Below are positions 1 to 52,005 of a DNA stretch of 52,005 nt, one piece after another. This stretch comes from a virus: positions 1 through 52,005 of the IMG/VR virus record IMGVR_UViG_3300009080_000014; one strand, written 5' to 3'. Below the pieces are notes generated by a model that was given only the letters and a program-made list of their open reading frames with translations, did no database searches and had not been told where the DNA came from. Both the position numbers and the translations under genes were made by a program. Every line of letters starts with the position of its first letter. Within the stretch, counting starts at the first letter, position 1.

Positions 1-180
1 GAAGTAGATATTGAAACAAGTTTACAAAATGCTAAAAACTGTGCATTGATTTGTGTAGATGAGATACTTAATTCTCATATAGATTCTGTTTATGAAGCTT
101 ATTATTTAGAAGTTAAACAAGAAATATTAAAATTAACAAGTTATGACAATACATCAACAATTGAAAGGATGGGGCTTTGA
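1..180 (+). CDS. C-terminal part of an unknown protein (5' end outside window)
   Basis: The reading frame is open from the first base and closes with TGA, giving 59 residues that begin EVDIETSLQNAKNCALICVD. It is acidic and looks alpha-helical, with no motif I recognise. The start lies upstream of the window, so the full length is unknown. The next possible gene starts two bases after this stop, which suggests one transcript. Function is unknown. Confidence 0.6.
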   Translation, partial: EVDIETSLQNAKNCALICVDEILNSHIDSVYEAYYLEVKQEILKLTSYDNTSTIERMGL

Positions 181-181
181 T

Positions 182-352
182 ATGACAGCTTTGAAGGGGG
201 AGGGGGCGTTTCTCTCTCCACCGAAGGTGCCACGCGCATTTTCGACTAATGTCTCAAATGATCCTACCCAACCTAACACCTCTCCAACGCAATTAAACGA
301 AGATGAATGGTGTAATTATGCCAACATGCCTTCTCCTAAAGCATATATGTGA
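182..352 (+). CDS. Small hypothetical protein, 56 aa
   Basis: A short frame begins MTALKGEGAF and ends with a Met codon followed by TGA. It is rich in Pro, Thr and Asn, with a C-terminal NEDEWCNYANMP stretch that looks protein-like. I chose the ATG at 182 because it directly follows the upstream stop (TGA-T-ATG), an arrangement suited to translational coupling. An in-frame ATG at 143 would overlap the upstream gene by 38 bases. The first 60 bases are richer in G and C than the surroundings. There is no known family, and the gene may not be real. Confidence 0.4.
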   Translation: MTALKGEGAFLSPPKVPRAFSTNVSNDPTQPNTSPTQLNEDEWCNYANMPSPKAYM

Positions 353-747
353 GAGTAAAGACTTTGTGTCTGAGGTAGTGTAAGACTTTGGTGGTATATA
401 GATAATAGATACCCTATAAGAATGCAAGAGAACCATGCTATATAAGGTAGATAAAGGGTTAACATGTGGAGATAAGCCTAAAGCCTATTAAAAATATGTA
501 GTGTATATATTCATATATAGATATAAGTACATAAACATATAAAAATATATAGGTTGTATAGAATGATGTAGAGGTAATGTGTGGAATGGTAGATGGTTTA
601 ATCAGGCGTGCACCCCCCTCACTTATTTTTTTTCTATAGAAGAGAAAATACTTCAAAATAACCGTGGAAATAGTTGGTAACGATGAATGGAAGGAATACC
701 CAATATCCTTACATATACCGGAATATAGGAGATAATTGTGGTTTTAG
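353..747. other. AT-rich intergenic stretch without a convincing gene
   Basis: About 400 bases carry many stops in all frames and long runs of alternating A and T. A G/C tract (GTGCACCCCCC) lies near 608-618, followed by a run of eight or more T. A protein-like but start-less fragment in frame 1 (640-735, containing VEIVGNDEWKEYPIS) follows a TAG at 637-639, so this may be the remains of a decayed gene. I saw no promoter apart from the one at 748. Confidence 0.5.
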
Positions 748-780
748 TTGGAAGTTACAAAGATATTTCGTATCTTTAAG
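748..780 (+). promoter_or_regulatory. Bacteroidetes-type promoter (TTG-N20-TATCTTTA)
   Basis: TTG at 748-750 is followed by exactly 20 bases ending in TTTCG, then TATCTTTA at 771-778. This fits the Bacteroidetes -33/-7 consensus (TTTG ... TAnnTTTG). The start codon of the next gene (821) lies about 40 bases downstream and is preceded by AAGGTT, a start context shared with the genes at 1243, 3368 and 33904. Confidence 0.75.
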
Positions 781-820
781 TATAAGATAAAGAGATAGAA
801 GTTAAATTAAAATCAAGGTT

Positions 821-1135
821 ATGAAGTATTCAGACAAAGTAAAGAGTTCAAAGGTAATGTTAGACATCATCAAGTCAATGAATGATGAAGAGTCTATTAG
901 TTTTACATACGGCAAAGGTTATAAAGGAGAGCCTAATGTATATAAGATTAAATGTTATCAGGATACTGTCAATGGTAAAAAGTCATATAGCATCTGGACT
1001 AACTTTAGTGGTATGAATGTAGACTCTTTGGGTCCTACTATGGTTAAATGTTACACATATGATATGATGTCTCAGAGAACTAACTATAGCTTCCCATTGA
1101 ATGAGATGTTGATGGTCAATGAAGAACTAGTATAG
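821..1135 (+). CDS. Hypothetical protein, 104 aa
   Basis: Unknown function. The protein starts MKYSDKVKSSKVMLD and appears to be a soluble mixed alpha/beta protein with two KCY segments (KCYQD and KCYTYD) about 40 residues apart. It has no signal peptide or membrane segment. The ATG follows AAGGTT and lies just behind a clear promoter, so the start is well supported. It is a single-gene unit, since the next gene has its own promoter. Position and promoter type suggest early expression, with a possible role in host takeover; that is inference. Confidence 0.8.
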   Translation: MKYSDKVKSSKVMLDIIKSMNDEESISFTYGKGYKGEPNVYKIKCYQDTVNGKKSYSIWTNFSGMNVDSLGPTMVKCYTYDMMSQRTNYSFPLNEMLMVNEELV

Positions 1136-1183
1136 GTAAAACCTATCACAGTAATTTATACTCAGTATAGATAAGAGAATAAG

Positions 1184-1214
1184 TTGCTTATATGAATTAT
1201 ATTTCGTATATTAA
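1184..1214 (+). promoter_or_regulatory. Bacteroidetes-type promoter (TTG-N20-TATATTAA)
   Basis: TTG lies at 1184-1186, then 20 bases ending in TTTCG, then TATATTAA at 1207-1214. It has the same spacing and the same TTCG just before the -7 box as the promoters at 748 and 3312. It drives the three-gene operon that starts at 1243, whose ATG is preceded by AAAGGTT. Confidence 0.75.
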
Positions 1215-1242
1215 GGTATATTAATTAAAACAAATAAAGGTT

Positions 1243-1503
1243 ATGTCGAATTTAGAGTATATGAAGACCCAAGTGGGTAAGATGTTTAGTGATAACTTCA
1301 GCTCCACAGGTACCAGTCTATTGATTAGAATAGAAGAGGATCGCAATAAGGCTTACTATATGGAGTGTTACGGAATGCATGCTAATGTATCTGGTAGGAC
1401 TGCCAATGGTAGTAAAAGGACTGATGAGTTGTATCATCCAACGCCTGGATTGAATACTATGTCAATTGCTCAATTAGAGAGATGTATAATTGGTACTGTC
1501 TAA
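1243..1503 (+). CDS. Hypothetical protein, 86 aa
   Basis: First gene of a compact three-gene operon behind the promoter at 1184. The protein begins MSNLEYMKTQVGKMF and has a beta-rich middle (SLLIRIEEDRNKAYYMECYG). There is no recognisable domain, signal peptide or membrane segment. The ATG follows AAAGGTT, the start context shared by several genes with this promoter type. The function is unknown, and early expression is inferred from the promoter. Confidence 0.8.
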   Translation: MSNLEYMKTQVGKMFSDNFSSTGTSLLIRIEEDRNKAYYMECYGMHANVSGRTANGSKRTDELYHPTPGLNTMSIAQLERCIIGTV

Positions 1504-1504
1504 T

Positions 1505-1693
1505 ATGAAGATAGATAAGATACATAATGACTCTAGACAGAGATTTAAGTACCCGGATGGGTATGGACCAAAGATCAACTACTGGCAAGGCCAGTTTGAT
1601 ACCGCTAAAAAGGCTAATGACTATTTTGGAATGAATAAAGCCTTAGACAAACTAATCTACTTCGTTAACAAACAACAACAGATATATGGATAA
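1505..1693 (+). CDS. Hypothetical protein, 62 aa
   Basis: Second gene of the operon. I chose the ATG at 1505 (MKIDKIHNDSRQRF), one base after the upstream stop; an in-frame ATG at 1490 would give five more residues and a 14-base overlap. The protein is basic and aromatic, with a YPDGYGPKINYWQGQFD segment followed by a helix ending in VNKQQQIYG. No family is recognised. Its 3' end overlaps the next gene by eight bases, which indicates translational coupling. Confidence 0.75.
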   Translation: MKIDKIHNDSRQRFKYPDGYGPKINYWQGQFDTAKKANDYFGMNKALDKLIYFVNKQQQIYG

Positions 1694-1886
1694 GATACTT
1701 CAAACAATAGTACTAGCATTAACCATAGTATGTGGTGTAGCTCTAATGTACGCCCTAATAGTAATAGCTAATAAAGCTCTATATCAGATACTAGTATATC
1801 CATTACGTACTCTGATGATCCTTATAGGTGTAGGAGCTATATATGGCCTATATACAATGATAGATAGATATACAAGGAAGATCTAA
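1686..1886 (+). CDS. Small membrane protein, 66 aa
   Basis: Third gene of the operon, overlapping the previous one by eight bases. It is almost wholly hydrophobic, with two predicted transmembrane helices at roughly residues 5-30 and 37-58, joined by a short loop (KALYQILVYPLR), and a basic C-terminus (DRYTRKI). It would sit in the host inner membrane. Small two-helix phage proteins include holins, antiholins and superinfection-exclusion proteins. The early-type promoter argues against a late lysis role, but the function is unknown. Confidence 0.75.
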   Translation: MDKILQTIVLALTIVCGVALMYALIVIANKALYQILVYPLRTLMILIGVGAIYGLYTMIDRYTRKI

Positions 1887-1908
1887 CCTTTAACCTTGCT
1901 TCCTAAGC

Positions 1909-1949
1909 CCTTCTTAAATCCCGACGGAGTCCTTCCGGTCGGGTGAAGG
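1909..1949. terminator. Strong hairpin between convergent operons, possible terminator
   Basis: CCCGAC (1920-1925) pairs with GTCGGG (1938-1943). The stem can continue inward as GGA/TCC with one bulge, and outward as CCTTC (1909-1913) with GAAGG (1945-1949). It is GC-rich in an AT-rich setting. It lies between the + operon that ends at 1886 and the - operon that ends at 2073, where a two-way terminator would be expected. No U-tract follows on either side, so it may instead be a structured RNA. A weaker hairpin (AAATC/GATTT) lies at 2037-2050. Confidence 0.4.
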
Positions 1950-2072
1950 CATGTCGATATCACTCTGCTATAACACTGACAGTATAGTTCCCTAAGAGGT
2001 TGGTAGCCTGCAAAATTGTGCCATACCGTGTTGCATAAATCTTATGATTTTTAGGTGTATAGTAATATATAT

Positions 2073-2246
2073 TTATATATTGTCTTGATATAGTCTAAAT
2101 GTACATGCATGTTTACCGTTAATCATAGGCATTCCATGCTTATCATATGTAATATAGTCGACCTTTACCTTCTTATTCTTAAATCTACCAGTAAGAATGT
2201 AGTCTCCTTTCTTTATACCGTCTAATATAACTTTATTCTTCTTCAT
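2073..2246 (-). CDS. Hypothetical protein, 57 aa
   Basis: A minus-strand frame runs from ATG at 2246 to TAA at 2073. The product starts MKKNKVILDGIKKGDYILTG and continues with a Lys-rich beta-like region and KHGMPMINGKHACTF. The balanced composition and the absence of a competing + frame support a real gene. It is third in a minus-strand operon whose promoter is at 2682-2712. The KKGDYILTGRFKNKKVKVDY stretch resembles a small beta-barrel, but I do not recognise the family. Confidence 0.7.
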   Translation of the reverse strand: MKKNKVILDGIKKGDYILTGRFKNKKVKVDYITYDKHGMPMINGKHACTFRLYQDNI

Positions 2247-2299
2247 ATTATATAGAAGTTTTCATAGTCTATCCATAATCAATTGAGATATCTTAATAT

Positions 2300-2482
2300 C
2301 TATGTATCTTCCTCTTCTTCTACAGGCCAATCTCCTAAGTACACCCATATTATCAGTATAAGTGTCCATGCAGATACTAAACCCATCATTATATATGAAG
2401 AAAGAAACACAAATGTAAGGAATAACACTGATAAAATCAGTAGTATTGTCCAGGCTATTATTTTTGCGTACCGTTGTAACAT
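2300..2482 (-). CDS. Small membrane protein, 60 aa
   Basis: Second gene of the minus-strand operon. The product begins MLQRYAKIIAWTILLILSVL and has two transmembrane helices (about residues 8-30 and 33-50) with a short acidic C-terminal tail (PVEEEEDT). The layout is that of a small inner-membrane phage protein. The opposite + frame is a Ser- and Ile-rich shadow. It lies 25 bases after the end of the first gene. Function is unknown; superinfection exclusion or membrane modification is possible but unproven. Confidence 0.7.
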   Translation of the reverse strand: MLQRYAKIIAWTILLILSVLFLTFVFLSSYIMMGLVSAWTLILIIWVYLGDWPVEEEEDT

Positions 2483-2507
2483 TGTTTCTTTGGTTTTTTA
2501 TAGAGTT

Positions 2508-2660
2508 TTATGTATTCATAATCTCAGAATAAGCCTTTTCATAAGCTTCTTCACGTTTCATAGTGGGATGTTGGGTAACTAACTCGGTTACTCTTGTTAA
2601 AACCTCTTGTCTTCTGCCATAATCTTCAGCAGAATATAGTAATTCTTCTATTCTAGACAT
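2508..2660 (-). CDS. Hypothetical protein, 50 aa
   Basis: First gene of the minus-strand operon, from ATG at 2660 to TAA at 2508. The product begins MSRIEELLYSAEDYGRRQEV and is helical and charged throughout, ending EAYEKAYSEIMNT. A near-consensus promoter lies at 2682-2712, about 20 bases upstream, which fixes strand and start. It is too short for domain assignment. Small charged helical phage proteins often bind host factors, but nothing here shows that. Confidence 0.75.
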   Translation of the reverse strand: MSRIEELLYSAEDYGRRQEVLTRVTELVTQHPTMKREEAYEKAYSEIMNT

Positions 2661-2681
2661 TTGTACTACTCTTATTATATG

Positions 2682-2712
2682 TTAAGATAAGAACTTTTTG
2701 GGTAAAAAGCAA
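2682..2712 (-). promoter_or_regulatory. Bacteroidetes-type promoter on the minus strand
   Basis: Read on the minus strand, TTG (2712-2710) is followed by exactly 20 bases and then TATCTTAA (2689-2682). It has the same layout and spacing as the plus-strand promoters and drives the three-gene minus-strand operon (2660 to 2073). It is divergent from the promoter at 2744; the two TTG boxes are about 31 bases apart, so they may share regulation. Confidence 0.75.
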
Positions 2713-2743
2713 GAAAACACGGGAAATTTTTTTAGCAAATTTT

Positions 2744-2774
2744 TTGTATATACGCTTTTTTTATCTTATCTTGT
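2744..2774 (+). promoter_or_regulatory. Bacteroidetes-type promoter (TTG-N20-TATCTTGT)
   Basis: TTG lies at 2744-2746, then 20 bases, then TATCTTGT at 2767-2774. This is the + half of a divergent pair with the minus-strand promoter at 2682-2712. It precedes the gene at 2821 with a leader of roughly 40 bases. Unlike several sister promoters it lacks the TTCG before the -7 box, and its gene lacks the AAGGTT start context. Confidence 0.75.
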
Positions 2775-2820
2775 ATTTGTCGGGTATCGTAGTACAGATA
2801 TCAATACTATTTATTGACAT

Positions 2821-3294
2821 ATGCAACCATTAGATAAAAATACACTATTTTCAATCTTCGATATCGGAGATGAAGAGGTATATAAAGAGAATAACGTAGA
2901 GGAACTCTTAGATAATCCATTCGTACTATTAGGAATGGTAGTAAGAGGTGTAGATAATTGGCATCTAATGGATATACTCTATACTAGAAAGAAAGGAGAG
3001 GAGTATGCCAGCGTTAGAGAGCAGGTACAGCTTCAGTACTTTACAAAGCTATGTAAGTATCTTACTAGATTAGATTTTAATAAGTTTGAGACAGTATATA
3101 CAATAGGAGATTCATTCGATAGAGATGAAGTAGAGAAAGCTCTCAATATAATACTAGAAGTATTCATTACATTTGAACATTATGAGAAATGTGTAATAGT
3201 TAAAAAGTTCTTAGATTTACTAGATCATGAGTATATACTAAAGAACGAATTAAAGAAAGCTAGTATTAAGTATCCTTCTTCGGAAAACTTTTAA
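2821..3294 (+). CDS. Hypothetical protein, 157 aa
   Basis: The protein starts MQPLDKNTLFSIFDIGDEEV, is acidic and almost certainly all-helical, with a Lys-rich C-terminus (ELKKASIKYPSSENF). It has no signal peptide, membrane segment or known catalytic motif. It is transcribed from its own promoter at 2744, divergent from the small minus-strand operon, and the next gene again has its own promoter. Unknown function; early expression is inferred. Confidence 0.8.
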   Translation: MQPLDKNTLFSIFDIGDEEVYKENNVEELLDNPFVLLGMVVRGVDNWHLMDILYTRKKGEEYASVREQVQLQYFTKLCKYLTRLDFNKFETVYTIGDSFDRDEVEKALNIILEVFITFEHYEKCVIVKKFLDLLDHEYILKNELKKASIKYPSSENF

Positions 3295-3311
3295 AATAGT
3301 CACTAAAATAG

Positions 3312-3342
3312 TTGCCTCACATAGTTATTTTTCGTATCTTTA
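3312..3342 (+). promoter_or_regulatory. Bacteroidetes-type promoter (TTG-N20-TATCTTTA)
   Basis: TTG lies at 3312-3314, then 20 bases ending in TTTTTCG, then TATCTTTA at 3335-3342. The -7 region and the bases after it (AAGTATAAGATAAA) nearly match those of the promoter at 748, which suggests the two arose by duplication. It serves the genes at 3368 and 3733. Confidence 0.8.
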
Positions 3343-3367
3343 AGTATAAGATAAAAAGATAAAGGTT

Positions 3368-3739
3368 ATGGCAAATTCAAACACATTTTCAATTAGTAAT
3401 CAAAGTCAATTCGATGAATGCCTAATGTGGGTTTCAGATCTATACAAAGACGTATATGGCATGAGACCTAGAGGGTATAACTTCCACAATTGGACTTTCC
3501 AGGAATTAACTGATTTCGTTAACGATCTATCTGAAGAGAATGATAGGTTAGTAGAGGACGAGAAAGCTTTCGAACAGAAGGCCCTTAAAGACGTTATGTC
3601 TGTAGGAGCACCTGATAAAGAGACTGCTGCTAGATGGTTAGATCAAGCTGATGCATTCTTCATGTATGGGGATGATAGCTTCTATGATGATCATATAGAG
3701 AAGTACGGATGGGTATCTAAACAATTTGGATTATGTTAG
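3368..3739 (+). CDS. Conserved-looking small phage protein, 123 aa
   Basis: The protein starts MANSNTFSISNQSQFDECLM. It contains LYKDVYGMRPRGYNF at about residues 26-40, a signature I associate with small uncharacterised phage proteins, then helical and acidic segments ending in KQFGLC. It has no membrane segment. The ATG follows AAAGGTT behind a strong promoter, so the start is secure. The 3' end overlaps the following lipoprotein gene by seven bases, so the two are probably co-translated. Function unknown. Confidence 0.8.
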   Translation: MANSNTFSISNQSQFDECLMWVSDLYKDVYGMRPRGYNFHNWTFQELTDFVNDLSEENDRLVEDEKAFEQKALKDVMSVGAPDKETAARWLDQADAFFMYGDDSFYDDHIEKYGWVSKQFGLC

Positions 3740-4362
3740 ATAAAAATCTTCGGTGCAACTTGCGCGCGTTTCGCGCGGCGGCTTCGCTTTTACTTATCGC
3801 CGCCCTCTCCTCTTGTGAGAAAGAACCTTTCACTACCCCATGTATAGGAGGTGAGTGTGATGCTTATATACAATCAAGCTTTACTAAGGATAGTAACGGT
3901 TATTACCATGCAGTACTAGATTGGACGAGTGAGTATTACCCTTACTTCTCATTAGATGTATATGCTAATAAGACTTCTGAAGATTATTGGTATAATGGGT
4001 TGTCAATAGTTCGAGCTGAGTTTGATACCGATTCATATTTCGTTTTACAAGATTCAGTCGCATTTACTATTAGTTTATATCAACCTTGGTTGGGTTTATG
4101 GAATTATAACGGTGTACCTATACCCTATGAGAACACAACTGTCTACTTAGATCAATTCGAAGGTACTATAGTTCCAGTGGTTCAGAGTACGGAAATACTA
4201 TTCTCGGAAGATGAATACGGTGATTTTACAACTAAAAGAGTGGTTGGACCGTTTCCTCCAAGTATGATAGGTGATACTATAAGTATTTTTATGAGAGTAA
4301 AGTGGGATTTAGGGGAGAATTTAATAAAAGACGGCTATTTTGAAAAATTTATCATAGAATAG
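3733..4362 (+). CDS. Predicted lipoprotein, 209 aa
   Basis: The N-terminus has positive charges, a hydrophobic stretch (AAASLLLIAALSSC) and a lipobox-like LSSC with Cys at about residue 28, so it is probably exported and lipidated. The mature part is aromatic- and acid-rich, looks beta-sheet-like and has two Cys (PCIGGEC) soon after the lipobox. The family is not recognised. Phage lipoproteins often block superinfection at the envelope; that role is inference. Bases coding for the signal peptide (about 3750-3812) are far more GC-rich than the rest and contain a perfect CGCGCG-TTT-CGCGCG hairpin, suggesting a foreign or recombined segment. Confidence 0.75.
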   Translation: MLDKNLRCNLRAFRAAASLLLIAALSSCEKEPFTTPCIGGECDAYIQSSFTKDSNGYYHAVLDWTSEYYPYFSLDVYANKTSEDYWYNGLSIVRAEFDTDSYFVLQDSVAFTISLYQPWLGLWNYNGVPIPYENTTVYLDQFEGTIVPVVQSTEILFSEDEYGDFTTKRVVGPFPPSMIGDTISIFMRVKWDLGENLIKDGYFEKFIIE

Positions 4363-4393
4363 TTGCTATTCCGAATTTTTTTTAATATCTTCT
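4363..4393 (+). promoter_or_regulatory. Bacteroidetes-type promoter (TTG-N20-TATCTTCT)
   Basis: TTG lies at 4363-4365, then 20 bases, then TATCTTCT at 4386-4393. It starts the unit holding the HD-domain protein and the late sigma factor. The leader that follows (about 4400-4517) is nearly pure A and T, with short TAA/ATA repeats and no obvious ribosome binding site. Such a leader could act as an unstructured translation enhancer. Confidence 0.65.
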
Positions 4394-4517
4394 ATATATG
4401 TTAATTAAGATAATTAATAAGTTATAATAAAAAATATTTTTAAATAGATATAATATATAATATTAAAGTAATTAAATAATAAAATAAATAAATAATAATA
4501 ATTTAAAAAGGTTTTCT

Positions 4518-5249
4518 ATGTTAAATGCGGAACAAATACAAAAAAACTACGACAAACACGTAAAAATTATCGAAACCTACTTAGGTGGACGTGCTATAGC
4601 GTGTAAAGAGATGATTAAACACATGGAGGATACCTATGTTATGGCTCCTGCTAGTGGAAAGACTTGGTATCATAATGCTTTTGCCGGTGGATATGTAGAT
4701 CATGTTAATAGAGTAGTTCAATTTGCTATAGAACAATCTAGGTTATATGAGAAAATGGGTGGAACTATTGATTATACTGAGGAACAATTAGTATTTTCTG
4801 CTTTATTTCACGATCTAGGTAAGATTGGAGATGGAGATAAACCAAATTACATACCTCAAACTGATAAATGGAGACAAGATAAACTCTCAGAAATGTATAC
4901 TTTTAATCCAGACTTAGATTTTATGCTTATTCCAGATAGATCTTTATTTATTTTACAGAAATTCGGTATAAAAGTAGATCAAAAGGAGTTTTTAGGTATA
5001 AGATGTCATGATGGAGTATTTGATAAAGCAAATGAAGCGTACTTTTTTAGTAATGTAGAATCTTCTAGACAAAAATCAGCATTAATTTCAGTTTTACATA
5101 CCGCAGACTTCTTAGCTTCTAAAGTTGAATACGATATGTGGAAAAGAAATGGTGGATCTTCTAAACCTAGAAATCCAAAAACAACAACTTCTTCAGGAAA
5201 AGTAGTTAAATCCTCAGAAGGATTATCAAATATGTTAAAAAACTTATAA
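4518..5249 (+). CDS. HD-domain metal-dependent phosphohydrolase, 243 aa
   Basis: The signature is FHDLGKIGDG, with the His-Asp pair at residues 98-99, an upstream His at 62 (GYVDHVNR), and later RCHDG and LHTADFLAS supplying the remaining metal ligands. This is the HD superfamily layout used by nucleotidases, dNTP hydrolases and (p)ppGpp hydrolases. The C-terminal 30 residues are Ser/Thr/Lys-rich and probably disordered. It is the first gene behind the promoter at 4363, two bases before the next gene. The likely role is nucleotide or signal-nucleotide hydrolysis during takeover; the substrate is unknown. Confidence 0.8.
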   Translation: MLNAEQIQKNYDKHVKIIETYLGGRAIACKEMIKHMEDTYVMAPASGKTWYHNAFAGGYVDHVNRVVQFAIEQSRLYEKMGGTIDYTEEQLVFSALFHDLGKIGDGDKPNYIPQTDKWRQDKLSEMYTFNPDLDFMLIPDRSLFILQKFGIKVDQKEFLGIRCHDGVFDKANEAYFFSNVESSRQKSALISVLHTADFLASKVEYDMWKRNGGSSKPRNPKTTTSSGKVVKSSEGLSNMLKNL

Positions 5250-5250
5250 A

Positions 5251-5571
5251 ATGGACATACAACCAACAAATTTATATATAATAGTGGGTATATTAGTTGC
5301 TTTACTGTTGATTTTTTCTTATATTATAAGAAATCTCTTAGTTAAGTTAGAGAAGTATGAAGATGTAACAGAGGATCAAACTCAATATCTTCAAAATATT
5401 TCAAATGCAGTAGGAGAATCTAAAAAGCACCTTAATGAATTAGATGAAAAGGGGACATTTCAATCTGATGATGAGGTCGGTTATTTTTTTAAACAACTAA
5501 AAAAGGTGCAGGACGAATTAGATCGATATATGCTTCCACAAAACTATGGCAAGAAAAAAGAGCAAAGCTAA
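5251..5571 (+). CDS. Membrane-anchored coiled-coil protein, 106 aa
   Basis: One N-terminal transmembrane helix (about residues 8-30, YIIVGILVALLLIFSYII) is followed by a charged helical region (residues 35-95) that looks coiled-coil, and a Lys-rich end (GKKKEQS). It overlaps the start of the late sigma factor gene by 26 bases, so production of the two may be coupled. Single-helix proteins of this kind are common in T4-like genomes and have no assigned role. I do not recognise a family. Confidence 0.75.
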   Translation: MDIQPTNLYIIVGILVALLLIFSYIIRNLLVKLEKYEDVTEDQTQYLQNISNAVGESKKHLNELDEKGTFQSDDEVGYFFKQLKKVQDELDRYMLPQNYGKKKEQS

Positions 5572-6250
5572 TTACTTTACTTCAGAGACAGAAGAGTACA
5601 TTAAAAAATATAATACTTCAGTAGATATAGTATATAGAGCAAAGATCTTCACAGATCATATCTATATACCCTTTTACAAGTTAGCAGAGAACATAATTCA
5701 TACTTTTAAATTCTATTACACAGATGTTGATAAAATAGAAGATTTAAAGCATGAAATTGTTTCTGTTTTATTAGAAGAGAAGATTATGAAGTTTGATCCT
5801 GATAATGGAGCAAAAGCATATTCTTATTTTGGTACTATTGTTAAGAGGTGGTTAATTAATTACAACAATAAAAATTATAAAAAACTCAAACAAGTAGGTT
5901 CATTCTCTGATTATGAGGATTCTTTTGAACCTAACGGTATGAAAGAGAGTATCAATCAGCAATCACTAGCACACTTTATAGACGACTGGGTAGATGAAAC
6001 GTACGTTAAGTTAGACAGCATATTTGCTAAAGACCAGGAAAAGAAAATAGCAGATGCTGTATTGACAATATTTAAAACTAGAAATGACCTTCAGATCTTT
6101 AAAAAGAAAGCTCTATACATTTACATAAGAGAAATGACGGATTGTGAAACTCCACACTTAACTAGAGTCATTTCTAAACTTAAAGAAGAGTTCTATAATA
6201 AGTATCAAAGGTATTATGATTTAGGATTATTAGACATTACTGCATCATAG
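5546..6250 (+). CDS. Late-transcription RNA polymerase sigma factor, gp55-like
   Basis: The protein starts MARKKSKANYFTSETEEYIK, and its centre (LKHEIVSVLLEEKIMKFDPDN ... AYSYFGTIVKRWLINYNNK) matches sigma region 2 as in T4 gp55: a helical core followed by the aromatic, basic helix that opens the -10 element. At 234 residues it is somewhat longer than T4 gp55 (about 185). It would direct host RNA polymerase to late promoters. A candidate target motif, TATTTATATA, first appears three bases after this gene ends. The assignment rests on the region-2 pattern and T4-like context. Confidence 0.7.
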   Translation: MARKKSKANYFTSETEEYIKKYNTSVDIVYRAKIFTDHIYIPFYKLAENIIHTFKFYYTDVDKIEDLKHEIVSVLLEEKIMKFDPDNGAKAYSYFGTIVKRWLINYNNKNYKKLKQVGSFSDYEDSFEPNGMKESINQQSLAHFIDDWVDETYVKLDSIFAKDQEKKIADAVLTIFKTRNDLQIFKKKALYIYIREMTDCETPHLTRVISKLKEEFYNKYQRYYDLGLLDITAS

Positions 6251-6252
6251 GA

Positions 6253-6262
6253 TATTTATATA
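6253..6262 (+). promoter_or_regulatory. Candidate late promoter motif TATTTATATA
   Basis: TATTTATATA ends 12 bases before the ATG of the first tail-module gene. It is the first of eight copies, all placed directly upstream of genes. The reverse complement contains TATAAATA, the T4 late -10 sequence, so orientation and mechanism are unsettled. A neighbouring gp55-like gene makes a late promoter plausible. Confidence 0.5.
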
Positions 6263-6274
6263 GAAACATACCTT

Positions 6275-6640
6275 ATGGCTTTAGATAAGAAAATATTTGG
6301 AAACAAAACATTATCAGACCTTTTTTCTGAGATTCACGGTAATTCATCAACAACTAGATCTCAAGTAAAATCTCTAATCGGTGAACTTAAACCTCTGATA
6401 GAGAATATAGGAGATGCAACATTAATTGTTCCAATGATCAAAGAGTATATGGAGATAGGAGTAAAGAACGATGATGCTTTGATAAAGATGGCTGCTATAA
6501 TACAACGTATAGAATCAGCACAAGCAAAAGGTAGTGACGGAGACATGTGGGATCCATCAGAACTTGCTGCACTATTAGAGGAAACAGAAGATACTCAAGA
6601 TGAGTTAGGAGATAAAACGAACGAAGAAAGTGGTAATTAA
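6275..6640 (+). CDS. Hypothetical protein at head of tail module, 121 aa
   Basis: All-helical protein starting MALDKKIFGNKTLSDLFSEI, with an acidic C-terminal tail (LLEETEDTQDELGDKTNEESGN). The core (residues 30-85) has alternating hydrophobic and charged residues typical of a helical bundle. It has no enzyme motif. It starts 12 bases after a TATTTATATA motif, and its stop overlaps the ATG of the gp5-like gene, so it is probably late and made along with the spike. It could be a small baseplate or chaperone protein; no family is recognised. Confidence 0.75.
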   Translation: MALDKKIFGNKTLSDLFSEIHGNSSTTRSQVKSLIGELKPLIENIGDATLIVPMIKEYMEIGVKNDDALIKMAAIIQRIESAQAKGSDGDMWDPSELAALLEETEDTQDELGDKTNEESGN

Positions 6641-7776
6641 TGTATAATTTAAATAGCAATAATGTTAACCTCTTTAGCAAGAAATCTGGTGATCTATCGA
6701 AACCAGAAGGAGCTGTTCCAGTTCGGGTAGTTGATATAATACTAGACGACACTCACCCAGAATGGGATAAGTATGGAAAGATGGAATCTTTAGGAGCTAT
6801 TAAATACAGAGTGATAGGTGAATTTGGAGATGAATCAGATCCTTTACTACTAGATGTAGCGTATCCTATGAATTTCAACTTTAAAGCATACCCGCTATTA
6901 AATGAGATTGTATTACTTCAATCAGCACCTGCTATAGATAGAGATGAAGCAAATGCAGATAACTCCCGTGCTTACTATACATCAATTGTTAACTTATGGA
7001 ATAATCCACATGTAAATGCATTTCCTGATACTCAACAGGGAATAGAAGATTTAGGTTACAATTACGAAGATAAAGCTAATGTAGCACCTCTACAGCCATT
7101 CCAAGGTGACCTAACTATAGAAGGTAGACAAGGACAAACTATAAGATTTACAGGAGTAGATCACGATAAGATGTTTGTAGAGAATGATGATCAGAAACCT
7201 ATTACTATTATAAGTAACGGTAAAAGTGGAGCATCTCCTGACTCTACAGTGGTTGAGAATATTAATGATGACCCTGCTTCTATATATTTAGTAGAGGATC
7301 ACGAAATTAAAATAAGCCAAGCAAATAAGAAACGTAAAGCTTGGGAAAGCGCTCCTGATGAAGGAGATGTATATAAAGGTTCTCAAGTAATGATTAACTC
7401 AGGGAGATTATTCTTTAATGCTAAAGAAGAGAATATACTTCTTTCAGCAGCTGAAGATATAGGAGGTAATGCTGCAAGAGTAAGTTTTGACGGAGAAGAG
7501 TATGTCGCAGTAGATGCTACTAAAGTATACTTAGGAACAGCAGCCTTTAAAGAGAAAGAACCTGTTCTACTTGGAGCAACAACACAAGACTGGATGAGAG
7601 ATTTATTATCTGAGCTACAAAGGCTAGGTAAGGCTTTAGCAGCCGTCTCAACTGCAGGTTCATCAGCACCAGGTTTAGCACAGATAAAATCCCATGGAGC
7701 ATCCATGGCAGGACCTTTAGGTTCTATAAAAAAAGCAATAGACGATTTAGATTCAATTAAAGTATTTACAGAGTAG
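6640..7776 (+). CDS. Baseplate central spike / hub protein, gp5-like
   Basis: The N-terminal third (about residues 25-110) fits an OB-fold with a Val-rich strand (VPVRVVDIILDD) and YRVIGEF. It is followed by the FQGDLTIEGRQGQTIRF segment typical of gp5/VgrG-type spikes just before the beta-helix. The middle has short repeated strands (INSGRLFFNAKEENILLSA); the C-terminus is helical. At 378 residues it is shorter than T4 gp5 (575), and I see no lysozyme domain between OB-fold and helix. It would trimerise as the membrane-piercing tip. The neighbouring gp25 and gp6 genes support the call. Confidence 0.75.
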   Translation: MYNLNSNNVNLFSKKSGDLSKPEGAVPVRVVDIILDDTHPEWDKYGKMESLGAIKYRVIGEFGDESDPLLLDVAYPMNFNFKAYPLLNEIVLLQSAPAIDRDEANADNSRAYYTSIVNLWNNPHVNAFPDTQQGIEDLGYNYEDKANVAPLQPFQGDLTIEGRQGQTIRFTGVDHDKMFVENDDQKPITIISNGKSGASPDSTVVENINDDPASIYLVEDHEIKISQANKKRKAWESAPDEGDVYKGSQVMINSGRLFFNAKEENILLSAAEDIGGNAARVSFDGEEYVAVDATKVYLGTAAFKEKEPVLLGATTQDWMRDLLSELQRLGKALAAVSTAGSSAPGLAQIKSHGASMAGPLGSIKKAIDDLDSIKVFTE

Positions 7777-7777
7777 T

Positions 7778-9331
7778 ATGCCATTTGAAAAGTTTAAACC
7801 ACCAAAGTTACACGGAGTTATCGGTTCACAAGTCGGTAAGATGAACGGTGTAGTATTATCTAAAGGACTATCAGCAACATCACAAGCTGCAAATTCTTTA
7901 AGAAAACCTGAATGTCCATCTCCAGCTGAACTAGCTCAGATAACAACTAAGCTTGCTGGACTAGCAGCTCTATCAGGAGCCCTGTCATCTAACTTAGGTG
8001 CATTTGCTGCATTACCTGCAGCTATAAAAGGACCTGTAAGTGGAATTTTAGCAGTTGTCAATACTATTATTAAACTACCTGTACCTCAAGCAATAGGTAT
8101 TCCTCCAGGCCCAGCCGGGGGTTTAATTATAGGGCTTCCAACAGCATTTACAACCAACTTTGCTGATATATTAAATTTAATGAAAGAGTTTGCTATTGCA
8201 ATGCTAATAACAGCTGATTCAATAGAAGGAGTTTTAACAAGTGTTGCAAGCTCAACATCAAGTATGAATGCTAGAGTAGCAGAAATAGCACCAACTGTAG
8301 CAGTCTGTAAGATATGTAATACTGCAAAAGCTAAACTAACAAAACCTCAACTACAAGCATTAGGTATAGTTGACGCTGACGGTAACAACGTACTAGATGG
8401 ATTTGGAGCTTCTGTTCTACAGGAAGAGAATACAGATTCTCCTAAAGGTAAAATAGAAAAAGATTTAGCTAAGAAGGTAAATTTAGCCTCAATTGCTCTA
8501 AAAGGAAGTAAAAGTATAAGTGATTTTCCTAGTGCTGGAGCTAAGTTAAATATAATGAAAGAAGGAGATGCTTTTAGATTACCTGTTGAAAAAGACGGAG
8601 ATAAGGTAATTAATAAGTTTGCAGTAATAACATCTACAGGAGAAGTAAGTAAAGCAGGTGTACCTATAAAGAAAGTTAATGTAGTTGAATTAGATATTAA
8701 CTCTAAAGGATTAACCGGAAAAGCAAAAGCATTTAGACAGATAGATCTTGTTCTTAAGAATATTTCTGATACACTTTCAAAAACAGATACATCAGATGGT
8801 AGGTTAAAAGATAGTAAATCTAATGAGAATCAGAAGAATAAATCAGGAAATAGGTTAAACGAATTTGATAATTTCTCAAAAGATAAAAACATCGACCCTA
8901 ACTCAGCTAATAACAACTCTAACGGTAATAATGGTAGCTCTAATAGTAATGGTAGTAACTCTATATCAGGTGGAAACAGTAACTTAGATTCTACAAACGG
9001 TATTAGAGAGAGTATTGGTAAGATTCGTGGAAACATAACCGATTCTATCCCATTAGAAATACTAAAGGAACTTAAAGATGAATTATCAAAATTAAATTCT
9101 CCGTTAGTACAGAAAGAATCTAAATCAGCAGAAGAATCAAGCGAAACATTTTACAAGGGATTTAACCTGAAGATACAAAGAACACCAGAATCTCCAGTCT
9201 TAGCACCAAGGCACTTTGCCTCTGCTTTAAAGAATGGAAAGATAGTAATAAAAGGACCTAATTCCTATAGTTCTTCAAAAGAAGTACTTTTAGAAGAAAT
9301 AAAATTTAGAATAGACAATCAACTTTCTTAA
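7778..9331 (+). CDS. Probable baseplate-associated structural protein, 517 aa
   Basis: Starts MPFEKFKPPKLHGVIGSQVG, one base after the spike gene. Residues 40-170 are rich in Ala, Leu, Gly and Pro with long hydrophobic helices (including IGIPPGPAGGLIIGLP) that could look membrane-like. A CKIC pair lies near residue 178. Residues about 350-410 are an Asn/Ser/Gly low-complexity linker, and the end is a compact segment (NGKIVIKGPNSY). It sits between spike and gp25 genes, so a role in the baseplate hub or in tape-measure or spike attachment is likely. I do not recognise a family, and the linker makes domain fusion plausible. Confidence 0.65.
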   Translation: MPFEKFKPPKLHGVIGSQVGKMNGVVLSKGLSATSQAANSLRKPECPSPAELAQITTKLAGLAALSGALSSNLGAFAALPAAIKGPVSGILAVVNTIIKLPVPQAIGIPPGPAGGLIIGLPTAFTTNFADILNLMKEFAIAMLITADSIEGVLTSVASSTSSMNARVAEIAPTVAVCKICNTAKAKLTKPQLQALGIVDADGNNVLDGFGASVLQEENTDSPKGKIEKDLAKKVNLASIALKGSKSISDFPSAGAKLNIMKEGDAFRLPVEKDGDKVINKFAVITSTGEVSKAGVPIKKVNVVELDINSKGLTGKAKAFRQIDLVLKNISDTLSKTDTSDGRLKDSKSNENQKNKSGNRLNEFDNFSKDKNIDPNSANNNSNGNNGSSNSNGSNSISGGNSNLDSTNGIRESIGKIRGNITDSIPLEILKELKDELSKLNSPLVQKESKSAEESSETFYKGFNLKIQRTPESPVLAPRHFASALKNGKIVIKGPNSYSSSKEVLLEEIKFRIDNQLS

Positions 9332-9337
9332 CTTAAC

Positions 9338-9347
9338 TATTTATATA
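9338..9347 (+). promoter_or_regulatory. Candidate late motif TATTTATATA, abutting a start codon
   Basis: TATTTATATAT runs directly into the ATG at 9349. If it is a -10 box, transcription from it would begin at or after that ATG, so either the gene's real start is further down, or this copy serves downstream genes, or the motif acts differently from a -10 box. Confidence 0.4.
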
Positions 9348-9348
9348 T

Positions 9349-9774
9349 ATGAAACTCGATCAATTAAGGACAATTATACGGGAAGAAGTTAGAGCAGCGT
9401 TTAAGGAGGAGTTACAAGAGGTATTAACTGAAGCAGTTAAAATAGCTAGTAACCCAAAACAGACGTTCTATAACCAACCTCCAACACCAATAGAGGTAGC
9501 TAAACAGCAACCTACTAAATATAACCCTATTGCAAGTAGTACACAACATAATACATTAGATGAAATGCTTTCAATGACTAAAGCTGGAATGACACCGGCC
9601 GAATATAACAATATAGTCGGCTCTACACCTCCTTCTACCTCAGCAAAGATGGCATCTCAATTAGGGATGCAAGATAAATCACTACCGGGGATAGATATAT
9701 CAAATTTAGATTTTGTAGGTAAAGCAAAACAGGTGCTAGATGCATCCTATAAAAAAGATAAAATAAGAATATAG
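9349..9774 (+). CDS. Hypothetical protein with (I/L)-x-E N-terminal segment, 141 aa
   Basis: Starts MKLDQLRTIIREEVRAAF, an amphipathic charged helix with I-R-E at residues 10-12 and a second L-T-E-A site at about 27-30. The rest is Pro/Gln/Thr-rich and probably disordered, with a helical end (AKQVLDASYKKDKIRI). The N-terminus resembles the tag shared by many accessory proteins after 27280. It lies five bases before the gp25 gene in the baseplate cluster, so it may be a minor virion component. Function unknown. Confidence 0.7.
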   Translation: MKLDQLRTIIREEVRAAFKEELQEVLTEAVKIASNPKQTFYNQPPTPIEVAKQQPTKYNPIASSTQHNTLDEMLSMTKAGMTPAEYNNIVGSTPPSTSAKMASQLGMQDKSLPGIDISNLDFVGKAKQVLDASYKKDKIRI

Positions 9775-9778
9775 TAAT

Positions 9779-10189
9779 ATGGCATTTGAAGTTAGAAAAA
9801 TAAACCCCTTAGACTTACAACCTAGGAAAGCAGTAGGTATAAACATACCCTTTACTGCCAAAACAGCGTTTAGTTCTAACTATCAAACTAAAGATGCTAT
9901 TAAGAATAACCTTATTAACTACTTCTTAACCGGTAGGAATGAAAGGTACTTAAATCCATTATTTGGATTTGGACTTAGAAACGAGTTATTTGAAAATATT
10001 ACAGAAGAAAAATTGGATGCATTAGATGCTAGAGCAAGAGAAGCTTTAAGAGTGTACTTTCCAAAGGTTGTACCAAAACAAATAAAATTAACATCAGACC
10101 CTGATATGAATACAATTGGATTTTATCTTGAATACTCTATTGCAGATACAGGAATTGATGATGAATTGTTAATAAACGTATCAACATAA
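9779..10189 (+). CDS. Baseplate wedge protein, gp25-like
   Basis: A 136-residue protein close in length to T4 gp25 (132). It has the family pattern: an early YQTKDAIKNNLINYFLTG helix, the conserved GRNERYLNPLFGFGL turn, a helix with ALDARAREALRVYFP and a final beta-strand pair ending in ELLINVST. Gp25 belongs to the wedge core with gp6 and helps trigger sheath polymerisation. Its stop codon overlaps the ATG of the gp6-like gene, as expected for partners made in fixed ratio. Confidence 0.85.
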   Translation: MAFEVRKINPLDLQPRKAVGINIPFTAKTAFSSNYQTKDAIKNNLINYFLTGRNERYLNPLFGFGLRNELFENITEEKLDALDARAREALRVYFPKVVPKQIKLTSDPDMNTIGFYLEYSIADTGIDDELLINVST

Positions 10190-12000
10190 TGGCAGAAACT
10201 AGAGACATAAAATACATAAATAAGAACTTTGACGACTTTAGGAGTCAATTAGTGGAGTATGCTAAGTCATATTTCCCTGATTCTTATAATGACTTTTCAC
10301 CGACATCACCCGGTCTAATGTTAATAGAGATGGCATCTTACGTAGGAGATGTAATGTCATTTTACCAAGATACACAGCTACAGGAAACCTTTCTTCAACA
10401 CGCTAAGAACCCTGCTAATCTATATTCTCTAGCCTATATGATGGGCTATAAACCTAAAGCTACAAATGTAGCAGAAGTTGAATTAACAGTAACACAGAAT
10501 GTAGATGCTATCGGTATACAAGCTAAACCAGATTTTGATCAAGCAATTACTGTTGCAGAAAATAGTACAATTAAAGCTACAACTAAAGATCAGACTGTTT
10601 TCTTAATGACTAATAAGGTTGATTTTAACTTTTCAAGTTCTTATGACCCTACTGAAATAACAGTAAGCGCATTAACTGATGGTCAACCTTCTGAATTCCT
10701 ACTTAAAAAGACCACAAAAGCATTTTCAGGAAAAATAAAAACTATATCAGAATCATTTACAACATCAGAAAAATTTGCGACACTAAATATAGAAGAAGAA
10801 GATATAGTAGGTATATTAGATATTACAGATAGCGATGGTAACTTATGGTACGAGGTTCCTTTTTTAGGACAGGATACAGTATTTGTTGGTGAGACAAATA
10901 TAACACAAGATAAAGCACTTGCTCCAAATGTACTTAAATTAAAAAGAGTCCCAAGACGATTTGTAACTAGACTAACCTCAACCGGAGTTCTACAAATACA
11001 GTTTGGAGCAGGTATTAGCACAGAAAATAACGAAGAGTTTTTACCGGACCCTAACACAATAGCATACCAGACAAGAGGAGAGTTACCTAGATTAGATGTA
11101 GCTTATGATCCATCAAACTTTCTATTTACTAAATCATACGGATTAGCTCCTTCTAATACAACTCTAACTATACGTTATATTATTGGAGGAGGAGTAAAAG
11201 CCAATGCACCTGCAAACACAATAAACTCTATAGATGTAATAACAACATCTGCAAATGATTCATCAAAAGTTTCATCATTAGCTTTCAACAACTTAACTCC
11301 TGCTTTAGGAGGAAGAGATGGAGATACAGTAGAAGAGCTAAGAGAGAATAGTATAAGAGCTTATGCAGAACAGAAAAGAGTAGTAACACTCCAGGATTAT
11401 GCAGTAAGGTCCCTATCACTTCCACCACAATATGGTTCTATAGCTAAAATATTTGCTACACAAGACCATACAGAATCTAGCAGCAAATCAGCTTTAGGTA
11501 TGAATAGTTTAGCATTAGCTCTATACGTACTTGCATTTGATAATAACGGACATTTAGTACCTGCTTCAAAAACACTAAAAGATAATATTAAAGGATATTT
11601 ATCAGAGTATATGATGCTTACTGATGCTGTAGACTTAAAAGACGCTTTTGTAGTTAATATTGGAATTAAGTTTGAGATTATAACTTTACCTAATTTTCAA
11701 TCAAGAGACGTACTATTAAAATGTACAGAGAAACTTAAATCTCTGTTTGCTAAAGACAAACTAACAATTAACCAACCTATTAATATATCATCCTTATATA
11801 CCCAATTAGATAGAATACCAGGAGTACAGACAGTAAAAAGTATTAAACTAGACAATAAAGCAGGAGGTAAGTATAGTGAATTTGGATACGATACAAGAGG
11901 AGCAACAAGAAACAATGTTCTTTATCCTTCTTACGACCCTTGTTGTTTTGAAGTTAAGTATCCTAATCAAGATATAGAAGGTAGAGTAACAACATTATAG
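10189..12000 (+). CDS. Baseplate wedge protein, gp6-like
   Basis: A 603-residue protein (T4 gp6 is 660). The N-terminal region carries the family signature SPTSPGLMLIEMASYVGD followed by FYQDTQLQETFLQHAKNP and LAYMMGYKPK. The middle is beta-rich; near residues 370-430 the baseplate J-like region appears (GGRDGDTVEELRENSIRAYA ... RVVTLQDYAVRSL). Gp6 dimers form the wedge core ring with gp25 and gp7. The neighbouring gp25 gene and the T4-like order make this one of the firmest calls here. Confidence 0.88.
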   Translation: MAETRDIKYINKNFDDFRSQLVEYAKSYFPDSYNDFSPTSPGLMLIEMASYVGDVMSFYQDTQLQETFLQHAKNPANLYSLAYMMGYKPKATNVAEVELTVTQNVDAIGIQAKPDFDQAITVAENSTIKATTKDQTVFLMTNKVDFNFSSSYDPTEITVSALTDGQPSEFLLKKTTKAFSGKIKTISESFTTSEKFATLNIEEEDIVGILDITDSDGNLWYEVPFLGQDTVFVGETNITQDKALAPNVLKLKRVPRRFVTRLTSTGVLQIQFGAGISTENNEEFLPDPNTIAYQTRGELPRLDVAYDPSNFLFTKSYGLAPSNTTLTIRYIIGGGVKANAPANTINSIDVITTSANDSSKVSSLAFNNLTPALGGRDGDTVEELRENSIRAYAEQKRVVTLQDYAVRSLSLPPQYGSIAKIFATQDHTESSSKSALGMNSLALALYVLAFDNNGHLVPASKTLKDNIKGYLSEYMMLTDAVDLKDAFVVNIGIKFEIITLPNFQSRDVLLKCTEKLKSLFAKDKLTINQPINISSLYTQLDRIPGVQTVKSIKLDNKAGGKYSEFGYDTRGATRNNVLYPSYDPCCFEVKYPNQDIEGRVTTL

Positions 12001-12001
12001 A

Positions 12002-13051
12002 ATGGCAATATATAGAATTTACCCAGAGAAAGACACAACAGTACTCAGTAAACCTGACGTAGCAGGACTATACGGAAATGCTGGATTAGATGAAATATTA
12101 GAACTTCGTTCATACCCTGATGATGATGGAATAGGACGTTCAAGCCGGATACTAATCAAATTCTCAGATAATGATATTTCAAATGCGTTATCTACAAAGA
12201 TATCCGGCTCCTATTCTGCCTCATTACACATGTACTTAGCAGATGCTACTCAATTACCTCAGTTATATACAGTAGAGACTAGTCCATTAACTAAATCATG
12301 GATACAGGGTACCGGTAAAGCAGGTGATACCCCAACAAACACTACCGGAGTATCGTGGACTTTAACAGGTGGTTCTAATTTATGGTCAACACCTGGATGT
12401 GATTATACTGAAGGAGCTAATACAACATCACAAGCCTTTTCTTTAACAGCAGATTTAGATATAGATTTAGATGTAACAGGGTTTATAAACTCTGTAGAGA
12501 GTGGATCTATTGATAACCATGGGCTTATAGTTAAGTTTGCCGATAGTCAAGAAAATGAAACTACATCTTCAATAAACTTAAAATACTTTAGCAGTAATAG
12601 TAGTACAATTTTTCCACCGTACTTAGAATTTAAATGGGACGATAGTAAGTACGACAGTACCCTTAATGAACTTTCAACAGACATATCAACGGTAAGTATT
12701 AAAAACCATAAGGAAAAATATATAGACTCTGATATAAGTAGGTTTAGACTATCAGCAAGACCTAAGTACCCAACAAGGACTTTTACCACAGGATCTATAT
12801 ATAAAACAGAATATAAACTACCGGAAAATTCCTACTATGCTATTAAAGATGAGTATAGCGAAGAAATGATTATTGACTTTGATAGTACATATACTAAGAT
12901 AAGTGCTGATAATACCAGTAGTTACTTTGACATACATATGGATACATTACAGCCAGAAAGATACTATAGACTTCTAGTTAAGACTACATTAGACGGTAGC
13001 ACAGTAGTGTTGGATAATAAAAATGTGTTTAAAGTAGTTAGAAATGGGTAG
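12002..13051 (+). CDS. Tail/baseplate structural protein with DNRLRE-like domain, 349 aa
   Basis: The first 200 residues read like a DNRLRE/CBM96-type beta-sandwich: a PEKDTTVLSKP start, GRSSRILIKFS, then the Trp-containing loop around SWIQGTGKAGDTPTNTTGVS and LWSTPGCDYTEG. The second half is another beta-rich segment ending in YRLLVKTTLDGSTVV. It lies two bases after the gp6 gene and overlaps the next gene by eight bases, so it is a virion protein, probably on the outer wedge. Sugar or surface binding is suggested by the domain but unproven. Confidence 0.6.
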   Translation: MAIYRIYPEKDTTVLSKPDVAGLYGNAGLDEILELRSYPDDDGIGRSSRILIKFSDNDISNALSTKISGSYSASLHMYLADATQLPQLYTVETSPLTKSWIQGTGKAGDTPTNTTGVSWTLTGGSNLWSTPGCDYTEGANTTSQAFSLTADLDIDLDVTGFINSVESGSIDNHGLIVKFADSQENETTSSINLKYFSSNSSTIFPPYLEFKWDDSKYDSTLNELSTDISTVSIKNHKEKYIDSDISRFRLSARPKYPTRTFTTGSIYKTEYKLPENSYYAIKDEYSEEMIIDFDSTYTKISADNTSSYFDIHMDTLQPERYYRLLVKTTLDGSTVVLDNKNVFKVVRNG

Positions 13052-13415
13052 TAATATAAAGATACAAAAAACAGTATACGCAAAAGAATCCTTCGGAAAA
13101 GTTGTAGATAGGGAATTTAAATCGTTTATTACTGAAGAGGAAGAGGTAACAGTAAAGACAGTAGAACAGTTTTTTAAAGACTATGAAGAATTATATTTAG
13201 ATATACCGCTTGAAGGAGAAGGTAAATCTCATAAATACTTAATAGAAAGAAGTAGTGAATTAGTAGAGATACAAGAAGCATTACTAGACATACAACCTCT
13301 ACTAGATGAAATAGCAGAATTAAGAGATCAGCTTTTAGAAGCTAACAAAAAAGTAGTTGACTTAGAAATATCACTTGCAAATACAAAAGCTGGAATAGAC
13401 GATGGCGGGAACTAA
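13044..13415 (+). CDS. Small coiled-coil structural protein, 123 aa
   Basis: An N-terminal basic beta-like part (residues 1-35) is followed by a long acidic helix (LVEIQEALLDIQPLLDEIAELRDQLLEANKKVVDLEISL) with heptad spacing, so it probably oligomerises. It is overlapped by both neighbours (8 bases upstream, 14 downstream), which points to a partner of the 1154-residue tail protein that follows. No family is recognised. Confidence 0.7.
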   Translation: MGSNIKIQKTVYAKESFGKVVDREFKSFITEEEEVTVKTVEQFFKDYEELYLDIPLEGEGKSHKYLIERSSELVEIQEALLDIQPLLDEIAELRDQLLEANKKVVDLEISLANTKAGIDDGGN

Positions 13416-16400
13416 ATACATAGTAAACCAAGTAGAAAATATTAACTACGATACTAAGTCCGAACTTAAAGTTAAGGATAAGGAATTAGTAGGTCCGTTT
13501 TCTATTAATAACCTTTATAATAGTAGTGTTGATTTTATAGACCTACATTTTTATACATTAGATCGGGTACTCCTTAAGTCCCAAATAAACTATGTAGGCG
13601 CAAGTCAATCTAAGCTATCCGCAGGAGCAGGAAAATCAGGAGCATCTAACTTAGAGATAGATCCAGCAAATGATGCAGCAGCAAACGGCTATAGAAATGG
13701 AGACATAGTACTAAGTTACAATTTCCTATCAGATTTATTTTCTGATTCAACTATACCTAAACAATTCTTTTTAGAAGAAACTTCTAGTGACAATACAGAA
13801 ATAAGGTTACTTACTTTAGAGTTATCTAATGAAGACTTAGATTTAAGAGTACAGCAAATTAAAGCTAAACTTGAAAATAATTCTTACTTTTCAGATTTAA
13901 AATTAGATTTCGGTAAAAATAATATATATTCTATAATTAACATAGATGTACAGGAGTATAAAAATAACGTTTCTCTTGTATTAAAATTATACGAACCACT
14001 ACCTAATACCTGGGAGAAGAAATCTCTTTGTAGAGTCTTAGAAACTATAGCAGATACAGTTAGCTTCACTGTTAACACTGAGGTGATACCTGATGAAATT
14101 AAAATTCCATCGCTGAAAGGTCCAAACTTCGATGTAGAGCTATCCAAAGAAAATAATAACCCAACAGAATTCTTCAACTACGACGAATTATTTAGCTTTC
14201 CAGTCACAAGTTCGTACTATTCACTATACTCTATGTTTAACGAGAATAGTGCTCAAATTAGTATTAACCATTCTGACTACTCAGACTTTATACATTTCTC
14301 ATCAGCAGAAGAAAGACTTCGAAATTTTAAGTATAAACTTGAATTAATAGAATCATACGAAGGGAGTATAGCTACAATTGAAAGCACCGGATACGCTAAA
14401 ATAGGTATATCAGGAAGTAGGGAATACTATAGTGGATTACTTAAAGGAATTGTAGAAAACTTTGATCACTACGATAGGTTTTTATATTACGAAAGCGGCT
14501 CTCATGCATGGCCTAAATCAAATAATAAGCCTCCATACGTTAACCAGAATAGTAATTCAGCAGAATCAGTTGAGTGGTTTATAAAGCAGACAGAGTTAGC
14601 TGATGTATACGATAACTTAAATGACGACGTATTAACAAATACTCTTCCTTTATATGTAAGAGATGATGAATCAAATGAACCAGTTATTATGTTTACTCAT
14701 ATGATTGGTCAACATTTTGATAATCTTTGGATATACTTTAAAGCAGTCTCCGATAAGTACGATGCTGATAACAGATTAGATTTCGGTATATCGAAAGACT
14801 TAGTTCGAGATGCAATCGAAAGTTTTGGTTATAACCTATACAATAGCAATAAAAGTCTCCAGAATCTATTCTCTGCATTCGTTGGAGAATCCTACGATTC
14901 CGGAAGTACAGGAGAGGTAATTAATAGTTATAGACAAATCACCTCAGGAAGTGGGTTAGATTATCTTCAACCAATGCCTGAAGACAATTACCAGAAAGAG
15001 GTATACAAACGTATTTACCACAATCTTCCTTACTTAACTAAAGCTAAGGGAACACATAGAGGGTTAAGAGCCTTAATTAATTGCTTCGGTATACCTGAAA
15101 ACTTATTAACGATAAAACAAAAAGGTGGTGCTGAAGTCGGTACAGGCCGTTTTTTCTCTATTCAACAAGAAGTTACTAGTTCACTAGATAAGTTGAGATT
15201 AGAGAATACTGGTTCACTAGTTACTGGAAGTACACTTTCTCTCTATACGAGTATAGCTAAAAAAGAAAATAAGTACACTGATGATTTACATGAAATAGAA
15301 GTAGGATTTGATATTGCACAACCTACTAATGATATAATAAAATTAAAGTATAGCGGCAGTTATAACTACGACGACTACATAGGTGACCCAAGAGAATCTA
15401 ACTCAGATAAATACTATCTTCTAGATAAATTTTGCGAAGAAACTTTTGATAGGGATTTTTCTCCTTACAACTTCTGGCAATGGGTAGTTCTACGATGGGA
15501 AGATAGTGATAAAGATGTAAGAGGTAATGTAGTTAAAGACCGTTGGAAGTGGAATGACGAACTTGCAAACTACAGAGAACCGACAGACTATATTAGATTA
15601 ATAAAGTTTTTTGATAACGTTATATTTAGATTAGTTAAGGAATTTATTCCTGCTAGGTCTAGTGCTACCACAGGTGTTATAGTACGTTCACATATACTCC
15701 ATAGAAGTAAAGCAAAACAGGTACAGGTATCATATAGAGATGAACTCATTACCGGTTCAATAAACCTACTCAACATAACAGGATCAAGTGGAGATGCTTT
15801 CGGTAAAGCTAATAAACACCCCTACACTACTAATTACAATAGTACAGTTGTTTCACCAATAGGTGAAATACCTAGGAACATGACTAGTGAAGAACCTCGA
15901 ATGACAGGTGAATTTAGCGGCTCTACAATATCAGTAACAAAATCTGGAGAGCTAAACAAAAATAACCGATTCAAAAGTCAGCAACAACCTACTATTCTTT
16001 TTAATGTAAGGGCATTTAATCAAGCAACTATTATACCTTTAGCGTGTGATATTTCATTGGAAGTAACAGACTTAGGAGAGTATTTAGCTTTTCATATTAT
16101 TAGAGACACACCCGCAGGCAGTGTAGCATTAGGTAGTGGCGCTTTAAAACTTAAATACCCAGTCGTTTCAAGTACCCCATTCCAAGAGATGAATGAAAAA
16201 CTCGAGTATACGTTTCCTAGAGCACTTTCCGAATCTTGGCTTTCAGTACCGATAGTAGTTGAAGTAGAAACTCAAATAGGAGAGTTTGTAGGATGGTCTA
16301 CGGATGATCAAGGAAATGTTCCTTACAGTAGTAATTATAACGGAGCACAATACCCAGAATTACTATTATCAGGATATGATAATACTGTCTCACAGTTTGA

Positions 16401-16866
16401 ATACTATGCTAAATTTAAAACATCTGCTCCGACAAATACATCATCAGTCCTTACAATGCAAGTATGTAATTCTAATTCTGCAAAAGACGATAATTTTAAA
16501 GTATTTCTTAACGGTACCGATATTGGCGATTTAGATTTAAGTCAAAATGCACAGGTAGGTGGTTTATTTATTGCAACAAATAATAATGGTCTAACGACAG
16601 ATGATAGTAATAGCAATTTTGAATGCCCAATGGAGTTAATGACAGTACATCGCTTTGATCCTAACATCTTAACTAAAGGTAGGAATAAAATCGAAATGAT
16701 AAACACACAGAATAACAACAACGGTAACTACGGAACATTTGAAATAACATATTATGAAGAAGATCCAGGCGGTAGTAATATTCTACACTCCCCAGTTTCT
16801 ATAGTTAGTTTAACATTTAATCCACCTCCAGGTGGTAATGAAGTATTATATTTTGACTTAGGTTAG
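13402..16866 (+). CDS. Large baseplate/tail protein in the gp7-gp8 position, 1154 aa
   Basis: The central part (about residues 430-580) has a distinctive helical domain: FTHMIGQHFDNLWIYFKAVS, then YQKEVYKRIYHNLPYLTKAK and GTHRGLRALINCFGIPENLL. That last segment is widespread in large tail proteins of marine and Bacteroidetes phages. Both flanks are beta-rich. It follows the gp6-like gene and has a length similar to T4 gp7 (1032), so a peripheral wedge role is the best guess. Exact homology to gp7 cannot be shown from the sequence alone; an outer-tail or fibre-attachment protein is possible. Confidence 0.6.
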   Translation: MAGTKYIVNQVENINYDTKSELKVKDKELVGPFSINNLYNSSVDFIDLHFYTLDRVLLKSQINYVGASQSKLSAGAGKSGASNLEIDPANDAAANGYRNGDIVLSYNFLSDLFSDSTIPKQFFLEETSSDNTEIRLLTLELSNEDLDLRVQQIKAKLENNSYFSDLKLDFGKNNIYSIINIDVQEYKNNVSLVLKLYEPLPNTWEKKSLCRVLETIADTVSFTVNTEVIPDEIKIPSLKGPNFDVELSKENNNPTEFFNYDELFSFPVTSSYYSLYSMFNENSAQISINHSDYSDFIHFSSAEERLRNFKYKLELIESYEGSIATIESTGYAKIGISGSREYYSGLLKGIVENFDHYDRFLYYESGSHAWPKSNNKPPYVNQNSNSAESVEWFIKQTELADVYDNLNDDVLTNTLPLYVRDDESNEPVIMFTHMIGQHFDNLWIYFKAVSDKYDADNRLDFGISKDLVRDAIESFGYNLYNSNKSLQNLFSAFVGESYDSGSTGEVINSYRQITSGSGLDYLQPMPEDNYQKEVYKRIYHNLPYLTKAKGTHRGLRALINCFGIPENLLTIKQKGGAEVGTGRFFSIQQEVTSSLDKLRLENTGSLVTGSTLSLYTSIAKKENKYTDDLHEIEVGFDIAQPTNDIIKLKYSGSYNYDDYIGDPRESNSDKYYLLDKFCEETFDRDFSPYNFWQWVVLRWEDSDKDVRGNVVKDRWKWNDELANYREPTDYIRLIKFFDNVIFRLVKEFIPARSSATTGVIVRSHILHRSKAKQVQVSYRDELITGSINLLNITGSSGDAFGKANKHPYTTNYNSTVVSPIGEIPRNMTSEEPRMTGEFSGSTISVTKSGELNKNNRFKSQQQPTILFNVRAFNQATIIPLACDISLEVTDLGEYLAFHIIRDTPAGSVALGSGALKLKYPVVSSTPFQEMNEKLEYTFPRALSESWLSVPIVVEVETQIGEFVGWSTDDQGNVPYSSNYNGAQYPELLLSGYDNTVSQFEYYAKFKTSAPTNTSSVLTMQVCNSNSAKDDNFKVFLNGTDIGDLDLSQNAQVGGLFIATNNNGLTTDDSNSNFECPMELMTVHRFDPNILTKGRNKIEMINTQNNNNGNYGTFEITYYEEDPGGSNILHSPVSIVSLTFNPPPGGNEVLYFDLG

Positions 16867-16877
16867 TGAAACTAAAA

Positions 16878-16887
16878 TATTTATATA
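16878..16887 (+). promoter_or_regulatory. Candidate late promoter motif TATTTATATA
   Basis: TATTTATATAAAA starts 11 bases after the previous stop and ends 10 bases before the ATG at 16898. It has the same sequence and a similar distance to those upstream of 6275, 35439 and 48100. Confidence 0.5.
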
Positions 16888-16897
16888 AAAGGTAATA

Positions 16898-18034
16898 ATG
16901 ACAGAATTAGAATTTAAAGTAACAGATCCATCCGCATACGGAACAGGTAATATTAATATACTGTATAGCAGTAGTGTTAGTACCGGCTCTGTTAGATTAC
17001 CGGTGGCTCAATATGGTTCCTCTGCTTCAGAAGATTTACATGTAACTAGTAGTGGTATATACGAACGAATAGAATTTGATACTCCAGTAACAGGTACAAA
17101 CGAATACTACAGATATAATTCATTTTTTCCTCCATATAAAATTACAGGTATAACAATACCTTTCTCAAGTGCAAATAACGTATCATTAGAAGCAACATTA
17201 AAACAAATACAGGCATTAAAGTTCACAATAGCTACAGAAAAAGTGACAGTTCCTATAAAAACAATATCAAGACTAAACGGATATTTTTACTTACAGACTG
17301 AACCAATAGAAATTTCAAATATACCAGCTAGTAACGACTCTCAAGGTACTCCTGCTGATTTTAATGTAGAGTTTACATTTTTAAATTACTTAGCAGATAA
17401 TTTTGAAAATAATGACTTCAATGTACTACAGGGTAACGCCTTTACTGTACTAACAAATAAATCTGCATACCAGGTAGATAGAAATACAGATAGTGCTAAC
17501 CCATCAAATTTAGGGTCATTAGTATCTGAAACTGCTACATTAGCAGAAATTAATTATAGCAACTATACAACAACAGGGTGGACAAATGCTAGATACAGTG
17601 GGACTAAAAATAATGCTAGAATAAAAAGAGATAACCCTGCTCAAACATATATTAACTTTGAAGGAACATTACATCCTTTAGATTCTAATAATGAAACGAT
17701 ATTAGCTGCTGGACAGGGAGATAAGGATTTAAATAAGTTATACTTTAACGTTGAAGAAACACCTAGAGTATTTAGTACTGAGATTTATTCTGAAAAATTA
17801 GGTGATCATTATACATCTGTTAGAACAGGTCCATATTATATACCTGGTTCTTTTCCTGAAGTTAGATCAATAAAAGACGGGGTAACTATTACATCAGGAA
17901 GTTTAATTTATAGAGAAGATGGAAATCAATTCATTCGTGTTGTTTCCAGTAAGGTACATGCAACGGATAAAGGAACCGTATACACTACAGATGAATTTGG
18001 AGTAGCGATAGAAGAATCAGGCAGTGGTGCATAG
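16898..18034 (+). CDS. Beta-rich tail structural protein, 378 aa
   Basis: Starts MTELEFKVTDPSAYGTGNIN. The whole protein is beta-rich, with many Ser, Thr, Asn and Tyr residues and no Cys, catalytic motif or signal peptide, as expected for a phage tail component. Segments such as FFPPYKITGITIPFSSANNV and GPYYIPGSFPEVRSIKDG look like exposed loops. It lies between the large baseplate protein and the fibre-related genes and has its own upstream TATTTATATA motif. No family recognised. Confidence 0.65.
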   Translation: MTELEFKVTDPSAYGTGNINILYSSSVSTGSVRLPVAQYGSSASEDLHVTSSGIYERIEFDTPVTGTNEYYRYNSFFPPYKITGITIPFSSANNVSLEATLKQIQALKFTIATEKVTVPIKTISRLNGYFYLQTEPIEISNIPASNDSQGTPADFNVEFTFLNYLADNFENNDFNVLQGNAFTVLTNKSAYQVDRNTDSANPSNLGSLVSETATLAEINYSNYTTTGWTNARYSGTKNNARIKRDNPAQTYINFEGTLHPLDSNNETILAAGQGDKDLNKLYFNVEETPRVFSTEIYSEKLGDHYTSVRTGPYYIPGSFPEVRSIKDGVTITSGSLIYREDGNQFIRVVSSKVHATDKGTVYTTDEFGVAIEESGSGA

Positions 18035-18055
18035 GGATAAAACATTATTACAACA

Positions 18056-18065
18056 TATTTATATA
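18056..18065 (+). promoter_or_regulatory. Candidate late promoter motif TATTTATATA
   Basis: TATTTATATAAAA lies 17 bases before the ATG at 18083, in a 48-base gap that otherwise holds only A-rich sequence. It would serve the 18083-25696 block of tail and fibre genes. Confidence 0.5.
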
Positions 18066-18082
18066 AAACACAATAACACAAA

Positions 18083-18739
18083 ATGGGATACTTAGATAAT
18101 TCGATCGTAACAGTGGATGCGATTTTAACTAAAAAAGGAAGAGAATTGTTAGCTAGAGGGGACGGTTCTTTTAAGATCACTCAATTTGCATTAGCAGATG
18201 ATGAGATTGATTACACTTTATACAATCCACTCCATCCCTCAGGTTCTGCACTCTACGGAGAGGCAATTGAAAATATGCCGCTTTTAGAAGCTTTTCCTGA
18301 TGAGACTCAAATTATGAAGTACAAGCTAGTAACCCTTCCAAGAGGTACTTCTAAACTACCAATACTTGATCTAGGATTTGGAGCAATTACTCTTAAGCAA
18401 GGAGCTTCTATAGCAATTACACCACAGACGTTGAACTTCCAAGGAGCTACTAGCACTTTTGAAGCATCAGGATACACTGCTACATTGGCAGATGTTAGAG
18501 TATTAAATTCCTTTGCAGGAGTGGGTATAAATACTGAAGAAGCAGAACAGTTAAATTCAACTACTACCTTAGGTACTAATGTATCTAAAAACGTTATTGG
18601 AACAACTATAAACTTAACAGCAACAACTATAAACACGTTATTCGGTTCAAGAACAAAACTACAGACAACATTAACAGTTATTGGTAGAGATTCTGGAGCA
18701 AGATTAACTATTCCTGTAACTATAAATAAAACTAACTAA
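18083..18739 (+). CDS. Conserved virion structural protein, 218 aa
   Basis: The N-terminus has a strongly conserved-looking stretch, ILTKKGRELLARGDGSFKIT, followed by QFALADDEIDYTLYNPLHP. I associate this with a widespread but uncharacterised structural protein of large marine myoviruses. The C-terminal half is Thr/Ser/Asn-rich beta structure with an Ig-like feel (TTINLTATTINTLFGSRTK ... LTVIGRDSGARLTIPVTI). It is probably a tail or baseplate part. It is followed after two bases by the first of two paralogues. The exact role is unknown. Confidence 0.7.
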   Translation: MGYLDNSIVTVDAILTKKGRELLARGDGSFKITQFALADDEIDYTLYNPLHPSGSALYGEAIENMPLLEAFPDETQIMKYKLVTLPRGTSKLPILDLGFGAITLKQGASIAITPQTLNFQGATSTFEASGYTATLADVRVLNSFAGVGINTEEAEQLNSTTTLGTNVSKNVIGTTINLTATTINTLFGSRTKLQTTLTVIGRDSGARLTIPVTINKTN

Positions 18740-18741
18740 TT

Positions 18742-19773
18742 ATGTCATTTAAAAGATTTGATCAACAAGACGTAGTAGTAAGTGCTGAATCAGTTTCAAC
18801 ACCATTATGGTCAGGAAATGTAACTGCATTATCTTCTTTTTATACATCTTCTACTCAAGTAGGAGGTCCATCAGGAGACTACTATTACAACATATACCAA
18901 ACAGGCTCAGCAGATGAATCCTCTAGGACACAATTTTCATTAACATATGGAAATAAAGACGGAAAAGGTAGTATAGTTTATAATCCTAATGTACCCGGTA
19001 AATCACCAACTTCAACAATATTTGGTCAGTATAGATCTTTAGTATTAGGAGATGAAGATTCTGATTTTGTATTTGGAAGTATTCCTTCTAATCATTTTTA
19101 CGCAATTGCAATAGATAGAGCTAGATATAAAGAAAAACTTTTACCTGGTACTCTAGACCTAGTATTACAATCTGGAAGTAATTCTGTAACTTTAACAGAT
19201 AATAGCCAAGTAGTTTCCACTGTAACATTTACAGATTCAGGAAGAGAATACGATTTAGTTTCAGGTTCTTTAGGAACTATTAATTCAGGTCTTCAAGTAG
19301 ATGGACATACTGTTGCAGCCGGCTCTTACGGTAAACTATACCCAGATATCGGTGTTATACTTTTAAATGCAAATGCTCTTCAAGCTCCTGTAGCAGATGG
19401 AGGATTAGCTTTAGATATAAAAACAACCCCAGGTATTATACATAGCGATGGAAAATCAACAAATATTCAAAAAGCATTTGACCTATTTGAAGAAGGCGGT
19501 AAATTTAGAATACAGTCTGAAGAGACTATTTCTTCTAACTTTGTATTTGTAAGAGCTAGAAATAACGAATTTAACTATTCTAGTAACCCGTCTCTAATAA
19601 CAGGATCAGGTGAAATTAGACATAATGTAATGATTAACTCTCCACAGTCGTATGTAACCTCTGTGGGACTATATAACGATAATAACGACTTATTGGCAAT
19701 AGCAAAATTATCTAGACCTTTGTTGAAGGATTTTACTAAGGAATCGCTAATTCGCGTTAAGCTTGATTATTAA
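18742..19773 (+). CDS. Tail structural protein, paralogue A, 343 aa
   Basis: Starts MSFKRFDQQDVVVSAESVST. It is paralogous to the next gene: both begin with a short basic segment ending in Q(D/N)VxVS, both have a middle with SxHFYAI- or IPRG-type strands, and both end in the same pattern (here YVTSVGLYNDNNDLLAIAKL followed by SRPLLKD). The shared C-terminus suggests a common attachment site or symmetric stacking. It is beta-rich and probably part of the outer tail or fibre base. No enzyme motif. Confidence 0.65.
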   Translation: MSFKRFDQQDVVVSAESVSTPLWSGNVTALSSFYTSSTQVGGPSGDYYYNIYQTGSADESSRTQFSLTYGNKDGKGSIVYNPNVPGKSPTSTIFGQYRSLVLGDEDSDFVFGSIPSNHFYAIAIDRARYKEKLLPGTLDLVLQSGSNSVTLTDNSQVVSTVTFTDSGREYDLVSGSLGTINSGLQVDGHTVAAGSYGKLYPDIGVILLNANALQAPVADGGLALDIKTTPGIIHSDGKSTNIQKAFDLFEEGGKFRIQSEETISSNFVFVRARNNEFNYSSNPSLITGSGEIRHNVMINSPQSYVTSVGLYNDNNDLLAIAKLSRPLLKDFTKESLIRVKLDY

Positions 19774-19776
19774 TGA

Positions 19777-20811
19777 ATGAGTGCATACAAAAAACTGAAC
19801 AGACAAAACGTATACGTATCTGATTACTCAGCACGTAAACAATGGGAAGCATCTGGTAGCTTAATAGATACCTACGATATTTCTACATTGCGAGGTTTTT
19901 CTGGTTCAACTCCATATTATCCTTATCCTTTAGATTTCCGTAACAACAGGTATGAGAAACTAACATGGGATAGTGTGCACCAGAATTTCTATCGAGATGG
20001 TATAGGTAGCGGATTACTATCCGGCTCTAGTGACTTATCACTACAATCAACCCTAACCTTAAGCGGTTCAAGAGATCTTAAATCAGAAGTAGCAGTAATT
20101 TCTATCCCAAGAGGAGTAACAGGTACACATATTGAACCTAAAACATTCTCCTTTAGACCTTTAATAGAAGCAGATGATAAGTACTTTGCAGATGATTACT
20201 GTAAACATAGACATAGTGGACAAGATCAATTTGTAGAAAATGTAGAATACTGGTACGGCTCTAATCCTTTAGATGATGTAGATTATGCAATAGATGAAAG
20301 TAACTTTGTTACTGAATCAGTAGCACCTGGAGATCACTACCAATATGTAGACATTAATAGAAAGCAACAAAGATTTGAAATAATTGATGATGGAGAAGGA
20401 GCTTTAATTCTTTCTGGAGCTAATCACTTATGGACTGAACCAAGAAGAGTAGTAGGAGATATAATTTATAATAAAGGGTTAGCAATAATTACCGACGAAA
20501 CAGCAGCTAGATATTTAAGTACTTATTCTAGACATAAACTGCGATGGAAATCAAATCAACCTATTTATACATATAATGTTAACTGTACAGTAAAAGATTC
20601 TGAATATAACTTTACATATAATCGAACAGCACTTTCAGGTTCTTTAGGAGATATAGATAATAACGTAAAAGATAAAAACTTTACTCCTTATATTACAACA
20701 GTAGGACTTTATAACTCAGCTAATCAATTGTTAGCTGTAGCAAAAACAAACAGACCAATACAGAAGACACATCATACTGATATGACTTTTGCAGTAAAAA
20801 TAGATATATAA
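19777..20811 (+). CDS. Tail structural protein, paralogue B, 344 aa
   Basis: Starts MSAYKKLNRQNVYVSDYSAR and ends ITTVGLYNSANQLLAVAKTN followed by RPIQKTHHTD. It is nearly the same length as the gene upstream and shares its N- and C-terminal patterns while the middle has diverged (DDKYFADDYCKHRHSGQDQF is unique here). Tandem duplication with divergence of the centre fits an adaptor that makes two related rings or connects two fibres. Its stop TAA shares its last A with the ATG of the fibre gene, so the genes are translationally coupled. Confidence 0.65.
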   Translation: MSAYKKLNRQNVYVSDYSARKQWEASGSLIDTYDISTLRGFSGSTPYYPYPLDFRNNRYEKLTWDSVHQNFYRDGIGSGLLSGSSDLSLQSTLTLSGSRDLKSEVAVISIPRGVTGTHIEPKTFSFRPLIEADDKYFADDYCKHRHSGQDQFVENVEYWYGSNPLDDVDYAIDESNFVTESVAPGDHYQYVDINRKQQRFEIIDDGEGALILSGANHLWTEPRRVVGDIIYNKGLAIITDETAARYLSTYSRHKLRWKSNQPIYTYNVNCTVKDSEYNFTYNRTALSGSLGDIDNNVKDKNFTPYITTVGLYNSANQLLAVAKTNRPIQKTHHTDMTFAVKIDI

Positions 20812-21449
20812 TGCGAATACTTTTTAGAGCACAAAAAAAACAAGCACTAACGTACGCTGAGATGGATACGAACTTAGGTTCATTTTTCTATTCTAGCTCT
20901 ATATCCAACAATAATCTGTACCTACATTATACAAGTAGTATGGACGTTCCGGTTAATAGAAGTGCGCACGTAGTACCTTTAGCTACAGGAACAGTACAGG
21001 GTAATGATAAACAGATACAGTATAACGAAGCAGGTAACTTAGCAGGTGCAGCAGGACTTATATACAGCGGTTCTAAAGTAGGTATAAATAATGGAGTAGA
21101 AGACTTAACCTACAGTTTAGAAGTTTCAGGTAGTATAAGAGCTTCAGCAGGACTTCTATCTAATTCGGATAAAAGGTTAAAAGAGAATATTTATCTTATA
21201 GACAACGCACTCTCAAAAGTAAATAATATTGAAGGTGTGTACTTTAACTGGAAAGATAAAAAAGAAACACAAGTTGGTGTTATAGCCCAACAAGTAAAAG
21301 AAGTCCTTCCGGAAGTTGTATCGGAAGATAAAAGTTCGTATCTTTCTGTAGACTACTCTAAACTTGTACCGTTATTAATAGGTGCAGTTAATGAACAAAG
21401 TAGTATTATAGAGGGATTAGAAAAAAGAATAGTTAAACTAGAACAATAA
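20811..21449 (+). CDS. Tail fibre protein with C-terminal S74 intramolecular chaperone
   Basis: The N-terminus (MRILFRAQKKQALTYAEMDT, then YSSSIS) is a short attachment module also present in the next gene. The C-terminal 100 residues are the intramolecular chaperone of the endosialidase/peptidase S74 type: SDKRLKENIYLID, YFNWKDKKETQVGVIAQQV and VLPEVV, ending in a coiled coil. In this family the chaperone helps trimer folding and cuts itself off at the Ser-Asp site; SNSDKRLKE is the matching site here. At 212 residues it is very short for a fibre, so it may be a tip or mini-fibre. Confidence 0.8.
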   Translation: MRILFRAQKKQALTYAEMDTNLGSFFYSSSISNNNLYLHYTSSMDVPVNRSAHVVPLATGTVQGNDKQIQYNEAGNLAGAAGLIYSGSKVGINNGVEDLTYSLEVSGSIRASAGLLSNSDKRLKENIYLIDNALSKVNNIEGVYFNWKDKKETQVGVIAQQVKEVLPEVVSEDKSSYLSVDYSKLVPLLIGAVNEQSSIIEGLEKRIVKLEQ

Positions 21450-21450
21450 A

Positions 21451-22275
21451 ATGGCAATTATATTAAGAGGAGACAAAGGCTCGGCATTAAGTCATCACGA
21501 ATTAGATAATAACTTTAGACATTTTATCTATTCTTCGTCTATTTCTGGTACCGCTATAAGTCTTTTTACTACTGCATCTCTTAATAATGAAATACAAATT
21601 CCCGGAGGTGCACCATCAGGAAGCGATTACAACATACAGTACAAAGTAGGAAACGCAGTTTCAGGTGCAAATGCCCTTTATGGAGCAACACCGAATTTAA
21701 AGTTTGACTATAGACAAAATTCATTAAAACTAACAGGTTCATTAATAAATGTAGGAGATGCTTTTGTTGACGGTGACTTAACAGTTACAGGAACAGTAAC
21801 AGCACAGGAATATAGAACAGAGTTCGTAAATGCTTCTGTTGTTTTTGAATCTGGATCAACTAAATTTGGAGATACATCAGACGACAATCACGATTTTGTT
21901 GGAGATATGTCTGTCGACGGTGACTTAACAGTTACTGGAACTATGACAGCTCAAGAAGTAAGAACTGAGTTTAATAACGCATCAGTAGTATTTGAATCTG
22001 GATCAACTAAATTTGGAGACAGTTTAGATGATAAACATACATTTACAGGAAGCTTAGGAGTAACAGGTAGTCATAACGTTTCAGGAGATATATCTTCAAC
22101 TGGAACAATTACTGCCACAGAAGCTATAATATCTGAACACGGGACGTTTATGAATCCCGATACAGTAACAAAATATTTTAAAGTACCTTCAAATTATAAT
22201 GCAGGACTTTTCGGACCAATAACAAATTCATCACTAATCGAAGTAGACGATAACGCAACACTAATAATTATTTAA
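21451..22275 (+). CDS. Tail fibre protein with internal repeats, 274 aa
   Basis: The N-terminus (MAIILRGDKGSALSHHELDN, then YSSSIS) matches that of the preceding fibre. A module ending in VFESGSTKFGD, preceded by TVTGTxTAQExRTEF, occurs twice (around residues 110-145 and 158-195) and again in the next, larger fibre. Repeats like these form triple beta-helix shafts. The C-terminus is a small beta domain (KYFKVPSNYNAGLFGPITNS) and has no S74 chaperone. It may be a short fibre or an adaptor to the large fibre. Confidence 0.7.
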   Translation: MAIILRGDKGSALSHHELDNNFRHFIYSSSISGTAISLFTTASLNNEIQIPGGAPSGSDYNIQYKVGNAVSGANALYGATPNLKFDYRQNSLKLTGSLINVGDAFVDGDLTVTGTVTAQEYRTEFVNASVVFESGSTKFGDTSDDNHDFVGDMSVDGDLTVTGTMTAQEVRTEFNNASVVFESGSTKFGDSLDDKHTFTGSLGVTGSHNVSGDISSTGTITATEAIISEHGTFMNPDTVTKYFKVPSNYNAGLFGPITNSSLIEVDDNATLIII

Positions 22276-22542
22276 AATGAGCACATTAAGAGTAAATAAG
22301 ATACAACCTAATTCCAAAGAAGCTATAAGCATCGATGGGAATGTTAATATAACCGGATCTTTAGTCCATAATGGACACACTACATTAGCAGGAACTAATG
22401 TATTAAGCGGGAGTACTACATTCATAGGAGCGACAACAGTAGAGGGAGATCTAACTGTAGGAGGAACATTAACAGCACAAGAAGTACGAACAGAGTTCGA
22501 TAATGCTTCTGTTGTGTTTGAATCTGGATCAACTAAATTTGG
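21844..22542 (+). repeat. Three near-identical 26-27 bp direct repeats in adjacent fibre genes
   Basis: The DNA coding for FESGSTKFG, running from TTTGAATCTGGATCAAC through TAAATTTGG, is identical at 21844-21869, 21991-22016 and 22517-22542. The flanking codons for TAQE.RTEF are also similar. The copies span two genes, so recombination between them could swap or delete fibre segments and change host range. Confidence 0.85.
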
Positions 22543-25500
22543 TAACTCCAATGATGATACTCATAGCTTTACAGGCAGTATGACTGTTGAAGACGGGGTA
22601 TTTAAAGTAACTCATACAGGTGATGACGTTTTAGTGGCAACTCCAGGAAATGGAACATTTGTAATTGGTGATACTCAAGAACTTGGAGATGGTGCTCGCA
22701 TCTCTGGTGATTCTACTTCTATTAAAGTGGTAGGTAGTTCCTCAAAAACAGTTGCAACCTTTAATGGAGGTCAATACTTTACCGGTATAGGTACTAATAA
22801 TCCAAATGGTACTTTTCATATTAGCCATCCAACTCATGCTCAAAACAACACAATATTTAAAGTTGATAATAACGGTAGTCAACAAATGACAATAGACGCT
22901 TCAGGAGAATTTAGTCTTGGAGATAAAGGTCAAAACGGAGACGGAGGTTATATAGCTCATGATAGTGAAACTTTTCAAATTTATTCAATTGGAGGAACTA
23001 AAGTAGCTGACTTTAGCCTTAGCAATATTAATTTTACTAGAAATCTACATATTAAAGCAGCAGATGGTGCAGATGCAACTATTACTTTAGAGAGTGATCT
23101 TTCTAACGTATCTGCCGCCGGAGACAATGATAACCCAGCTATACTATTTAAACAAGATGGAGGATCATGTAATGCAGCTATTGGTTTTAATATTATAGAC
23201 GATACAGCAGGCGGTACAATACCAGGAACCGGAAATAGGTTCTGGATAGTAAATAGTATGGACGACACTTTAGGTGCTGGCGGTATAACATTCGGTACAG
23301 CACAAGAAGATGGATGGGACAATGCCCGAGCAAGATTTATGATTAGAGGAGACGGTAAAGGTTTATTTGGTCATCCAAATGCTAATTACACAGGCTCTTT
23401 TGACTCACAGTTTGAAATATACGATGATAGAACAGAAAATACAACATCAGACTACACTCTTGCATCCTACGGATTAGTAGACATAGCAGGAGGCGGCGGT
23501 GTACATGGAGCAGGTGGTATTATTTCTAGACTAAAAATAGTTAATGGAGCAGCTGATGTAGGTACTTATGCAATTAGTTTAGTACCAGGAGCATCCTCTT
23601 CTGAAATAATGGCATCTGGAGATTTAGCATTCTATGCTGGGTCTACTATGGATACTAGTAATGCAACAGGCTTTGCAGGATTTATACACGGCAGTAGCGG
23701 TAACTGGCAAATAGGCGGTAAAGGTGCAACCGATGCTGATACAGGTTATAAATTAACAGTATCAGGTAGTACAAGAGTTGGAGATTTAGATGTACAAGGT
23801 ACTTTGACTCAAGCTAATAGCATTAATTTTTCAACCACTGCTTGTGGGATAGTATGGGCAATGAACACAGACGGTGCTTCTATACGATTCTATAATTCAG
23901 CAGATGCAGATGCAGATTCTAGATTAGAATTTAATACTAGAGATAACAACAATGAATACTTTAAATGGACACATTCTACTGCAGGCGGTACTTATGAGTC
24001 TATGAGATTAGATCCAATTAAGTCTGGTAGTAATTCTAAACTAACAGTAAATGGAGATTTCATTGCAGATTCTCTTACAATCGGTAACAGTACAAATGTA
24101 AACAATATGGTTAACTACTCTTCTTCAATAGCAGGAGGAGCTAACAATACAATGAACGGTCCCTTAGCTTTTATAGGATCTGGATGTTGCAATCAAGTTG
24201 ACTCATACGGTGCAACTATAGTAGGAGGTCATTCTAACAGAGTATCTGCTCAGCATTCCAACATTGGAGGTGGACTTAACAACAATATTCCATATGGACA
24301 ATACAGTGCAGTAGTAGGAGGTCAAAATAATAATCTTTGCGCAGCCTACTCATCAATAGGTGGAGGAATAAGTAATTCAATCTTATTATACTCAGATGGC
24401 TCAGCAATTGTAGGAGGAATATCTAACACCATACCAGCTAAAGCTTGTTATAACTTTATTGGAGGTGGTGCAACAAATAAACTTATTGGAAGCGGATCAT
24501 CCTATAGTGCAATAGTAGGAGGTAGAGATAACCAAATATGGGGAGCTGAATGTGGCGCCGGAAATGATGTCTGCTATGCACAGTTTATAGGTGGTGGATG
24601 TAACAATAAGACAAAGTTTAACTTTGCAACAGTTGCAGGTGGGTGTCAAAATATTGCAGCAGGTGCATCATCAATTGTAGCAGGTGGTCAAGCCAATACA
24701 GCAACATCAACTGCTTCATCTATTCTAGGAGGGACTTTAAACATAGTACAAGAAGGTGTATCTTCAACTGTAGTAGCAGGTCAAGCCAACCACGTATCGT
24801 CTTCAACTAACTCATCAGTCGTAGGAGGACATACTAACCGAATAAAGGAAGTATCTAATTACTCTTCAATACTCGGAGGCTGTAACAACGAATTAATTAA
24901 TTCGGTTGGAACATCAATCGTAGGAGGTACTTACAACAAAATAGACGATTCAGATTACAGTTCTATTCTTGGCGGACATAATAGCCAGGTAATTGCAGGT
25001 TCAACATATTCATCCATTACAGCAGCAGGAGAACAAAACAAGATCGACAACGCTTCACGAAGTGTTATTGGCGGTGGTGCACAGAACACAATTAACGGTG
25101 ATAATACTCAATACGGTATGACAATCGCAGGAGGGTGTTATAACTTTATAGGAGGTGGATATAATAAGTTCGGAACAATTGGTGGAGGACACTTCAACAA
25201 TATAGCAACTTCTTGTTACACTACAATAGGAGGTGGATGTTACAATACAACATTAACTCACGCCCACTTTGCAACAATATCAGGAGGAGAATGCAACAAA
25301 GCATCATGCTGGTCATTTATCGGTGGAGGATTTAATAACAAGACATGTTATAGCTTTGCCAATATAGCCGGTGGACAGAATAACACAGTTAGTTCCCCTT
25401 ACGGATCTATACTTGGAGGTAGAAATAACACACTAACCGCTGGCGGAAATGGTAACAGTATCGTCGGTACAGAAATTACAACACCAGCTGGAATTACGAA

Positions 25501-25696
25501 TAGTACATTTGCTAACAATTTAATATTAACAGGTAGCTCAGCTATTCCAAACTCAGGTATTTTATCACTAGAGAGGTTAGATACAACACCATCTACATTG
25601 ATAGAAGGATCAATATTCCATTCAGGTTCAGCAGGAGCAGGATGTTTATACTTTAGCCCTGATGGGTCTACAATAAGACAGATAGCTTTTGTATAG
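22277..25696 (+). CDS. Giant tail fibre / adhesin with YadA-head-like repeats, 1139 aa
   Basis: The N-terminal 100 residues hold the TAQEVRTEF/VFESGSTKFG module shared with the preceding fibre. Residues about 110-590 are beta-rich with Gly and Asp loops. From about 610 to 1060 there are many repeats of the form (S/T)IxGGxxNxxxx, such as SIGGGISNSI and FIGGGCNNKT, the pattern of left-handed beta-roll heads in trimeric autotransporter adhesins. The C-terminus (TTPSTLIEGSIFHSGSAGAG) is a small cap. It is most likely the main receptor-binding fibre, a trimer. Unusually many Cys occur in the GG.CNN repeats. Confidence 0.75.
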   Translation: MSTLRVNKIQPNSKEAISIDGNVNITGSLVHNGHTTLAGTNVLSGSTTFIGATTVEGDLTVGGTLTAQEVRTEFDNASVVFESGSTKFGNSNDDTHSFTGSMTVEDGVFKVTHTGDDVLVATPGNGTFVIGDTQELGDGARISGDSTSIKVVGSSSKTVATFNGGQYFTGIGTNNPNGTFHISHPTHAQNNTIFKVDNNGSQQMTIDASGEFSLGDKGQNGDGGYIAHDSETFQIYSIGGTKVADFSLSNINFTRNLHIKAADGADATITLESDLSNVSAAGDNDNPAILFKQDGGSCNAAIGFNIIDDTAGGTIPGTGNRFWIVNSMDDTLGAGGITFGTAQEDGWDNARARFMIRGDGKGLFGHPNANYTGSFDSQFEIYDDRTENTTSDYTLASYGLVDIAGGGGVHGAGGIISRLKIVNGAADVGTYAISLVPGASSSEIMASGDLAFYAGSTMDTSNATGFAGFIHGSSGNWQIGGKGATDADTGYKLTVSGSTRVGDLDVQGTLTQANSINFSTTACGIVWAMNTDGASIRFYNSADADADSRLEFNTRDNNNEYFKWTHSTAGGTYESMRLDPIKSGSNSKLTVNGDFIADSLTIGNSTNVNNMVNYSSSIAGGANNTMNGPLAFIGSGCCNQVDSYGATIVGGHSNRVSAQHSNIGGGLNNNIPYGQYSAVVGGQNNNLCAAYSSIGGGISNSILLYSDGSAIVGGISNTIPAKACYNFIGGGATNKLIGSGSSYSAIVGGRDNQIWGAECGAGNDVCYAQFIGGGCNNKTKFNFATVAGGCQNIAAGASSIVAGGQANTATSTASSILGGTLNIVQEGVSSTVVAGQANHVSSSTNSSVVGGHTNRIKEVSNYSSILGGCNNELINSVGTSIVGGTYNKIDDSDYSSILGGHNSQVIAGSTYSSITAAGEQNKIDNASRSVIGGGAQNTINGDNTQYGMTIAGGCYNFIGGGYNKFGTIGGGHFNNIATSCYTTIGGGCYNTTLTHAHFATISGGECNKASCWSFIGGGFNNKTCYSFANIAGGQNNTVSSPYGSILGGRNNTLTAGGNGNSIVGTEITTPAGITNSTFANNLILTGSSAIPNSGILSLERLDTTPSTLIEGSIFHSGSAGAGCLYFSPDGSTIRQIAFV

Positions 25697-25697
25697 A

Positions 25698-25714
25698 AGA
25701 TAAATAATTTATCT
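25698..25714. promoter_or_regulatory. 17-bp palindrome after the fibre operon
   Basis: AGATAAAT-A-ATTTATCT is a perfect inverted repeat that begins one base after the fibre stop codon. AGATAAATA occurs again at 25719-25727, just before the next ATG. It could be an operator, a weak terminator without a U-tract, or a variant of the TATAAATA late element. There is no further evidence. Confidence 0.3.
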
Positions 25715-25730
25715 ACCAAGATAAATAAAA

Positions 25731-26210
25731 ATGATAACTATGCCAACATGGACTTATAAAGGTAGATTAGTTACCGAAATAAACGACATGCCGGAAGGAA
25801 CATATGGATTTATATATGAAACAACTCATAAATCTTCCGGTAAGAAGTACATAGGAAAAAAAGTTTTATTCTTTGAACGTAATAAACGACTAGGAAAACG
25901 AGCATTAGAAGCTCTCAGAGAAGAACGTAAAGCTAAAGGACTTAGAGGTAGAGTACCGCTAAAGCAAAAAGTTATTACCGAATCAGACTGGTTAGATTAC
26001 CACGGTTCTCATAAAGAAATTTTAAGACTCTTAAAAGAAGAAGGTGGAGAGGCATTTGAAAGAAAAATACTTTGCTACGTTCCGACTAAAAAACTTTTAA
26101 CTTACTATGAATGTAAATACCTATTTATAAAAGAGGTACTAGAACACGACTCATTATTTATTAATGACAATGTTCTTGGTAAATTTTATAGAAAAGACTT
26201 TGAATTATGA
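25731..26210 (+). CDS. GIY-YIG-like nuclease domain protein, 159 aa
   Basis: Residues 22-43 (GTYGFIYETTHKSSGKKYIG) match the GIY-YIG motif, with YGFIY in place of GIY and a clear KKYIGKK. Further on lie R and K residues, a YHGSHKE stretch and an ITESDWLDYHG segment usual in this fold. Such nucleases in T4-like phages are homing enzymes (Seg) or DNA-degrading enzymes (DenA). No intron or inserted border is visible, so a host-DNA or repair nuclease is as likely as homing. It overlaps the next gene by four bases. Confidence 0.65.
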   Translation: MITMPTWTYKGRLVTEINDMPEGTYGFIYETTHKSSGKKYIGKKVLFFERNKRLGKRALEALREERKAKGLRGRVPLKQKVITESDWLDYHGSHKEILRLLKEEGGEAFERKILCYVPTKKLLTYYECKYLFIKEVLEHDSLFINDNVLGKFYRKDFEL

Positions 26211-26902
26211 TTAAACTAAAAAACATCATTGGACTGCCATCACTACAATACCATGTAGATAACAGTCTCTCTTTACATGAGAATGTCTACCGTTATTCTA
26301 GCGAAAGCTTTATACAATTATTTGCTGAAGCAAGAGATGCTTGGAGAGACGGTATGATTGAACTTGAAGTAGAAGATGCAAATCTTATAGAAACAACAGA
26401 TATAGGATTATATGGAGAGTATAATGGACAAAAAGTACCATTAGATTTACCGATGATTTATGAAGCAGAGTATAAAGGAAGACAGCTATCACATGAAGAA
26501 GAAGCTAGATTAGATCTTATAGCTCACAGACAGTACGATGAAGATTTTAAAGACTGTACTGATGAAGAAAAAGATAATGTATGGAATCAGAGAGCTAAAG
26601 TAGGAGTAAAAGAAGCTAAATATAAAGGTAAAGATGTTCCTTTAAACAAACCTAAAAGAGGCGGCTCTAAAAAGTTCTTTGTATATACTAAAAACAAAAA
26701 AGGAAATGTTGTTAAAGTGTCATTTGGAGGAACAACAGGTTTAAGTGTTAAGATAAAAGAAAAAGGAGCAAGAGCATCATTTGCAGCAAGACATAAATGT
26801 GCTACTAAAAAAGATAAAACAAAACCAGGCTACTGGGCTTGTAATGTAGGACGATACTGGAAATCATTAGGAGGAGCAAAAAACTTTAGTGGATACTGGT
26901 AG
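26207..26902 (+). CDS. Phage protein with a conserved basic C-terminal domain, 231 aa
   Basis: The C-terminal 90 residues (KYKGKDVPLNKPKRGGSKKF ... KGNVVKVSFGG ... SFAARHKCATKKD ... KPGYWACNVGRYWKSLG) form a basic, conserved-looking domain I recognise as recurring in marine phage proteins without assigned function. It has HKC and WAC Cys/His pairs that could bind metal. The N-terminal half is acidic and helical. It overlaps both neighbours (4 and 14 bases). Basic charge and small size fit a virion or DNA-binding protein; this is inference. Confidence 0.6.
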   Translation: MIKLKNIIGLPSLQYHVDNSLSLHENVYRYSSESFIQLFAEARDAWRDGMIELEVEDANLIETTDIGLYGEYNGQKVPLDLPMIYEAEYKGRQLSHEEEARLDLIAHRQYDEDFKDCTDEEKDNVWNQRAKVGVKEAKYKGKDVPLNKPKRGGSKKFFVYTKNKKGNVVKVSFGGTTGLSVKIKEKGARASFAARHKCATKKDKTKPGYWACNVGRYWKSLGGAKNFSGYW

Positions 26903-27161
26903 ACCTTACATAGAGACAAAAAAAGAAAGTTATTTAATTAGGGAGTTCACTCAGAATACTCCAGAAGATGAATTCGTTTGGCATAGAGATAGAGAAGATC
27001 GTTGGATAGAATCTACTAAACAAACTAATTGGCAATTCCAATTTGACAACACACTTCCTGTATCTTTACATGATAACAAGCTATTTATACCCAAAGGCAC
27101 ATATCACCGCTTAATAAAAGGCACAGGTGATTTAGTCGTAAAAATATGGCAAGAGTATTAA
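26889..27161 (+). CDS. Small cupin-like protein, 90 aa
   Basis: Starts MDTGRPYIETKKESYLIREF. The pattern VWHRDREDRWIE, then WQFQFDNTLP, LFIPKGTYHRLIKGTGDL and VKIW is a minimal cupin barrel: His/Asp in the first motif, and PKGTYHR as the second. It is probably a metal-binding fold with unknown substrate. It overlaps the upstream gene by 14 bases and the next tiny gene by 16 bases. This compact protein recurs in large marine phages, as far as I can recall, without a known role. Confidence 0.7.
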   Translation: MDTGRPYIETKKESYLIREFTQNTPEDEFVWHRDREDRWIESTKQTNWQFQFDNTLPVSLHDNKLFIPKGTYHRLIKGTGDLVVKIWQEY

Positions 27162-27283
27162 GTATAGGAAACTATAAAGGGCAAGGAAAGAAAAAGAGAC
27201 CAGGAGTCCATGCAAAAACAAAAAACTCCAATTCAAAAGGTTCTAAATTTTATGCTAAAACCTATAAAGGACAAGGAAAATGA
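27146..27283 (+). CDS. Tiny basic protein with NYKGQG/TYKGQG ends, 45 aa
   Basis: ATG at 27146 opens a frame that closes with TGA at 27281-27283, overlapping the next ATG (ATGA). The product begins MARVLSIGNYKGQGKKKRPG and ends with KTYKGQGK, so the YKGQG element occurs near both ends. It is very basic (Lys/Arg-rich), with no Cys or hydrophobic core, so it probably binds nucleic acid or is packaged in the head. The tight overlaps on both sides and the compact lysine-rich sequence support a real gene. Confidence 0.8.
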   Translation: MARVLSIGNYKGQGKKKRPGVHAKTKNSNSKGSKFYAKTYKGQGK

Positions 27284-27627
27284 AACTATCAACTATTATA
27301 TTAGAGTACGGAGAGTACCAAAAGCAAGAAGATAAACTAGCTAGAGATATAGAAAACCGTTTTGACCTACATAGAGTATCAGCTAGTATGGGTAACTACT
27401 CAGGAGATAGAGAAGAAAACGATCCTTTAAAAGGTATGTCTTTTGGTAAAATTACTTTTATGACTAGAAACGACTTTGAAGATAGTACTTGGAATAAAAT
27501 ATTAGAGTACGTTAAATCCTTAGGTTATGAAGTAACTTCTGAATCTAACTACTTTGAAGAAGACCCGGGTGAACGTTATTACTACCCAACAATAAAATTT
27601 CAATTTAAGACCGATGAAACTAACTAG
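27280..27627 (+). CDS. Hypothetical protein with capsid-tag-like N-terminus, 115 aa
   Basis: Starts MKLSTIILEYGEYQ, with I-L-E at residues 7-9, matching the T4 capsid-targeting layout. The rest is a small alpha/beta protein with two acidic patches and a FEEDPGERYYYPTIKFQF end. The start overlaps the stop of the tiny basic gene (ATGA), and its end overlaps the next gene by 14 bases. No family is recognised. If the tag is real, it would be packaged in the head and cut after residue 9. Confidence 0.7.
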   Translation: MKLSTIILEYGEYQKQEDKLARDIENRFDLHRVSASMGNYSGDREENDPLKGMSFGKITFMTRNDFEDSTWNKILEYVKSLGYEVTSESNYFEEDPGERYYYPTIKFQFKTDETN

Positions 27628-28045
27628 AATCCTTATAGGAGAAATATTAGAATCAAACAGAGGTTTCGAAATAGAAATCGATAAGCTTAAAGACAGAGGA
27701 GCTACATATATAGGTTCTGGCGATTATGGCTCAGCTTACTTACTAGATGGAAAAGTACATAAAGTAACTACAGACGAAGTAGAATTAGAGCACGCTTTAA
27801 TATTAAATAAGAAAAAAACAAATAATTTTGTATATATCTACGACGTAGAGGTTATTAATAAAAAGTTAGGAATAGTAGTAATGGAAGTTCTAGGAAAACT
27901 AAAAGAAGACATTCCTGAAGAATTTGTTGAAGCAGTTCAAAAAGAAGCTACTAGATTAGGAATTGACCCAGATGAATTAGACTTTGTAGGAGATAACATT
28001 ATGGTACACCCTAAATCAGGTAAACTCAAAATGATTGACGTATAA
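27614..28045 (+). CDS. Minimal protein-kinase-like protein, 143 aa
   Basis: Starts MKLTRILIGEILE (I-G-E at 8-10, tag-like). The body reads like a reduced kinase fold: a Gly-rich loop (IGSGDYGSAYLLDGK), a Lys in the next strand (VHKVT), a hinge-like IVVMEVLGK, then VGDNIMVHPKSGKLKMIDV, which resembles the catalytic Asn loop and the Asp of DFG. At 143 residues it lacks most of a C-lobe and the HRD motif, so it may be a pseudokinase or bind nucleotide only. It is the last gene before the promoter at 28047. Confidence 0.6.
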   Translation: MKLTRILIGEILESNRGFEIEIDKLKDRGATYIGSGDYGSAYLLDGKVHKVTTDEVELEHALILNKKKTNNFVYIYDVEVINKKLGIVVMEVLGKLKEDIPEEFVEAVQKEATRLGIDPDELDFVGDNIMVHPKSGKLKMIDV

Positions 28046-28046
28046 G

Positions 28047-28077
28047 TTGTTATTTAAACTTATTTTTCGTATATTGT
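28047..28077 (+). promoter_or_regulatory. Bacteroidetes-type promoter (TTG-N20-TATATTGT)
   Basis: TTG lies at 28047-28049, then 20 bases ending in TTTTTCG, then TATATTGT at 28070-28077. It begins one base after the previous stop and drives the primase operon (ATG at 28111). Its presence in the middle of the genome separates the replication genes from the late tail block. Confidence 0.8.
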
Positions 28078-28110
28078 CTATATATTAGGTAATAGTTACG
28101 GAATAACTTT

Positions 28111-29034
28111 ATGGATTATACATTCTTATTAGGCTCGATTGAAAACTTATTGGGTAAGTCTCATAAAAAAGCTCGAGAAAATCATGCTTTCCATTGTCCT
28201 TTCTGCAATCACAGAAAGCCGAAGTTGGAAATAAATATGGCAACCAATGAAGAAGGGCATAACCCTTGGGAGTGTTGGGTATGTCAAACTAGAGGACGTT
28301 CTATACGTTCTTTACTTAAGCAGTTGAAAACTCCTAGAGATCAAGCAAACGAGATACTAAAATACTTACCAAAAGGTTCTAAAATAGACTATAAGCAACT
28401 ATCTATAGTAGAGCTACCAAAGGAATACCAACTTATACATTCAGCTTCTAGTACTTCAGTTGTAGCTAACTTAGTAAAAAAATACTTATATGAGAGAGGA
28501 CTTAGCGACAATGATTTTATTAAATATGGTATTGGATACTGCACAAGTGGAGAGTATGGAGGACGAGTTATTATTCCAAGTTATTCTGCATCCAATCACC
28601 TCAATTACTTTGTTGGAAGAAGTTTTGACGGCAACTTCTATAAGTACAAGAATCCGGAAGCTTCCAAAGACGTAATATTTTTTGAAAACTTTATTAACTG
28701 GGATGCACCTATAATTCTGTGTGAGGGTGCATTTGATGCAATGGCGATAAAAAGAAACGCAATACCTATTCTAGGGAAAAGCCTATCACCAACATTATGG
28801 AAAAGATTACTCACAGGAACATTAACAGATATATACATTGCATTAGATACAGATGCACAAAAACAAGCTTTAGAGATAGCAGAAAAATTAATCGCTGCAG
28901 GCTTTAGAGTTTTCTTAATTGAACTAAATGGAAAAGACCCATCAGATATGGGATTTAAAACTTTTACAGAACTAGTACAGAACGCAACGGAATTAGATTT
29001 CTCTAAGATTATGTTGCAAAAATTAGATTTATGA
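28111..29034 (+). CDS. DNA primase, gp61/DnaG-like
   Basis: An N-terminal zinc finger has Cys29, Cys32 (CPFC), Cys55 and Cys58 (CWVC). The Toprim domain has LCEGAFDAMAI with Glu205 as the conserved acid and LDTDAQ with Asp246 and Asp248 as the metal-binding pair, then KDPSDMG. At 307 residues it is close to T4 gp61 (342). It makes RNA primers for lagging-strand synthesis together with the replicative helicase, which is not in the window. The promoter at 28047 supports early or middle expression. The end overlaps the next gene by four bases. Confidence 0.88.
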   Translation: MDYTFLLGSIENLLGKSHKKARENHAFHCPFCNHRKPKLEINMATNEEGHNPWECWVCQTRGRSIRSLLKQLKTPRDQANEILKYLPKGSKIDYKQLSIVELPKEYQLIHSASSTSVVANLVKKYLYERGLSDNDFIKYGIGYCTSGEYGGRVIIPSYSASNHLNYFVGRSFDGNFYKYKNPEASKDVIFFENFINWDAPIILCEGAFDAMAIKRNAIPILGKSLSPTLWKRLLTGTLTDIYIALDTDAQKQALEIAEKLIAAGFRVFLIELNGKDPSDMGFKTFTELVQNATELDFSKIMLQKLDL

Positions 29035-29813
29035 TAAAACAAGGAATGAATATTCTTGAACAGAATGAAAAGAAACGATTAAATTTTAATCCGCAACTTA
29101 AGCAGATTAACTTTTTAGATAGAAGAGTTTATAAGAGAGGCGAAGGAGTATTTTACCCATCCGTAACTACAATACTCCAATACATGCCCAAGAACAAGTT
29201 TTTTGAATCTTGGATGAAAGACGTTGGGCATAACGCTGATCTTATTATGCGAAGAGCAGGTAAACAGGGTACACAAGTTCATGAAGCAGCAGAAAAGCTT
29301 GTACTAGGAGAAGAAATTTCCTGGATGGACGATTACGGTAATGCTAAATATTCTCAGATAGTATGGGAAATGATATTAAAATTTGCAGACTTTTGGCGTA
29401 CACATAAGCCAGAATTAATATCAGCAGAAGATTTCGTTTGGTCAGATGAACACAAGTATGCAGGAACAGCTGATTTAGTCGTTAAGATGAACGGAGAAAT
29501 ATGGTTACTGGATATTAAAACGTCAAACAGTGTACATAAATCATTTGATTTACAGCTTGCATCTTATGCCAAAGCTCTAGAAGAGTCTAAAGGTATAAAA
29601 ATACAACGTACAGGTATAATCTGGTTAAAAGCACAATCTAGAGGACCTTCAAAACAAAAGAACGTAATACAAGGTAAGGGGTGGAAAGTTTTACAGATAG
29701 ATGAAATAGAAGAGAACTTTGAACTATTTAAAATGATTTACAAGTTATACTCTTTAGAGAACCCTAATACAGAACCTATTTATAATAGTTACCCTACAAC
29801 TATAAAACTATAA
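29031..29813 (+). CDS. PD-(D/E)XK (Cas4/RecB-type) nuclease, 260 aa
   Basis: The core reads KYAGTADLVVKMN (Asp148), then WLLDIKTS (Asp161, Lys163) and LQLASYAKAL, the usual order of the RecB-type fold. The N-terminal half (FYPSVTTILQYMPKN and HEAAEKLVLGEE) matches the helical cap of these exonucleases. It follows primase with a four-base overlap, so a role in replication, recombination or end processing is likely. The N-terminus (MIKQGMNILE) also satisfies the (I/L)-x-E rule at 8-10, perhaps by chance. Confidence 0.8.
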   Translation: MIKQGMNILEQNEKKRLNFNPQLKQINFLDRRVYKRGEGVFYPSVTTILQYMPKNKFFESWMKDVGHNADLIMRRAGKQGTQVHEAAEKLVLGEEISWMDDYGNAKYSQIVWEMILKFADFWRTHKPELISAEDFVWSDEHKYAGTADLVVKMNGEIWLLDIKTSNSVHKSFDLQLASYAKALEESKGIKIQRTGIIWLKAQSRGPSKQKNVIQGKGWKVLQIDEIEENFELFKMIYKLYSLENPNTEPIYNSYPTTIKL

Positions 29814-29816
29814 CAT

Positions 29817-30593
29817 ATGAACAAATCATTATTTTTATTACTAGTATTATTATTAACAGGATGTGCTACTTTTCAAGTCAGCACTTTAAATCATGACCCA
29901 ATATATTCTATTGAAGGCTCAGATGCTGAAATAACCGTAATTAATAATGAGTTTGAACTTCAACGATTACTTAGAACAGATTTCAACTTTAGATATGATT
30001 TTGCTCAATATGCAATAAGTCAGCCTAGATCATTTGATTGGAACAATAGATTATTAGGTAATAGATATAGCTTTTATAATCCCTACTACAGTAGAACACA
30101 AATGTGGAATGATTGGGTATGGGGATACAATTGGCATTCACCTCATAGATGGTCACCATTTGGATATGACCGATGGGGCTATAACAACTACGGTTGGAGT
30201 AATAACTACGGATGGAATTATAATAATAGCTGGAATAACTGGAACTATGGTTATTATAATGCTAATTATAATAGAAGAGTAAATACATCCTATATAAACA
30301 GTATAAGAGGGAGAGTAGCACAAACAAATAATAGGAAGAGTAGAATAATTAACACGAGAACTAATGATCAAATTATTAGAAATAATACAAGAACAACAAG
30401 ATCAACCCAAAGCAGTAATAATGGCAGGTGGAGGGGGAGCAGGGAAGTCATACCTACTAAACCAGTTAGGGTTAGACAGCCTTCAACAATTCAACCCGGA
30501 CAAATACGTGGAGGATCCAGACCACCCGTACCACAACAAACTAGGACCCGCGTCAATGCAAGTAGCAAAAGACGTGGCAGCGGCGGCATCTAA
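29817..30593 (+). CDS. Predicted lipoprotein rich in Asn, Trp, Tyr and Arg, 258 aa
   Basis: The signal peptide MNKSLFLLLVLLLTGCATF has a lipobox LTGC with Cys16. The central part (about residues 80-160) is extraordinarily rich in Asn, Trp, Tyr and Gly, with YGWxNN-type repeats. The C-terminal 75 residues are Arg/Pro/Gln/Ser-rich and overlap the next gene in a different frame. It was probably acquired from or adapted to a Bacteroidetes host envelope. Function unknown; superinfection exclusion is a reasonable guess. The low-complexity C-terminus is what overprinting would be expected to produce. Confidence 0.7.
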   Translation: MNKSLFLLLVLLLTGCATFQVSTLNHDPIYSIEGSDAEITVINNEFELQRLLRTDFNFRYDFAQYAISQPRSFDWNNRLLGNRYSFYNPYYSRTQMWNDWVWGYNWHSPHRWSPFGYDRWGYNNYGWSNNYGWNYNNSWNNWNYGYYNANYNRRVNTSYINSIRGRVAQTNNRKSRIINTRTNDQIIRNNTRTTRSTQSSNNGRWRGSREVIPTKPVRVRQPSTIQPGQIRGGSRPPVPQQTRTRVNASSKRRGSGGI

Positions 30594-31305
30594 CAAAGAA
30601 AGCCTAGTATGGGATACTACAGCTTCAGGAGCTAAGTTTATGACCCAATTAGACTCTATGCTTGCAGCAGGGTATGGAGTATACATGGTTATGGTTTACG
30701 CTCACCCAATGATCTCTTACGCAGCAAACTTTGAAAGAACAGAAAGATCACTTCCATCTGTAGCAGTATTTTCAACTTGGAGAAATGCTTATCAATTAAT
30801 TGACCACTACCAAGAAAAACTTAAAGGTAACTTATCTATTTTTGTTAGTGACCGTGGAGGAAAGTTTAGTAAAGAAACTGCAGCGTTTGATAAAGCAGCA
30901 GAAGGTGGAGTAGAGGGAATAAAAGAATACTTGAAACAGTATAATGAAGAAACAGGAGCAGGTAAATCATCCTTTTTCTCTCCAGTAGTAATGACTAAAG
31001 AAGAAGAAGAAGCATTTAATAAAGATGTAAGCGGCATAGAGTATAATAAAGATAATAGATCAGAAGACAAAGCAATTAAACAAGCATTTCTTAAAGCTTT
31101 TAAGAAAAACGGTGTAGGACCGGGAGCTGATAAATTAGCAGATGCTGTTAAGAAGTTTAGAGATAAAAAAGAAGTAAGTGATAAAAAGAGTGACGATGTA
31201 CTAAAGAATATAGCAGAAATGCTATTTAGTCCAAAATTCCAAGAATTACTTAAACACTCAGAAGTATCAGATATAGATAGTAAAGTTCAAGCATTTTTAA
31301 GATGA
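30364..31305 (+). CDS. Zeta-toxin-like P-loop kinase, 313 aa
   Basis: Walker A is GGGGAGKS at residues 22-29, with strand VIMAGGGG before it, then FNPDKYVED and LVWDTTAS (a zeta-toxin-like Asp) and YAHPMISYAANFERTERSLP, as in zeta/AAA-type small-molecule kinases. The C-terminal third is Lys/Glu-rich and helical. The N-terminus (MIKLLEIIQE, I-Q-E at 8-10) fits the capsid-tag pattern. Its first 230 bases, including the whole Walker A, lie inside the lipoprotein gene in another frame. Later starts would remove the P-loop, so this start must be right. It could phosphorylate a nucleotide sugar or another host target. Confidence 0.7.
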   Translation: MIKLLEIIQEQQDQPKAVIMAGGGGAGKSYLLNQLGLDSLQQFNPDKYVEDPDHPYHNKLGPASMQVAKDVAAAASNKESLVWDTTASGAKFMTQLDSMLAAGYGVYMVMVYAHPMISYAANFERTERSLPSVAVFSTWRNAYQLIDHYQEKLKGNLSIFVSDRGGKFSKETAAFDKAAEGGVEGIKEYLKQYNEETGAGKSSFFSPVVMTKEEEEAFNKDVSGIEYNKDNRSEDKAIKQAFLKAFKKNGVGPGADKLADAVKKFRDKKEVSDKKSDDVLKNIAEMLFSPKFQELLKHSEVSDIDSKVQAFLR

Positions 31306-33284
31306 TAGCATTATACCCAGGAGCATATAAACCACCTCATAGAGGTCATTTTAATGTAGTTAAATCCTTATTGGATAATTCTTACAATGGTTCGATTTAT
31401 ACAAAAGATAATTACAAAGAAAAAGGTTCGGCACTACTTAGTGGAGAAGCAAATAAAAAACCATCCGTAGAGAAAGTAATAGTGTTTGTAGGATCTGGGG
31501 AGAGAAACGGTATATCTAAGGAAGAGTCGATGTCTATATGGAATATATACGCCAAGTATTTGGGTAATGTAGAAATATTAGATGGAGGTAATAATCCCAT
31601 GTTTGCAGCAAAAGATTATGCCCAAGCAAATCCTGATCAAGACTTTGTATCTGTAACAGGAATTAGAGGAGATAAGGATTTTGTTGACTTAAGGAGAGTA
31701 ACAACATATAAAAATGCCCCTAACGTACAGGGATTGGCATTAGCAGCAGCACCAGGGTCAGGAGTTAGAGCTACTGATTTTAGAAATAGTATATTAGCAG
31801 GTAATTTAGATAGTATTATAGATTTCTTCCCTAAAGAACTAGAAAGAGAAGAAATATTAAACATACTAGACGACTTAAAGGATAAGATAGTTGCAGAGAT
31901 AATAAGCAATAACCTATCGGGATTTATAGAAGGTTACTTTGACAAGGAGATAAAAGAAAGAAAAGCAGAAAAAGTAATTACATCCGTTAGTAGAGATAAA
32001 CTTAACAACCTTTACGACTTCCTTTCACGATTAATACCCAGCAACACTAGTATTAATTTAAATCAAGATAGTATAGTAGTAAAATTTGATGAACCCTTAA
32101 ACGAAGAACAGAGAGCTCCGGAACTTAAAGAATATATAGCATCATTGATAGAGTATATGATTGACGAGAAGATGAATATTTTACCTCTTCCTGAAATAAA
32201 ATTAAGAAAAGATGATATAGAAGCAAGTAACTTTTTTGGTAAAACAGCTTATTATGACCCTAATCAAAAGGAAATAGTCTTATATGTAAACGGGAGACAT
32301 AATAAAGATATCGTTAGATCTTTTTCTCATGAAATGGTGCACCATATGCAAAACATAGAAAACCGACTTCCCAATATTAGCACTCAGAATACTAACGAAG
32401 ATGATAGATTGCTCGAACTAGAAAAAGAAGCTTACTTAGTAGGTAATATTACTTTTAGAAACTGGGAAGATAGTCTTAAAAATTCAGGTGATAAAGACTC
32501 TTTAAATGAAGGTCGTTACGATACTTTGTCAAATAAGTTATCATCAATTGCATTCGAAGCATTCAAAGACATACATGATAGAGGAGATACCTCAGGTAGT
32601 TTTTCATTTAGAGTAGATCACCCAGATGAAGAGCATGATATACCAGCTAAAGAGTTCTACTTTGACTTTGAAGGTTATGTAGAAATTACAGACGATTTAT
32701 ACCAACCTGACGGAGGAGCAAACGCAGGTTTCGATAATAAAGGAGAATCAATTACTCCTATGCTTTCTCTTAAATTTAGAATACCAAAAAATCCTACAAC
32801 TAATCCATCTTGGGAGGATATTTCTTTTGACTTAAAAGATGTTGTTAGACATGAAATAGAACACCTAACTCAAGACGGCGATAATCTCAAAGGTGGGGTT
32901 ATTAGTGATGACCCTAAACTAGAAAGACCTAGTAAGTATATGAAAGATGATCAATTACTAAGAGACCTAATTGACTCAGACCTTTTACCTAAATCTCAAT
33001 ATTATAAATTAGAAAAGGAAGTTGATGCAATGCTTCAAGGACTTTACTTTAAAGCTAAAAAATCTAAACAACCTTTTAAACAAGTAATAAACGACTACTT
33101 AGATAAAGTAGATCTAACTGATGAAGAAAAGAAAAAAGTATTAGATATATGGAGAAAAAGAAGACCGGCACTTTCCCTCCCCATATTCGAAGATAAACAA
33201 TCTATAGACCCAAAGTTTATACTTAGTGAAGAAATTGATTTAATATCAAAAGAATTAATAGAGACACTTAATAAAGGTATATAA
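31302..33284 (+). CDS. Nucleotidyltransferase fused to two HExxH metallopeptidase-like domains, 660 aa
   Basis: Residues 1-190 are a nucleotidylyltransferase: YPGAYKPPHRGHF has the HxGH motif (His13, His16), and GSGVRATDFRNSI stands for the second (ISxTxxR) motif. Residues about 270-395 carry HEMVHHMQ (His343-His347), a zinc peptidase motif. A third region (about 405-600) carries a second HExxH, RHEIEHLTQ (His517-His521). L-N-E-G at 401-404 separates the two peptidase domains and fits a prohead-protease site. It overlaps the P-loop kinase by four bases. The combination is unusual. The metallopeptidase domains may be injected effectors, and their targets are unknown. Confidence 0.65.
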   Translation: MIALYPGAYKPPHRGHFNVVKSLLDNSYNGSIYTKDNYKEKGSALLSGEANKKPSVEKVIVFVGSGERNGISKEESMSIWNIYAKYLGNVEILDGGNNPMFAAKDYAQANPDQDFVSVTGIRGDKDFVDLRRVTTYKNAPNVQGLALAAAPGSGVRATDFRNSILAGNLDSIIDFFPKELEREEILNILDDLKDKIVAEIISNNLSGFIEGYFDKEIKERKAEKVITSVSRDKLNNLYDFLSRLIPSNTSINLNQDSIVVKFDEPLNEEQRAPELKEYIASLIEYMIDEKMNILPLPEIKLRKDDIEASNFFGKTAYYDPNQKEIVLYVNGRHNKDIVRSFSHEMVHHMQNIENRLPNISTQNTNEDDRLLELEKEAYLVGNITFRNWEDSLKNSGDKDSLNEGRYDTLSNKLSSIAFEAFKDIHDRGDTSGSFSFRVDHPDEEHDIPAKEFYFDFEGYVEITDDLYQPDGGANAGFDNKGESITPMLSLKFRIPKNPTTNPSWEDISFDLKDVVRHEIEHLTQDGDNLKGGVISDDPKLERPSKYMKDDQLLRDLIDSDLLPKSQYYKLEKEVDAMLQGLYFKAKKSKQPFKQVINDYLDKVDLTDEEKKKVLDIWRKRRPALSLPIFEDKQSIDPKFILSEEIDLISKELIETLNKGI

Positions 33285-33293
33285 ATAAGATGT

Positions 33294-33869
33294 ATGTCTC
33301 ATCTCTACAAAAAATATTCTTATAAATACGAATTCTTAAAATTAGAATTACAGGACTCCACAGTTCAGTTCGATGAATATAATATTGAATGGAAAACTAT
33401 ATTCGGTAAGTACTTTAATAATATTAAGACTGAATTCTGGGTTAACGAATCAACAGGGGAAATAAGAAAAGATAAACCTGATAATTCTAAAATACCTAAG
33501 GAAGAGAAGAACATTAAGGTAAAAAAACTATATAGAAAAGTTTGCGTAAAAGCACACCCTGATAAAGGAGGTTCGTTAGAGGAGTTTAATACAGTAAAGG
33601 AATGTTACGATAAGAATGATTATTTAGGTTTAATATCCTATGCAACTGAGAATAATATAGAAGTAGATCTATCAAAAGAAGATATAGAATTACTAGATAG
33701 TAGTTGCTCACAGTTAGAAGATAAGATTAAAAATGTAAAAAGCTCATTAGTATATAAATTTTTTACCGGTAATAAAGATATAAAAAACGCAGTAATAAAA
33801 CAACTTGAGTTTGAATATAAAGTTAAAATAAATGAAAAAGATATACTAGATAAGTTGGATACTAACTAA
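33294..33869 (+). CDS. J-domain (DnaJ-like) protein, 191 aa
   Basis: A J-domain sits mid-protein: LYRKVCVKAHPDKGG with the essential His-Pro-Asp at residues 88-90, then the helix NTVKECYDKNDYLGLISYA. The usual N-terminal position is replaced by about 60 residues of beta-like sequence. J-domains stimulate the ATPase of DnaK-type chaperones, so this protein probably recruits host DnaK, for replication or virion assembly. The C-terminal helices (VKSSLVYKFFTGN) may bind the client. No zinc-finger or Gly/Phe region is present. Confidence 0.75.
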   Translation: MSHLYKKYSYKYEFLKLELQDSTVQFDEYNIEWKTIFGKYFNNIKTEFWVNESTGEIRKDKPDNSKIPKEEKNIKVKKLYRKVCVKAHPDKGGSLEEFNTVKECYDKNDYLGLISYATENNIEVDLSKEDIELLDSSCSQLEDKIKNVKSSLVYKFFTGNKDIKNAVIKQLEFEYKVKINEKDILDKLDTN

Positions 33870-33885
33870 TTTTTTCGTATATTTA
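33855..33885 (+). promoter_or_regulatory. Bacteroidetes-type promoter (TTG-N20-TATATTTA)
   Basis: TTG at 33855-33857 lies inside the last codons of the J-domain gene. Twenty bases later, ending in TTTTTTCG, comes TATATTTA at 33878-33885. The ATG at 33904 is preceded by AAAGGTT, the same context as at 821, 1243 and 3368. It serves the HExxH, HAD and Cys-rich gene group. Confidence 0.75.
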
Positions 33886-33903
33886 GTATATAAAATAAAG
33901 GTT

Positions 33904-34293
33904 ATGACTAGAAGTGAAGTAAAAAAAGTAATAAATGAAGTTTATCCTAAAATAGAAAAGTTCTATGGTTACTCTAAATTTATTCCTCATTGCACTCCGT
34001 ACGTAGAGTTACACCACAACATATATGCTAGGTACAGCGGTGAAGAAGATGCTCAAGGAGATGAGGATAATTGTCATGCCGAGTTTGATAGAACTGATAA
34101 TAGTATAGTTATCTACTACCCTAATATGGAGAATAGAGAACATATAATACAGACATTAGTTCATGAATACCAACATTACCTCCAATCACCTTCTTGGTTT
34201 AAGAGGTATTACAATATGGGGTACAACTATAATAATCACCCCTATGAAGTAGCTGCTTACGCAGAAGAATCTAATTTTAAAATATTTGCATGA
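33904..34293 (+). CDS. Small HExxH metallopeptidase-like protein, 129 aa
   Basis: His87-Glu88-x-x-His91 (LVHEYQHYLQ) is a zinc-binding peptidase motif, with a later acidic stretch (YEVAAYAEE) in the position of the third ligand. The overall pattern resembles small SprT/minimal zincin folds. The N-terminus (MTRSEVKKVINEVY, I-N-E at 10-12) fits the capsid-tag rule, although a start from an early-type promoter would be unusual for a packaged protein. It overlaps the HAD gene by four bases. Substrate unknown. Confidence 0.65.
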   Translation: MTRSEVKKVINEVYPKIEKFYGYSKFIPHCTPYVELHHNIYARYSGEEDAQGDEDNCHAEFDRTDNSIVIYYPNMENREHIIQTLVHEYQHYLQSPSWFKRYYNMGYNYNNHPYEVAAYAEESNFKIFA

Positions 34294-34835
34294 AAAATAG
34301 TATAGTAGACTTATTGGAAGCTTATCCAATACCAGAGAAAAAAGAATTACCAAAGTATAAAATATACTGCGACATGGACGGAGTGTTAACTGATTTCGAA
34401 AGTAGGTTCGACCACTTTACTGGAATGACTCCTAAAGAGTATGAAGCTAAATATGGCGTAACAGGTTTCTGGAATCTGATAGATGTAAAAGTAGGTATAA
34501 AGTTTTGGAGCGAAATGCCATGGATGCCAAGAGGCTCAGAACTATGGAGCTTTATTTCAAAATATAACCCATCATTACTTACATCTCCATCTAGAGATAA
34601 TGGTTCTAGGTTAGGTAAAAACATATGGGCTAAGGATAACTTATCTCCAAGTCCTAGAGTAATATTTGCTTATTCGAAAGATAAACAAAGATATGCTTCA
34701 CCGACTAGTATATTAATAGACGATAAAAAATCTAACATTCAAGAATGGGAAGCTGCTGGCGGAATCGCGTTTAGAGTTAAAGGTGGAGATATCAGCCCTG
34801 CAATTGAAGGGTTAAAAAAATTAGGATATGAATAA
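34290..34835 (+). CDS. HAD-superfamily phosphatase (5'-nucleotidase-like), 181 aa
   Basis: Motif I is YCDMDGVLTDF with the nucleophile Asp28 and Asp30. Motif II fits LLTSPSRDNG (Ser/Thr), and motif IV fits ILIDDKKSNIQEW with an Asp pair, all in the order of the HAD fold. Such proteins in large phages are called 5'(3')-deoxyribonucleotidases. The N-terminus (MKNSIVDLLEAYPIP, L-L-E at 8-10) fits the capsid-tag rule and lies outside the HAD core, which starts at about residue 22. It overlaps both neighbours (4 and 8 bases). Confidence 0.8.
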   Translation: MKNSIVDLLEAYPIPEKKELPKYKIYCDMDGVLTDFESRFDHFTGMTPKEYEAKYGVTGFWNLIDVKVGIKFWSEMPWMPRGSELWSFISKYNPSLLTSPSRDNGSRLGKNIWAKDNLSPSPRVIFAYSKDKQRYASPTSILIDDKKSNIQEWEAAGGIAFRVKGGDISPAIEGLKKLGYE

Positions 34836-35406
34836 AGAATCTTTATTAAAGAAGGAGTTTAAACAATCAGATGTACAGAGAGTAAGAAATATAGTTAATA
34901 AAGATTTTTCATCTAAAACTAAACTCCAGACAGGCTACCAGAAGAAGTACACACATCATAAAGAAGGTGATATTTGGGAAGAGTCCGGCAAAACCTGGAC
35001 AATTAAAAATAATATAAAACAGAATATCACTAAGTTAGATAAAGTAAAAAAATTAGCTCGAATGCCGCTTTGCTGTCCTAAGTGTGAAAACAGAATGAAA
35101 AAGAGGTTAGATGACAAGATGTATAAAATACATGGATTCTGTTTTGACTGTGTGATAGAGTACGAAGCTTCCTTAAAAGAAGCAGGATTATACGAACAGT
35201 ATGAAAGTGATATGATAAAGGGGAATATTAACGGGTTTATATTAAACTTAGAAAACTGGGTTACCGAATCTTTAGAAGAAAATATAAGTATAGTTTCAGA
35301 GCAAGGTGATAAAGAAGATTGGGGTGAGCTATCTACATCTTATAAGGCAAAAATCACCCAAGACCTTAGGCAGTATGTAAAGTTACTTAAAGCACACACT
35401 AACTAG
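34828..35406 (+). CDS. Zinc-ribbon-containing hypothetical protein, 192 aa
   Basis: Cysteines in MPLCCPKCENRMKKRL and GFCFDCVIEYEASL, about 25 residues apart, form a probable four-Cys zinc ribbon in the middle (residues 75-115). The N-terminus is basic (KKYTHHKEGDIWEESGKTW), the C-terminus helical and acidic. There is no catalytic motif. The ATG overlaps the end of the HAD gene by eight bases. Nucleic acid or protein binding is plausible. No family recognised with confidence. Confidence 0.7.
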   Translation: MNKESLLKKEFKQSDVQRVRNIVNKDFSSKTKLQTGYQKKYTHHKEGDIWEESGKTWTIKNNIKQNITKLDKVKKLARMPLCCPKCENRMKKRLDDKMYKIHGFCFDCVIEYEASLKEAGLYEQYESDMIKGNINGFILNLENWVTESLEENISIVSEQGDKEDWGELSTSYKAKITQDLRQYVKLLKAHTN

Positions 35407-35416
35407 ACTTTTACTC

Positions 35417-35426
35417 TATTTATATA
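35417..35426 (+). promoter_or_regulatory. Candidate late promoter motif TATTTATATA
   Basis: TATTTATATAAAAG lies 12 bases before the ATG at 35439, in a 32-base gap. It would start the 35439-38015 gene group and matches the copies upstream of 6275 and 48100 in sequence and distance. Confidence 0.5.
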
Positions 35427-35438
35427 AAAGTCTTATAA

Positions 35439-35792
35439 ATGACACAGAAACAATTACTTGAATCAGTACTTCGAGAACTTAGCTCAATTAAGAAGAGCAT
35501 GCCTAATGGAGAATTAGTGCAAATGGGAAAAGATATGGAAGCTTTAAAAGAAGACCTATCCGATCTTAAATATACACTACTTAACCCAGAGGACGGAGTC
35601 ATTGTAAAGACTAACATGAATACCTCCTTTAGACGTAAGGCAGAAAATGGGGATAAAGACTTTATTACTAAAATGATAGAAGTAGAGGAGTTAAAAAGCT
35701 GGAAAGAAGGAGTTACCAAAGCCTTATGGATTCTATTTACAGGACTAGCAGGTGTTATAATAAAGCTATTAAGTGAAATACTTAAATCTTAA
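35439..35792 (+). CDS. Coiled-coil protein with C-terminal membrane helix, 117 aa
   Basis: Starts MTQKQLLESVLRELSSIKKS, a helical charged N-terminus with L-R-E at 11-13, then a long acidic helix. The last 25 residues (ALWILFTGLAGVIIKLLSEI) form one transmembrane or amphipathic helix, so it is probably tail-anchored. Tail-anchored small coiled-coil proteins in phages include holin-like and spanin-like proteins and head-interior proteins. The stop overlaps the next ATG (TAATGA). No family recognised. Confidence 0.65.
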   Translation: MTQKQLLESVLRELSSIKKSMPNGELVQMGKDMEALKEDLSDLKYTLLNPEDGVIVKTNMNTSFRRKAENGDKDFITKMIEVEELKSWKEGVTKALWILFTGLAGVIIKLLSEILKS

Positions 35793-36655
35793 TGACTAAC
35801 GAAGGTATTAAAAATATAACTGTTGAGTCGCTAAGAGACTGGTTTAAGAAAGAGAAGTGGGTACGTATATCTTCTTCTGGAAATATAGCTGGAGATTGTG
35901 GTACATCAAAGAATAAAAAGAACCCAGATAGATGCTTACCAAAATCTAAAGCACAGAGTTTAACAAAAGGTCAAAGAGCCGCTACTGCAGCAAAGAAAAA
36001 GAAAGCAGGTAGCAAAGGAAAGACAGTCGTGAAAAATACAAAAAAAGCAACAGTAAAGAAAGAAGGGCTTTGGGCTAACATAAATGCTAAGAAAAAAGCA
36101 GGAAAGAAACCTTCTCATGGTAACTCTAATGCTCATAAAGCTGCAGAAAAAGCAGGTAAAGCTCTCGGTAAAGAGTCTGCAAATCCACAAGACGGAAAAT
36201 CAGCACCATTTGGTTCTGGATATAAAACTATAAAAATGAAACTAAAAAAAGAAGACGTAAAAAACTTAGTAGCAGGATTACTTCATGAAATGAAAAGCAG
36301 TATGGTTACTTTTGGGTATGATTTACATGCAATTCAGGATGTTGTTGATCATTTAAGAAATAACTATAAAGAAGGTCAAGATTATGAACTTCATATTGGA
36401 TATGGAGATGATTTACCTAATGCTATTACTTTTCCTAAAGGAGAATTTCGTGATGATTACGATTTAAGTGATATGTTAAATGCAGCACAGAGTGATGAAG
36501 ATGAGTATGATGCATACACTGATGATGAACTTAATGAGGGAAAAGACGATAGGTGTACTAAATTAGCAAAACAAAAATACGATACATGGCCATCAGCTTA
36601 TGCTTCAGGAGCAGTAGTTAGATGTAGAAGAGGGGATATTTGGAAAAAAGAATAA
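35792..36655 (+). CDS. Basic mosaic protein built from recurrent phage modules, 287 aa
   Basis: Three parts. Residues 20-60 (WVRISSSGNIAGDCGTSKNK ... RCLPKSKAQSLTKG) match a Cys/Lys-rich phage domain that I recall as recurring. Residues 60-140 are Lys/Ala-rich. At Met149 a new tag-like start (MKLKKEDVKNLVAGLLHEMK) appears in mid-protein, followed by an acidic domain. A final module (GKDDRCTKLAKQKYDTW ... YASGAVVRCRRG) follows an L-N-E-G site at 247-250. The layout suggests fusion of separate genes, with possible protease cleavage between modules. Function unknown; the basic charge fits DNA or virion interior. Confidence 0.6.
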   Translation: MTNEGIKNITVESLRDWFKKEKWVRISSSGNIAGDCGTSKNKKNPDRCLPKSKAQSLTKGQRAATAAKKKKAGSKGKTVVKNTKKATVKKEGLWANINAKKKAGKKPSHGNSNAHKAAEKAGKALGKESANPQDGKSAPFGSGYKTIKMKLKKEDVKNLVAGLLHEMKSSMVTFGYDLHAIQDVVDHLRNNYKEGQDYELHIGYGDDLPNAITFPKGEFRDDYDLSDMLNAAQSDEDEYDAYTDDELNEGKDDRCTKLAKQKYDTWPSAYASGAVVRCRRGDIWKKE

Positions 36656-36656
36656 T

Positions 36657-37070
36657 ATGAAATTTATAAGTATTCTTAAAGAAATGAGAAAAGAAGCATG
36701 CCCTTCTGCAACTCAAGACTTAAAACTTAATACAAAGAATAGAGACTCTGCAATTAGAGCTCAACATATTCAGTATGGTCCTTTAAATGTATCGGAACCC
36801 GGTAAATATTGGATTGATATAGCTAAGTATTGGAATACAACAGAAGAAGCAGCAAAAGGAACTAATTGTAGTAACTGTGTTGCTTTTGACATTTCTCCTA
36901 GAATGGAAGAATGTATGCCTGGAGTTACATCTGATGAAGATGGAAAGTTAGGTTATTGCTGGATGCACCACTTTAAATGTCATTCAGCAAGAAGCTGTAG
37001 AACATGGGCAAAAGGCGGCCCTATAAATAAAGATAAGATATCTCAAGATTGGCAAGAAAGAAATGAATAA
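36657..37070 (+). CDS. Cys-rich protein with capsid-tag-like start, 137 aa
   Basis: Starts MKFISILKEMRKEACPS (L-K-E at 7-9). The C-terminal half holds a Cys/His cluster: NCSNCVAF, MEECMPG, GYCWMHHFKCHSARSCRTW, giving seven Cys and several His that could bind zinc or an iron-sulfur cluster. It ends AKGGPINKDKISQDW. The order and spacing resemble a small conserved phage protein without known function. It is overlapped by eight bases by the next gene. A metal-binding role is inferred only from the residues. Confidence 0.65.
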   Translation: MKFISILKEMRKEACPSATQDLKLNTKNRDSAIRAQHIQYGPLNVSEPGKYWIDIAKYWNTTEEAAKGTNCSNCVAFDISPRMEECMPGVTSDEDGKLGYCWMHHFKCHSARSCRTWAKGGPINKDKISQDWQERNE

Positions 37071-37389
37071 GACTTCACTAGCACAGCTTATAGGGGAAAT
37101 TGTAGACGATAAAATCGAATGCAATAATTGTGACTGGTCATGGAACAGAGTAGATGGAGGAGATGACTTGTATATATGTCATAAATGTAACCACGACAAT
37201 ACACCTCAAGCACTAGAGAATTTTAAAGACGGCAAAACAAAAGGTAAATCAAAACCAGGTAGAGTAAAAAAAGCAGGAGCTAGTTGTAAAGGATCGGTTA
37301 CTGACTTGAGAGCAAAAGCAAAAAAATACGGTGGCGAAAAAGGAAAAATGTACCATTGGTGTGCTAACATGAAAAGTAGCAAGAAATGA
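37063..37389 (+). CDS. Zinc-ribbon protein with capsid-tag-like start, 108 aa
   Basis: Starts MNKTSLAQLIGEIVDDK (I-G-E at 10-12). A zinc ribbon follows (IECNNCDWSW ... LYICHKCNHDN), then a basic module (GRVKKAGASCKGSVTDLRAK, AKKYGGEKGKMYHWCANMKS) that I recognise as recurring in marine phages next to similar Cys-rich modules. The tag, ribbon and basic end suggest a DNA-associated protein of the head. It overlaps both neighbours (8 and 4 bases). Confidence 0.65.
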   Translation: MNKTSLAQLIGEIVDDKIECNNCDWSWNRVDGGDDLYICHKCNHDNTPQALENFKDGKTKGKSKPGRVKKAGASCKGSVTDLRAKAKKYGGEKGKMYHWCANMKSSKK

Positions 37390-38015
37390 TACTATCCGGT
37401 AACACATTACACAGTGAAGCATACTTTATAGACCCAACACAAGACCTAGAAGCACTAAAAGATATAAACTCAGTAGACCTATTTGACCAAAACGGTTATC
37501 ATTTAACGGTAGCTGAACAAGCTTTTTTAGTTACAAATGGATTCCGTCAAGTACAACGTAGACATGAAGATTGTATGAGATACGATTGGTTTACATCCAA
37601 CAAACGAGATGGAGCACATATTAACCATTCGGACTTATTCGAAAGAAAAGGTTTTTCATCGGTAGCTAAAGAACAACTAACATATGTTGCAGAAGAGTAT
37701 AACCCAATGCTTTATAAATTAATAAAAATGAAACCTAAATGGGGTATTGATATATCAATTGACTATGTATCAAAAGATGCTGTATTTGAAGTTTTTCATT
37801 ATGAATGGGACTCTTTTAACTTTGAGAAATTATCTGAAAAAAAGTTGGAAATTGAACAATTTATTCTTAACTTAGATTGGGACGATGCAGCAAAAAAACT
37901 TTGGAGTAAACGAAGCGAATGGTACAATTTAGATTTTTTTGAACAGACACAATGGAGAACTAATTACTTTGGTTTGTCCCCTGAGAAGTTTAAGAACGTT
38001 ATTTGGGACAATTAA
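37386..38015 (+). CDS. Hypothetical protein, 209 aa
   Basis: Starts MILSGNTLHSEAYFIDPTQD. It is mixed alpha/beta with many aromatic residues (YDWFTSNKRDGAHINHSDLF, EVFHYEWDSFNFEKL) and no Cys-cluster or membrane segment. No catalytic motif can be assigned. It overlaps the zinc-ribbon gene by four bases and ends just before a TATTTATA motif. No tag is present at the N-terminus, unlike its neighbours. Function unknown. Confidence 0.7.
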   Translation: MILSGNTLHSEAYFIDPTQDLEALKDINSVDLFDQNGYHLTVAEQAFLVTNGFRQVQRRHEDCMRYDWFTSNKRDGAHINHSDLFERKGFSSVAKEQLTYVAEEYNPMLYKLIKMKPKWGIDISIDYVSKDAVFEVFHYEWDSFNFEKLSEKKLEIEQFILNLDWDDAAKKLWSKRSEWYNLDFFEQTQWRTNYFGLSPEKFKNVIWDN

Positions 38016-38017
38016 AC

Positions 38018-38027
38018 TATTTATAAT
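38018..38027 (+). promoter_or_regulatory. Candidate late promoter motif variant TATTTATAAT
   Basis: TATTTATAATATA begins two bases after the preceding stop and lies about 26 bases upstream of the ATG at 38054. It is the most distant and most divergent of the eight copies, but the gene behind it is the largest in this region. Confidence 0.4.
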
Positions 38028-38053
38028 ATACACGTATATAAAATTTATATTCA

Positions 38054-41000
38054 ATGAAATACCAGGAAATTAAAAAACGCCTTGATAAATGTCAAGTAAG
38101 ATTAGAACTCTTACAGACTAAACAAGCAGCTACAAAATCTTCTAATATCATTAGACCTGAAAAAGCAGCTATTAAAGTACTTAAGGAAAGTATTAAGAGA
38201 TATAAAAAATTACTTAAAGAAGGTGAGGAATCTTACCTACTTACTCCTAAAGGCGGAAAACCAACATTAGCTAAATTATCTTCTGATGAAGTAGATGCTC
38301 TAAAAGATTCTGAAGATGTTGATAAGATTAAAACAGCAAGTGGAGACGAAGTTAAAGAATCAAATCTATTAACAAAAAATAGCGGTGTAGAATTTTCACT
38401 TCAAGAAACAAAAGATATTGCTAAGCTAGTAGGTAAGGCATTAGCAGCAACTTTAAAGAAAGCTGGAGATGAACTTTCTAAGATGAAAGCTCATAGAATA
38501 GATGTTAATAGTTTTGATATATATGTAGAATATAAAAAAGATGTTAATGTAGATGATTTTTCATTTTATATAGCAAACGATAAATTACATATTGTTGACT
38601 TTACATTTAATAAAGAATTAGTTGAAGTAGGAGTAAAACCTTCCGGAGAAGGAATTATTAATGTAGATGTATTATCAAACGAATTACTTAAGCATTTTAA
38701 ATCACTAAGTGAAGGAGGAGATTATGACCCTGACCAAATGCAAAAAGATGATGAAGAAGAACACGGAGTAGGGTATGATGACGAAGGTCGTCCACTAGGC
38801 GAAGGAGAAGGAGATGATCACCACTATATTAAAGTAACACAATCTGATTATAAGCCTGCAATGGCTATATTAGATGATAATATAGATCCAACTTACGTTA
38901 AGATGGATGTAGTAGATAACGATGGAGCAGGTAATGTTATTATTTACTTTATGTTTAGACATGAAGACGGCTTTGACGATATGTACGATGACTCAGAGAA
39001 TCCAGATTCTGAATTTTATCAAGAACCAGACGAAGATCCTAATGCATTTATGTATGATATGGTAATGGATTTAGCTGCTAGAGGAGTAGATGTAGTTGAT
39101 TCAAGCCATTCTCATGATGTAGATGAAGTAATGGATATTAACGATCCGGTAATGCTTAAAGTTAGACGAGCTAAAATGCATTCAGATAAAATGAAAAAAT
39201 TAGATGATTATAGCAAATCCCCTGAAGGAAGAGCAGCAGCTAGATCATTTGCTAGTTCAGAAAGAAAAGAATCAAAAGCAAGAGAGGTTGTTCGTAAGTT
39301 AAAAATTAAAAGAGCTCAAGTAATGAGCGATATGGAGAACGATCCAGAAATTGAATCAACAGGAGGTCCAGTATCTGATATGTATGGAGATCAATTAAAT
39401 AAGATTGATAATGCTATTGAAAAAGCAGCATCTGTTTATAATAAAAATATGAGTTACGATACAGCAGTAGGTAAAGTATCAGAATCAGAAATGCACTCTA
39501 CGTTTGAAGATTATATTGCTAAATTAGAAGGAAGAGTATATGTTGAGCGATCAAGTGATGGTAGAATTTTTATACACCCTCTAGACAAACCGGGTGTAAG
39601 AAGACCTTCAAGAGACTATATTATAATAGACGGTAATAATGTAACATCAATTCAAGGATACGATTCAGGTCCAATAGAGGACTTAGCAAAGAAGTATTAC
39701 TTGGAAGTTGGAACTTCACAACTAACCCCTATGGGTAAAATAAATGCTAGAGGTAGAGTATCATTACTGTCTACTAACATATTAGTAGATGCTATCAAAG
39801 CAATAAAAGATTCAAGAGATGTAGAATCAAAAAAACAATCTGACTATTATACAGATAGAGGACCAGTATCAGGAGTAGGTAATATGGATGAATCTAAAAT
39901 TCCATTAAAAGAGTTTACTGATAATTCCTTCTTAGGCTCAGAAGTAATTGATAGGGCTAATGATAGTGCACCAGACATGTTCGGAAAGCAGATCTTTGCA
40001 GACCTTCTACCTAAAGGTGTAGCTAGTGAAAACGATGCTTTTGAAGCATTAAAAGCTCATGATAAGAGCCCTATTAAAGCTAGAATGGGTAGATATGCAC
40101 CAATGTTTGTTCACGTTCAATATCATAATTTAGAACATGAAGGTGAAGAATATCAAATGCATCAAACACAGTATTACAATAGTAACTTCAAAGACAAAGA
40201 TCCTAACTTTAATCCTGGAGTATCTAAAATTACATTATTTAAAGATCCAGAAGGAGAAGATATTAACTTAGGAACTATAGTTGTTAAGACAGATGAATAT
40301 GTACAGGACCTAAGAAACTTACCTGGATTAGGTAAAAGAGTTAGTGAAGTAGTTAATGAATTAGATGATAATAAATCAAAAGCTTTAGTAAAAAAAGCAG
40401 TAGCTGATATTAATGGAGCAATGTTTAAATTTAGACATTCAAATCCATTAAAGATGATAGCTGCTAAAGATAAAGACTTAAAGGTTAAATTAGATTCAAT
40501 GCACAATGCTATATTTGATTTAGAAAAAGTACTAAAAGCTAAGAATATAACAGAAGCTAAAGGAGGTCAAATTATGCCTGGAGATTATGTTAAAAATCAA
40601 CACGGTAATATTTACCAAAGAGTAGATGGAAAAGTTGGTAAACATGATGCTTATGTTAGAGTTACTAACGGTAAAGCAGGTAAAAAGAAAACTGGCTTAC
40701 ATGACTCTTTTAAACTAACCTTAGTGGATAAAAGTGAATTAACAGAAGCTACTAGACAAGATTTAGGAATGGTGACATCAGTATCTAAACGTAGAGCAGG
40801 AGCTGAATTAAAACAAAAATTAGCAGGTAAACGTTCTGATGGAATGGGTAAGTATGATGGTAAAATTTACGGATTAGATAATGACGGCAAAAGAGTTGAA
40901 TTGAAAAGTTTAAACGATTTAAATAAATTTACTAAATTCGAACTTGATGCTGATCTAAACGAAAATAAAAAAATTGGCAAGCAACTAAACGAATTCGTAG

Positions 41001-42046
41001 GTAAAGAATTAGAAGATAGAAATGAAGCTTTATATGATAAATTAGTTCCAGGATCAGGCAAAGCAGAGACTATACAAGGTGAAATGTTAAGAGCTATTAA
41101 TAGAATAGTTTACCGTTATTATAATGACGGAGATGAATATCATACAGGGTATGGAACAGAAACAGCAGGTCCAGCACATTCATTTTTAGTTAATGCTAAT
41201 CATCCTCTTAGATCATTAGTAAGTAAGTTATTTAAAGACGGTACTAATTATGAGCAAACAATTAAAGATGTTCTAGATGCTATTTTAGATCATATTGAAT
41301 CAAGACAAGGCAAATATGCTCCTAATAGTGAAGACATGTTTGATTATGAATCTGAATTTCAAGACGATGAATTTGAAGAAGATGACTATGATGAGTACGA
41401 TTACGATGACGATGATTATGATGAATTTGATAATGAAGAACAGTATCAAAATGAAGATTTAGATGTAGGTCATCAAGATGATGAACCAAAAATGATTCAA
41501 AAAGAACTATACGATATAGCTCAATATGCAGCGAAATTGTTTAAAAGATTGAAGAAGTATGACAGTATGGAAGATGAAGTTGATTTTCCTCACTGGTGGC
41601 AAAAGAAAGTAACATTAGCAAGAGAATACATATCTTCAGCTAATCACTACTTAGAAGGAGAAGAAGAAGCTCAATTAACAGGTAAATTAACCTTAGAGAA
41701 TTTAGTGAGTGAATATGGCGGAAGTGCTTCTAGAAACTTAGATGAAATATTTGGAGCATTAGGATATAGACAAGGCTTTGACGAATTTATAGAAGATAAT
41801 CCTGGATGTGTAGAAGTAATAATGGAATGGATCGGAGGAATATCTGATTTTCAAGAAAAATTATCTCAAGAATACGATAATGAAGAGTTAGAAAATTTAG
41901 GATTTTACTTTGGCGATGATGATTATAACGAATCAGTAGTTATTAAAGAAGAAGCAACTTGCTGCGGTAAATGCGGTAGAGTGCACGTTAAAGGTAATTG
42001 TAAAAAACCTTACCTAAAAGGAACTAAACACTGTAGAACTAAATAA
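38054..42046 (+). CDS. Very large acidic protein, possible head-interior polyprotein, 1330 aa
   Basis: Starts MKYQEIKKRLDKCQVRLELL. It is dominated by Asp/Glu/Lys helices, with several small separate-looking modules: an acidic run of DDDDYDEFDNEE at about 1120-1135, a basic GKAGKKKTGLHDSFKLTL segment near 880, and a terminal Cys cluster (CCGKCGRVHVKGNC ... KHCRTK). (L/I)-x-E sites lie at module edges: E220, E250, E834, E898, E970 and E980. In T4 such sites are cut by gp21. I cannot name a function. Candidates are a scaffold/core component or a polyprotein of packaged proteins. Confidence 0.5.
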   Translation: MKYQEIKKRLDKCQVRLELLQTKQAATKSSNIIRPEKAAIKVLKESIKRYKKLLKEGEESYLLTPKGGKPTLAKLSSDEVDALKDSEDVDKIKTASGDEVKESNLLTKNSGVEFSLQETKDIAKLVGKALAATLKKAGDELSKMKAHRIDVNSFDIYVEYKKDVNVDDFSFYIANDKLHIVDFTFNKELVEVGVKPSGEGIINVDVLSNELLKHFKSLSEGGDYDPDQMQKDDEEEHGVGYDDEGRPLGEGEGDDHHYIKVTQSDYKPAMAILDDNIDPTYVKMDVVDNDGAGNVIIYFMFRHEDGFDDMYDDSENPDSEFYQEPDEDPNAFMYDMVMDLAARGVDVVDSSHSHDVDEVMDINDPVMLKVRRAKMHSDKMKKLDDYSKSPEGRAAARSFASSERKESKAREVVRKLKIKRAQVMSDMENDPEIESTGGPVSDMYGDQLNKIDNAIEKAASVYNKNMSYDTAVGKVSESEMHSTFEDYIAKLEGRVYVERSSDGRIFIHPLDKPGVRRPSRDYIIIDGNNVTSIQGYDSGPIEDLAKKYYLEVGTSQLTPMGKINARGRVSLLSTNILVDAIKAIKDSRDVESKKQSDYYTDRGPVSGVGNMDESKIPLKEFTDNSFLGSEVIDRANDSAPDMFGKQIFADLLPKGVASENDAFEALKAHDKSPIKARMGRYAPMFVHVQYHNLEHEGEEYQMHQTQYYNSNFKDKDPNFNPGVSKITLFKDPEGEDINLGTIVVKTDEYVQDLRNLPGLGKRVSEVVNELDDNKSKALVKKAVADINGAMFKFRHSNPLKMIAAKDKDLKVKLDSMHNAIFDLEKVLKAKNITEAKGGQIMPGDYVKNQHGNIYQRVDGKVGKHDAYVRVTNGKAGKKKTGLHDSFKLTLVDKSELTEATRQDLGMVTSVSKRRAGAELKQKLAGKRSDGMGKYDGKIYGLDNDGKRVELKSLNDLNKFTKFELDADLNENKKIGKQLNEFVGKELEDRNEALYDKLVPGSGKAETIQGEMLRAINRIVYRYYNDGDEYHTGYGTETAGPAHSFLVNANHPLRSLVSKLFKDGTNYEQTIKDVLDAILDHIESRQGKYAPNSEDMFDYESEFQDDEFEEDDYDEYDYDDDDYDEFDNEEQYQNEDLDVGHQDDEPKMIQKELYDIAQYAAKLFKRLKKYDSMEDEVDFPHWWQKKVTLAREYISSANHYLEGEEEAQLTGKLTLENLVSEYGGSASRNLDEIFGALGYRQGFDEFIEDNPGCVEVIMEWIGGISDFQEKLSQEYDNEELENLGFYFGDDDYNESVVIKEEATCCGKCGRVHVKGNCKKPYLKGTKHCRTK

Positions 42047-42049
42047 GCT

Positions 42050-43111
42050 ATGCATAAATTAGAAAAACTTGTACTAGAAACGTACGGAAAGGTGCTAAAC
42101 GAAATAGAAGAGGAGACAACAAAATCTTGGGAAAACCTTCCTAAAGAACAGCGTATTAGCCTTATTGCTCGCTATGGTGAACCTAAGTTTAATGGTCAAC
42201 ATGATTTCTTAAGCAGCGACGGGGATACTTACTTTAAAGCGACGGATAAGAATACAACCACAGGTAGTATTAGCCATAAAGTAATTCCATTACCGTCTTT
42301 CGGATCTATGTACAGTAATTTTTCGGATATAGTACAAGACTTAAAAAAACTAATGCGTTCTGATGATGTTAGAAAAGACCAAGCAGCAAGAGAGTTATTT
42401 GAATTAATTAAAACTAATTTTAGAAAGCTACAACGGTACCTTAGAACAGAAAGACCTGAACAATACCAGTTAATGAGACTAAGACGTTCTTTAGAGGAAG
42501 CAGTAGCACAATTAAAAAAAATACCTGTAGTAGCAGAAGCAAAGTTATTTGAAGAAGATCCAACACCTGAAGAAGAAGGTGATAAGACAGCTTCAAAAGA
42601 AACAATATTAGAAGATGCTACAGATATAATATTAGGGAAGTTTCCAACTTTGAAAAAAGCTATAGTTAAACTTCAAACAAACCAGTTTAAAGAGTTTGTA
42701 ACCAGCATTGACTGGATATCACCTAGACCATCATCATTTAGAGTAAATATTAAAAATGGTCAATCATACATACTTAAATGGACAGGTACTGGATTTGAAG
42801 CACAAATACTAGGTAAACGTTACTACATCGATAAGATAGATGATTATCAACAAGCTTTAGACAAGTTAAGCAGACTTTACAGAGAAGGGCCTATGAGCAA
42901 TTCTGGAGAGGCAGAGTCCGCTGAAACTGACACTGGAAGTTCTGGTGGAGGTGGAGGCGGGGACTTCCCCGGCGGTGACTCTGGAGGTGGAGAAGCAGAT
43001 GCAGGAGTAGATGCTCTTAGCGGAGACGCACCAGCAGATGATACAGGGGGAGCTGATCTAGGAGGAGAACCAATAGACTTTGAAGAACCAGCAGAAGACC
43101 CAGAAGCATAG
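42050..43111 (+). CDS. Hypothetical protein with tag-like start and Gly/Asp tail, 353 aa
   Basis: Starts MHKLEKLVLETYGKVLNEIE (V-L-E at 8-10, L-N-E at 16-18). Residues 20-165 are a mixed domain (LISRYGEPKFNGQHDFL-like sequence and SFGSMYSNFSDIVQDLKK). A second folded part spans 190-280 (FVTSIDWISPRPSSFRVNIK, GTGFEAQILGKRYYIDKIDD). The end is a long Gly/Asp/Ala-rich disordered tail. It lies three bases after the 1330-aa gene. The ending pattern is like that of virion proteins. Family not recognised. Confidence 0.6.
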   Translation: MHKLEKLVLETYGKVLNEIEEETTKSWENLPKEQRISLIARYGEPKFNGQHDFLSSDGDTYFKATDKNTTTGSISHKVIPLPSFGSMYSNFSDIVQDLKKLMRSDDVRKDQAARELFELIKTNFRKLQRYLRTERPEQYQLMRLRRSLEEAVAQLKKIPVVAEAKLFEEDPTPEEEGDKTASKETILEDATDIILGKFPTLKKAIVKLQTNQFKEFVTSIDWISPRPSSFRVNIKNGQSYILKWTGTGFEAQILGKRYYIDKIDDYQQALDKLSRLYREGPMSNSGEAESAETDTGSSGGGGGGDFPGGDSGGGEADAGVDALSGDAPADDTGGADLGGEPIDFEEPAEDPEA

Positions 43112-43119
43112 TATAAATA
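43112..43119 (+). promoter_or_regulatory. Forward T4-type late element TATAAATA
   Basis: TATAAATAC lies 16 bases before the ATG at 43136. This matches the T4 late -10 box exactly and in the correct orientation, unlike the TATTTATATA motifs. It may start the tag-gene block (43136-45024). A single 8-base match in AT-rich DNA could be chance. Confidence 0.4.
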
Positions 43120-43135
43120 CATAAAAACAAATACA

Positions 43136-43432
43136 ATGAATAACTTTGATTTAAGAAAATTTTTAAAAGAAAATAGAGATACTAAATCTACTAAACTTTT
43201 AAGTGAAGTAGAATTTACTAAAAAAGAAATTATTAATTCTGTTACTTTTCCAACCGGAGATGTATATACAGTAGGAGAATACTCTAACTACGACGGTATG
43301 AGAATAGCTACTATCACACCAGTCCCAGAAAATGAGAGAGAAGCGGATGAAGTAGTAGCTATCGAAATGAGAGATGGAGATAATGCAGTTGTATATAAAT
43401 TTAACGCTGAAGGAAAAGAAGTAGAATACTAA
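43136..43432 (+). CDS. Tag-family protein 1, 98 aa
   Basis: Starts MNNFDLRKFLKENRDTKSTK, with L-K-E at 10-12 and a second site (LLSE) at about 22-25. After the tag comes a small beta-rich domain (SVTFPTGDVYTVGEYSNYDG, EVVAIEMRDGDNAVVYKFN). It is the first of four tag-family genes. If the tag is cut, a cargo of about 70-75 residues would remain. No family known for the cargo domain. Confidence 0.75.
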   Translation: MNNFDLRKFLKENRDTKSTKLLSEVEFTKKEIINSVTFPTGDVYTVGEYSNYDGMRIATITPVPENEREADEVVAIEMRDGDNAVVYKFNAEGKEVEY

Positions 43433-43451
43433 AACATTTAAAGCAAATACA

Positions 43452-44132
43452 ATGAATAACTTTGATTTAAGAAAATTTTTAACTGAAAATAAACTTACTC
43501 CTAATAGTAAGTTAGTTAAAGAAAATCACCTAGGTATAGATATTGCAGGAGCAACACCTCAACAGATAGGGTTGATTAGATGGGAACATGAAGTGTACGG
43601 CAGAGGATTTCCCACGCCATCCTCAAAAGGTCCATATGATAAACAATTCTATGCTGATGAAATTATGAAGCTAAACTCAGAAGAAGAAGTACGGGATTAC
43701 TACAAATATAAAAGAAAAGAATCACACGTTAAAAAAATTGGTCACACAGGAACAAGGGATTTAGTAAAAGATGAAAATGGAGAAGTAAAAATTTTCGATG
43801 GATTAGACAACTATGGTGATCGTTTGTGGATTACACGAGCTGTTAAAGCTTGGATAAAAGCAGGTAAACCAGTAAAACCTGTCCCACAACCAGAGACTGG
43901 AGATCCGAAATACTTAAAAGTAGCTAAAAAGTTAACCGATATGTATAAGTCTACACCTCAAGGAAGAAAAATTATAATGGGGACTAGGCCTTTTAGAAAA
44001 GACGGTACTGATGATGTCCAAGCACTTATTCTTTCCGCAGATCAATACTTAGAGTATTTCGAAGAAAGAGGAGATGAAGATGGAGTTGAAATAGCTAATT
44101 ACTTTCTTAACTCTTTAGGAGATTTAGATTAA
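43452..44132 (+). CDS. Tag-family protein 2, 226 aa
   Basis: Starts MNNFDLRKFLTENKLTPNSK, with L-T-E at 10-12 and LVKE near 21-24. The cargo is a charged alpha/beta domain (EHEVYGRGFPTPSSKGPYDK, WITRAVKAWIKAGKP). The C-terminus is helical and acidic (QYLEYFEERGDEDG). It has no enzyme motif. The leader repeat (AAATACAATGAATAAC) is nearly the same as the previous gene's. It probably shares the destination of the other tag-family proteins. Confidence 0.75.
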   Translation: MNNFDLRKFLTENKLTPNSKLVKENHLGIDIAGATPQQIGLIRWEHEVYGRGFPTPSSKGPYDKQFYADEIMKLNSEEEVRDYYKYKRKESHVKKIGHTGTRDLVKDENGEVKIFDGLDNYGDRLWITRAVKAWIKAGKPVKPVPQPETGDPKYLKVAKKLTDMYKSTPQGRKIIMGTRPFRKDGTDDVQALILSADQYLEYFEERGDEDGVEIANYFLNSLGDLD

Positions 44133-44159
44133 TATAGACATAAAATAAAAACAAATACA

Positions 44160-44633
44160 ATGAATGACTTTAATTTAAGAAAATTCTTAACAGAAAAAAA
44201 ATTAACTACTAACAGTAAGTTAATCGTAGAAAACCCAATTTCAACGGAGCAGGGTGTATTAAACACAACAGCATCTGCTGAAACTCTTAAAGGTATTATT
44301 TACCAATTATTAGATGACGGACATATACAACCAGAAACAGCTGATGATTTACTAAATGCTGTTTCAAACTCTCCTTCAGATAACGTATACGAAATAGATG
44401 CTGATCTTTTAAAAAGAGCTCAAAATACTCCTGCACCAAAAGATGCAGCTGAAAAATTAGCTCAACGTAAGAAAGAACAAGACGGTGTACTTAGAGTAAG
44501 TATGGGAGAAAATGCTGAACAGGAGCAAAAAGTTATTGATATTGCTAGAGATGCAATCGCACTTATGGATGAGCAACCAGGAACTAGCGCTATAGATGCT
44601 CTTCAGACAGTAATCGAGTTTAAAGAGGATTAA
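44160..44633 (+). CDS. Tag-family protein 3, 157 aa
   Basis: Starts MNDFNLRKFLTEKKLTTNSK, with L-T-E at 10-12 and LIVE at 21-24. The cargo is helical and acidic (TAETLKGIIYQLLDDG-like, then KDAAEKLAQRKKEQDGVLRV, then ALMDEQPGTSAIDALQTVIE). No enzyme motif. Its stop TAA directly precedes an 18-codon ORF (44634). A packaged head protein is the working hypothesis. Confidence 0.75.
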   Translation: MNDFNLRKFLTEKKLTTNSKLIVENPISTEQGVLNTTASAETLKGIIYQLLDDGHIQPETADDLLNAVSNSPSDNVYEIDADLLKRAQNTPAPKDAAEKLAQRKKEQDGVLRVSMGENAEQEQKVIDIARDAIALMDEQPGTSAIDALQTVIEFKED

Positions 44634-44690
44634 ATGAACCTTATAGATAGAGTCATATTAGAGGATTACATCGAAGAAAACGGTTTATAA
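44634..44690 (+). CDS. 18-residue ORF consisting almost only of the N-terminal tag
   Basis: MNLIDRVILEDYIEENGL: the first ten residues equal those of the protein starting at 45034, and 20 bases are identical (44643-44662 and 45043-45062). The ATG is the base after the upstream stop, and the stop is followed by a TAA microsatellite. It is either the relic of a deleted gene whose tag remains or a small functional peptide. Translation is not shown. The tag match is what makes it more than chance. Confidence 0.45.
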   Translation: MNLIDRVILEDYIEENGL

Positions 44691-44706
44691 TAATAATAAT
44701 AATAAG

Positions 44707-45024
44707 ATGAAAGACAACTTTAACTTAAGAAAATTCTTAATAGAAAATAAACTTACACAAAACAGTCGAGCGTTAAAAGAAGAAGTAGACTACTCAATAG
44801 AACTTCTAGTTCCTGAAGTAGCATTTGACGTAGAATCAGGAGAGATGTCAGATTCCCCTTATGAGTTTGCTACAGAAGATGAAATAGAAAGCGGTGAAGC
44901 AGATGTTACAACTTATACAGATGGTGATGAATTAGATGAGTGGGTTTTTGGTCGAAGTTATGAACAGGCCTTACATTTTGCTAAAGAATACCCACACTTA
45001 ATAAAAATTAACACTCGTCAATAA
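44707..45024 (+). CDS. Tag-family protein 4, 105 aa
   Basis: Starts MKDNFNLRKFLIENKLTQNS, with L-I-E at 11-13 and LKE at about 23-25. The cargo is small, strongly acidic (SGEMSDSPYEFATEDEIESG) and ends in a helix (FAKEYPHLIKINTRQ). It follows a (TAA)n run at about 44688-44705. The most divergent of the four tags, which suggests an older duplication. Confidence 0.7.
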   Translation: MKDNFNLRKFLIENKLTQNSRALKEEVDYSIELLVPEVAFDVESGEMSDSPYEFATEDEIESGEADVTTYTDGDELDEWVFGRSYEQALHFAKEYPHLIKINTRQ

Positions 45025-45033
45025 CCATCTCAG

Positions 45034-46497
45034 ATGAATTTAATAGATAGAGTCATATTAGAATGGTCATATAAAACCAAAAAAGGATATCCTGACATTA
45101 ACAGTCAAGAGGATATGGCTTTGTTTGAATCTTTATTTGGTTTTAACTTAAATGAACTTACAGTAGATCCTCTCTACCAGAGTAAAGGAGTATTCAATCC
45201 TTTTTATGAAATAGAACCTACCGTAGATAAGCAAGTTAGAGACATTTTAAATGATAAGAATATTACATTTAGTAATATAATTTACAGAGCAGTAGATAAA
45301 GCAGAAAATGAACCTATACTGTCAACAAGAGGCACACAAGTATTTGAATTATATACAGATCTAGAAACTCCCTTAAATATTTTTATTAAAATCTCTAAAG
45401 ACAAGGCGATAAAACACTATGGTCAAAAAACTCGTAAAGATTCAACCGCATCCTCTAATGTAAATGAATTTTTATCTTTATACTTTTTAATACATCCTGA
45501 ATTTAGTAGTGTTGAAGATATAAAGGATAAACAAGGAGGAACTGGAGTGCTAACTGGAGATGGAAATGAAGTAAGTTATTCTCAATTAATAGAGTTGTTA
45601 GAAAAAGATGAATCTGCTAAAAGAGACATATCTATTGGGTATAAAAATGCAATTGCACTTAAAAGTGATTTAAACGGTAAATCTTATAAAAAGCTATACT
45701 GGACACCAAGAGCTAAACCAGCAAATATAAACCCTAAAAACCCATCTGATATTATTCTAGAATTAGAGGATGGAAATTTTATAGGGTACTCAAATAAAAT
45801 TGCTTCAGGAGAAGATAAAACACCTAAATTTAATACTAATATTATAGCATTCTTTTCTGAATTAGGAGGTTCCCAACCTGAAGATATTAAAGCTCTTATA
45901 GATAATGCATGGGATAAGGCAACTAATGGAGTTCCTACATCTGCATCTAATGCTAAAAAAGCAATTAGTGATTTTGATATTAGAAAAGAAGGATTTTCAG
46001 AAACAACAAGCCGAAGAGCATTTGCTAATTTAGCAATTCAATTTCAACTAGATGATTTAGATTTTTTCAAAGAAGATTTCTACTACCCATTTAGAAATAA
46101 CTTAATAACCTCTTTTTCTAAGTATTTAGAATCCCCAGTAAATTTAAAATACTTTTTAAATACTATAAGTGTTATTACTTACGGAACTCAAAGTATAGGT
46201 GAAACTCCTTGTCCCTATAAATTATTAGTAGGTTCTGGAAATTCGGAATCCACAATTAAAGAAGTATCTGAGAATAAAGCCTTGAGAGATGTGGTGAATG
46301 TTGATTCTATTGAAGATATAAAAAGTATACAAAACAGTTATAATGGAAGTTCACAATCCTTTACTGTTAATTACCAATTAAGTATAGGAAGTGAAATAAA
46401 AAACATAACTATACCGGTAACTGTAAGAACTAGATCAGCAGGAGGATGGAGCGGTAAAAACCCTTTCATATCATCTTCTGGAGTTAAAATAAGTTAG
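45034..46497 (+). CDS. Candidate restriction-endonuclease-fold protein with capsid-tag-like start, 487 aa
   Basis: Starts MNLIDRVILEWSYK (I-L-E at 8-10). An NEFLSLYFL helix at about 143-151 is followed much later by NPKNPSDIILELEDGNFIGYSNK (about 231-253), which fits the core of a PD-(D/E)XK-like fold: Asp, then a strand with Ser-x-Lys (YSNK), the acid replaced by Ser as in some families. The C-terminus is beta-rich (GSEIKNITIPVTVRTRS). It is a candidate packaged DNase; the fold needs testing. It precedes the terminase gene by two bases. Confidence 0.5.
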   Translation: MNLIDRVILEWSYKTKKGYPDINSQEDMALFESLFGFNLNELTVDPLYQSKGVFNPFYEIEPTVDKQVRDILNDKNITFSNIIYRAVDKAENEPILSTRGTQVFELYTDLETPLNIFIKISKDKAIKHYGQKTRKDSTASSNVNEFLSLYFLIHPEFSSVEDIKDKQGGTGVLTGDGNEVSYSQLIELLEKDESAKRDISIGYKNAIALKSDLNGKSYKKLYWTPRAKPANINPKNPSDIILELEDGNFIGYSNKIASGEDKTPKFNTNIIAFFSELGGSQPEDIKALIDNAWDKATNGVPTSASNAKKAISDFDIRKEGFSETTSRRAFANLAIQFQLDDLDFFKEDFYYPFRNNLITSFSKYLESPVNLKYFLNTISVITYGTQSIGETPCPYKLLVGSGNSESTIKEVSENKALRDVVNVDSIEDIKSIQNSYNGSSQSFTVNYQLSIGSEIKNITIPVTVRTRSAGGWSGKNPFISSSGVKIS

Positions 46498-46499
46498 TT

Positions 46500-48074
46500 A
46501 TGGCAAAAGATATAAAAAAAATAATAGCACAAGAGTACTTTAAGTGTGCTAAAGATCCGGCGTACTTTATGAAGAAGTACTGCTATATACAGCATCCTAC
46601 TAGAGGACGTATACTATTTAATTTATATCCATTTCAAGATAAAGTATTACATTTATTTAGAGATCATCAATACTTAATTACTCTTAAATCAAGACAGTTA
46701 GGTATATCCACTTTAGCTGCAGGTTACTCTCTGTGGCTTATGTTGTTTCATAAGGATAAGAACGTACTTGCTCTAGCAACAACTCAAGCTACTGCAAGAA
46801 ACTTAGTATCTAAGACTATGTTTATGTATGATCAACTACCTAAATGGTTAAGATTACCAGCAGTAGAAAAAAATAAATTATCACTTAGACTAAAGAATGG
46901 ATCGAAAATTACAGCTAAATCTTCTAACGCCGATGCCGCAAGGTCAGAGGCAGTATCACTACTGCTTATCGATGAAGCAGCCTTTATTGATAACATTCAA
47001 GAAACGTTTACAGCAGCACAACAAACCTTAGCAACAGGTGGACAGTGTATGGCATTATCAACTCCTAACGGAATTGGTAACTGGTTCCATCAAACATGGG
47101 AAAAAGCAGAAAGCGCAGAAAATAGCTTTGTACCTATTAAATTACCATGGACAGTACATCCAGAAAGAAACCAAGAATGGAGAGACCAACAAGACTCAGA
47201 CCTTGGTCCTAGAATGGCTGGACAGGAATGTGATTGTGACTTCTTAGCTTCTGGAGATACGGTATTTGAACCAGATGACATGATGTTTTATGAACAAACA
47301 TACTTAAAGGATCCTTTAGAGAGGAGAGGTGTTGACGGTAATTTATGGATTTGGGAAGGAGTTGATTACTCTAAATCATATATGGTTGTAGCAGATGTAG
47401 CTCGAGGAGACTCTGCAGATTATTCTGCATTCCACGTATTTGATGTAGAAACCTGTACTCAAGTTGGTGAATATAAAGGTAAGTTATCTCCTAAAGATTT
47501 TGGAAATGTACTAGTAGGAATAGCAACAGAATACAATCAGGCATTATTAGTAGTAGAAAACGCAAACATTGGTTGGGCTACAATAGAACAAATAATGGAA
47601 CGTCAATACTCAAATCTATACTATAGTACTACATCTCAAATGGAAACTGTAGAATCATATATGAGCAAATTTGAAAGAGATAAACTAGTCCCAGGCTTTA
47701 CTATGTCTGTTAGAACTAGACCTTTAGTAATTGCTAAGATGATTGAATACATAAGAGAAAGAGGTGTTACCATACAGTCTAAGAGGCTATTAGGAGAGAT
47801 GAGAGTATTTGTATGGAAGAATGGAAAACCACAAGCACAGATAAATTATAACGATGATTTACTTATTTCAGCAGCAACAGCGTTATATGTAAGAGATACT
47901 GCTTTAAGGCTAAGACAACAAGGTATGGACCTAGCACGAGCACAATTATCATCTTTTAGTAACCTTAACTCAAGAAACAAAGCAATCATAAATACAGTTG
48001 GAAACCAGCAAAATAATCCGTATATTGTAGATAACGGACGTACTCAAGAAGATATTTCCTGGTTATTAAAATAG
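46500..48074 (+). CDS. Large terminase subunit, gp17-like
   Basis: The ATPase has a deviant Walker A (LKSRQLGIST, Lys63 placed before rather than inside the loop), a Walker B LLLIDEA with Asp158/Glu159 and a coupling motif ALSTPN at 185-190. The nuclease has VVADVARGDSADYSAF (Asp299), LLVVENANIG (Glu353) and NYNDDLLISA (Asp452/453). The 524 residues are close to T4 gp17 (610). It packages DNA through the portal and cuts headful ends. The portal gene follows at 48100 after a late-type motif. The start ATG directly follows the upstream gene. Confidence 0.9.
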   Translation: MAKDIKKIIAQEYFKCAKDPAYFMKKYCYIQHPTRGRILFNLYPFQDKVLHLFRDHQYLITLKSRQLGISTLAAGYSLWLMLFHKDKNVLALATTQATARNLVSKTMFMYDQLPKWLRLPAVEKNKLSLRLKNGSKITAKSSNADAARSEAVSLLLIDEAAFIDNIQETFTAAQQTLATGGQCMALSTPNGIGNWFHQTWEKAESAENSFVPIKLPWTVHPERNQEWRDQQDSDLGPRMAGQECDCDFLASGDTVFEPDDMMFYEQTYLKDPLERRGVDGNLWIWEGVDYSKSYMVVADVARGDSADYSAFHVFDVETCTQVGEYKGKLSPKDFGNVLVGIATEYNQALLVVENANIGWATIEQIMERQYSNLYYSTTSQMETVESYMSKFERDKLVPGFTMSVRTRPLVIAKMIEYIRERGVTIQSKRLLGEMRVFVWKNGKPQAQINYNDDLLISAATALYVRDTALRLRQQGMDLARAQLSSFSNLNSRNKAIINTVGNQQNNPYIVDNGRTQEDISWLLK

Positions 48075-48076
48075 AC

Positions 48077-48086
48077 TATTTATATA
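48077..48086 (+). promoter_or_regulatory. Candidate late promoter motif TATTTATATA
   Basis: TATTTATATAAAAAC lies 13 bases before the portal ATG at 48100, in the 25-base gap after the terminase gene. It would allow the head genes to be expressed independently of terminase. Confidence 0.5.
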
Positions 48087-48099
48087 AAAACACAAATTA

Positions 48100-49992
48100 A
48101 TGGCAGATAAATCGCTATTTGGACGTTTACAACGGCTATTCTCTACAGATGTAGTAATACGGAATGTTGGAGGAACACAGCTGAAAGTTGTAGACACAAA
48201 TAATATACAGACCACAGGTAAGTACCAGACTAATTCCCTTACGGATAGGCTCTCTAGGTTATATACCTATAATAAAGCAAATATATTTAACCCTAATTTA
48301 AATTATCAGACGTTAAGGGTACAGTTATATTCTGATTATGAAGCTATGGATACTGATCCAATTATAGCATCTGCACTTGATATTATTGCTGATGAAGCAA
48401 CAGTAAAGAATGATCAAAACGAAATACTGGGTATTAAATCTACAGACGAAAATATACAGAGAGTTCTTTATAACTTATTTTACGATGTATTAAATATAGA
48501 ATTTAACCTTTGGTCATGGACTAGAAATATGGTTAAATATGGAGACTTCTTTTTGAAATTAGAAATAGCAGAAAAGTACGGAGTCTATAATGTCCTACCT
48601 TATACCGTCTACCACATTGCTAGACACGAAGGCCATGATCCAGATAATCCTCAAAAAGTAGAATTTGAATTAGATCCTGACGGTATAACTTCTTCAACAG
48701 ATAATTCTTATGCTCCTGGAGGTCCAAACAAAAAGAGTAGGAACATAAAAATAGACAATTACGAAATGGCACACTTCAGATTAATTTCTGATACTCATTA
48801 CCTACCTTACGGTAGATCTTATCTAGAGCCAGCTAGAAAAATATTTAAACAAACATCTCTAATGGAAGATGCAATGTTGATTCATAGAATCATGAGAGCA
48901 CCGGAAAAGAGAATGTTTTATATTAATGTAGGTTCTATTCCTCCTAATGAAGTTGAGCAGTTTATGCAAAAAACTATTAATGGAATGAAAAAAACTCCTT
49001 ATGTTGATCCTCAAACCGGTCAATATAACTTGAAGTTTAATATGCAAAATATGATGGAAGATTTTTATCTTCCTGTTAGAGGCGGGGATACTGCTACTAA
49101 AATAGAAACTACTAAAGGTTTAGAGTACGACGGTACAAACGATGTACAGTATCTACAATCTAAATTATTTGCAGCATTAAAAATACCTAAAGCATACTTT
49201 GGATACGAAGGTGATTTATCAGGAAAAGCTACTTTAGCAGCAGAAGATATTAGATTTGCCAGAACTGTAGAACGTATCCAGAGAATAATGGAATCAGAAT
49301 TAACTAAGATTGCATTAGTTCACCTCTACACTCAAGGCTTCCAGGGAGAAAGTTTAACTAATTTTGAAATTAAGTTAACTACACCTTCTATTATATTTGA
49401 ACAGGAAAAAGTAGCTCTAATGAAAGAGAAGATAGATTTAGCTGCTCAAATGAAAGATTCTAAATTATTTTCTACTGATTATATTTACGAAAATATATTT
49501 GATATGTCTGAAGATAGGTACATGGAAATGAGAGACCTAATGGTTGAAGATGAAAAACGTAAATTTAGAAGAAACCAAATAGAAAACGAAGGAAATGACC
49601 CAGCTTCATCTGGAGTTACATACGGTACACCTCATGATTTAGCATCTATGTACGGTAGGAGAGCAACATCAACTCCAAAAGGAGGTGATCAAACTAACAT
49701 ACCAACAGGTTACTCAGAATGGGGACAGCCAGGCCCTGAAGGTGGAAGACCAAAAGAAAAGGCATCGGTATACGGAACTACAGCAGGACTAGGAGGTAGA
49801 GATCCTTTAGGTACACATGGTTTAAAAGGAGGCTACCCTAGCGACGGAGAAAATGTTAACGAAAATACTATAGCAAAGAATATTTTAGCTAAAAATGAAG
49901 ATTTGTTAAAGAAGATAGTATTTACAAAAAATAGTGACGAGGACAGAGAAGGGCTACTAAACGAAGATCAAATTAGAGATTTAGGTAAGTAG
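48100..49992 (+). CDS. Portal protein, gp20-like
   Basis: A 630-residue protein (T4 gp20 is 524). Signature stretches are LYSDYEAMDTDPIIASALDI, then FNLWSWTRNMVKYGDFFLKL, YLPYGRSYLEPARKIFKQ, EDAMLIHRIMRAPEKRMFY, and VQYLQSKLFAALKIPKAYFG. Next comes the helical stem and crown. About 130 extra C-terminal residues are Gly/Pro/Asn-rich and end in a helix with LLNEDQIRDLG, an L-N-E site that could be trimmed. The dodecameric ring is the DNA entry point and the seed for head assembly. Adjacency to terminase supports the call. Confidence 0.9.
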   Translation: MADKSLFGRLQRLFSTDVVIRNVGGTQLKVVDTNNIQTTGKYQTNSLTDRLSRLYTYNKANIFNPNLNYQTLRVQLYSDYEAMDTDPIIASALDIIADEATVKNDQNEILGIKSTDENIQRVLYNLFYDVLNIEFNLWSWTRNMVKYGDFFLKLEIAEKYGVYNVLPYTVYHIARHEGHDPDNPQKVEFELDPDGITSSTDNSYAPGGPNKKSRNIKIDNYEMAHFRLISDTHYLPYGRSYLEPARKIFKQTSLMEDAMLIHRIMRAPEKRMFYINVGSIPPNEVEQFMQKTINGMKKTPYVDPQTGQYNLKFNMQNMMEDFYLPVRGGDTATKIETTKGLEYDGTNDVQYLQSKLFAALKIPKAYFGYEGDLSGKATLAAEDIRFARTVERIQRIMESELTKIALVHLYTQGFQGESLTNFEIKLTTPSIIFEQEKVALMKEKIDLAAQMKDSKLFSTDYIYENIFDMSEDRYMEMRDLMVEDEKRKFRRNQIENEGNDPASSGVTYGTPHDLASMYGRRATSTPKGGDQTNIPTGYSEWGQPGPEGGRPKEKASVYGTTAGLGGRDPLGTHGLKGGYPSDGENVNENTIAKNILAKNEDLLKKIVFTKNSDEDREGLLNEDQIRDLGK

Positions 49993-49996
49993 TGCA

Positions 49997-50006
49997 TATT
50001 TATATA
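49997..50006 (+). promoter_or_regulatory. Candidate late promoter motif TATTTATATA
   Basis: TATTTATATATAG lies 15 bases before the ATG at 50022, in the short gap after the portal gene. It fits the series of eight copies. Confidence 0.5.
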
Positions 50007-50021
50007 TAGTAAACGTATAAG

Positions 50022-50876
50022 ATGAAGATAAAGCATTCGAAGTATAGAAATACTGGACTGATATTTGAATTATTAGTAAAGCAAATAGCGGCTGATACTC
50101 TCAATAGAGAGCAATCACCTGCTGTTAGCATACTAAAAGAATTCTACGCAACCAGAAATTCTTTAGCAAAGGAATATAAACTTTACGATTTAGTAATTAA
50201 ATCTAAAGGAGCATCCCAAAAAAGAGCAGAAGCAATAATATCCACTATTACAGAAGTATCTAGGAAGCTAAATCAAGAAGCTCTTAAAAATCAGAAATAT
50301 AAATTAATATCTGAGATAAAGAAGCATTATGATTTAGATGAGTTTTTTAGCATTCAAGTTAGAGACTACAAAGCTTTAGCTTCTATGTACTGTTTACTAG
50401 AAGCACAGAATAACCAAGAATTAGTAGACCCTAAGTACTTAGTAGATAATAAAATGACCCTATTAGAACACTTAACAGATAAGTCTCAAAATTCAAATTA
50501 CGTAAAGGATACCTTAATAGAGGAGTATTCAAAATACGATAAAGATTTAAAGCTACTTACATTTAAAATTTTATTAGAAAAATTTAACAATAAATATAAG
50601 GACTTACTTCCAGAACAGAAAAATGTACTTAAAGAATTTATTACATCAGTTAATTCTAAAAAACGCCTACATAATATAGTAAACGAAGAATTAAAAAAAC
50701 TAAACTTAGAAGTTAGTAAACTTTCTACTAAGGTTACTGATGAAGTAGTAAAAATAAAATTAGAAGAAGTAGCAAGATCTATAAAAACTGTAAAAAATAC
50801 AGAAAAGATTGACGATACTCACTTAGTTAATTTAATGCAATTTTACGACTTAGTAAACGAATTAAAATCTCTGTAA
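50022..50876 (+). CDS. Conserved head-module protein of unknown function, 284 aa
   Basis: Starts MKIKHSKYRNTGLIFELLVK. It is all-helical and Lys-rich, with long regular helices (EAIISTITEVSRKLNQEALK, LEHLTDKSQNSNYVKDTLIE) and no catalytic motif. It lies between the portal gene and the small GTGAQY protein, where T4-like phages keep head core and assembly genes. It may be a head core or assembly protein; I do not recognise a named family. The stop TAA shares its last A with the next ATG. Confidence 0.65.
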   Translation: MKIKHSKYRNTGLIFELLVKQIAADTLNREQSPAVSILKEFYATRNSLAKEYKLYDLVIKSKGASQKRAEAIISTITEVSRKLNQEALKNQKYKLISEIKKHYDLDEFFSIQVRDYKALASMYCLLEAQNNQELVDPKYLVDNKMTLLEHLTDKSQNSNYVKDTLIEEYSKYDKDLKLLTFKILLEKFNNKYKDLLPEQKNVLKEFITSVNSKKRLHNIVNEELKKLNLEVSKLSTKVTDEVVKIKLEEVARSIKTVKNTEKIDDTHLVNLMQFYDLVNELKSL

Positions 50877-51070
50877 TGAAAAGGTCTGAAGCAGTATCGT
50901 TTATAAGAGAAGTAATGAGGGAGCTTGATGAAGCAAATGTAACTGGAGGAACAGCAACGTTCACGCCCGGTACTGGAGCTCAATACGCTACCCCTTTTGC
51001 TTTTGGTAAAGGCAATAGAGCTAAAAAGGCATTAAAGAAATTAGGATATAAACAGGTTAGCCGTCCTTAA
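50876..51070 (+). CDS. Small head-module protein with capsid-tag-like start, 64 aa
   Basis: Starts MKRSEAVSFIREVMRELDEA (I-R-E at 10-12, L-D-E at 17-19). It continues with ANVTGGTATFTPGTGAQYAT, a Gly/Thr-rich segment recurring in small marine phage proteins near head genes, and a basic end (NRAKKALKKLGYKQVSRP). A short basic peptide with a cleavable start is what T4 internal proteins look like. It overlaps the preceding gene by one base. Confidence 0.7.
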   Translation: MKRSEAVSFIREVMRELDEANVTGGTATFTPGTGAQYATPFAFGKGNRAKKALKKLGYKQVSRP

Positions 51071-51102
51071 CGGTTATAAAATAATAAATTAGTTGACTAC
51101 TT

Positions 51103-52005
51103 ATGAGAACAGCAACAGAAAAATATCACGCGGTACTAGAAGGTAAACTTCAGGAAGCAGAATTTGTCCGTCAAATGAGACAAGCATATCCGCAATTTAT
51201 CACCCAATGGAATGGATATAAAGATTCAGTATCTATACTTAAACAGAAGAGTCTTATTTTTGAAAAGAAAGAAGCAAAAGTAAAAGATATTGATGTAATA
51301 GCAGATCAATTTCCTTTAAATACAATTGAAAGAGGAATTGATGCAGAATTGGAAAATATGGGTATAGACTCTACTGGAAATGTATATAAAGAAGATTACA
51401 TGAAAGCTAGAGTCAAAGTAATAGCTAACCTCCAGAAAGATGCTAATCATTATATTAATCTAGTTGCTGGAGAATCAGCTAAAGTAGATAAGCATGATAA
51501 AATGGTTGAGCCTAAAAAAGGTAATGAAGTAGATGTTCACAATGGACTTAAGAAAGCTGATTTAAAAGAAAGCTATAATAAAGAGACTTTATTAAAGAGA
51601 CTTGGTAATGCAGATGATGCAACGATTCAAACTGGAAACGGAAGAGAGTACATTATATATAATCCTAATTCTAATAACGACGACAATGCTGCAATGTGGC
51701 ATGATGATTCAGTATTCGCCTTAGATCAAGACGGAGGAGAGCATGAAATTCATTATAAAGATATAGGTCTTGTAATGGTAGATGAAACAACAAATGAAAG
51801 TAACCAAGAAGAATCAATTGCTAACTACATTATAAAGTACTACTCCAACCCAAAGACAGGAAAGAGTTTAATTGATGATGAAATTATAGGCGACTTTTTT
51901 AAGACTCATCCTGAATCGAGAGATCAAGAACCTCAAGATGCATTAGATAACTTTCAAGAGTTTTTATCAGTGAATTACGAAATGCCTGGTGACTATATGC
52001 AAGAA
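51103..52005 (+). CDS. Head-module protein of unknown function, truncated by window end (first 301 codons)
   Basis: ATG at 51103 opens a frame without stop to the window end. The product begins MRTATEKYHAVLEGKLQEAE (V-L-E at 11-13), then FVRQMRQAYPQFITQWNGYK, a segment I think recurs in large myovirus head genes. The middle has helices and an acidic domain (YIIYNPNSNNDDNAAMWHDD). Its position after the portal gene suggests a scaffold, core or protease-linked protein, but the true C-terminus is not visible. The AT-rich 32-base gap before it has no obvious promoter. Confidence 0.65.
   Translation, partial: MRTATEKYHAVLEGKLQEAEFVRQMRQAYPQFITQWNGYKDSVSILKQKSLIFEKKEAKVKDIDVIADQFPLNTIERGIDAELENMGIDSTGNVYKEDYMKARVKVIANLQKDANHYINLVAGESAKVDKHDKMVEPKKGNEVDVHNGLKKADLKESYNKETLLKRLGNADDATIQTGNGREYIIYNPNSNNDDNAAMWHDDSVFALDQDGGEHEIHYKDIGLVMVDETTNESNQEESIANYIIKYYSNPKTGKSLIDDEIIGDFFKTHPESRDQEPQDALDNFQEFLSVNYEMPGDYMQE

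Follow-up and report, generated by a model that had tools for sequence, protein, structure and literature searches.

A recurrent N-terminal tag on unrelated genes of T4-like phages as a putative capsid-targeting sequence

Introduction

Four consecutive genes in a viral genome fragment begin with nearly the same residues and continue into bodies that share nothing obvious. What does the common start do, and how did it come to precede such different proteins? We addressed these questions in a 52,005-base IMG/VR virus record, hereafter the window, which is a fragment of a T4-like myovirus; its hosts are probably marine Bacteroidota bacteria. The nearest named relative is Flavobacterium phage immuto, the window terminase being at most 50% identical to that of every other phage record (Table 1). 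The terminase and portal genes (from 46500 and 48100, respectively) directly follow the four genes on the downstream side, arranged as in the annotation of immuto. An initial annotation of this locus proposed that new cargoes, that is, the bodies behind the shared tag, could be recruited by duplication of leader and tag followed by attachment of a new coding region.

Four genes with one start

As the initial annotation reported, open reading frames begin at 43136, 43452, 44160 and 44707 and share an N-terminal tag. The common start was borne out both by a hidden Markov model (HMM) of the tag (see below) and by a repeat finder, which detected an 86-nt direct repeat in four copies, at 43124, 43440, 44148 and 44698 (76, 100, 84 and 66% identity to the reference copy, respectively). 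In each gene, the repeat codes for M-x-N-F-[D/N]-L-R-K-F-L-x-E. Nucleotide identity also extends, as had been claimed, into the 5' leader of the first three genes: the 12 nt 5' of the ATG, AAA[A/G]CAAATACA, are common to 43136, 43452 and 44160 and absent from 44707. Two further features ascribed to all four genes proved less uniform. The KLTxNSKL-like residues hold except in gene 43136, the tag of which has diverged from them, and the second possible cleavage site is a strict [L/I]-x-E in three of the four tags (LSE, IVE and LKE) and V-K-E in 43452. The first site, L-x-E, is present in all four, with the glutamate at E12, E12, E12 and E13.

Behind the tag, the bodies are unrelated: they show no significant mutual similarity (best phmmer E-value of 0.013 in a database of the four sequences), in agreement with the annotation, and are not clear paralogues. 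None of the four genes belongs to a significant Pfam or PHROGs family. Structure prediction, which had been suggested as a check, was uninformative for the 43452 protein (AlphaFold2 with 4 sequences; pLDDT 58.7, pTM 0.45; nothing significant in a PDB search). The codons of the 43452 and 44707 cargoes evolve as protein, but fast, with pN/pS of 0.30 for 43452, compared with its counterpart in the related phage L012, and of 0.26-0.30 for 44707, whereas the terminase value is 0.08; in the 43136 cargo, differences are too few for a pN/pS judgement.

Table 1. Positions of the tagged genes and of other leader-bearing and head genes in the window (slashes mark putative cuts)
Feature	Position	Strand	Remarks
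Zeta-toxin-type kinase domain after leader MIKLLEIIQE	30364..31305	+	Pfam PF06414, E 2.6e-10, residues 10-129
Gene with MKFISILKE leader	36657..37070	+	Cargo family is that of a tagged gene in L090, E 2e-64
5' segment AAAACAAATACA and gene 1 tag	43124..43207	+	Up to second L-x-E; FLKE/N, LLSE/V; from repeat copy and translation
Tagged gene 1, 98 aa, cargo group D5 (4 members)	43136..43432	+	Same cassette in L012, 90-100% identity, other neighbours
5' segment AAAGCAAATACA and gene 2 tag	43440..43523	+	FLTE/N; second site V-K-E, not strict
Tagged gene 2, 226 aa, cargo group D7	43452..44132	+	Cargo pN/pS 0.30 vs L012
5' segment AAAACAAATACA and gene 3 tag	44148..44231	+	FLTE/K, LIVE/N; breakpoint vs L008 at ~44226
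Tagged gene 3, 157 aa, cargo group D0	44160..44633	+	C-terminal module AEQEQKVIDIARDAIALMDEQPGTSA common to other tagged genes
Mini-ORF MNLIDRVILEDYIEENGL, 18 codons	44634..44690	+	From sequence, BLAST segments and repeat D2
Tagged gene 4, 105 aa, cargo group D10	44707..45024	+	Tag to 44781: FLIE/N, LKE/E; without shared 5' segment
Second leader type, MNLIDRVILE...LFE...NLNE (~41 aa)	45034..46497	+	Heads 13 body classes in relatives
Terminase large subunit (gp17)	46500..48074	+	Locus anchor; 76% identical to immuto terminase
Portal protein (gp20)	48100..49992	+	Position matches annotated gp20 of immuto
Prohead-core-like protein, start only	51103..52005	+	Cut by window end; relatives hold cargo modules in it

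The tag in related phages

We compared about 165 related loci, of which 80 were fetched by terminase and 84 were stretches retrieved by the DNA pattern of the tag. In these loci, an iterated HMM built on the first 30 residues recovered 104 distinct N-termini at E-values of 2.4e-8 or lower, the next match having an E-value of 2.5. After removal of identical sequences and fragments, 108 distinct tagged proteins fell into about 41 cargo groups (phmmer E < 1e-3, coverage of at least half, tags masked); looser linking yielded 35 groups, one of which, with 50 proteins, was over-joined via fused genes with internal tags. The tag appears to be a plug-in address label, carrying dozens of other proteins in related viruses. 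When tagged genes that differ in cargo are compared, their nucleotide identity is ~0.30 outside the tag and 0.6-0.85 across it: the profile begins to climb at about -30, peaks at 0.75-0.85 over FDLRKFLxE and has fallen to background by about +70. Upstream of the start codon, similarity among tagged genes tapers off within ~15 nt.

Among GenBank phages, the tag is restricted to Immutovirus, with four copies per genome, and its exact pattern occurs once in 84,980 prokaryote species genomes. This one tagged gene stands on a contig binned as an uncultured bacterium (L181; CALMEO010000055.1); by our reading, its neighbours look like phage replication genes (ssDNA-binding protein and recombinase), so that the contig is probably a mis-binned phage. 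In some relatives, including the 176.6-kb record G001, no tagged gene was found, and the tag is therefore not essential to the lineage. Searches with two cargo bodies against 50,697 phage records (tblastn) produced no match, and 19 other tagged cargoes had only weak, below-cut-off matches in Pfam (a DUF and a winged-helix model).

Several tagged proteins show peculiarities. Single ORFs of L136, L151 and L088 contain a second complete tag inside, like two fused tagged genes, and a protease cut at the internal tag would part the two cargoes. The gene immuto26A_194 (L001, 12606-13607) is annotated as cob(I)alamin adenosyltransferase PduO, yet it is a tagged gene, and we consider this annotation doubtful. 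A Sec- or lipoprotein-like segment follows the tag in cargoes of L116, L105, L144 and L167 and in immuto 1803-2318 (LLTVAMASAILASCG; AAVLTALLGAPNLTQAQ), so that an export signal might be uncovered once the tag is cut off; as a group, the cargoes are not enriched in such segments relative to other genes. An enrichment of membrane segments among the cargoes was also considered and dropped, the proportion being 9.3% in both tagged and untagged genes.

Selection on the tag and its putative cleavage sites

The tag is under purifying selection: between genes with different cargo, pN/pS over FDLRKFLxE is 0.18 (pN 0.11, pS 0.63). Because synonymous sites are near saturation, the tag copies must be old and, at so low a pN/pS, are kept as a peptide rather than as DNA. 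Among 106 tags, the glutamate of the first site is conserved in 99%, and P3 is always leucine. Of these tags, 83 (78%) have a second [L/I]-x-E whose glutamate lies between tag positions 12 and 32, versus 17% of cargo stretches of equal length, and this second site is retained when its spacing varies.

The prohead protease gp21 of T4 cleaves after L/I-x-E, and in the leader of the T4 internal protein IPIII, targeting is set by residues 4 and 7 and processing by residues 8 and 10 (PMC9026906). Counted back from the cut, the tags of all four window genes have L at P7, F at P4, L at P3 and E at P1; the corresponding residues of T4 IPII (MKTYQEFIAE) are Y, F, I and E. Beyond this spacing pattern, the tag and the T4 leader share no sequence homology. 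Consistently, the four genes lack PHROGs and Pfam matches that would tie them to T4 internal proteins, and among phage records the tag query matches only Immutovirus.

A gp21-family S77 protease (Peptidase_S77) is encoded by immuto (E-value of 8.9e-35) and in 20 of 28 long related records, where tagged genes often flank it, often at a distance of <1 kb. The window stops short of the protease gene, which is known from the relatives; the tagged locus adjoins terminase, portal, core and protease genes. Judging from these sequence features, the most fitting reading of the tag is that of a capsid-targeting sequence as in T4, with sites of the gp21 type, neither of which the initial annotation had named.

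Exchange of cargo cassettes

An alignment across related phages, proposed with the annotation, showed that cargo changes while leader and tag stay: among the close relatives (the window, L008 and L012), the locus is polymorphic, with gene number, order and identity all differing. The window and L008 are 95.6% identical over 41901-44226. This match stops at the second cleavage site of the gene 3 tag, beyond which the cargoes differ completely; it is back at 45031-45145, within a second type of leader (see below), is lost over the body of gene 45034 and resumes at 46486. The comparison with L012 gives a cleaner case: window positions 43109-43526, which span the 5' segment, tag and cargo of gene 1 and the tag of gene 2, correspond to L012 4059-4477 and are 90-100% identical for most of their length, with identity of 0.3-0.5 on both flanks and other neighbours in L012. 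Synonymous divergence of the gene 1 cargo between the window and L012 is 0.04, whereas the neighbouring cargo family reaches 0.29 and the terminase 0.33; hence, this cassette moved recently. The mini-ORF at 44634-44690 (MNLIDRVILEDYIEENGL) joins the beginning of the second leader to the end of a tagged gene that L007 and L008 possess and, from this composition, is likely a recombination scar.

This pattern matches what recombination between repeated tags predicts. Since the breakpoints of cargo swaps between near-identical phages fall inside the tag, the repeated tag is probably also a recombination handle. Thus, the variation of cargo behind a fixed tag, anticipated in the initial annotation, was confirmed, whereas its proposed route was not: the data show ready-made cassettes exchanged via recombination between tags, rather than the birth of a cargo by duplication and subsequent attachment.

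Interchangeable leaders

Cargoes found behind the tag can also stand behind other leaders. The cargo at L009 9407 is tagged there, but its homologs in L015 and L019 start with MITLSELILE and MKLSELILE, respectively (E-values down to 2e-91). Likewise, the family of window gene 36657 has the leader MKFISILKE in the window and the tag in L090 (Table 1), and a tagged cargo of L116 has a match in a short immuto gene at 125241 (MENNFDIHKWQAKFLKE). Leaders of a strict T4-like pattern, in which P4 and P7 are hydrophobic and the glutamate of L/I-x-E falls within residues 8-14, were found in 10 of 24 window genes at 26-46 kb versus 1 of 32 elsewhere (p = 4e-4) and in 8 of 21 immuto genes at 100-120 kb versus 5 of 184 elsewhere (p = 3e-6); since the zones were picked after the data were seen, both tests are to be taken as indicative.

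Two such leaders are extensions before a recognizable domain. The Zeta-toxin-type kinase domain at 30364 begins at residue 10, right behind a capsid-targeting-like leader, and an Fe/Mn superoxide dismutase on the T4-like phage contig L055 (2320-2967) has its domain from residue 14, behind the leader MIKMSDILLE, and is possibly packaged in the head. In addition, small proteins with a leucine-rich leader and a glycine-rich loop resembling the P-loop of protein kinases are encoded at window 27614-28045 and immuto 103366-103806; neither has a Pfam match.

The second type of leader begins gene 45034 (start MNLIDRVILEWSYKTKKGYPDINSQEDMALFESLFGFNLNE), just upstream of the terminase, and in most members carries [L/I]-x-E at residues 10, 32 and 41. 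Its body classes mostly have no significant mutual similarity. Most of the bodies contain, as seen by eye, a D...(I/V)SxK motif, with E, AD and ISxK invariant in one class, which is suggestive of PD-(D/E)XK nucleases. The AlphaFold2 model of one body class (7 sequences) was too poor to bear on this (pLDDT 54.5) and had no significant PDB match.

Cargo modules in prohead-core proteins

Whole tagged cargoes recur within large core-like proteins encoded just upstream of the protease. Such matches include, among others, the L060 cargo in L055 (E-value of 6e-24), that of L064 in L085 (4e-29) and that of L133 in L141 (7e-49). The core protein of L064 contains NKLTPNSKLLKED, the second half of the tag, directly before a cargo-type module, which looks like the fossil of a transfer. 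Furthermore, in L140 (566-2251) and L157 (241-1926), the tag is located at the C-terminus of a prohead-core-like protein (NNTNFDLRKFLKENK-stop). Given the modules inside core proteins, some cargoes could be structural. The link to core proteins broadens the finding of the tag, and no other observation argues as strongly for some cargoes being structural.

What the shared start may do

In our assessment, the shared start is quite probably a capsid-targeting sequence of the T4 internal-protein type, which gp21 would remove and which would allow the cargo to be freed, injected and swapped via the tags. We infer core binding, cleavage, presence in the head, injection and host function of the cargo. 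While the head is forming, NFDLRKFLxE would bind the growing prohead core and draw the attached protein in. A gp21-type serine protease would cut after L-x-E and then, usually ~12 residues on, at [L/I]-x-E, freeing the mature cargo in the head, as the motif and the presence of the protease suggest. The freed cargo would stay in the capsid and enter the next host with the DNA, and, if T4 Ip1-3 are a guide, would most likely belong to a fast-changing set of host-takeover or anti-defence proteins. Homologous recombination between tags, made feasible because every gene bears nearly the same 80-100 nt (5' segment plus tag), exchanges cargo cassettes among genes and phages; this step can be observed directly in the breakpoints in and around the tags.

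An extension of this reading can be offered only tentatively. The phages may possess a general cargo-loading system in which L-x-E leaders are interchangeable and serve enzymes as well (superoxide dismutase, the Zeta-type kinase, perhaps nucleases). Core proteins would be gp21-cut polyproteins of the same modules, so that core, cargo and effectors would form one recombining pool of domains, with the tag as both address label and recombination handle.

Alternatively, the tag could be a peptide for core assembly, with the bodies as structural components of the prohead core (fillers of the scaffold, or factors for size or stability) that are cut up, mostly lost and play no role after injection. 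Whole cargoes do recur as modules in core-like proteins (L060/L055, L064/L085, L133/L141), the tag terminates core proteins of L140 and L157, and T4 IPIII affects head assembly (PMC9026906). However, the set differs between near-identical phages, with near-complete turnover of bodies at one site, which would be odd for a scaffold; the cargoes evolve faster (pN/pS ~0.3) than the terminase (0.08); and enzyme-like proteins carry equivalent leaders (the dismutase of L055 and the kinase at 30364). We therefore regard a purely structural role as unlikely.

The other explanations fare far worse. A leader for secretion, a RiPP-type precursor or a trafficking domain of polymorphic toxins would equally combine a conserved leader, a variable body and a cleavage motif, and some cargoes have a Sec- or lipoprotein-like segment behind the tag; yet the bodies are mostly 70-400 aa long, the tag is charged and amphipathic and is no signal peptide, and it is confined to phages with head genes nearby, its motif fitting the phage's own protease family, so that such a pathway is very improbable. 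Barely credible is that the four genes are diverged paralogues of a tandem duplication with merely better conserved starts: they are adjacent and 66-84% identical over 86 nt, but their bodies lack similarity, bodies across phages fall into ~41 groups, identity drops to background as soon as the tag ends, and the tag boundary is where bodies are exchanged. We give equally little credence to the idea that the stretch acts as nucleic acid, be it as a translation start, an RNA element or a recombination site, and codes for its peptide incidentally, because, even though three genes have the 12-nt 5' segment in common and A-12, A-6 and A-3 are commoner in tagged than in other genes, the tag is nearly saturated at synonymous sites (pS 0.63) but conserved in its amino acids (pN 0.11), and similarity upstream of the start codon fades within ~15 nt.

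If the tag is indeed a capsid-targeting sequence, a plausible target of the injected cargoes, again by analogy, is modification-dependent (type IV) restriction, since immuto carries genes for 7-deazaguanine DNA modification at 18.6-37 kb (QueC, QueD, QueE, FolE, DpdA and QueF; L178). Injected phage proteins can decide the survival of an infection in its first minutes and are hard to find because they share no sequence. A searchable tag yields ~41 candidate groups at once, none of which we found previously described in this phage group. Moreover, the recruitment of injected proteins by phages becomes testable, because near-identical phages show both the swap and its breakpoints, and the tag, if confirmed in its role, would offer a ready-made peptide for loading proteins into heads of Bacteroidota phages.

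Comparison with known systems

In T-even phages, the polymorphic internal-protein loci are reported to differ in which ORFs they hold, how many and in what order, whereas a leader of 11 aa stays constant; the shuffling was reportedly proposed to be driven by homology in the flanks, in a unit of ~70 bp that comprises a promoter and an inverted repeat. Unlike in those loci, the homology here consists of the tag and a ~12-nt 5' segment; no inverted repeats flanking the tagged genes were found, and promoter-like sites were no more numerous than in shuffled sequences, in a scan for promoters other than those of the Bacteroidota type.

Ejection proteins of the SPN3US/phiKZ type, compared here by description only, resemble the tagged proteins in that propeptides of head proteins are cut by the phage's own prohead protease, whereas these descriptions note no comparable shared, swappable tag (PMC5694885, PMC7411985).

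The likeness to T4 IPI, IPII and IPIII goes further: these, too, have a short conserved N-terminal propeptide before unrelated bodies, an L/I-x-E motif with the same hydrophobic spacing before the glutamate and a protease of the gp21 family (PMC9026906, PMC3012670), and the T4 internal-protein set is highly diverse, with only the targeting sequence conserved (PMC3012670). The proteins Ip1-3 of T4 inhibit distinct GmrSD type IV restriction enzymes (Silas et al. 2025, PMC12373910); they enter the cell by injection, have nothing but the leader in common and evolve as a set, a pattern that the tagged genes may repeat in a different host group. Differences from the T4 internal proteins concern the leader itself (NFDLRKFLxE here, MKTYQEFIAE there), the usual second site ~12 residues on, the many more cargo groups, the location of the genes mostly in or near the head cluster and the cargo modules shared with core proteins. 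The T-even internal proteins are the documented precedent, and the tag system, which is well supported, is of the same kind in a distant phage group. It stands apart by a leader of its own, by the usual presence of two cut sites, by the unusual size of its cargo set and by a link to core proteins that was not expected.

Follow-up and report, generated by a model that had tools for sequence, protein, structure and literature searches.

The 18-codon ORF at positions 44634..44690 (+ strand) of the window, i.e. of the whole stretch of 52,005 nucleotides analysed here, is a chimera in which MNLIDRVILE, the start of one tagged phage gene, runs into DYIEENGL, the end of another. It is best explained as a recombination scar, and the tags of the surrounding genes most likely work as T4-like capsid-targeting propeptides; we put the probability of this explanation as a whole at roughly 0.83.

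The short ORF and its neighbours

The sequence record to which the window belongs is that of a T4-like phage, identified as such by the genes for a T4-type terminase large subunit (46500..48074; + strand, as for all features given here) and a gp20-type portal protein (48100..49992). Among isolates, Flavobacterium phage immuto is the closest. Upstream of the terminase lie three genes whose products carry an N-terminal tag that we call tag A (98 aa, 43136..43432; 226 aa, 43452..44132; 157 aa, 44160..44633, a mosaic of two relatives), followed by the 18-codon ORF, a tag A gene for an acidic 105-aa protein (net charge −15; 44707..45024) and a gene for a 487-aa protein that begins with another tag, tag B (45034..46497; residues 1–41 form the constant tag ending in LNE, the remainder belongs to cargo class 6). 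A (TAA)n run occupies 44687..44705, between the stop codon of the short ORF and the next ATG; TAA-triplet runs between a stop and a tag A ATG are also present, in varying copy numbers, in the related loci L022, L048, L054 and L035.

The short ORF starts with the ATG at 44634, ends with the stop codon at 44688–44690 and encodes MNLIDRVILEDYIEENGL (18 aa); the 487-aa ORF begins with MNLIDRVILEWSYK at 45034. The first-pass annotation had reported that the two share their first ten residues, MNLIDRVILE, and 20 identical bases (44643–44662 and 45043–45062, ATAGATAGAGTCATATTAGA), and both observations were reproduced from the coordinates. Its remark that the rest differs holds insofar as nothing past residue 10 resembles tag B, which, together with the (TAA)n run and the 105-aa gene downstream of the ORF, also led us to reject a frameshifted full-length tag gene, but the last 11 residues are not random: relatives have another gene that ends in exactly ILEDYIEENGL. 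Scanning the window in all six frames located the tag start in these two copies only, and chance similarity between them was rejected, as a degenerate tag pattern had 0 matches in 100 shuffles. Tandem duplication of the neighbouring tag was dismissed, too. Codons 2 and 3 differ synonymously (AAC CTT in the 18-codon ORF, AAT TTA in the 487-aa ORF), and the AAC CTT allele is found, as an exact match, in the full tag B genes of two relatives, L110 and L121, so the short copy is no duplicate of its 487-aa neighbour's tag start.

Two parents and a nine-base joint

With the 487-aa protein and the terminase as queries, viral contigs yielded >100 loci. The joint was mapped by a per-base search for exact matches. 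The longest match ending at 44662 reaches back to 44633 (30 bp) and lies in L110, where it opens a long tagged gene of the ordinary kind. The longest match starting at 44654 runs to 44693 (40 bp) and lies in L001, where it is the end of another gene, with ILEDYIEENGL and the stop codon closing a 73-aa protein; in the window, 44654..44693 (..SILEDYIEENGL stop) is the retained 3′ end of this recipient gene. The two parental pieces join in frame across the nine-base overlap CATATTAGA (44654..44662), which is common to both parents and contains the crossover.

The arrangements of the relatives mirror this division. In L001, L056 and L058, the right parent closes the 73-aa tag A protein (..MDEQPGTSAHIALQSILEDYIEENGL stop) and the tag B gene follows, and in L057 a (TAA)n run, the 105-aa gene and tag B come after a near-identical tail, which is the order of the window. 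In L022, L006 and L035, a tag A gene similar to the C-terminal half of the 157-aa gene of the window leads via TAA or TAATAA straight into the ATG of tag B. The window thus has the arrangement of the latter three up to 44662 and that of L057 from 44654 onwards.

A patch of foreign sequence of roughly 0.25 kb (44385..44662) ends on its right within the 18-codon ORF; it resembles donors of the L006/L022/L143 type and comprises the 157-aa gene's C-terminal half and stop codon as well as the first 29 bp of the donor tag B. Within the 157-aa protein (44160–44633), the middle matches L148 (92% DNA identity) and the C-terminal half matches L006, L022 and L143–146. The left edge of the patch is uncertain, at ~44385–44427, where similarity shifts from L148 (92%) to the donor type (73–80%). 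This last value also counts against a scar, as donor-side relatives are only 73–80% identical beyond the tag and the exact donor is not among them.

In relatives, a tag B gene composed of a ~41-residue tag and variable cargo is situated just 5′ of the terminase, often with one or more tag A genes upstream. A fragment of a donor type, in which a tag A gene is followed by TAA-ATG and the tag B gene, would then have replaced part of a recipient type with a tag A gene ending in ILEDYIEENGL, the 105-aa gene and a tag B gene. The right crossover would have taken place at CATATTAGA, which occurs by chance both in tag B codons 7–10 and near the end of the recipient tag A gene, thereby placing the donor tag start in frame with the final codons of the recipient gene and leaving the recipient tag B gene intact 343 bp downstream. 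We infer the order of these events, and likewise that the phage's own recombination was probably the enzyme involved. A random joint would share at least nine bases with a probability of 9e-5, so this short identity probably guided the crossover; the existence of the match calls for no particular explanation, since nine-base words common to stretches of comparable size are not rare (3%). An in-frame fusion has a one-in-three chance, but it may have been selected.

The same joint would result from a deletion inside one genome carrying two tag B genes, if the ends had been joined between two copies of CATATTAGA with loss of the first tag B cargo and the greater part of the tag A gene after it. 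Cargo loss at this site had already been suggested by the first-pass annotation, which had also proposed a comparison with relatives. However, a single tag B gene, with no second tag B start, is present at each of the 110 loci with a complete gene and in each of four long relatives searched over their entire length. A one-genome deletion is therefore improbable, and the idea of lost cargo gives way to the start of a donor tag gene joined to the unrelated end of a recipient gene.

The sequences of both parents and the joint were observed directly, as was the absence of the joint from other contigs: a degenerate-pattern search of 2.9 million viral contigs found it nowhere else. It is thus known from one contig, and the 18-mer is without conservation in relatives. 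A single contig is also what a chimera from amplification or assembly of metagenomic DNA would give, yet the parents share just 9 bp at the joint, below usual assembly overlaps, and the surrounding mosaicism is seen again in many independent contigs, making such an artefact very unlikely. With regard to the product, translation of the 18-mer is possible because the start site of the ORF keeps the native TAA-ATG layout, and this intact start together with the in-frame fusion could suit a functional micro-peptide, i.e. a free tag that would compete for, or saturate, binding to the core or the prohead protease; in T4 IPIII, the first ten residues suffice for targeting (PMC9026906). The confinement of the ORF to one contig and the origin of its second half as a relic of another gene's end make this reading barely credible, and the earlier suggestion that the bare tag matters in itself was not borne out. 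As a recombination scar, the 18-mer is probably without function rather than a working gene.

Tags, cargo and exchange

Tag B is wider than ten residues: residues 1 to ~41 (MNLIDRVILEWSYKTKKGYPDINSQEDMALFESMFGFNLNE) are conserved before different bodies, at loci adjoining the terminase of T4-like flavophages. The 110 loci with a complete tag B gene yield 62 distinct proteins, and clustering of the part past residue 45 gave nine cargo classes, or ten with immuto. These classes are not all independent folds, since profile comparison detected weak partial similarity between classes 0–2, 3–4, 3–8 and 2–8. The motif [LIVA]xE closes the conserved tag in all 62 distinct proteins, with the E at residue 41, 42 or 43; from a random start in the cargo, it is met over an equal distance in 8% of cases. 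A further site (ILE or similar) is located at residue 10. Searches of Pfam, PHROGs, PDB sequences and PADLOC assigned no function to the 487-aa protein's cargo, the middle of which matches PHROG 2496 (unknown function), and one matching cyanophage protein has no tag.

Tag A, with the consensus MxNNFDLRKFLTENKLTxNSxLxxE (short form FDLRKFLTENKLT..LxE), is present on 56 distinct proteins, all of which have a site near residue 10, with another between residues 17 and 34 in 48 of them. In L098 and L102, a tag A gene lies directly 5′ of the prohead protease gene, whose family is Peptidase_S77 (E 5e-34, in the relative L123); the window's last ORF ends short of that gene's place. In L133 (4549–5550, immuto26A_194), an annotated cob(I)alamin adenosyltransferase carries tag A and, judging from this N-terminus, may be packaged in the head.

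Beyond the two tags, [LIV]xE follows a short hydrophobic N-terminus (e.g. MKLSTIILE or MKLTRILIGE) in the window proteins at 27280, 27614, 30364, 34290, 36657, 37063, 42050 and 50876. The motif is found at residues 8–16 in 19 of 56 window proteins vs a background of 13.5% (P ~8e-5, tagged proteins counted), and the proteins with such N-termini may be further candidates for head targeting.

The tag also appears as an island of similarity between phages. Three pairs of loci (L052/L048, L044/L048 and L013/L020) share 111 bp of tag DNA at 99% identity, with ~35% identity, near background, in the flanks (40 bp upstream, 200 bp downstream) and terminase identities of 77%, 79% and 85%, respectively. 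This pattern fits homologous exchange using tag DNA, and among phages whose terminases are 98–99% identical at the DNA level, 17 of 132 pairs (redundant contigs included) differ in cargo class. The first-pass annotation had proposed that tags are exchanged by recombination at this spot. The locus does recombine, and tag DNA forms islands between phages, but the exchange that made the 18-codon ORF missed the tag and used a chance identity of 9 bp near the end of the neighbouring gene; the ORF represents a related event misplaced relative to the tag.

Probable head targeting and its meaning

T4 internal proteins are described as basic, and T4 Alt, which is targeted too, is large. The internal proteins have only their targeting sequence in common, which is removed by gp21 (PMC9026906, PMC3012670, PMC5694885). 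Based on sequence and gene position, tags A and B probably work in the same manner: they would bring diverse cargo into the prohead core, where a gp21-type protease would cut after [LIVA]-x-E. At the level of motifs and gene positions, the parallel with the T4 internal proteins appears close. As in IPI, IPII and IPIII, a short common N-terminus is carried by otherwise unrelated proteins, the tag ends in an (I/L)xE-type motif (a predicted site here), a protease of the same family is encoded in the head gene cluster and cargo differs between close relatives. Unlike in T4, there are two unrelated tags, tag B is a single copy of ~41 aa fixed 5′ of the terminase in most relatives, and the cargo is not small and basic: tag A cargo is mostly acidic (median net charge −10), which counts against targeting, and tag B proteins have cargo with a median charge of 0 and total lengths of 349–509 aa. 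In Pfam and PHROGs, the tagged proteins had no match to T4 internal proteins.

A second likeness is to gp53 and gp54 of SPN3US and the long propeptides of giant phages, in which an identical N-terminal leader with xxE sites stands on diverged proteins and one propeptide has several cut sites (PMC5694885), as predicted here. However, gp53 and gp54 are two paralogues, and the cargo classes described here are mostly unrelated. Immuto (MW353175, Immutovirus) likewise carries tag B on one gene and tag A on four, two of the latter beside the terminase; it differs from the window in its order B-A-A-terminase, its single tag B start and a tag B that is 37% identical.

Alternatively, the tags could be N-terminal docking parts of another kind, e.g. 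for a tail or host complex, that are never cleaved, which would be compatible with the scar. The ~41 aa of tag B exceed the 10–20 aa of T4 capsid-targeting tags (PMC5694885), and the other two tag A genes of immuto are near replication genes, away from head genes. Nevertheless, in all cargo classes the protease motif closes the conserved part, and most tagged genes adjoin terminase, portal and protease, so we consider docking unlikely and favour capsid targeting.

Our broader proposal is a tentative one, if quite conceivable: marine T4-like flavophages may possess two unrelated families of cleavable head-targeting tags, with tag DNA serving as homology for cargo swaps and tag B as a universal pre-terminase socket for injected effectors or anti-defence proteins that can replace one another, and the 18-codon ORF would be the fossil of one misregistered swap. 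In T4, internal proteins block the restriction enzymes of the host, and across related phages their cargo is very diverse (PMC12373910, PMC3012670). While the 18-codon ORF is of little importance as a gene, as the scar of one botched swap it reveals cassette exchange and misjoining at base resolution. If the tags do the job of T4 internal proteins, they would provide a simple sequence handle on many injected, possibly anti-defence, proteins of uncultured marine phages.
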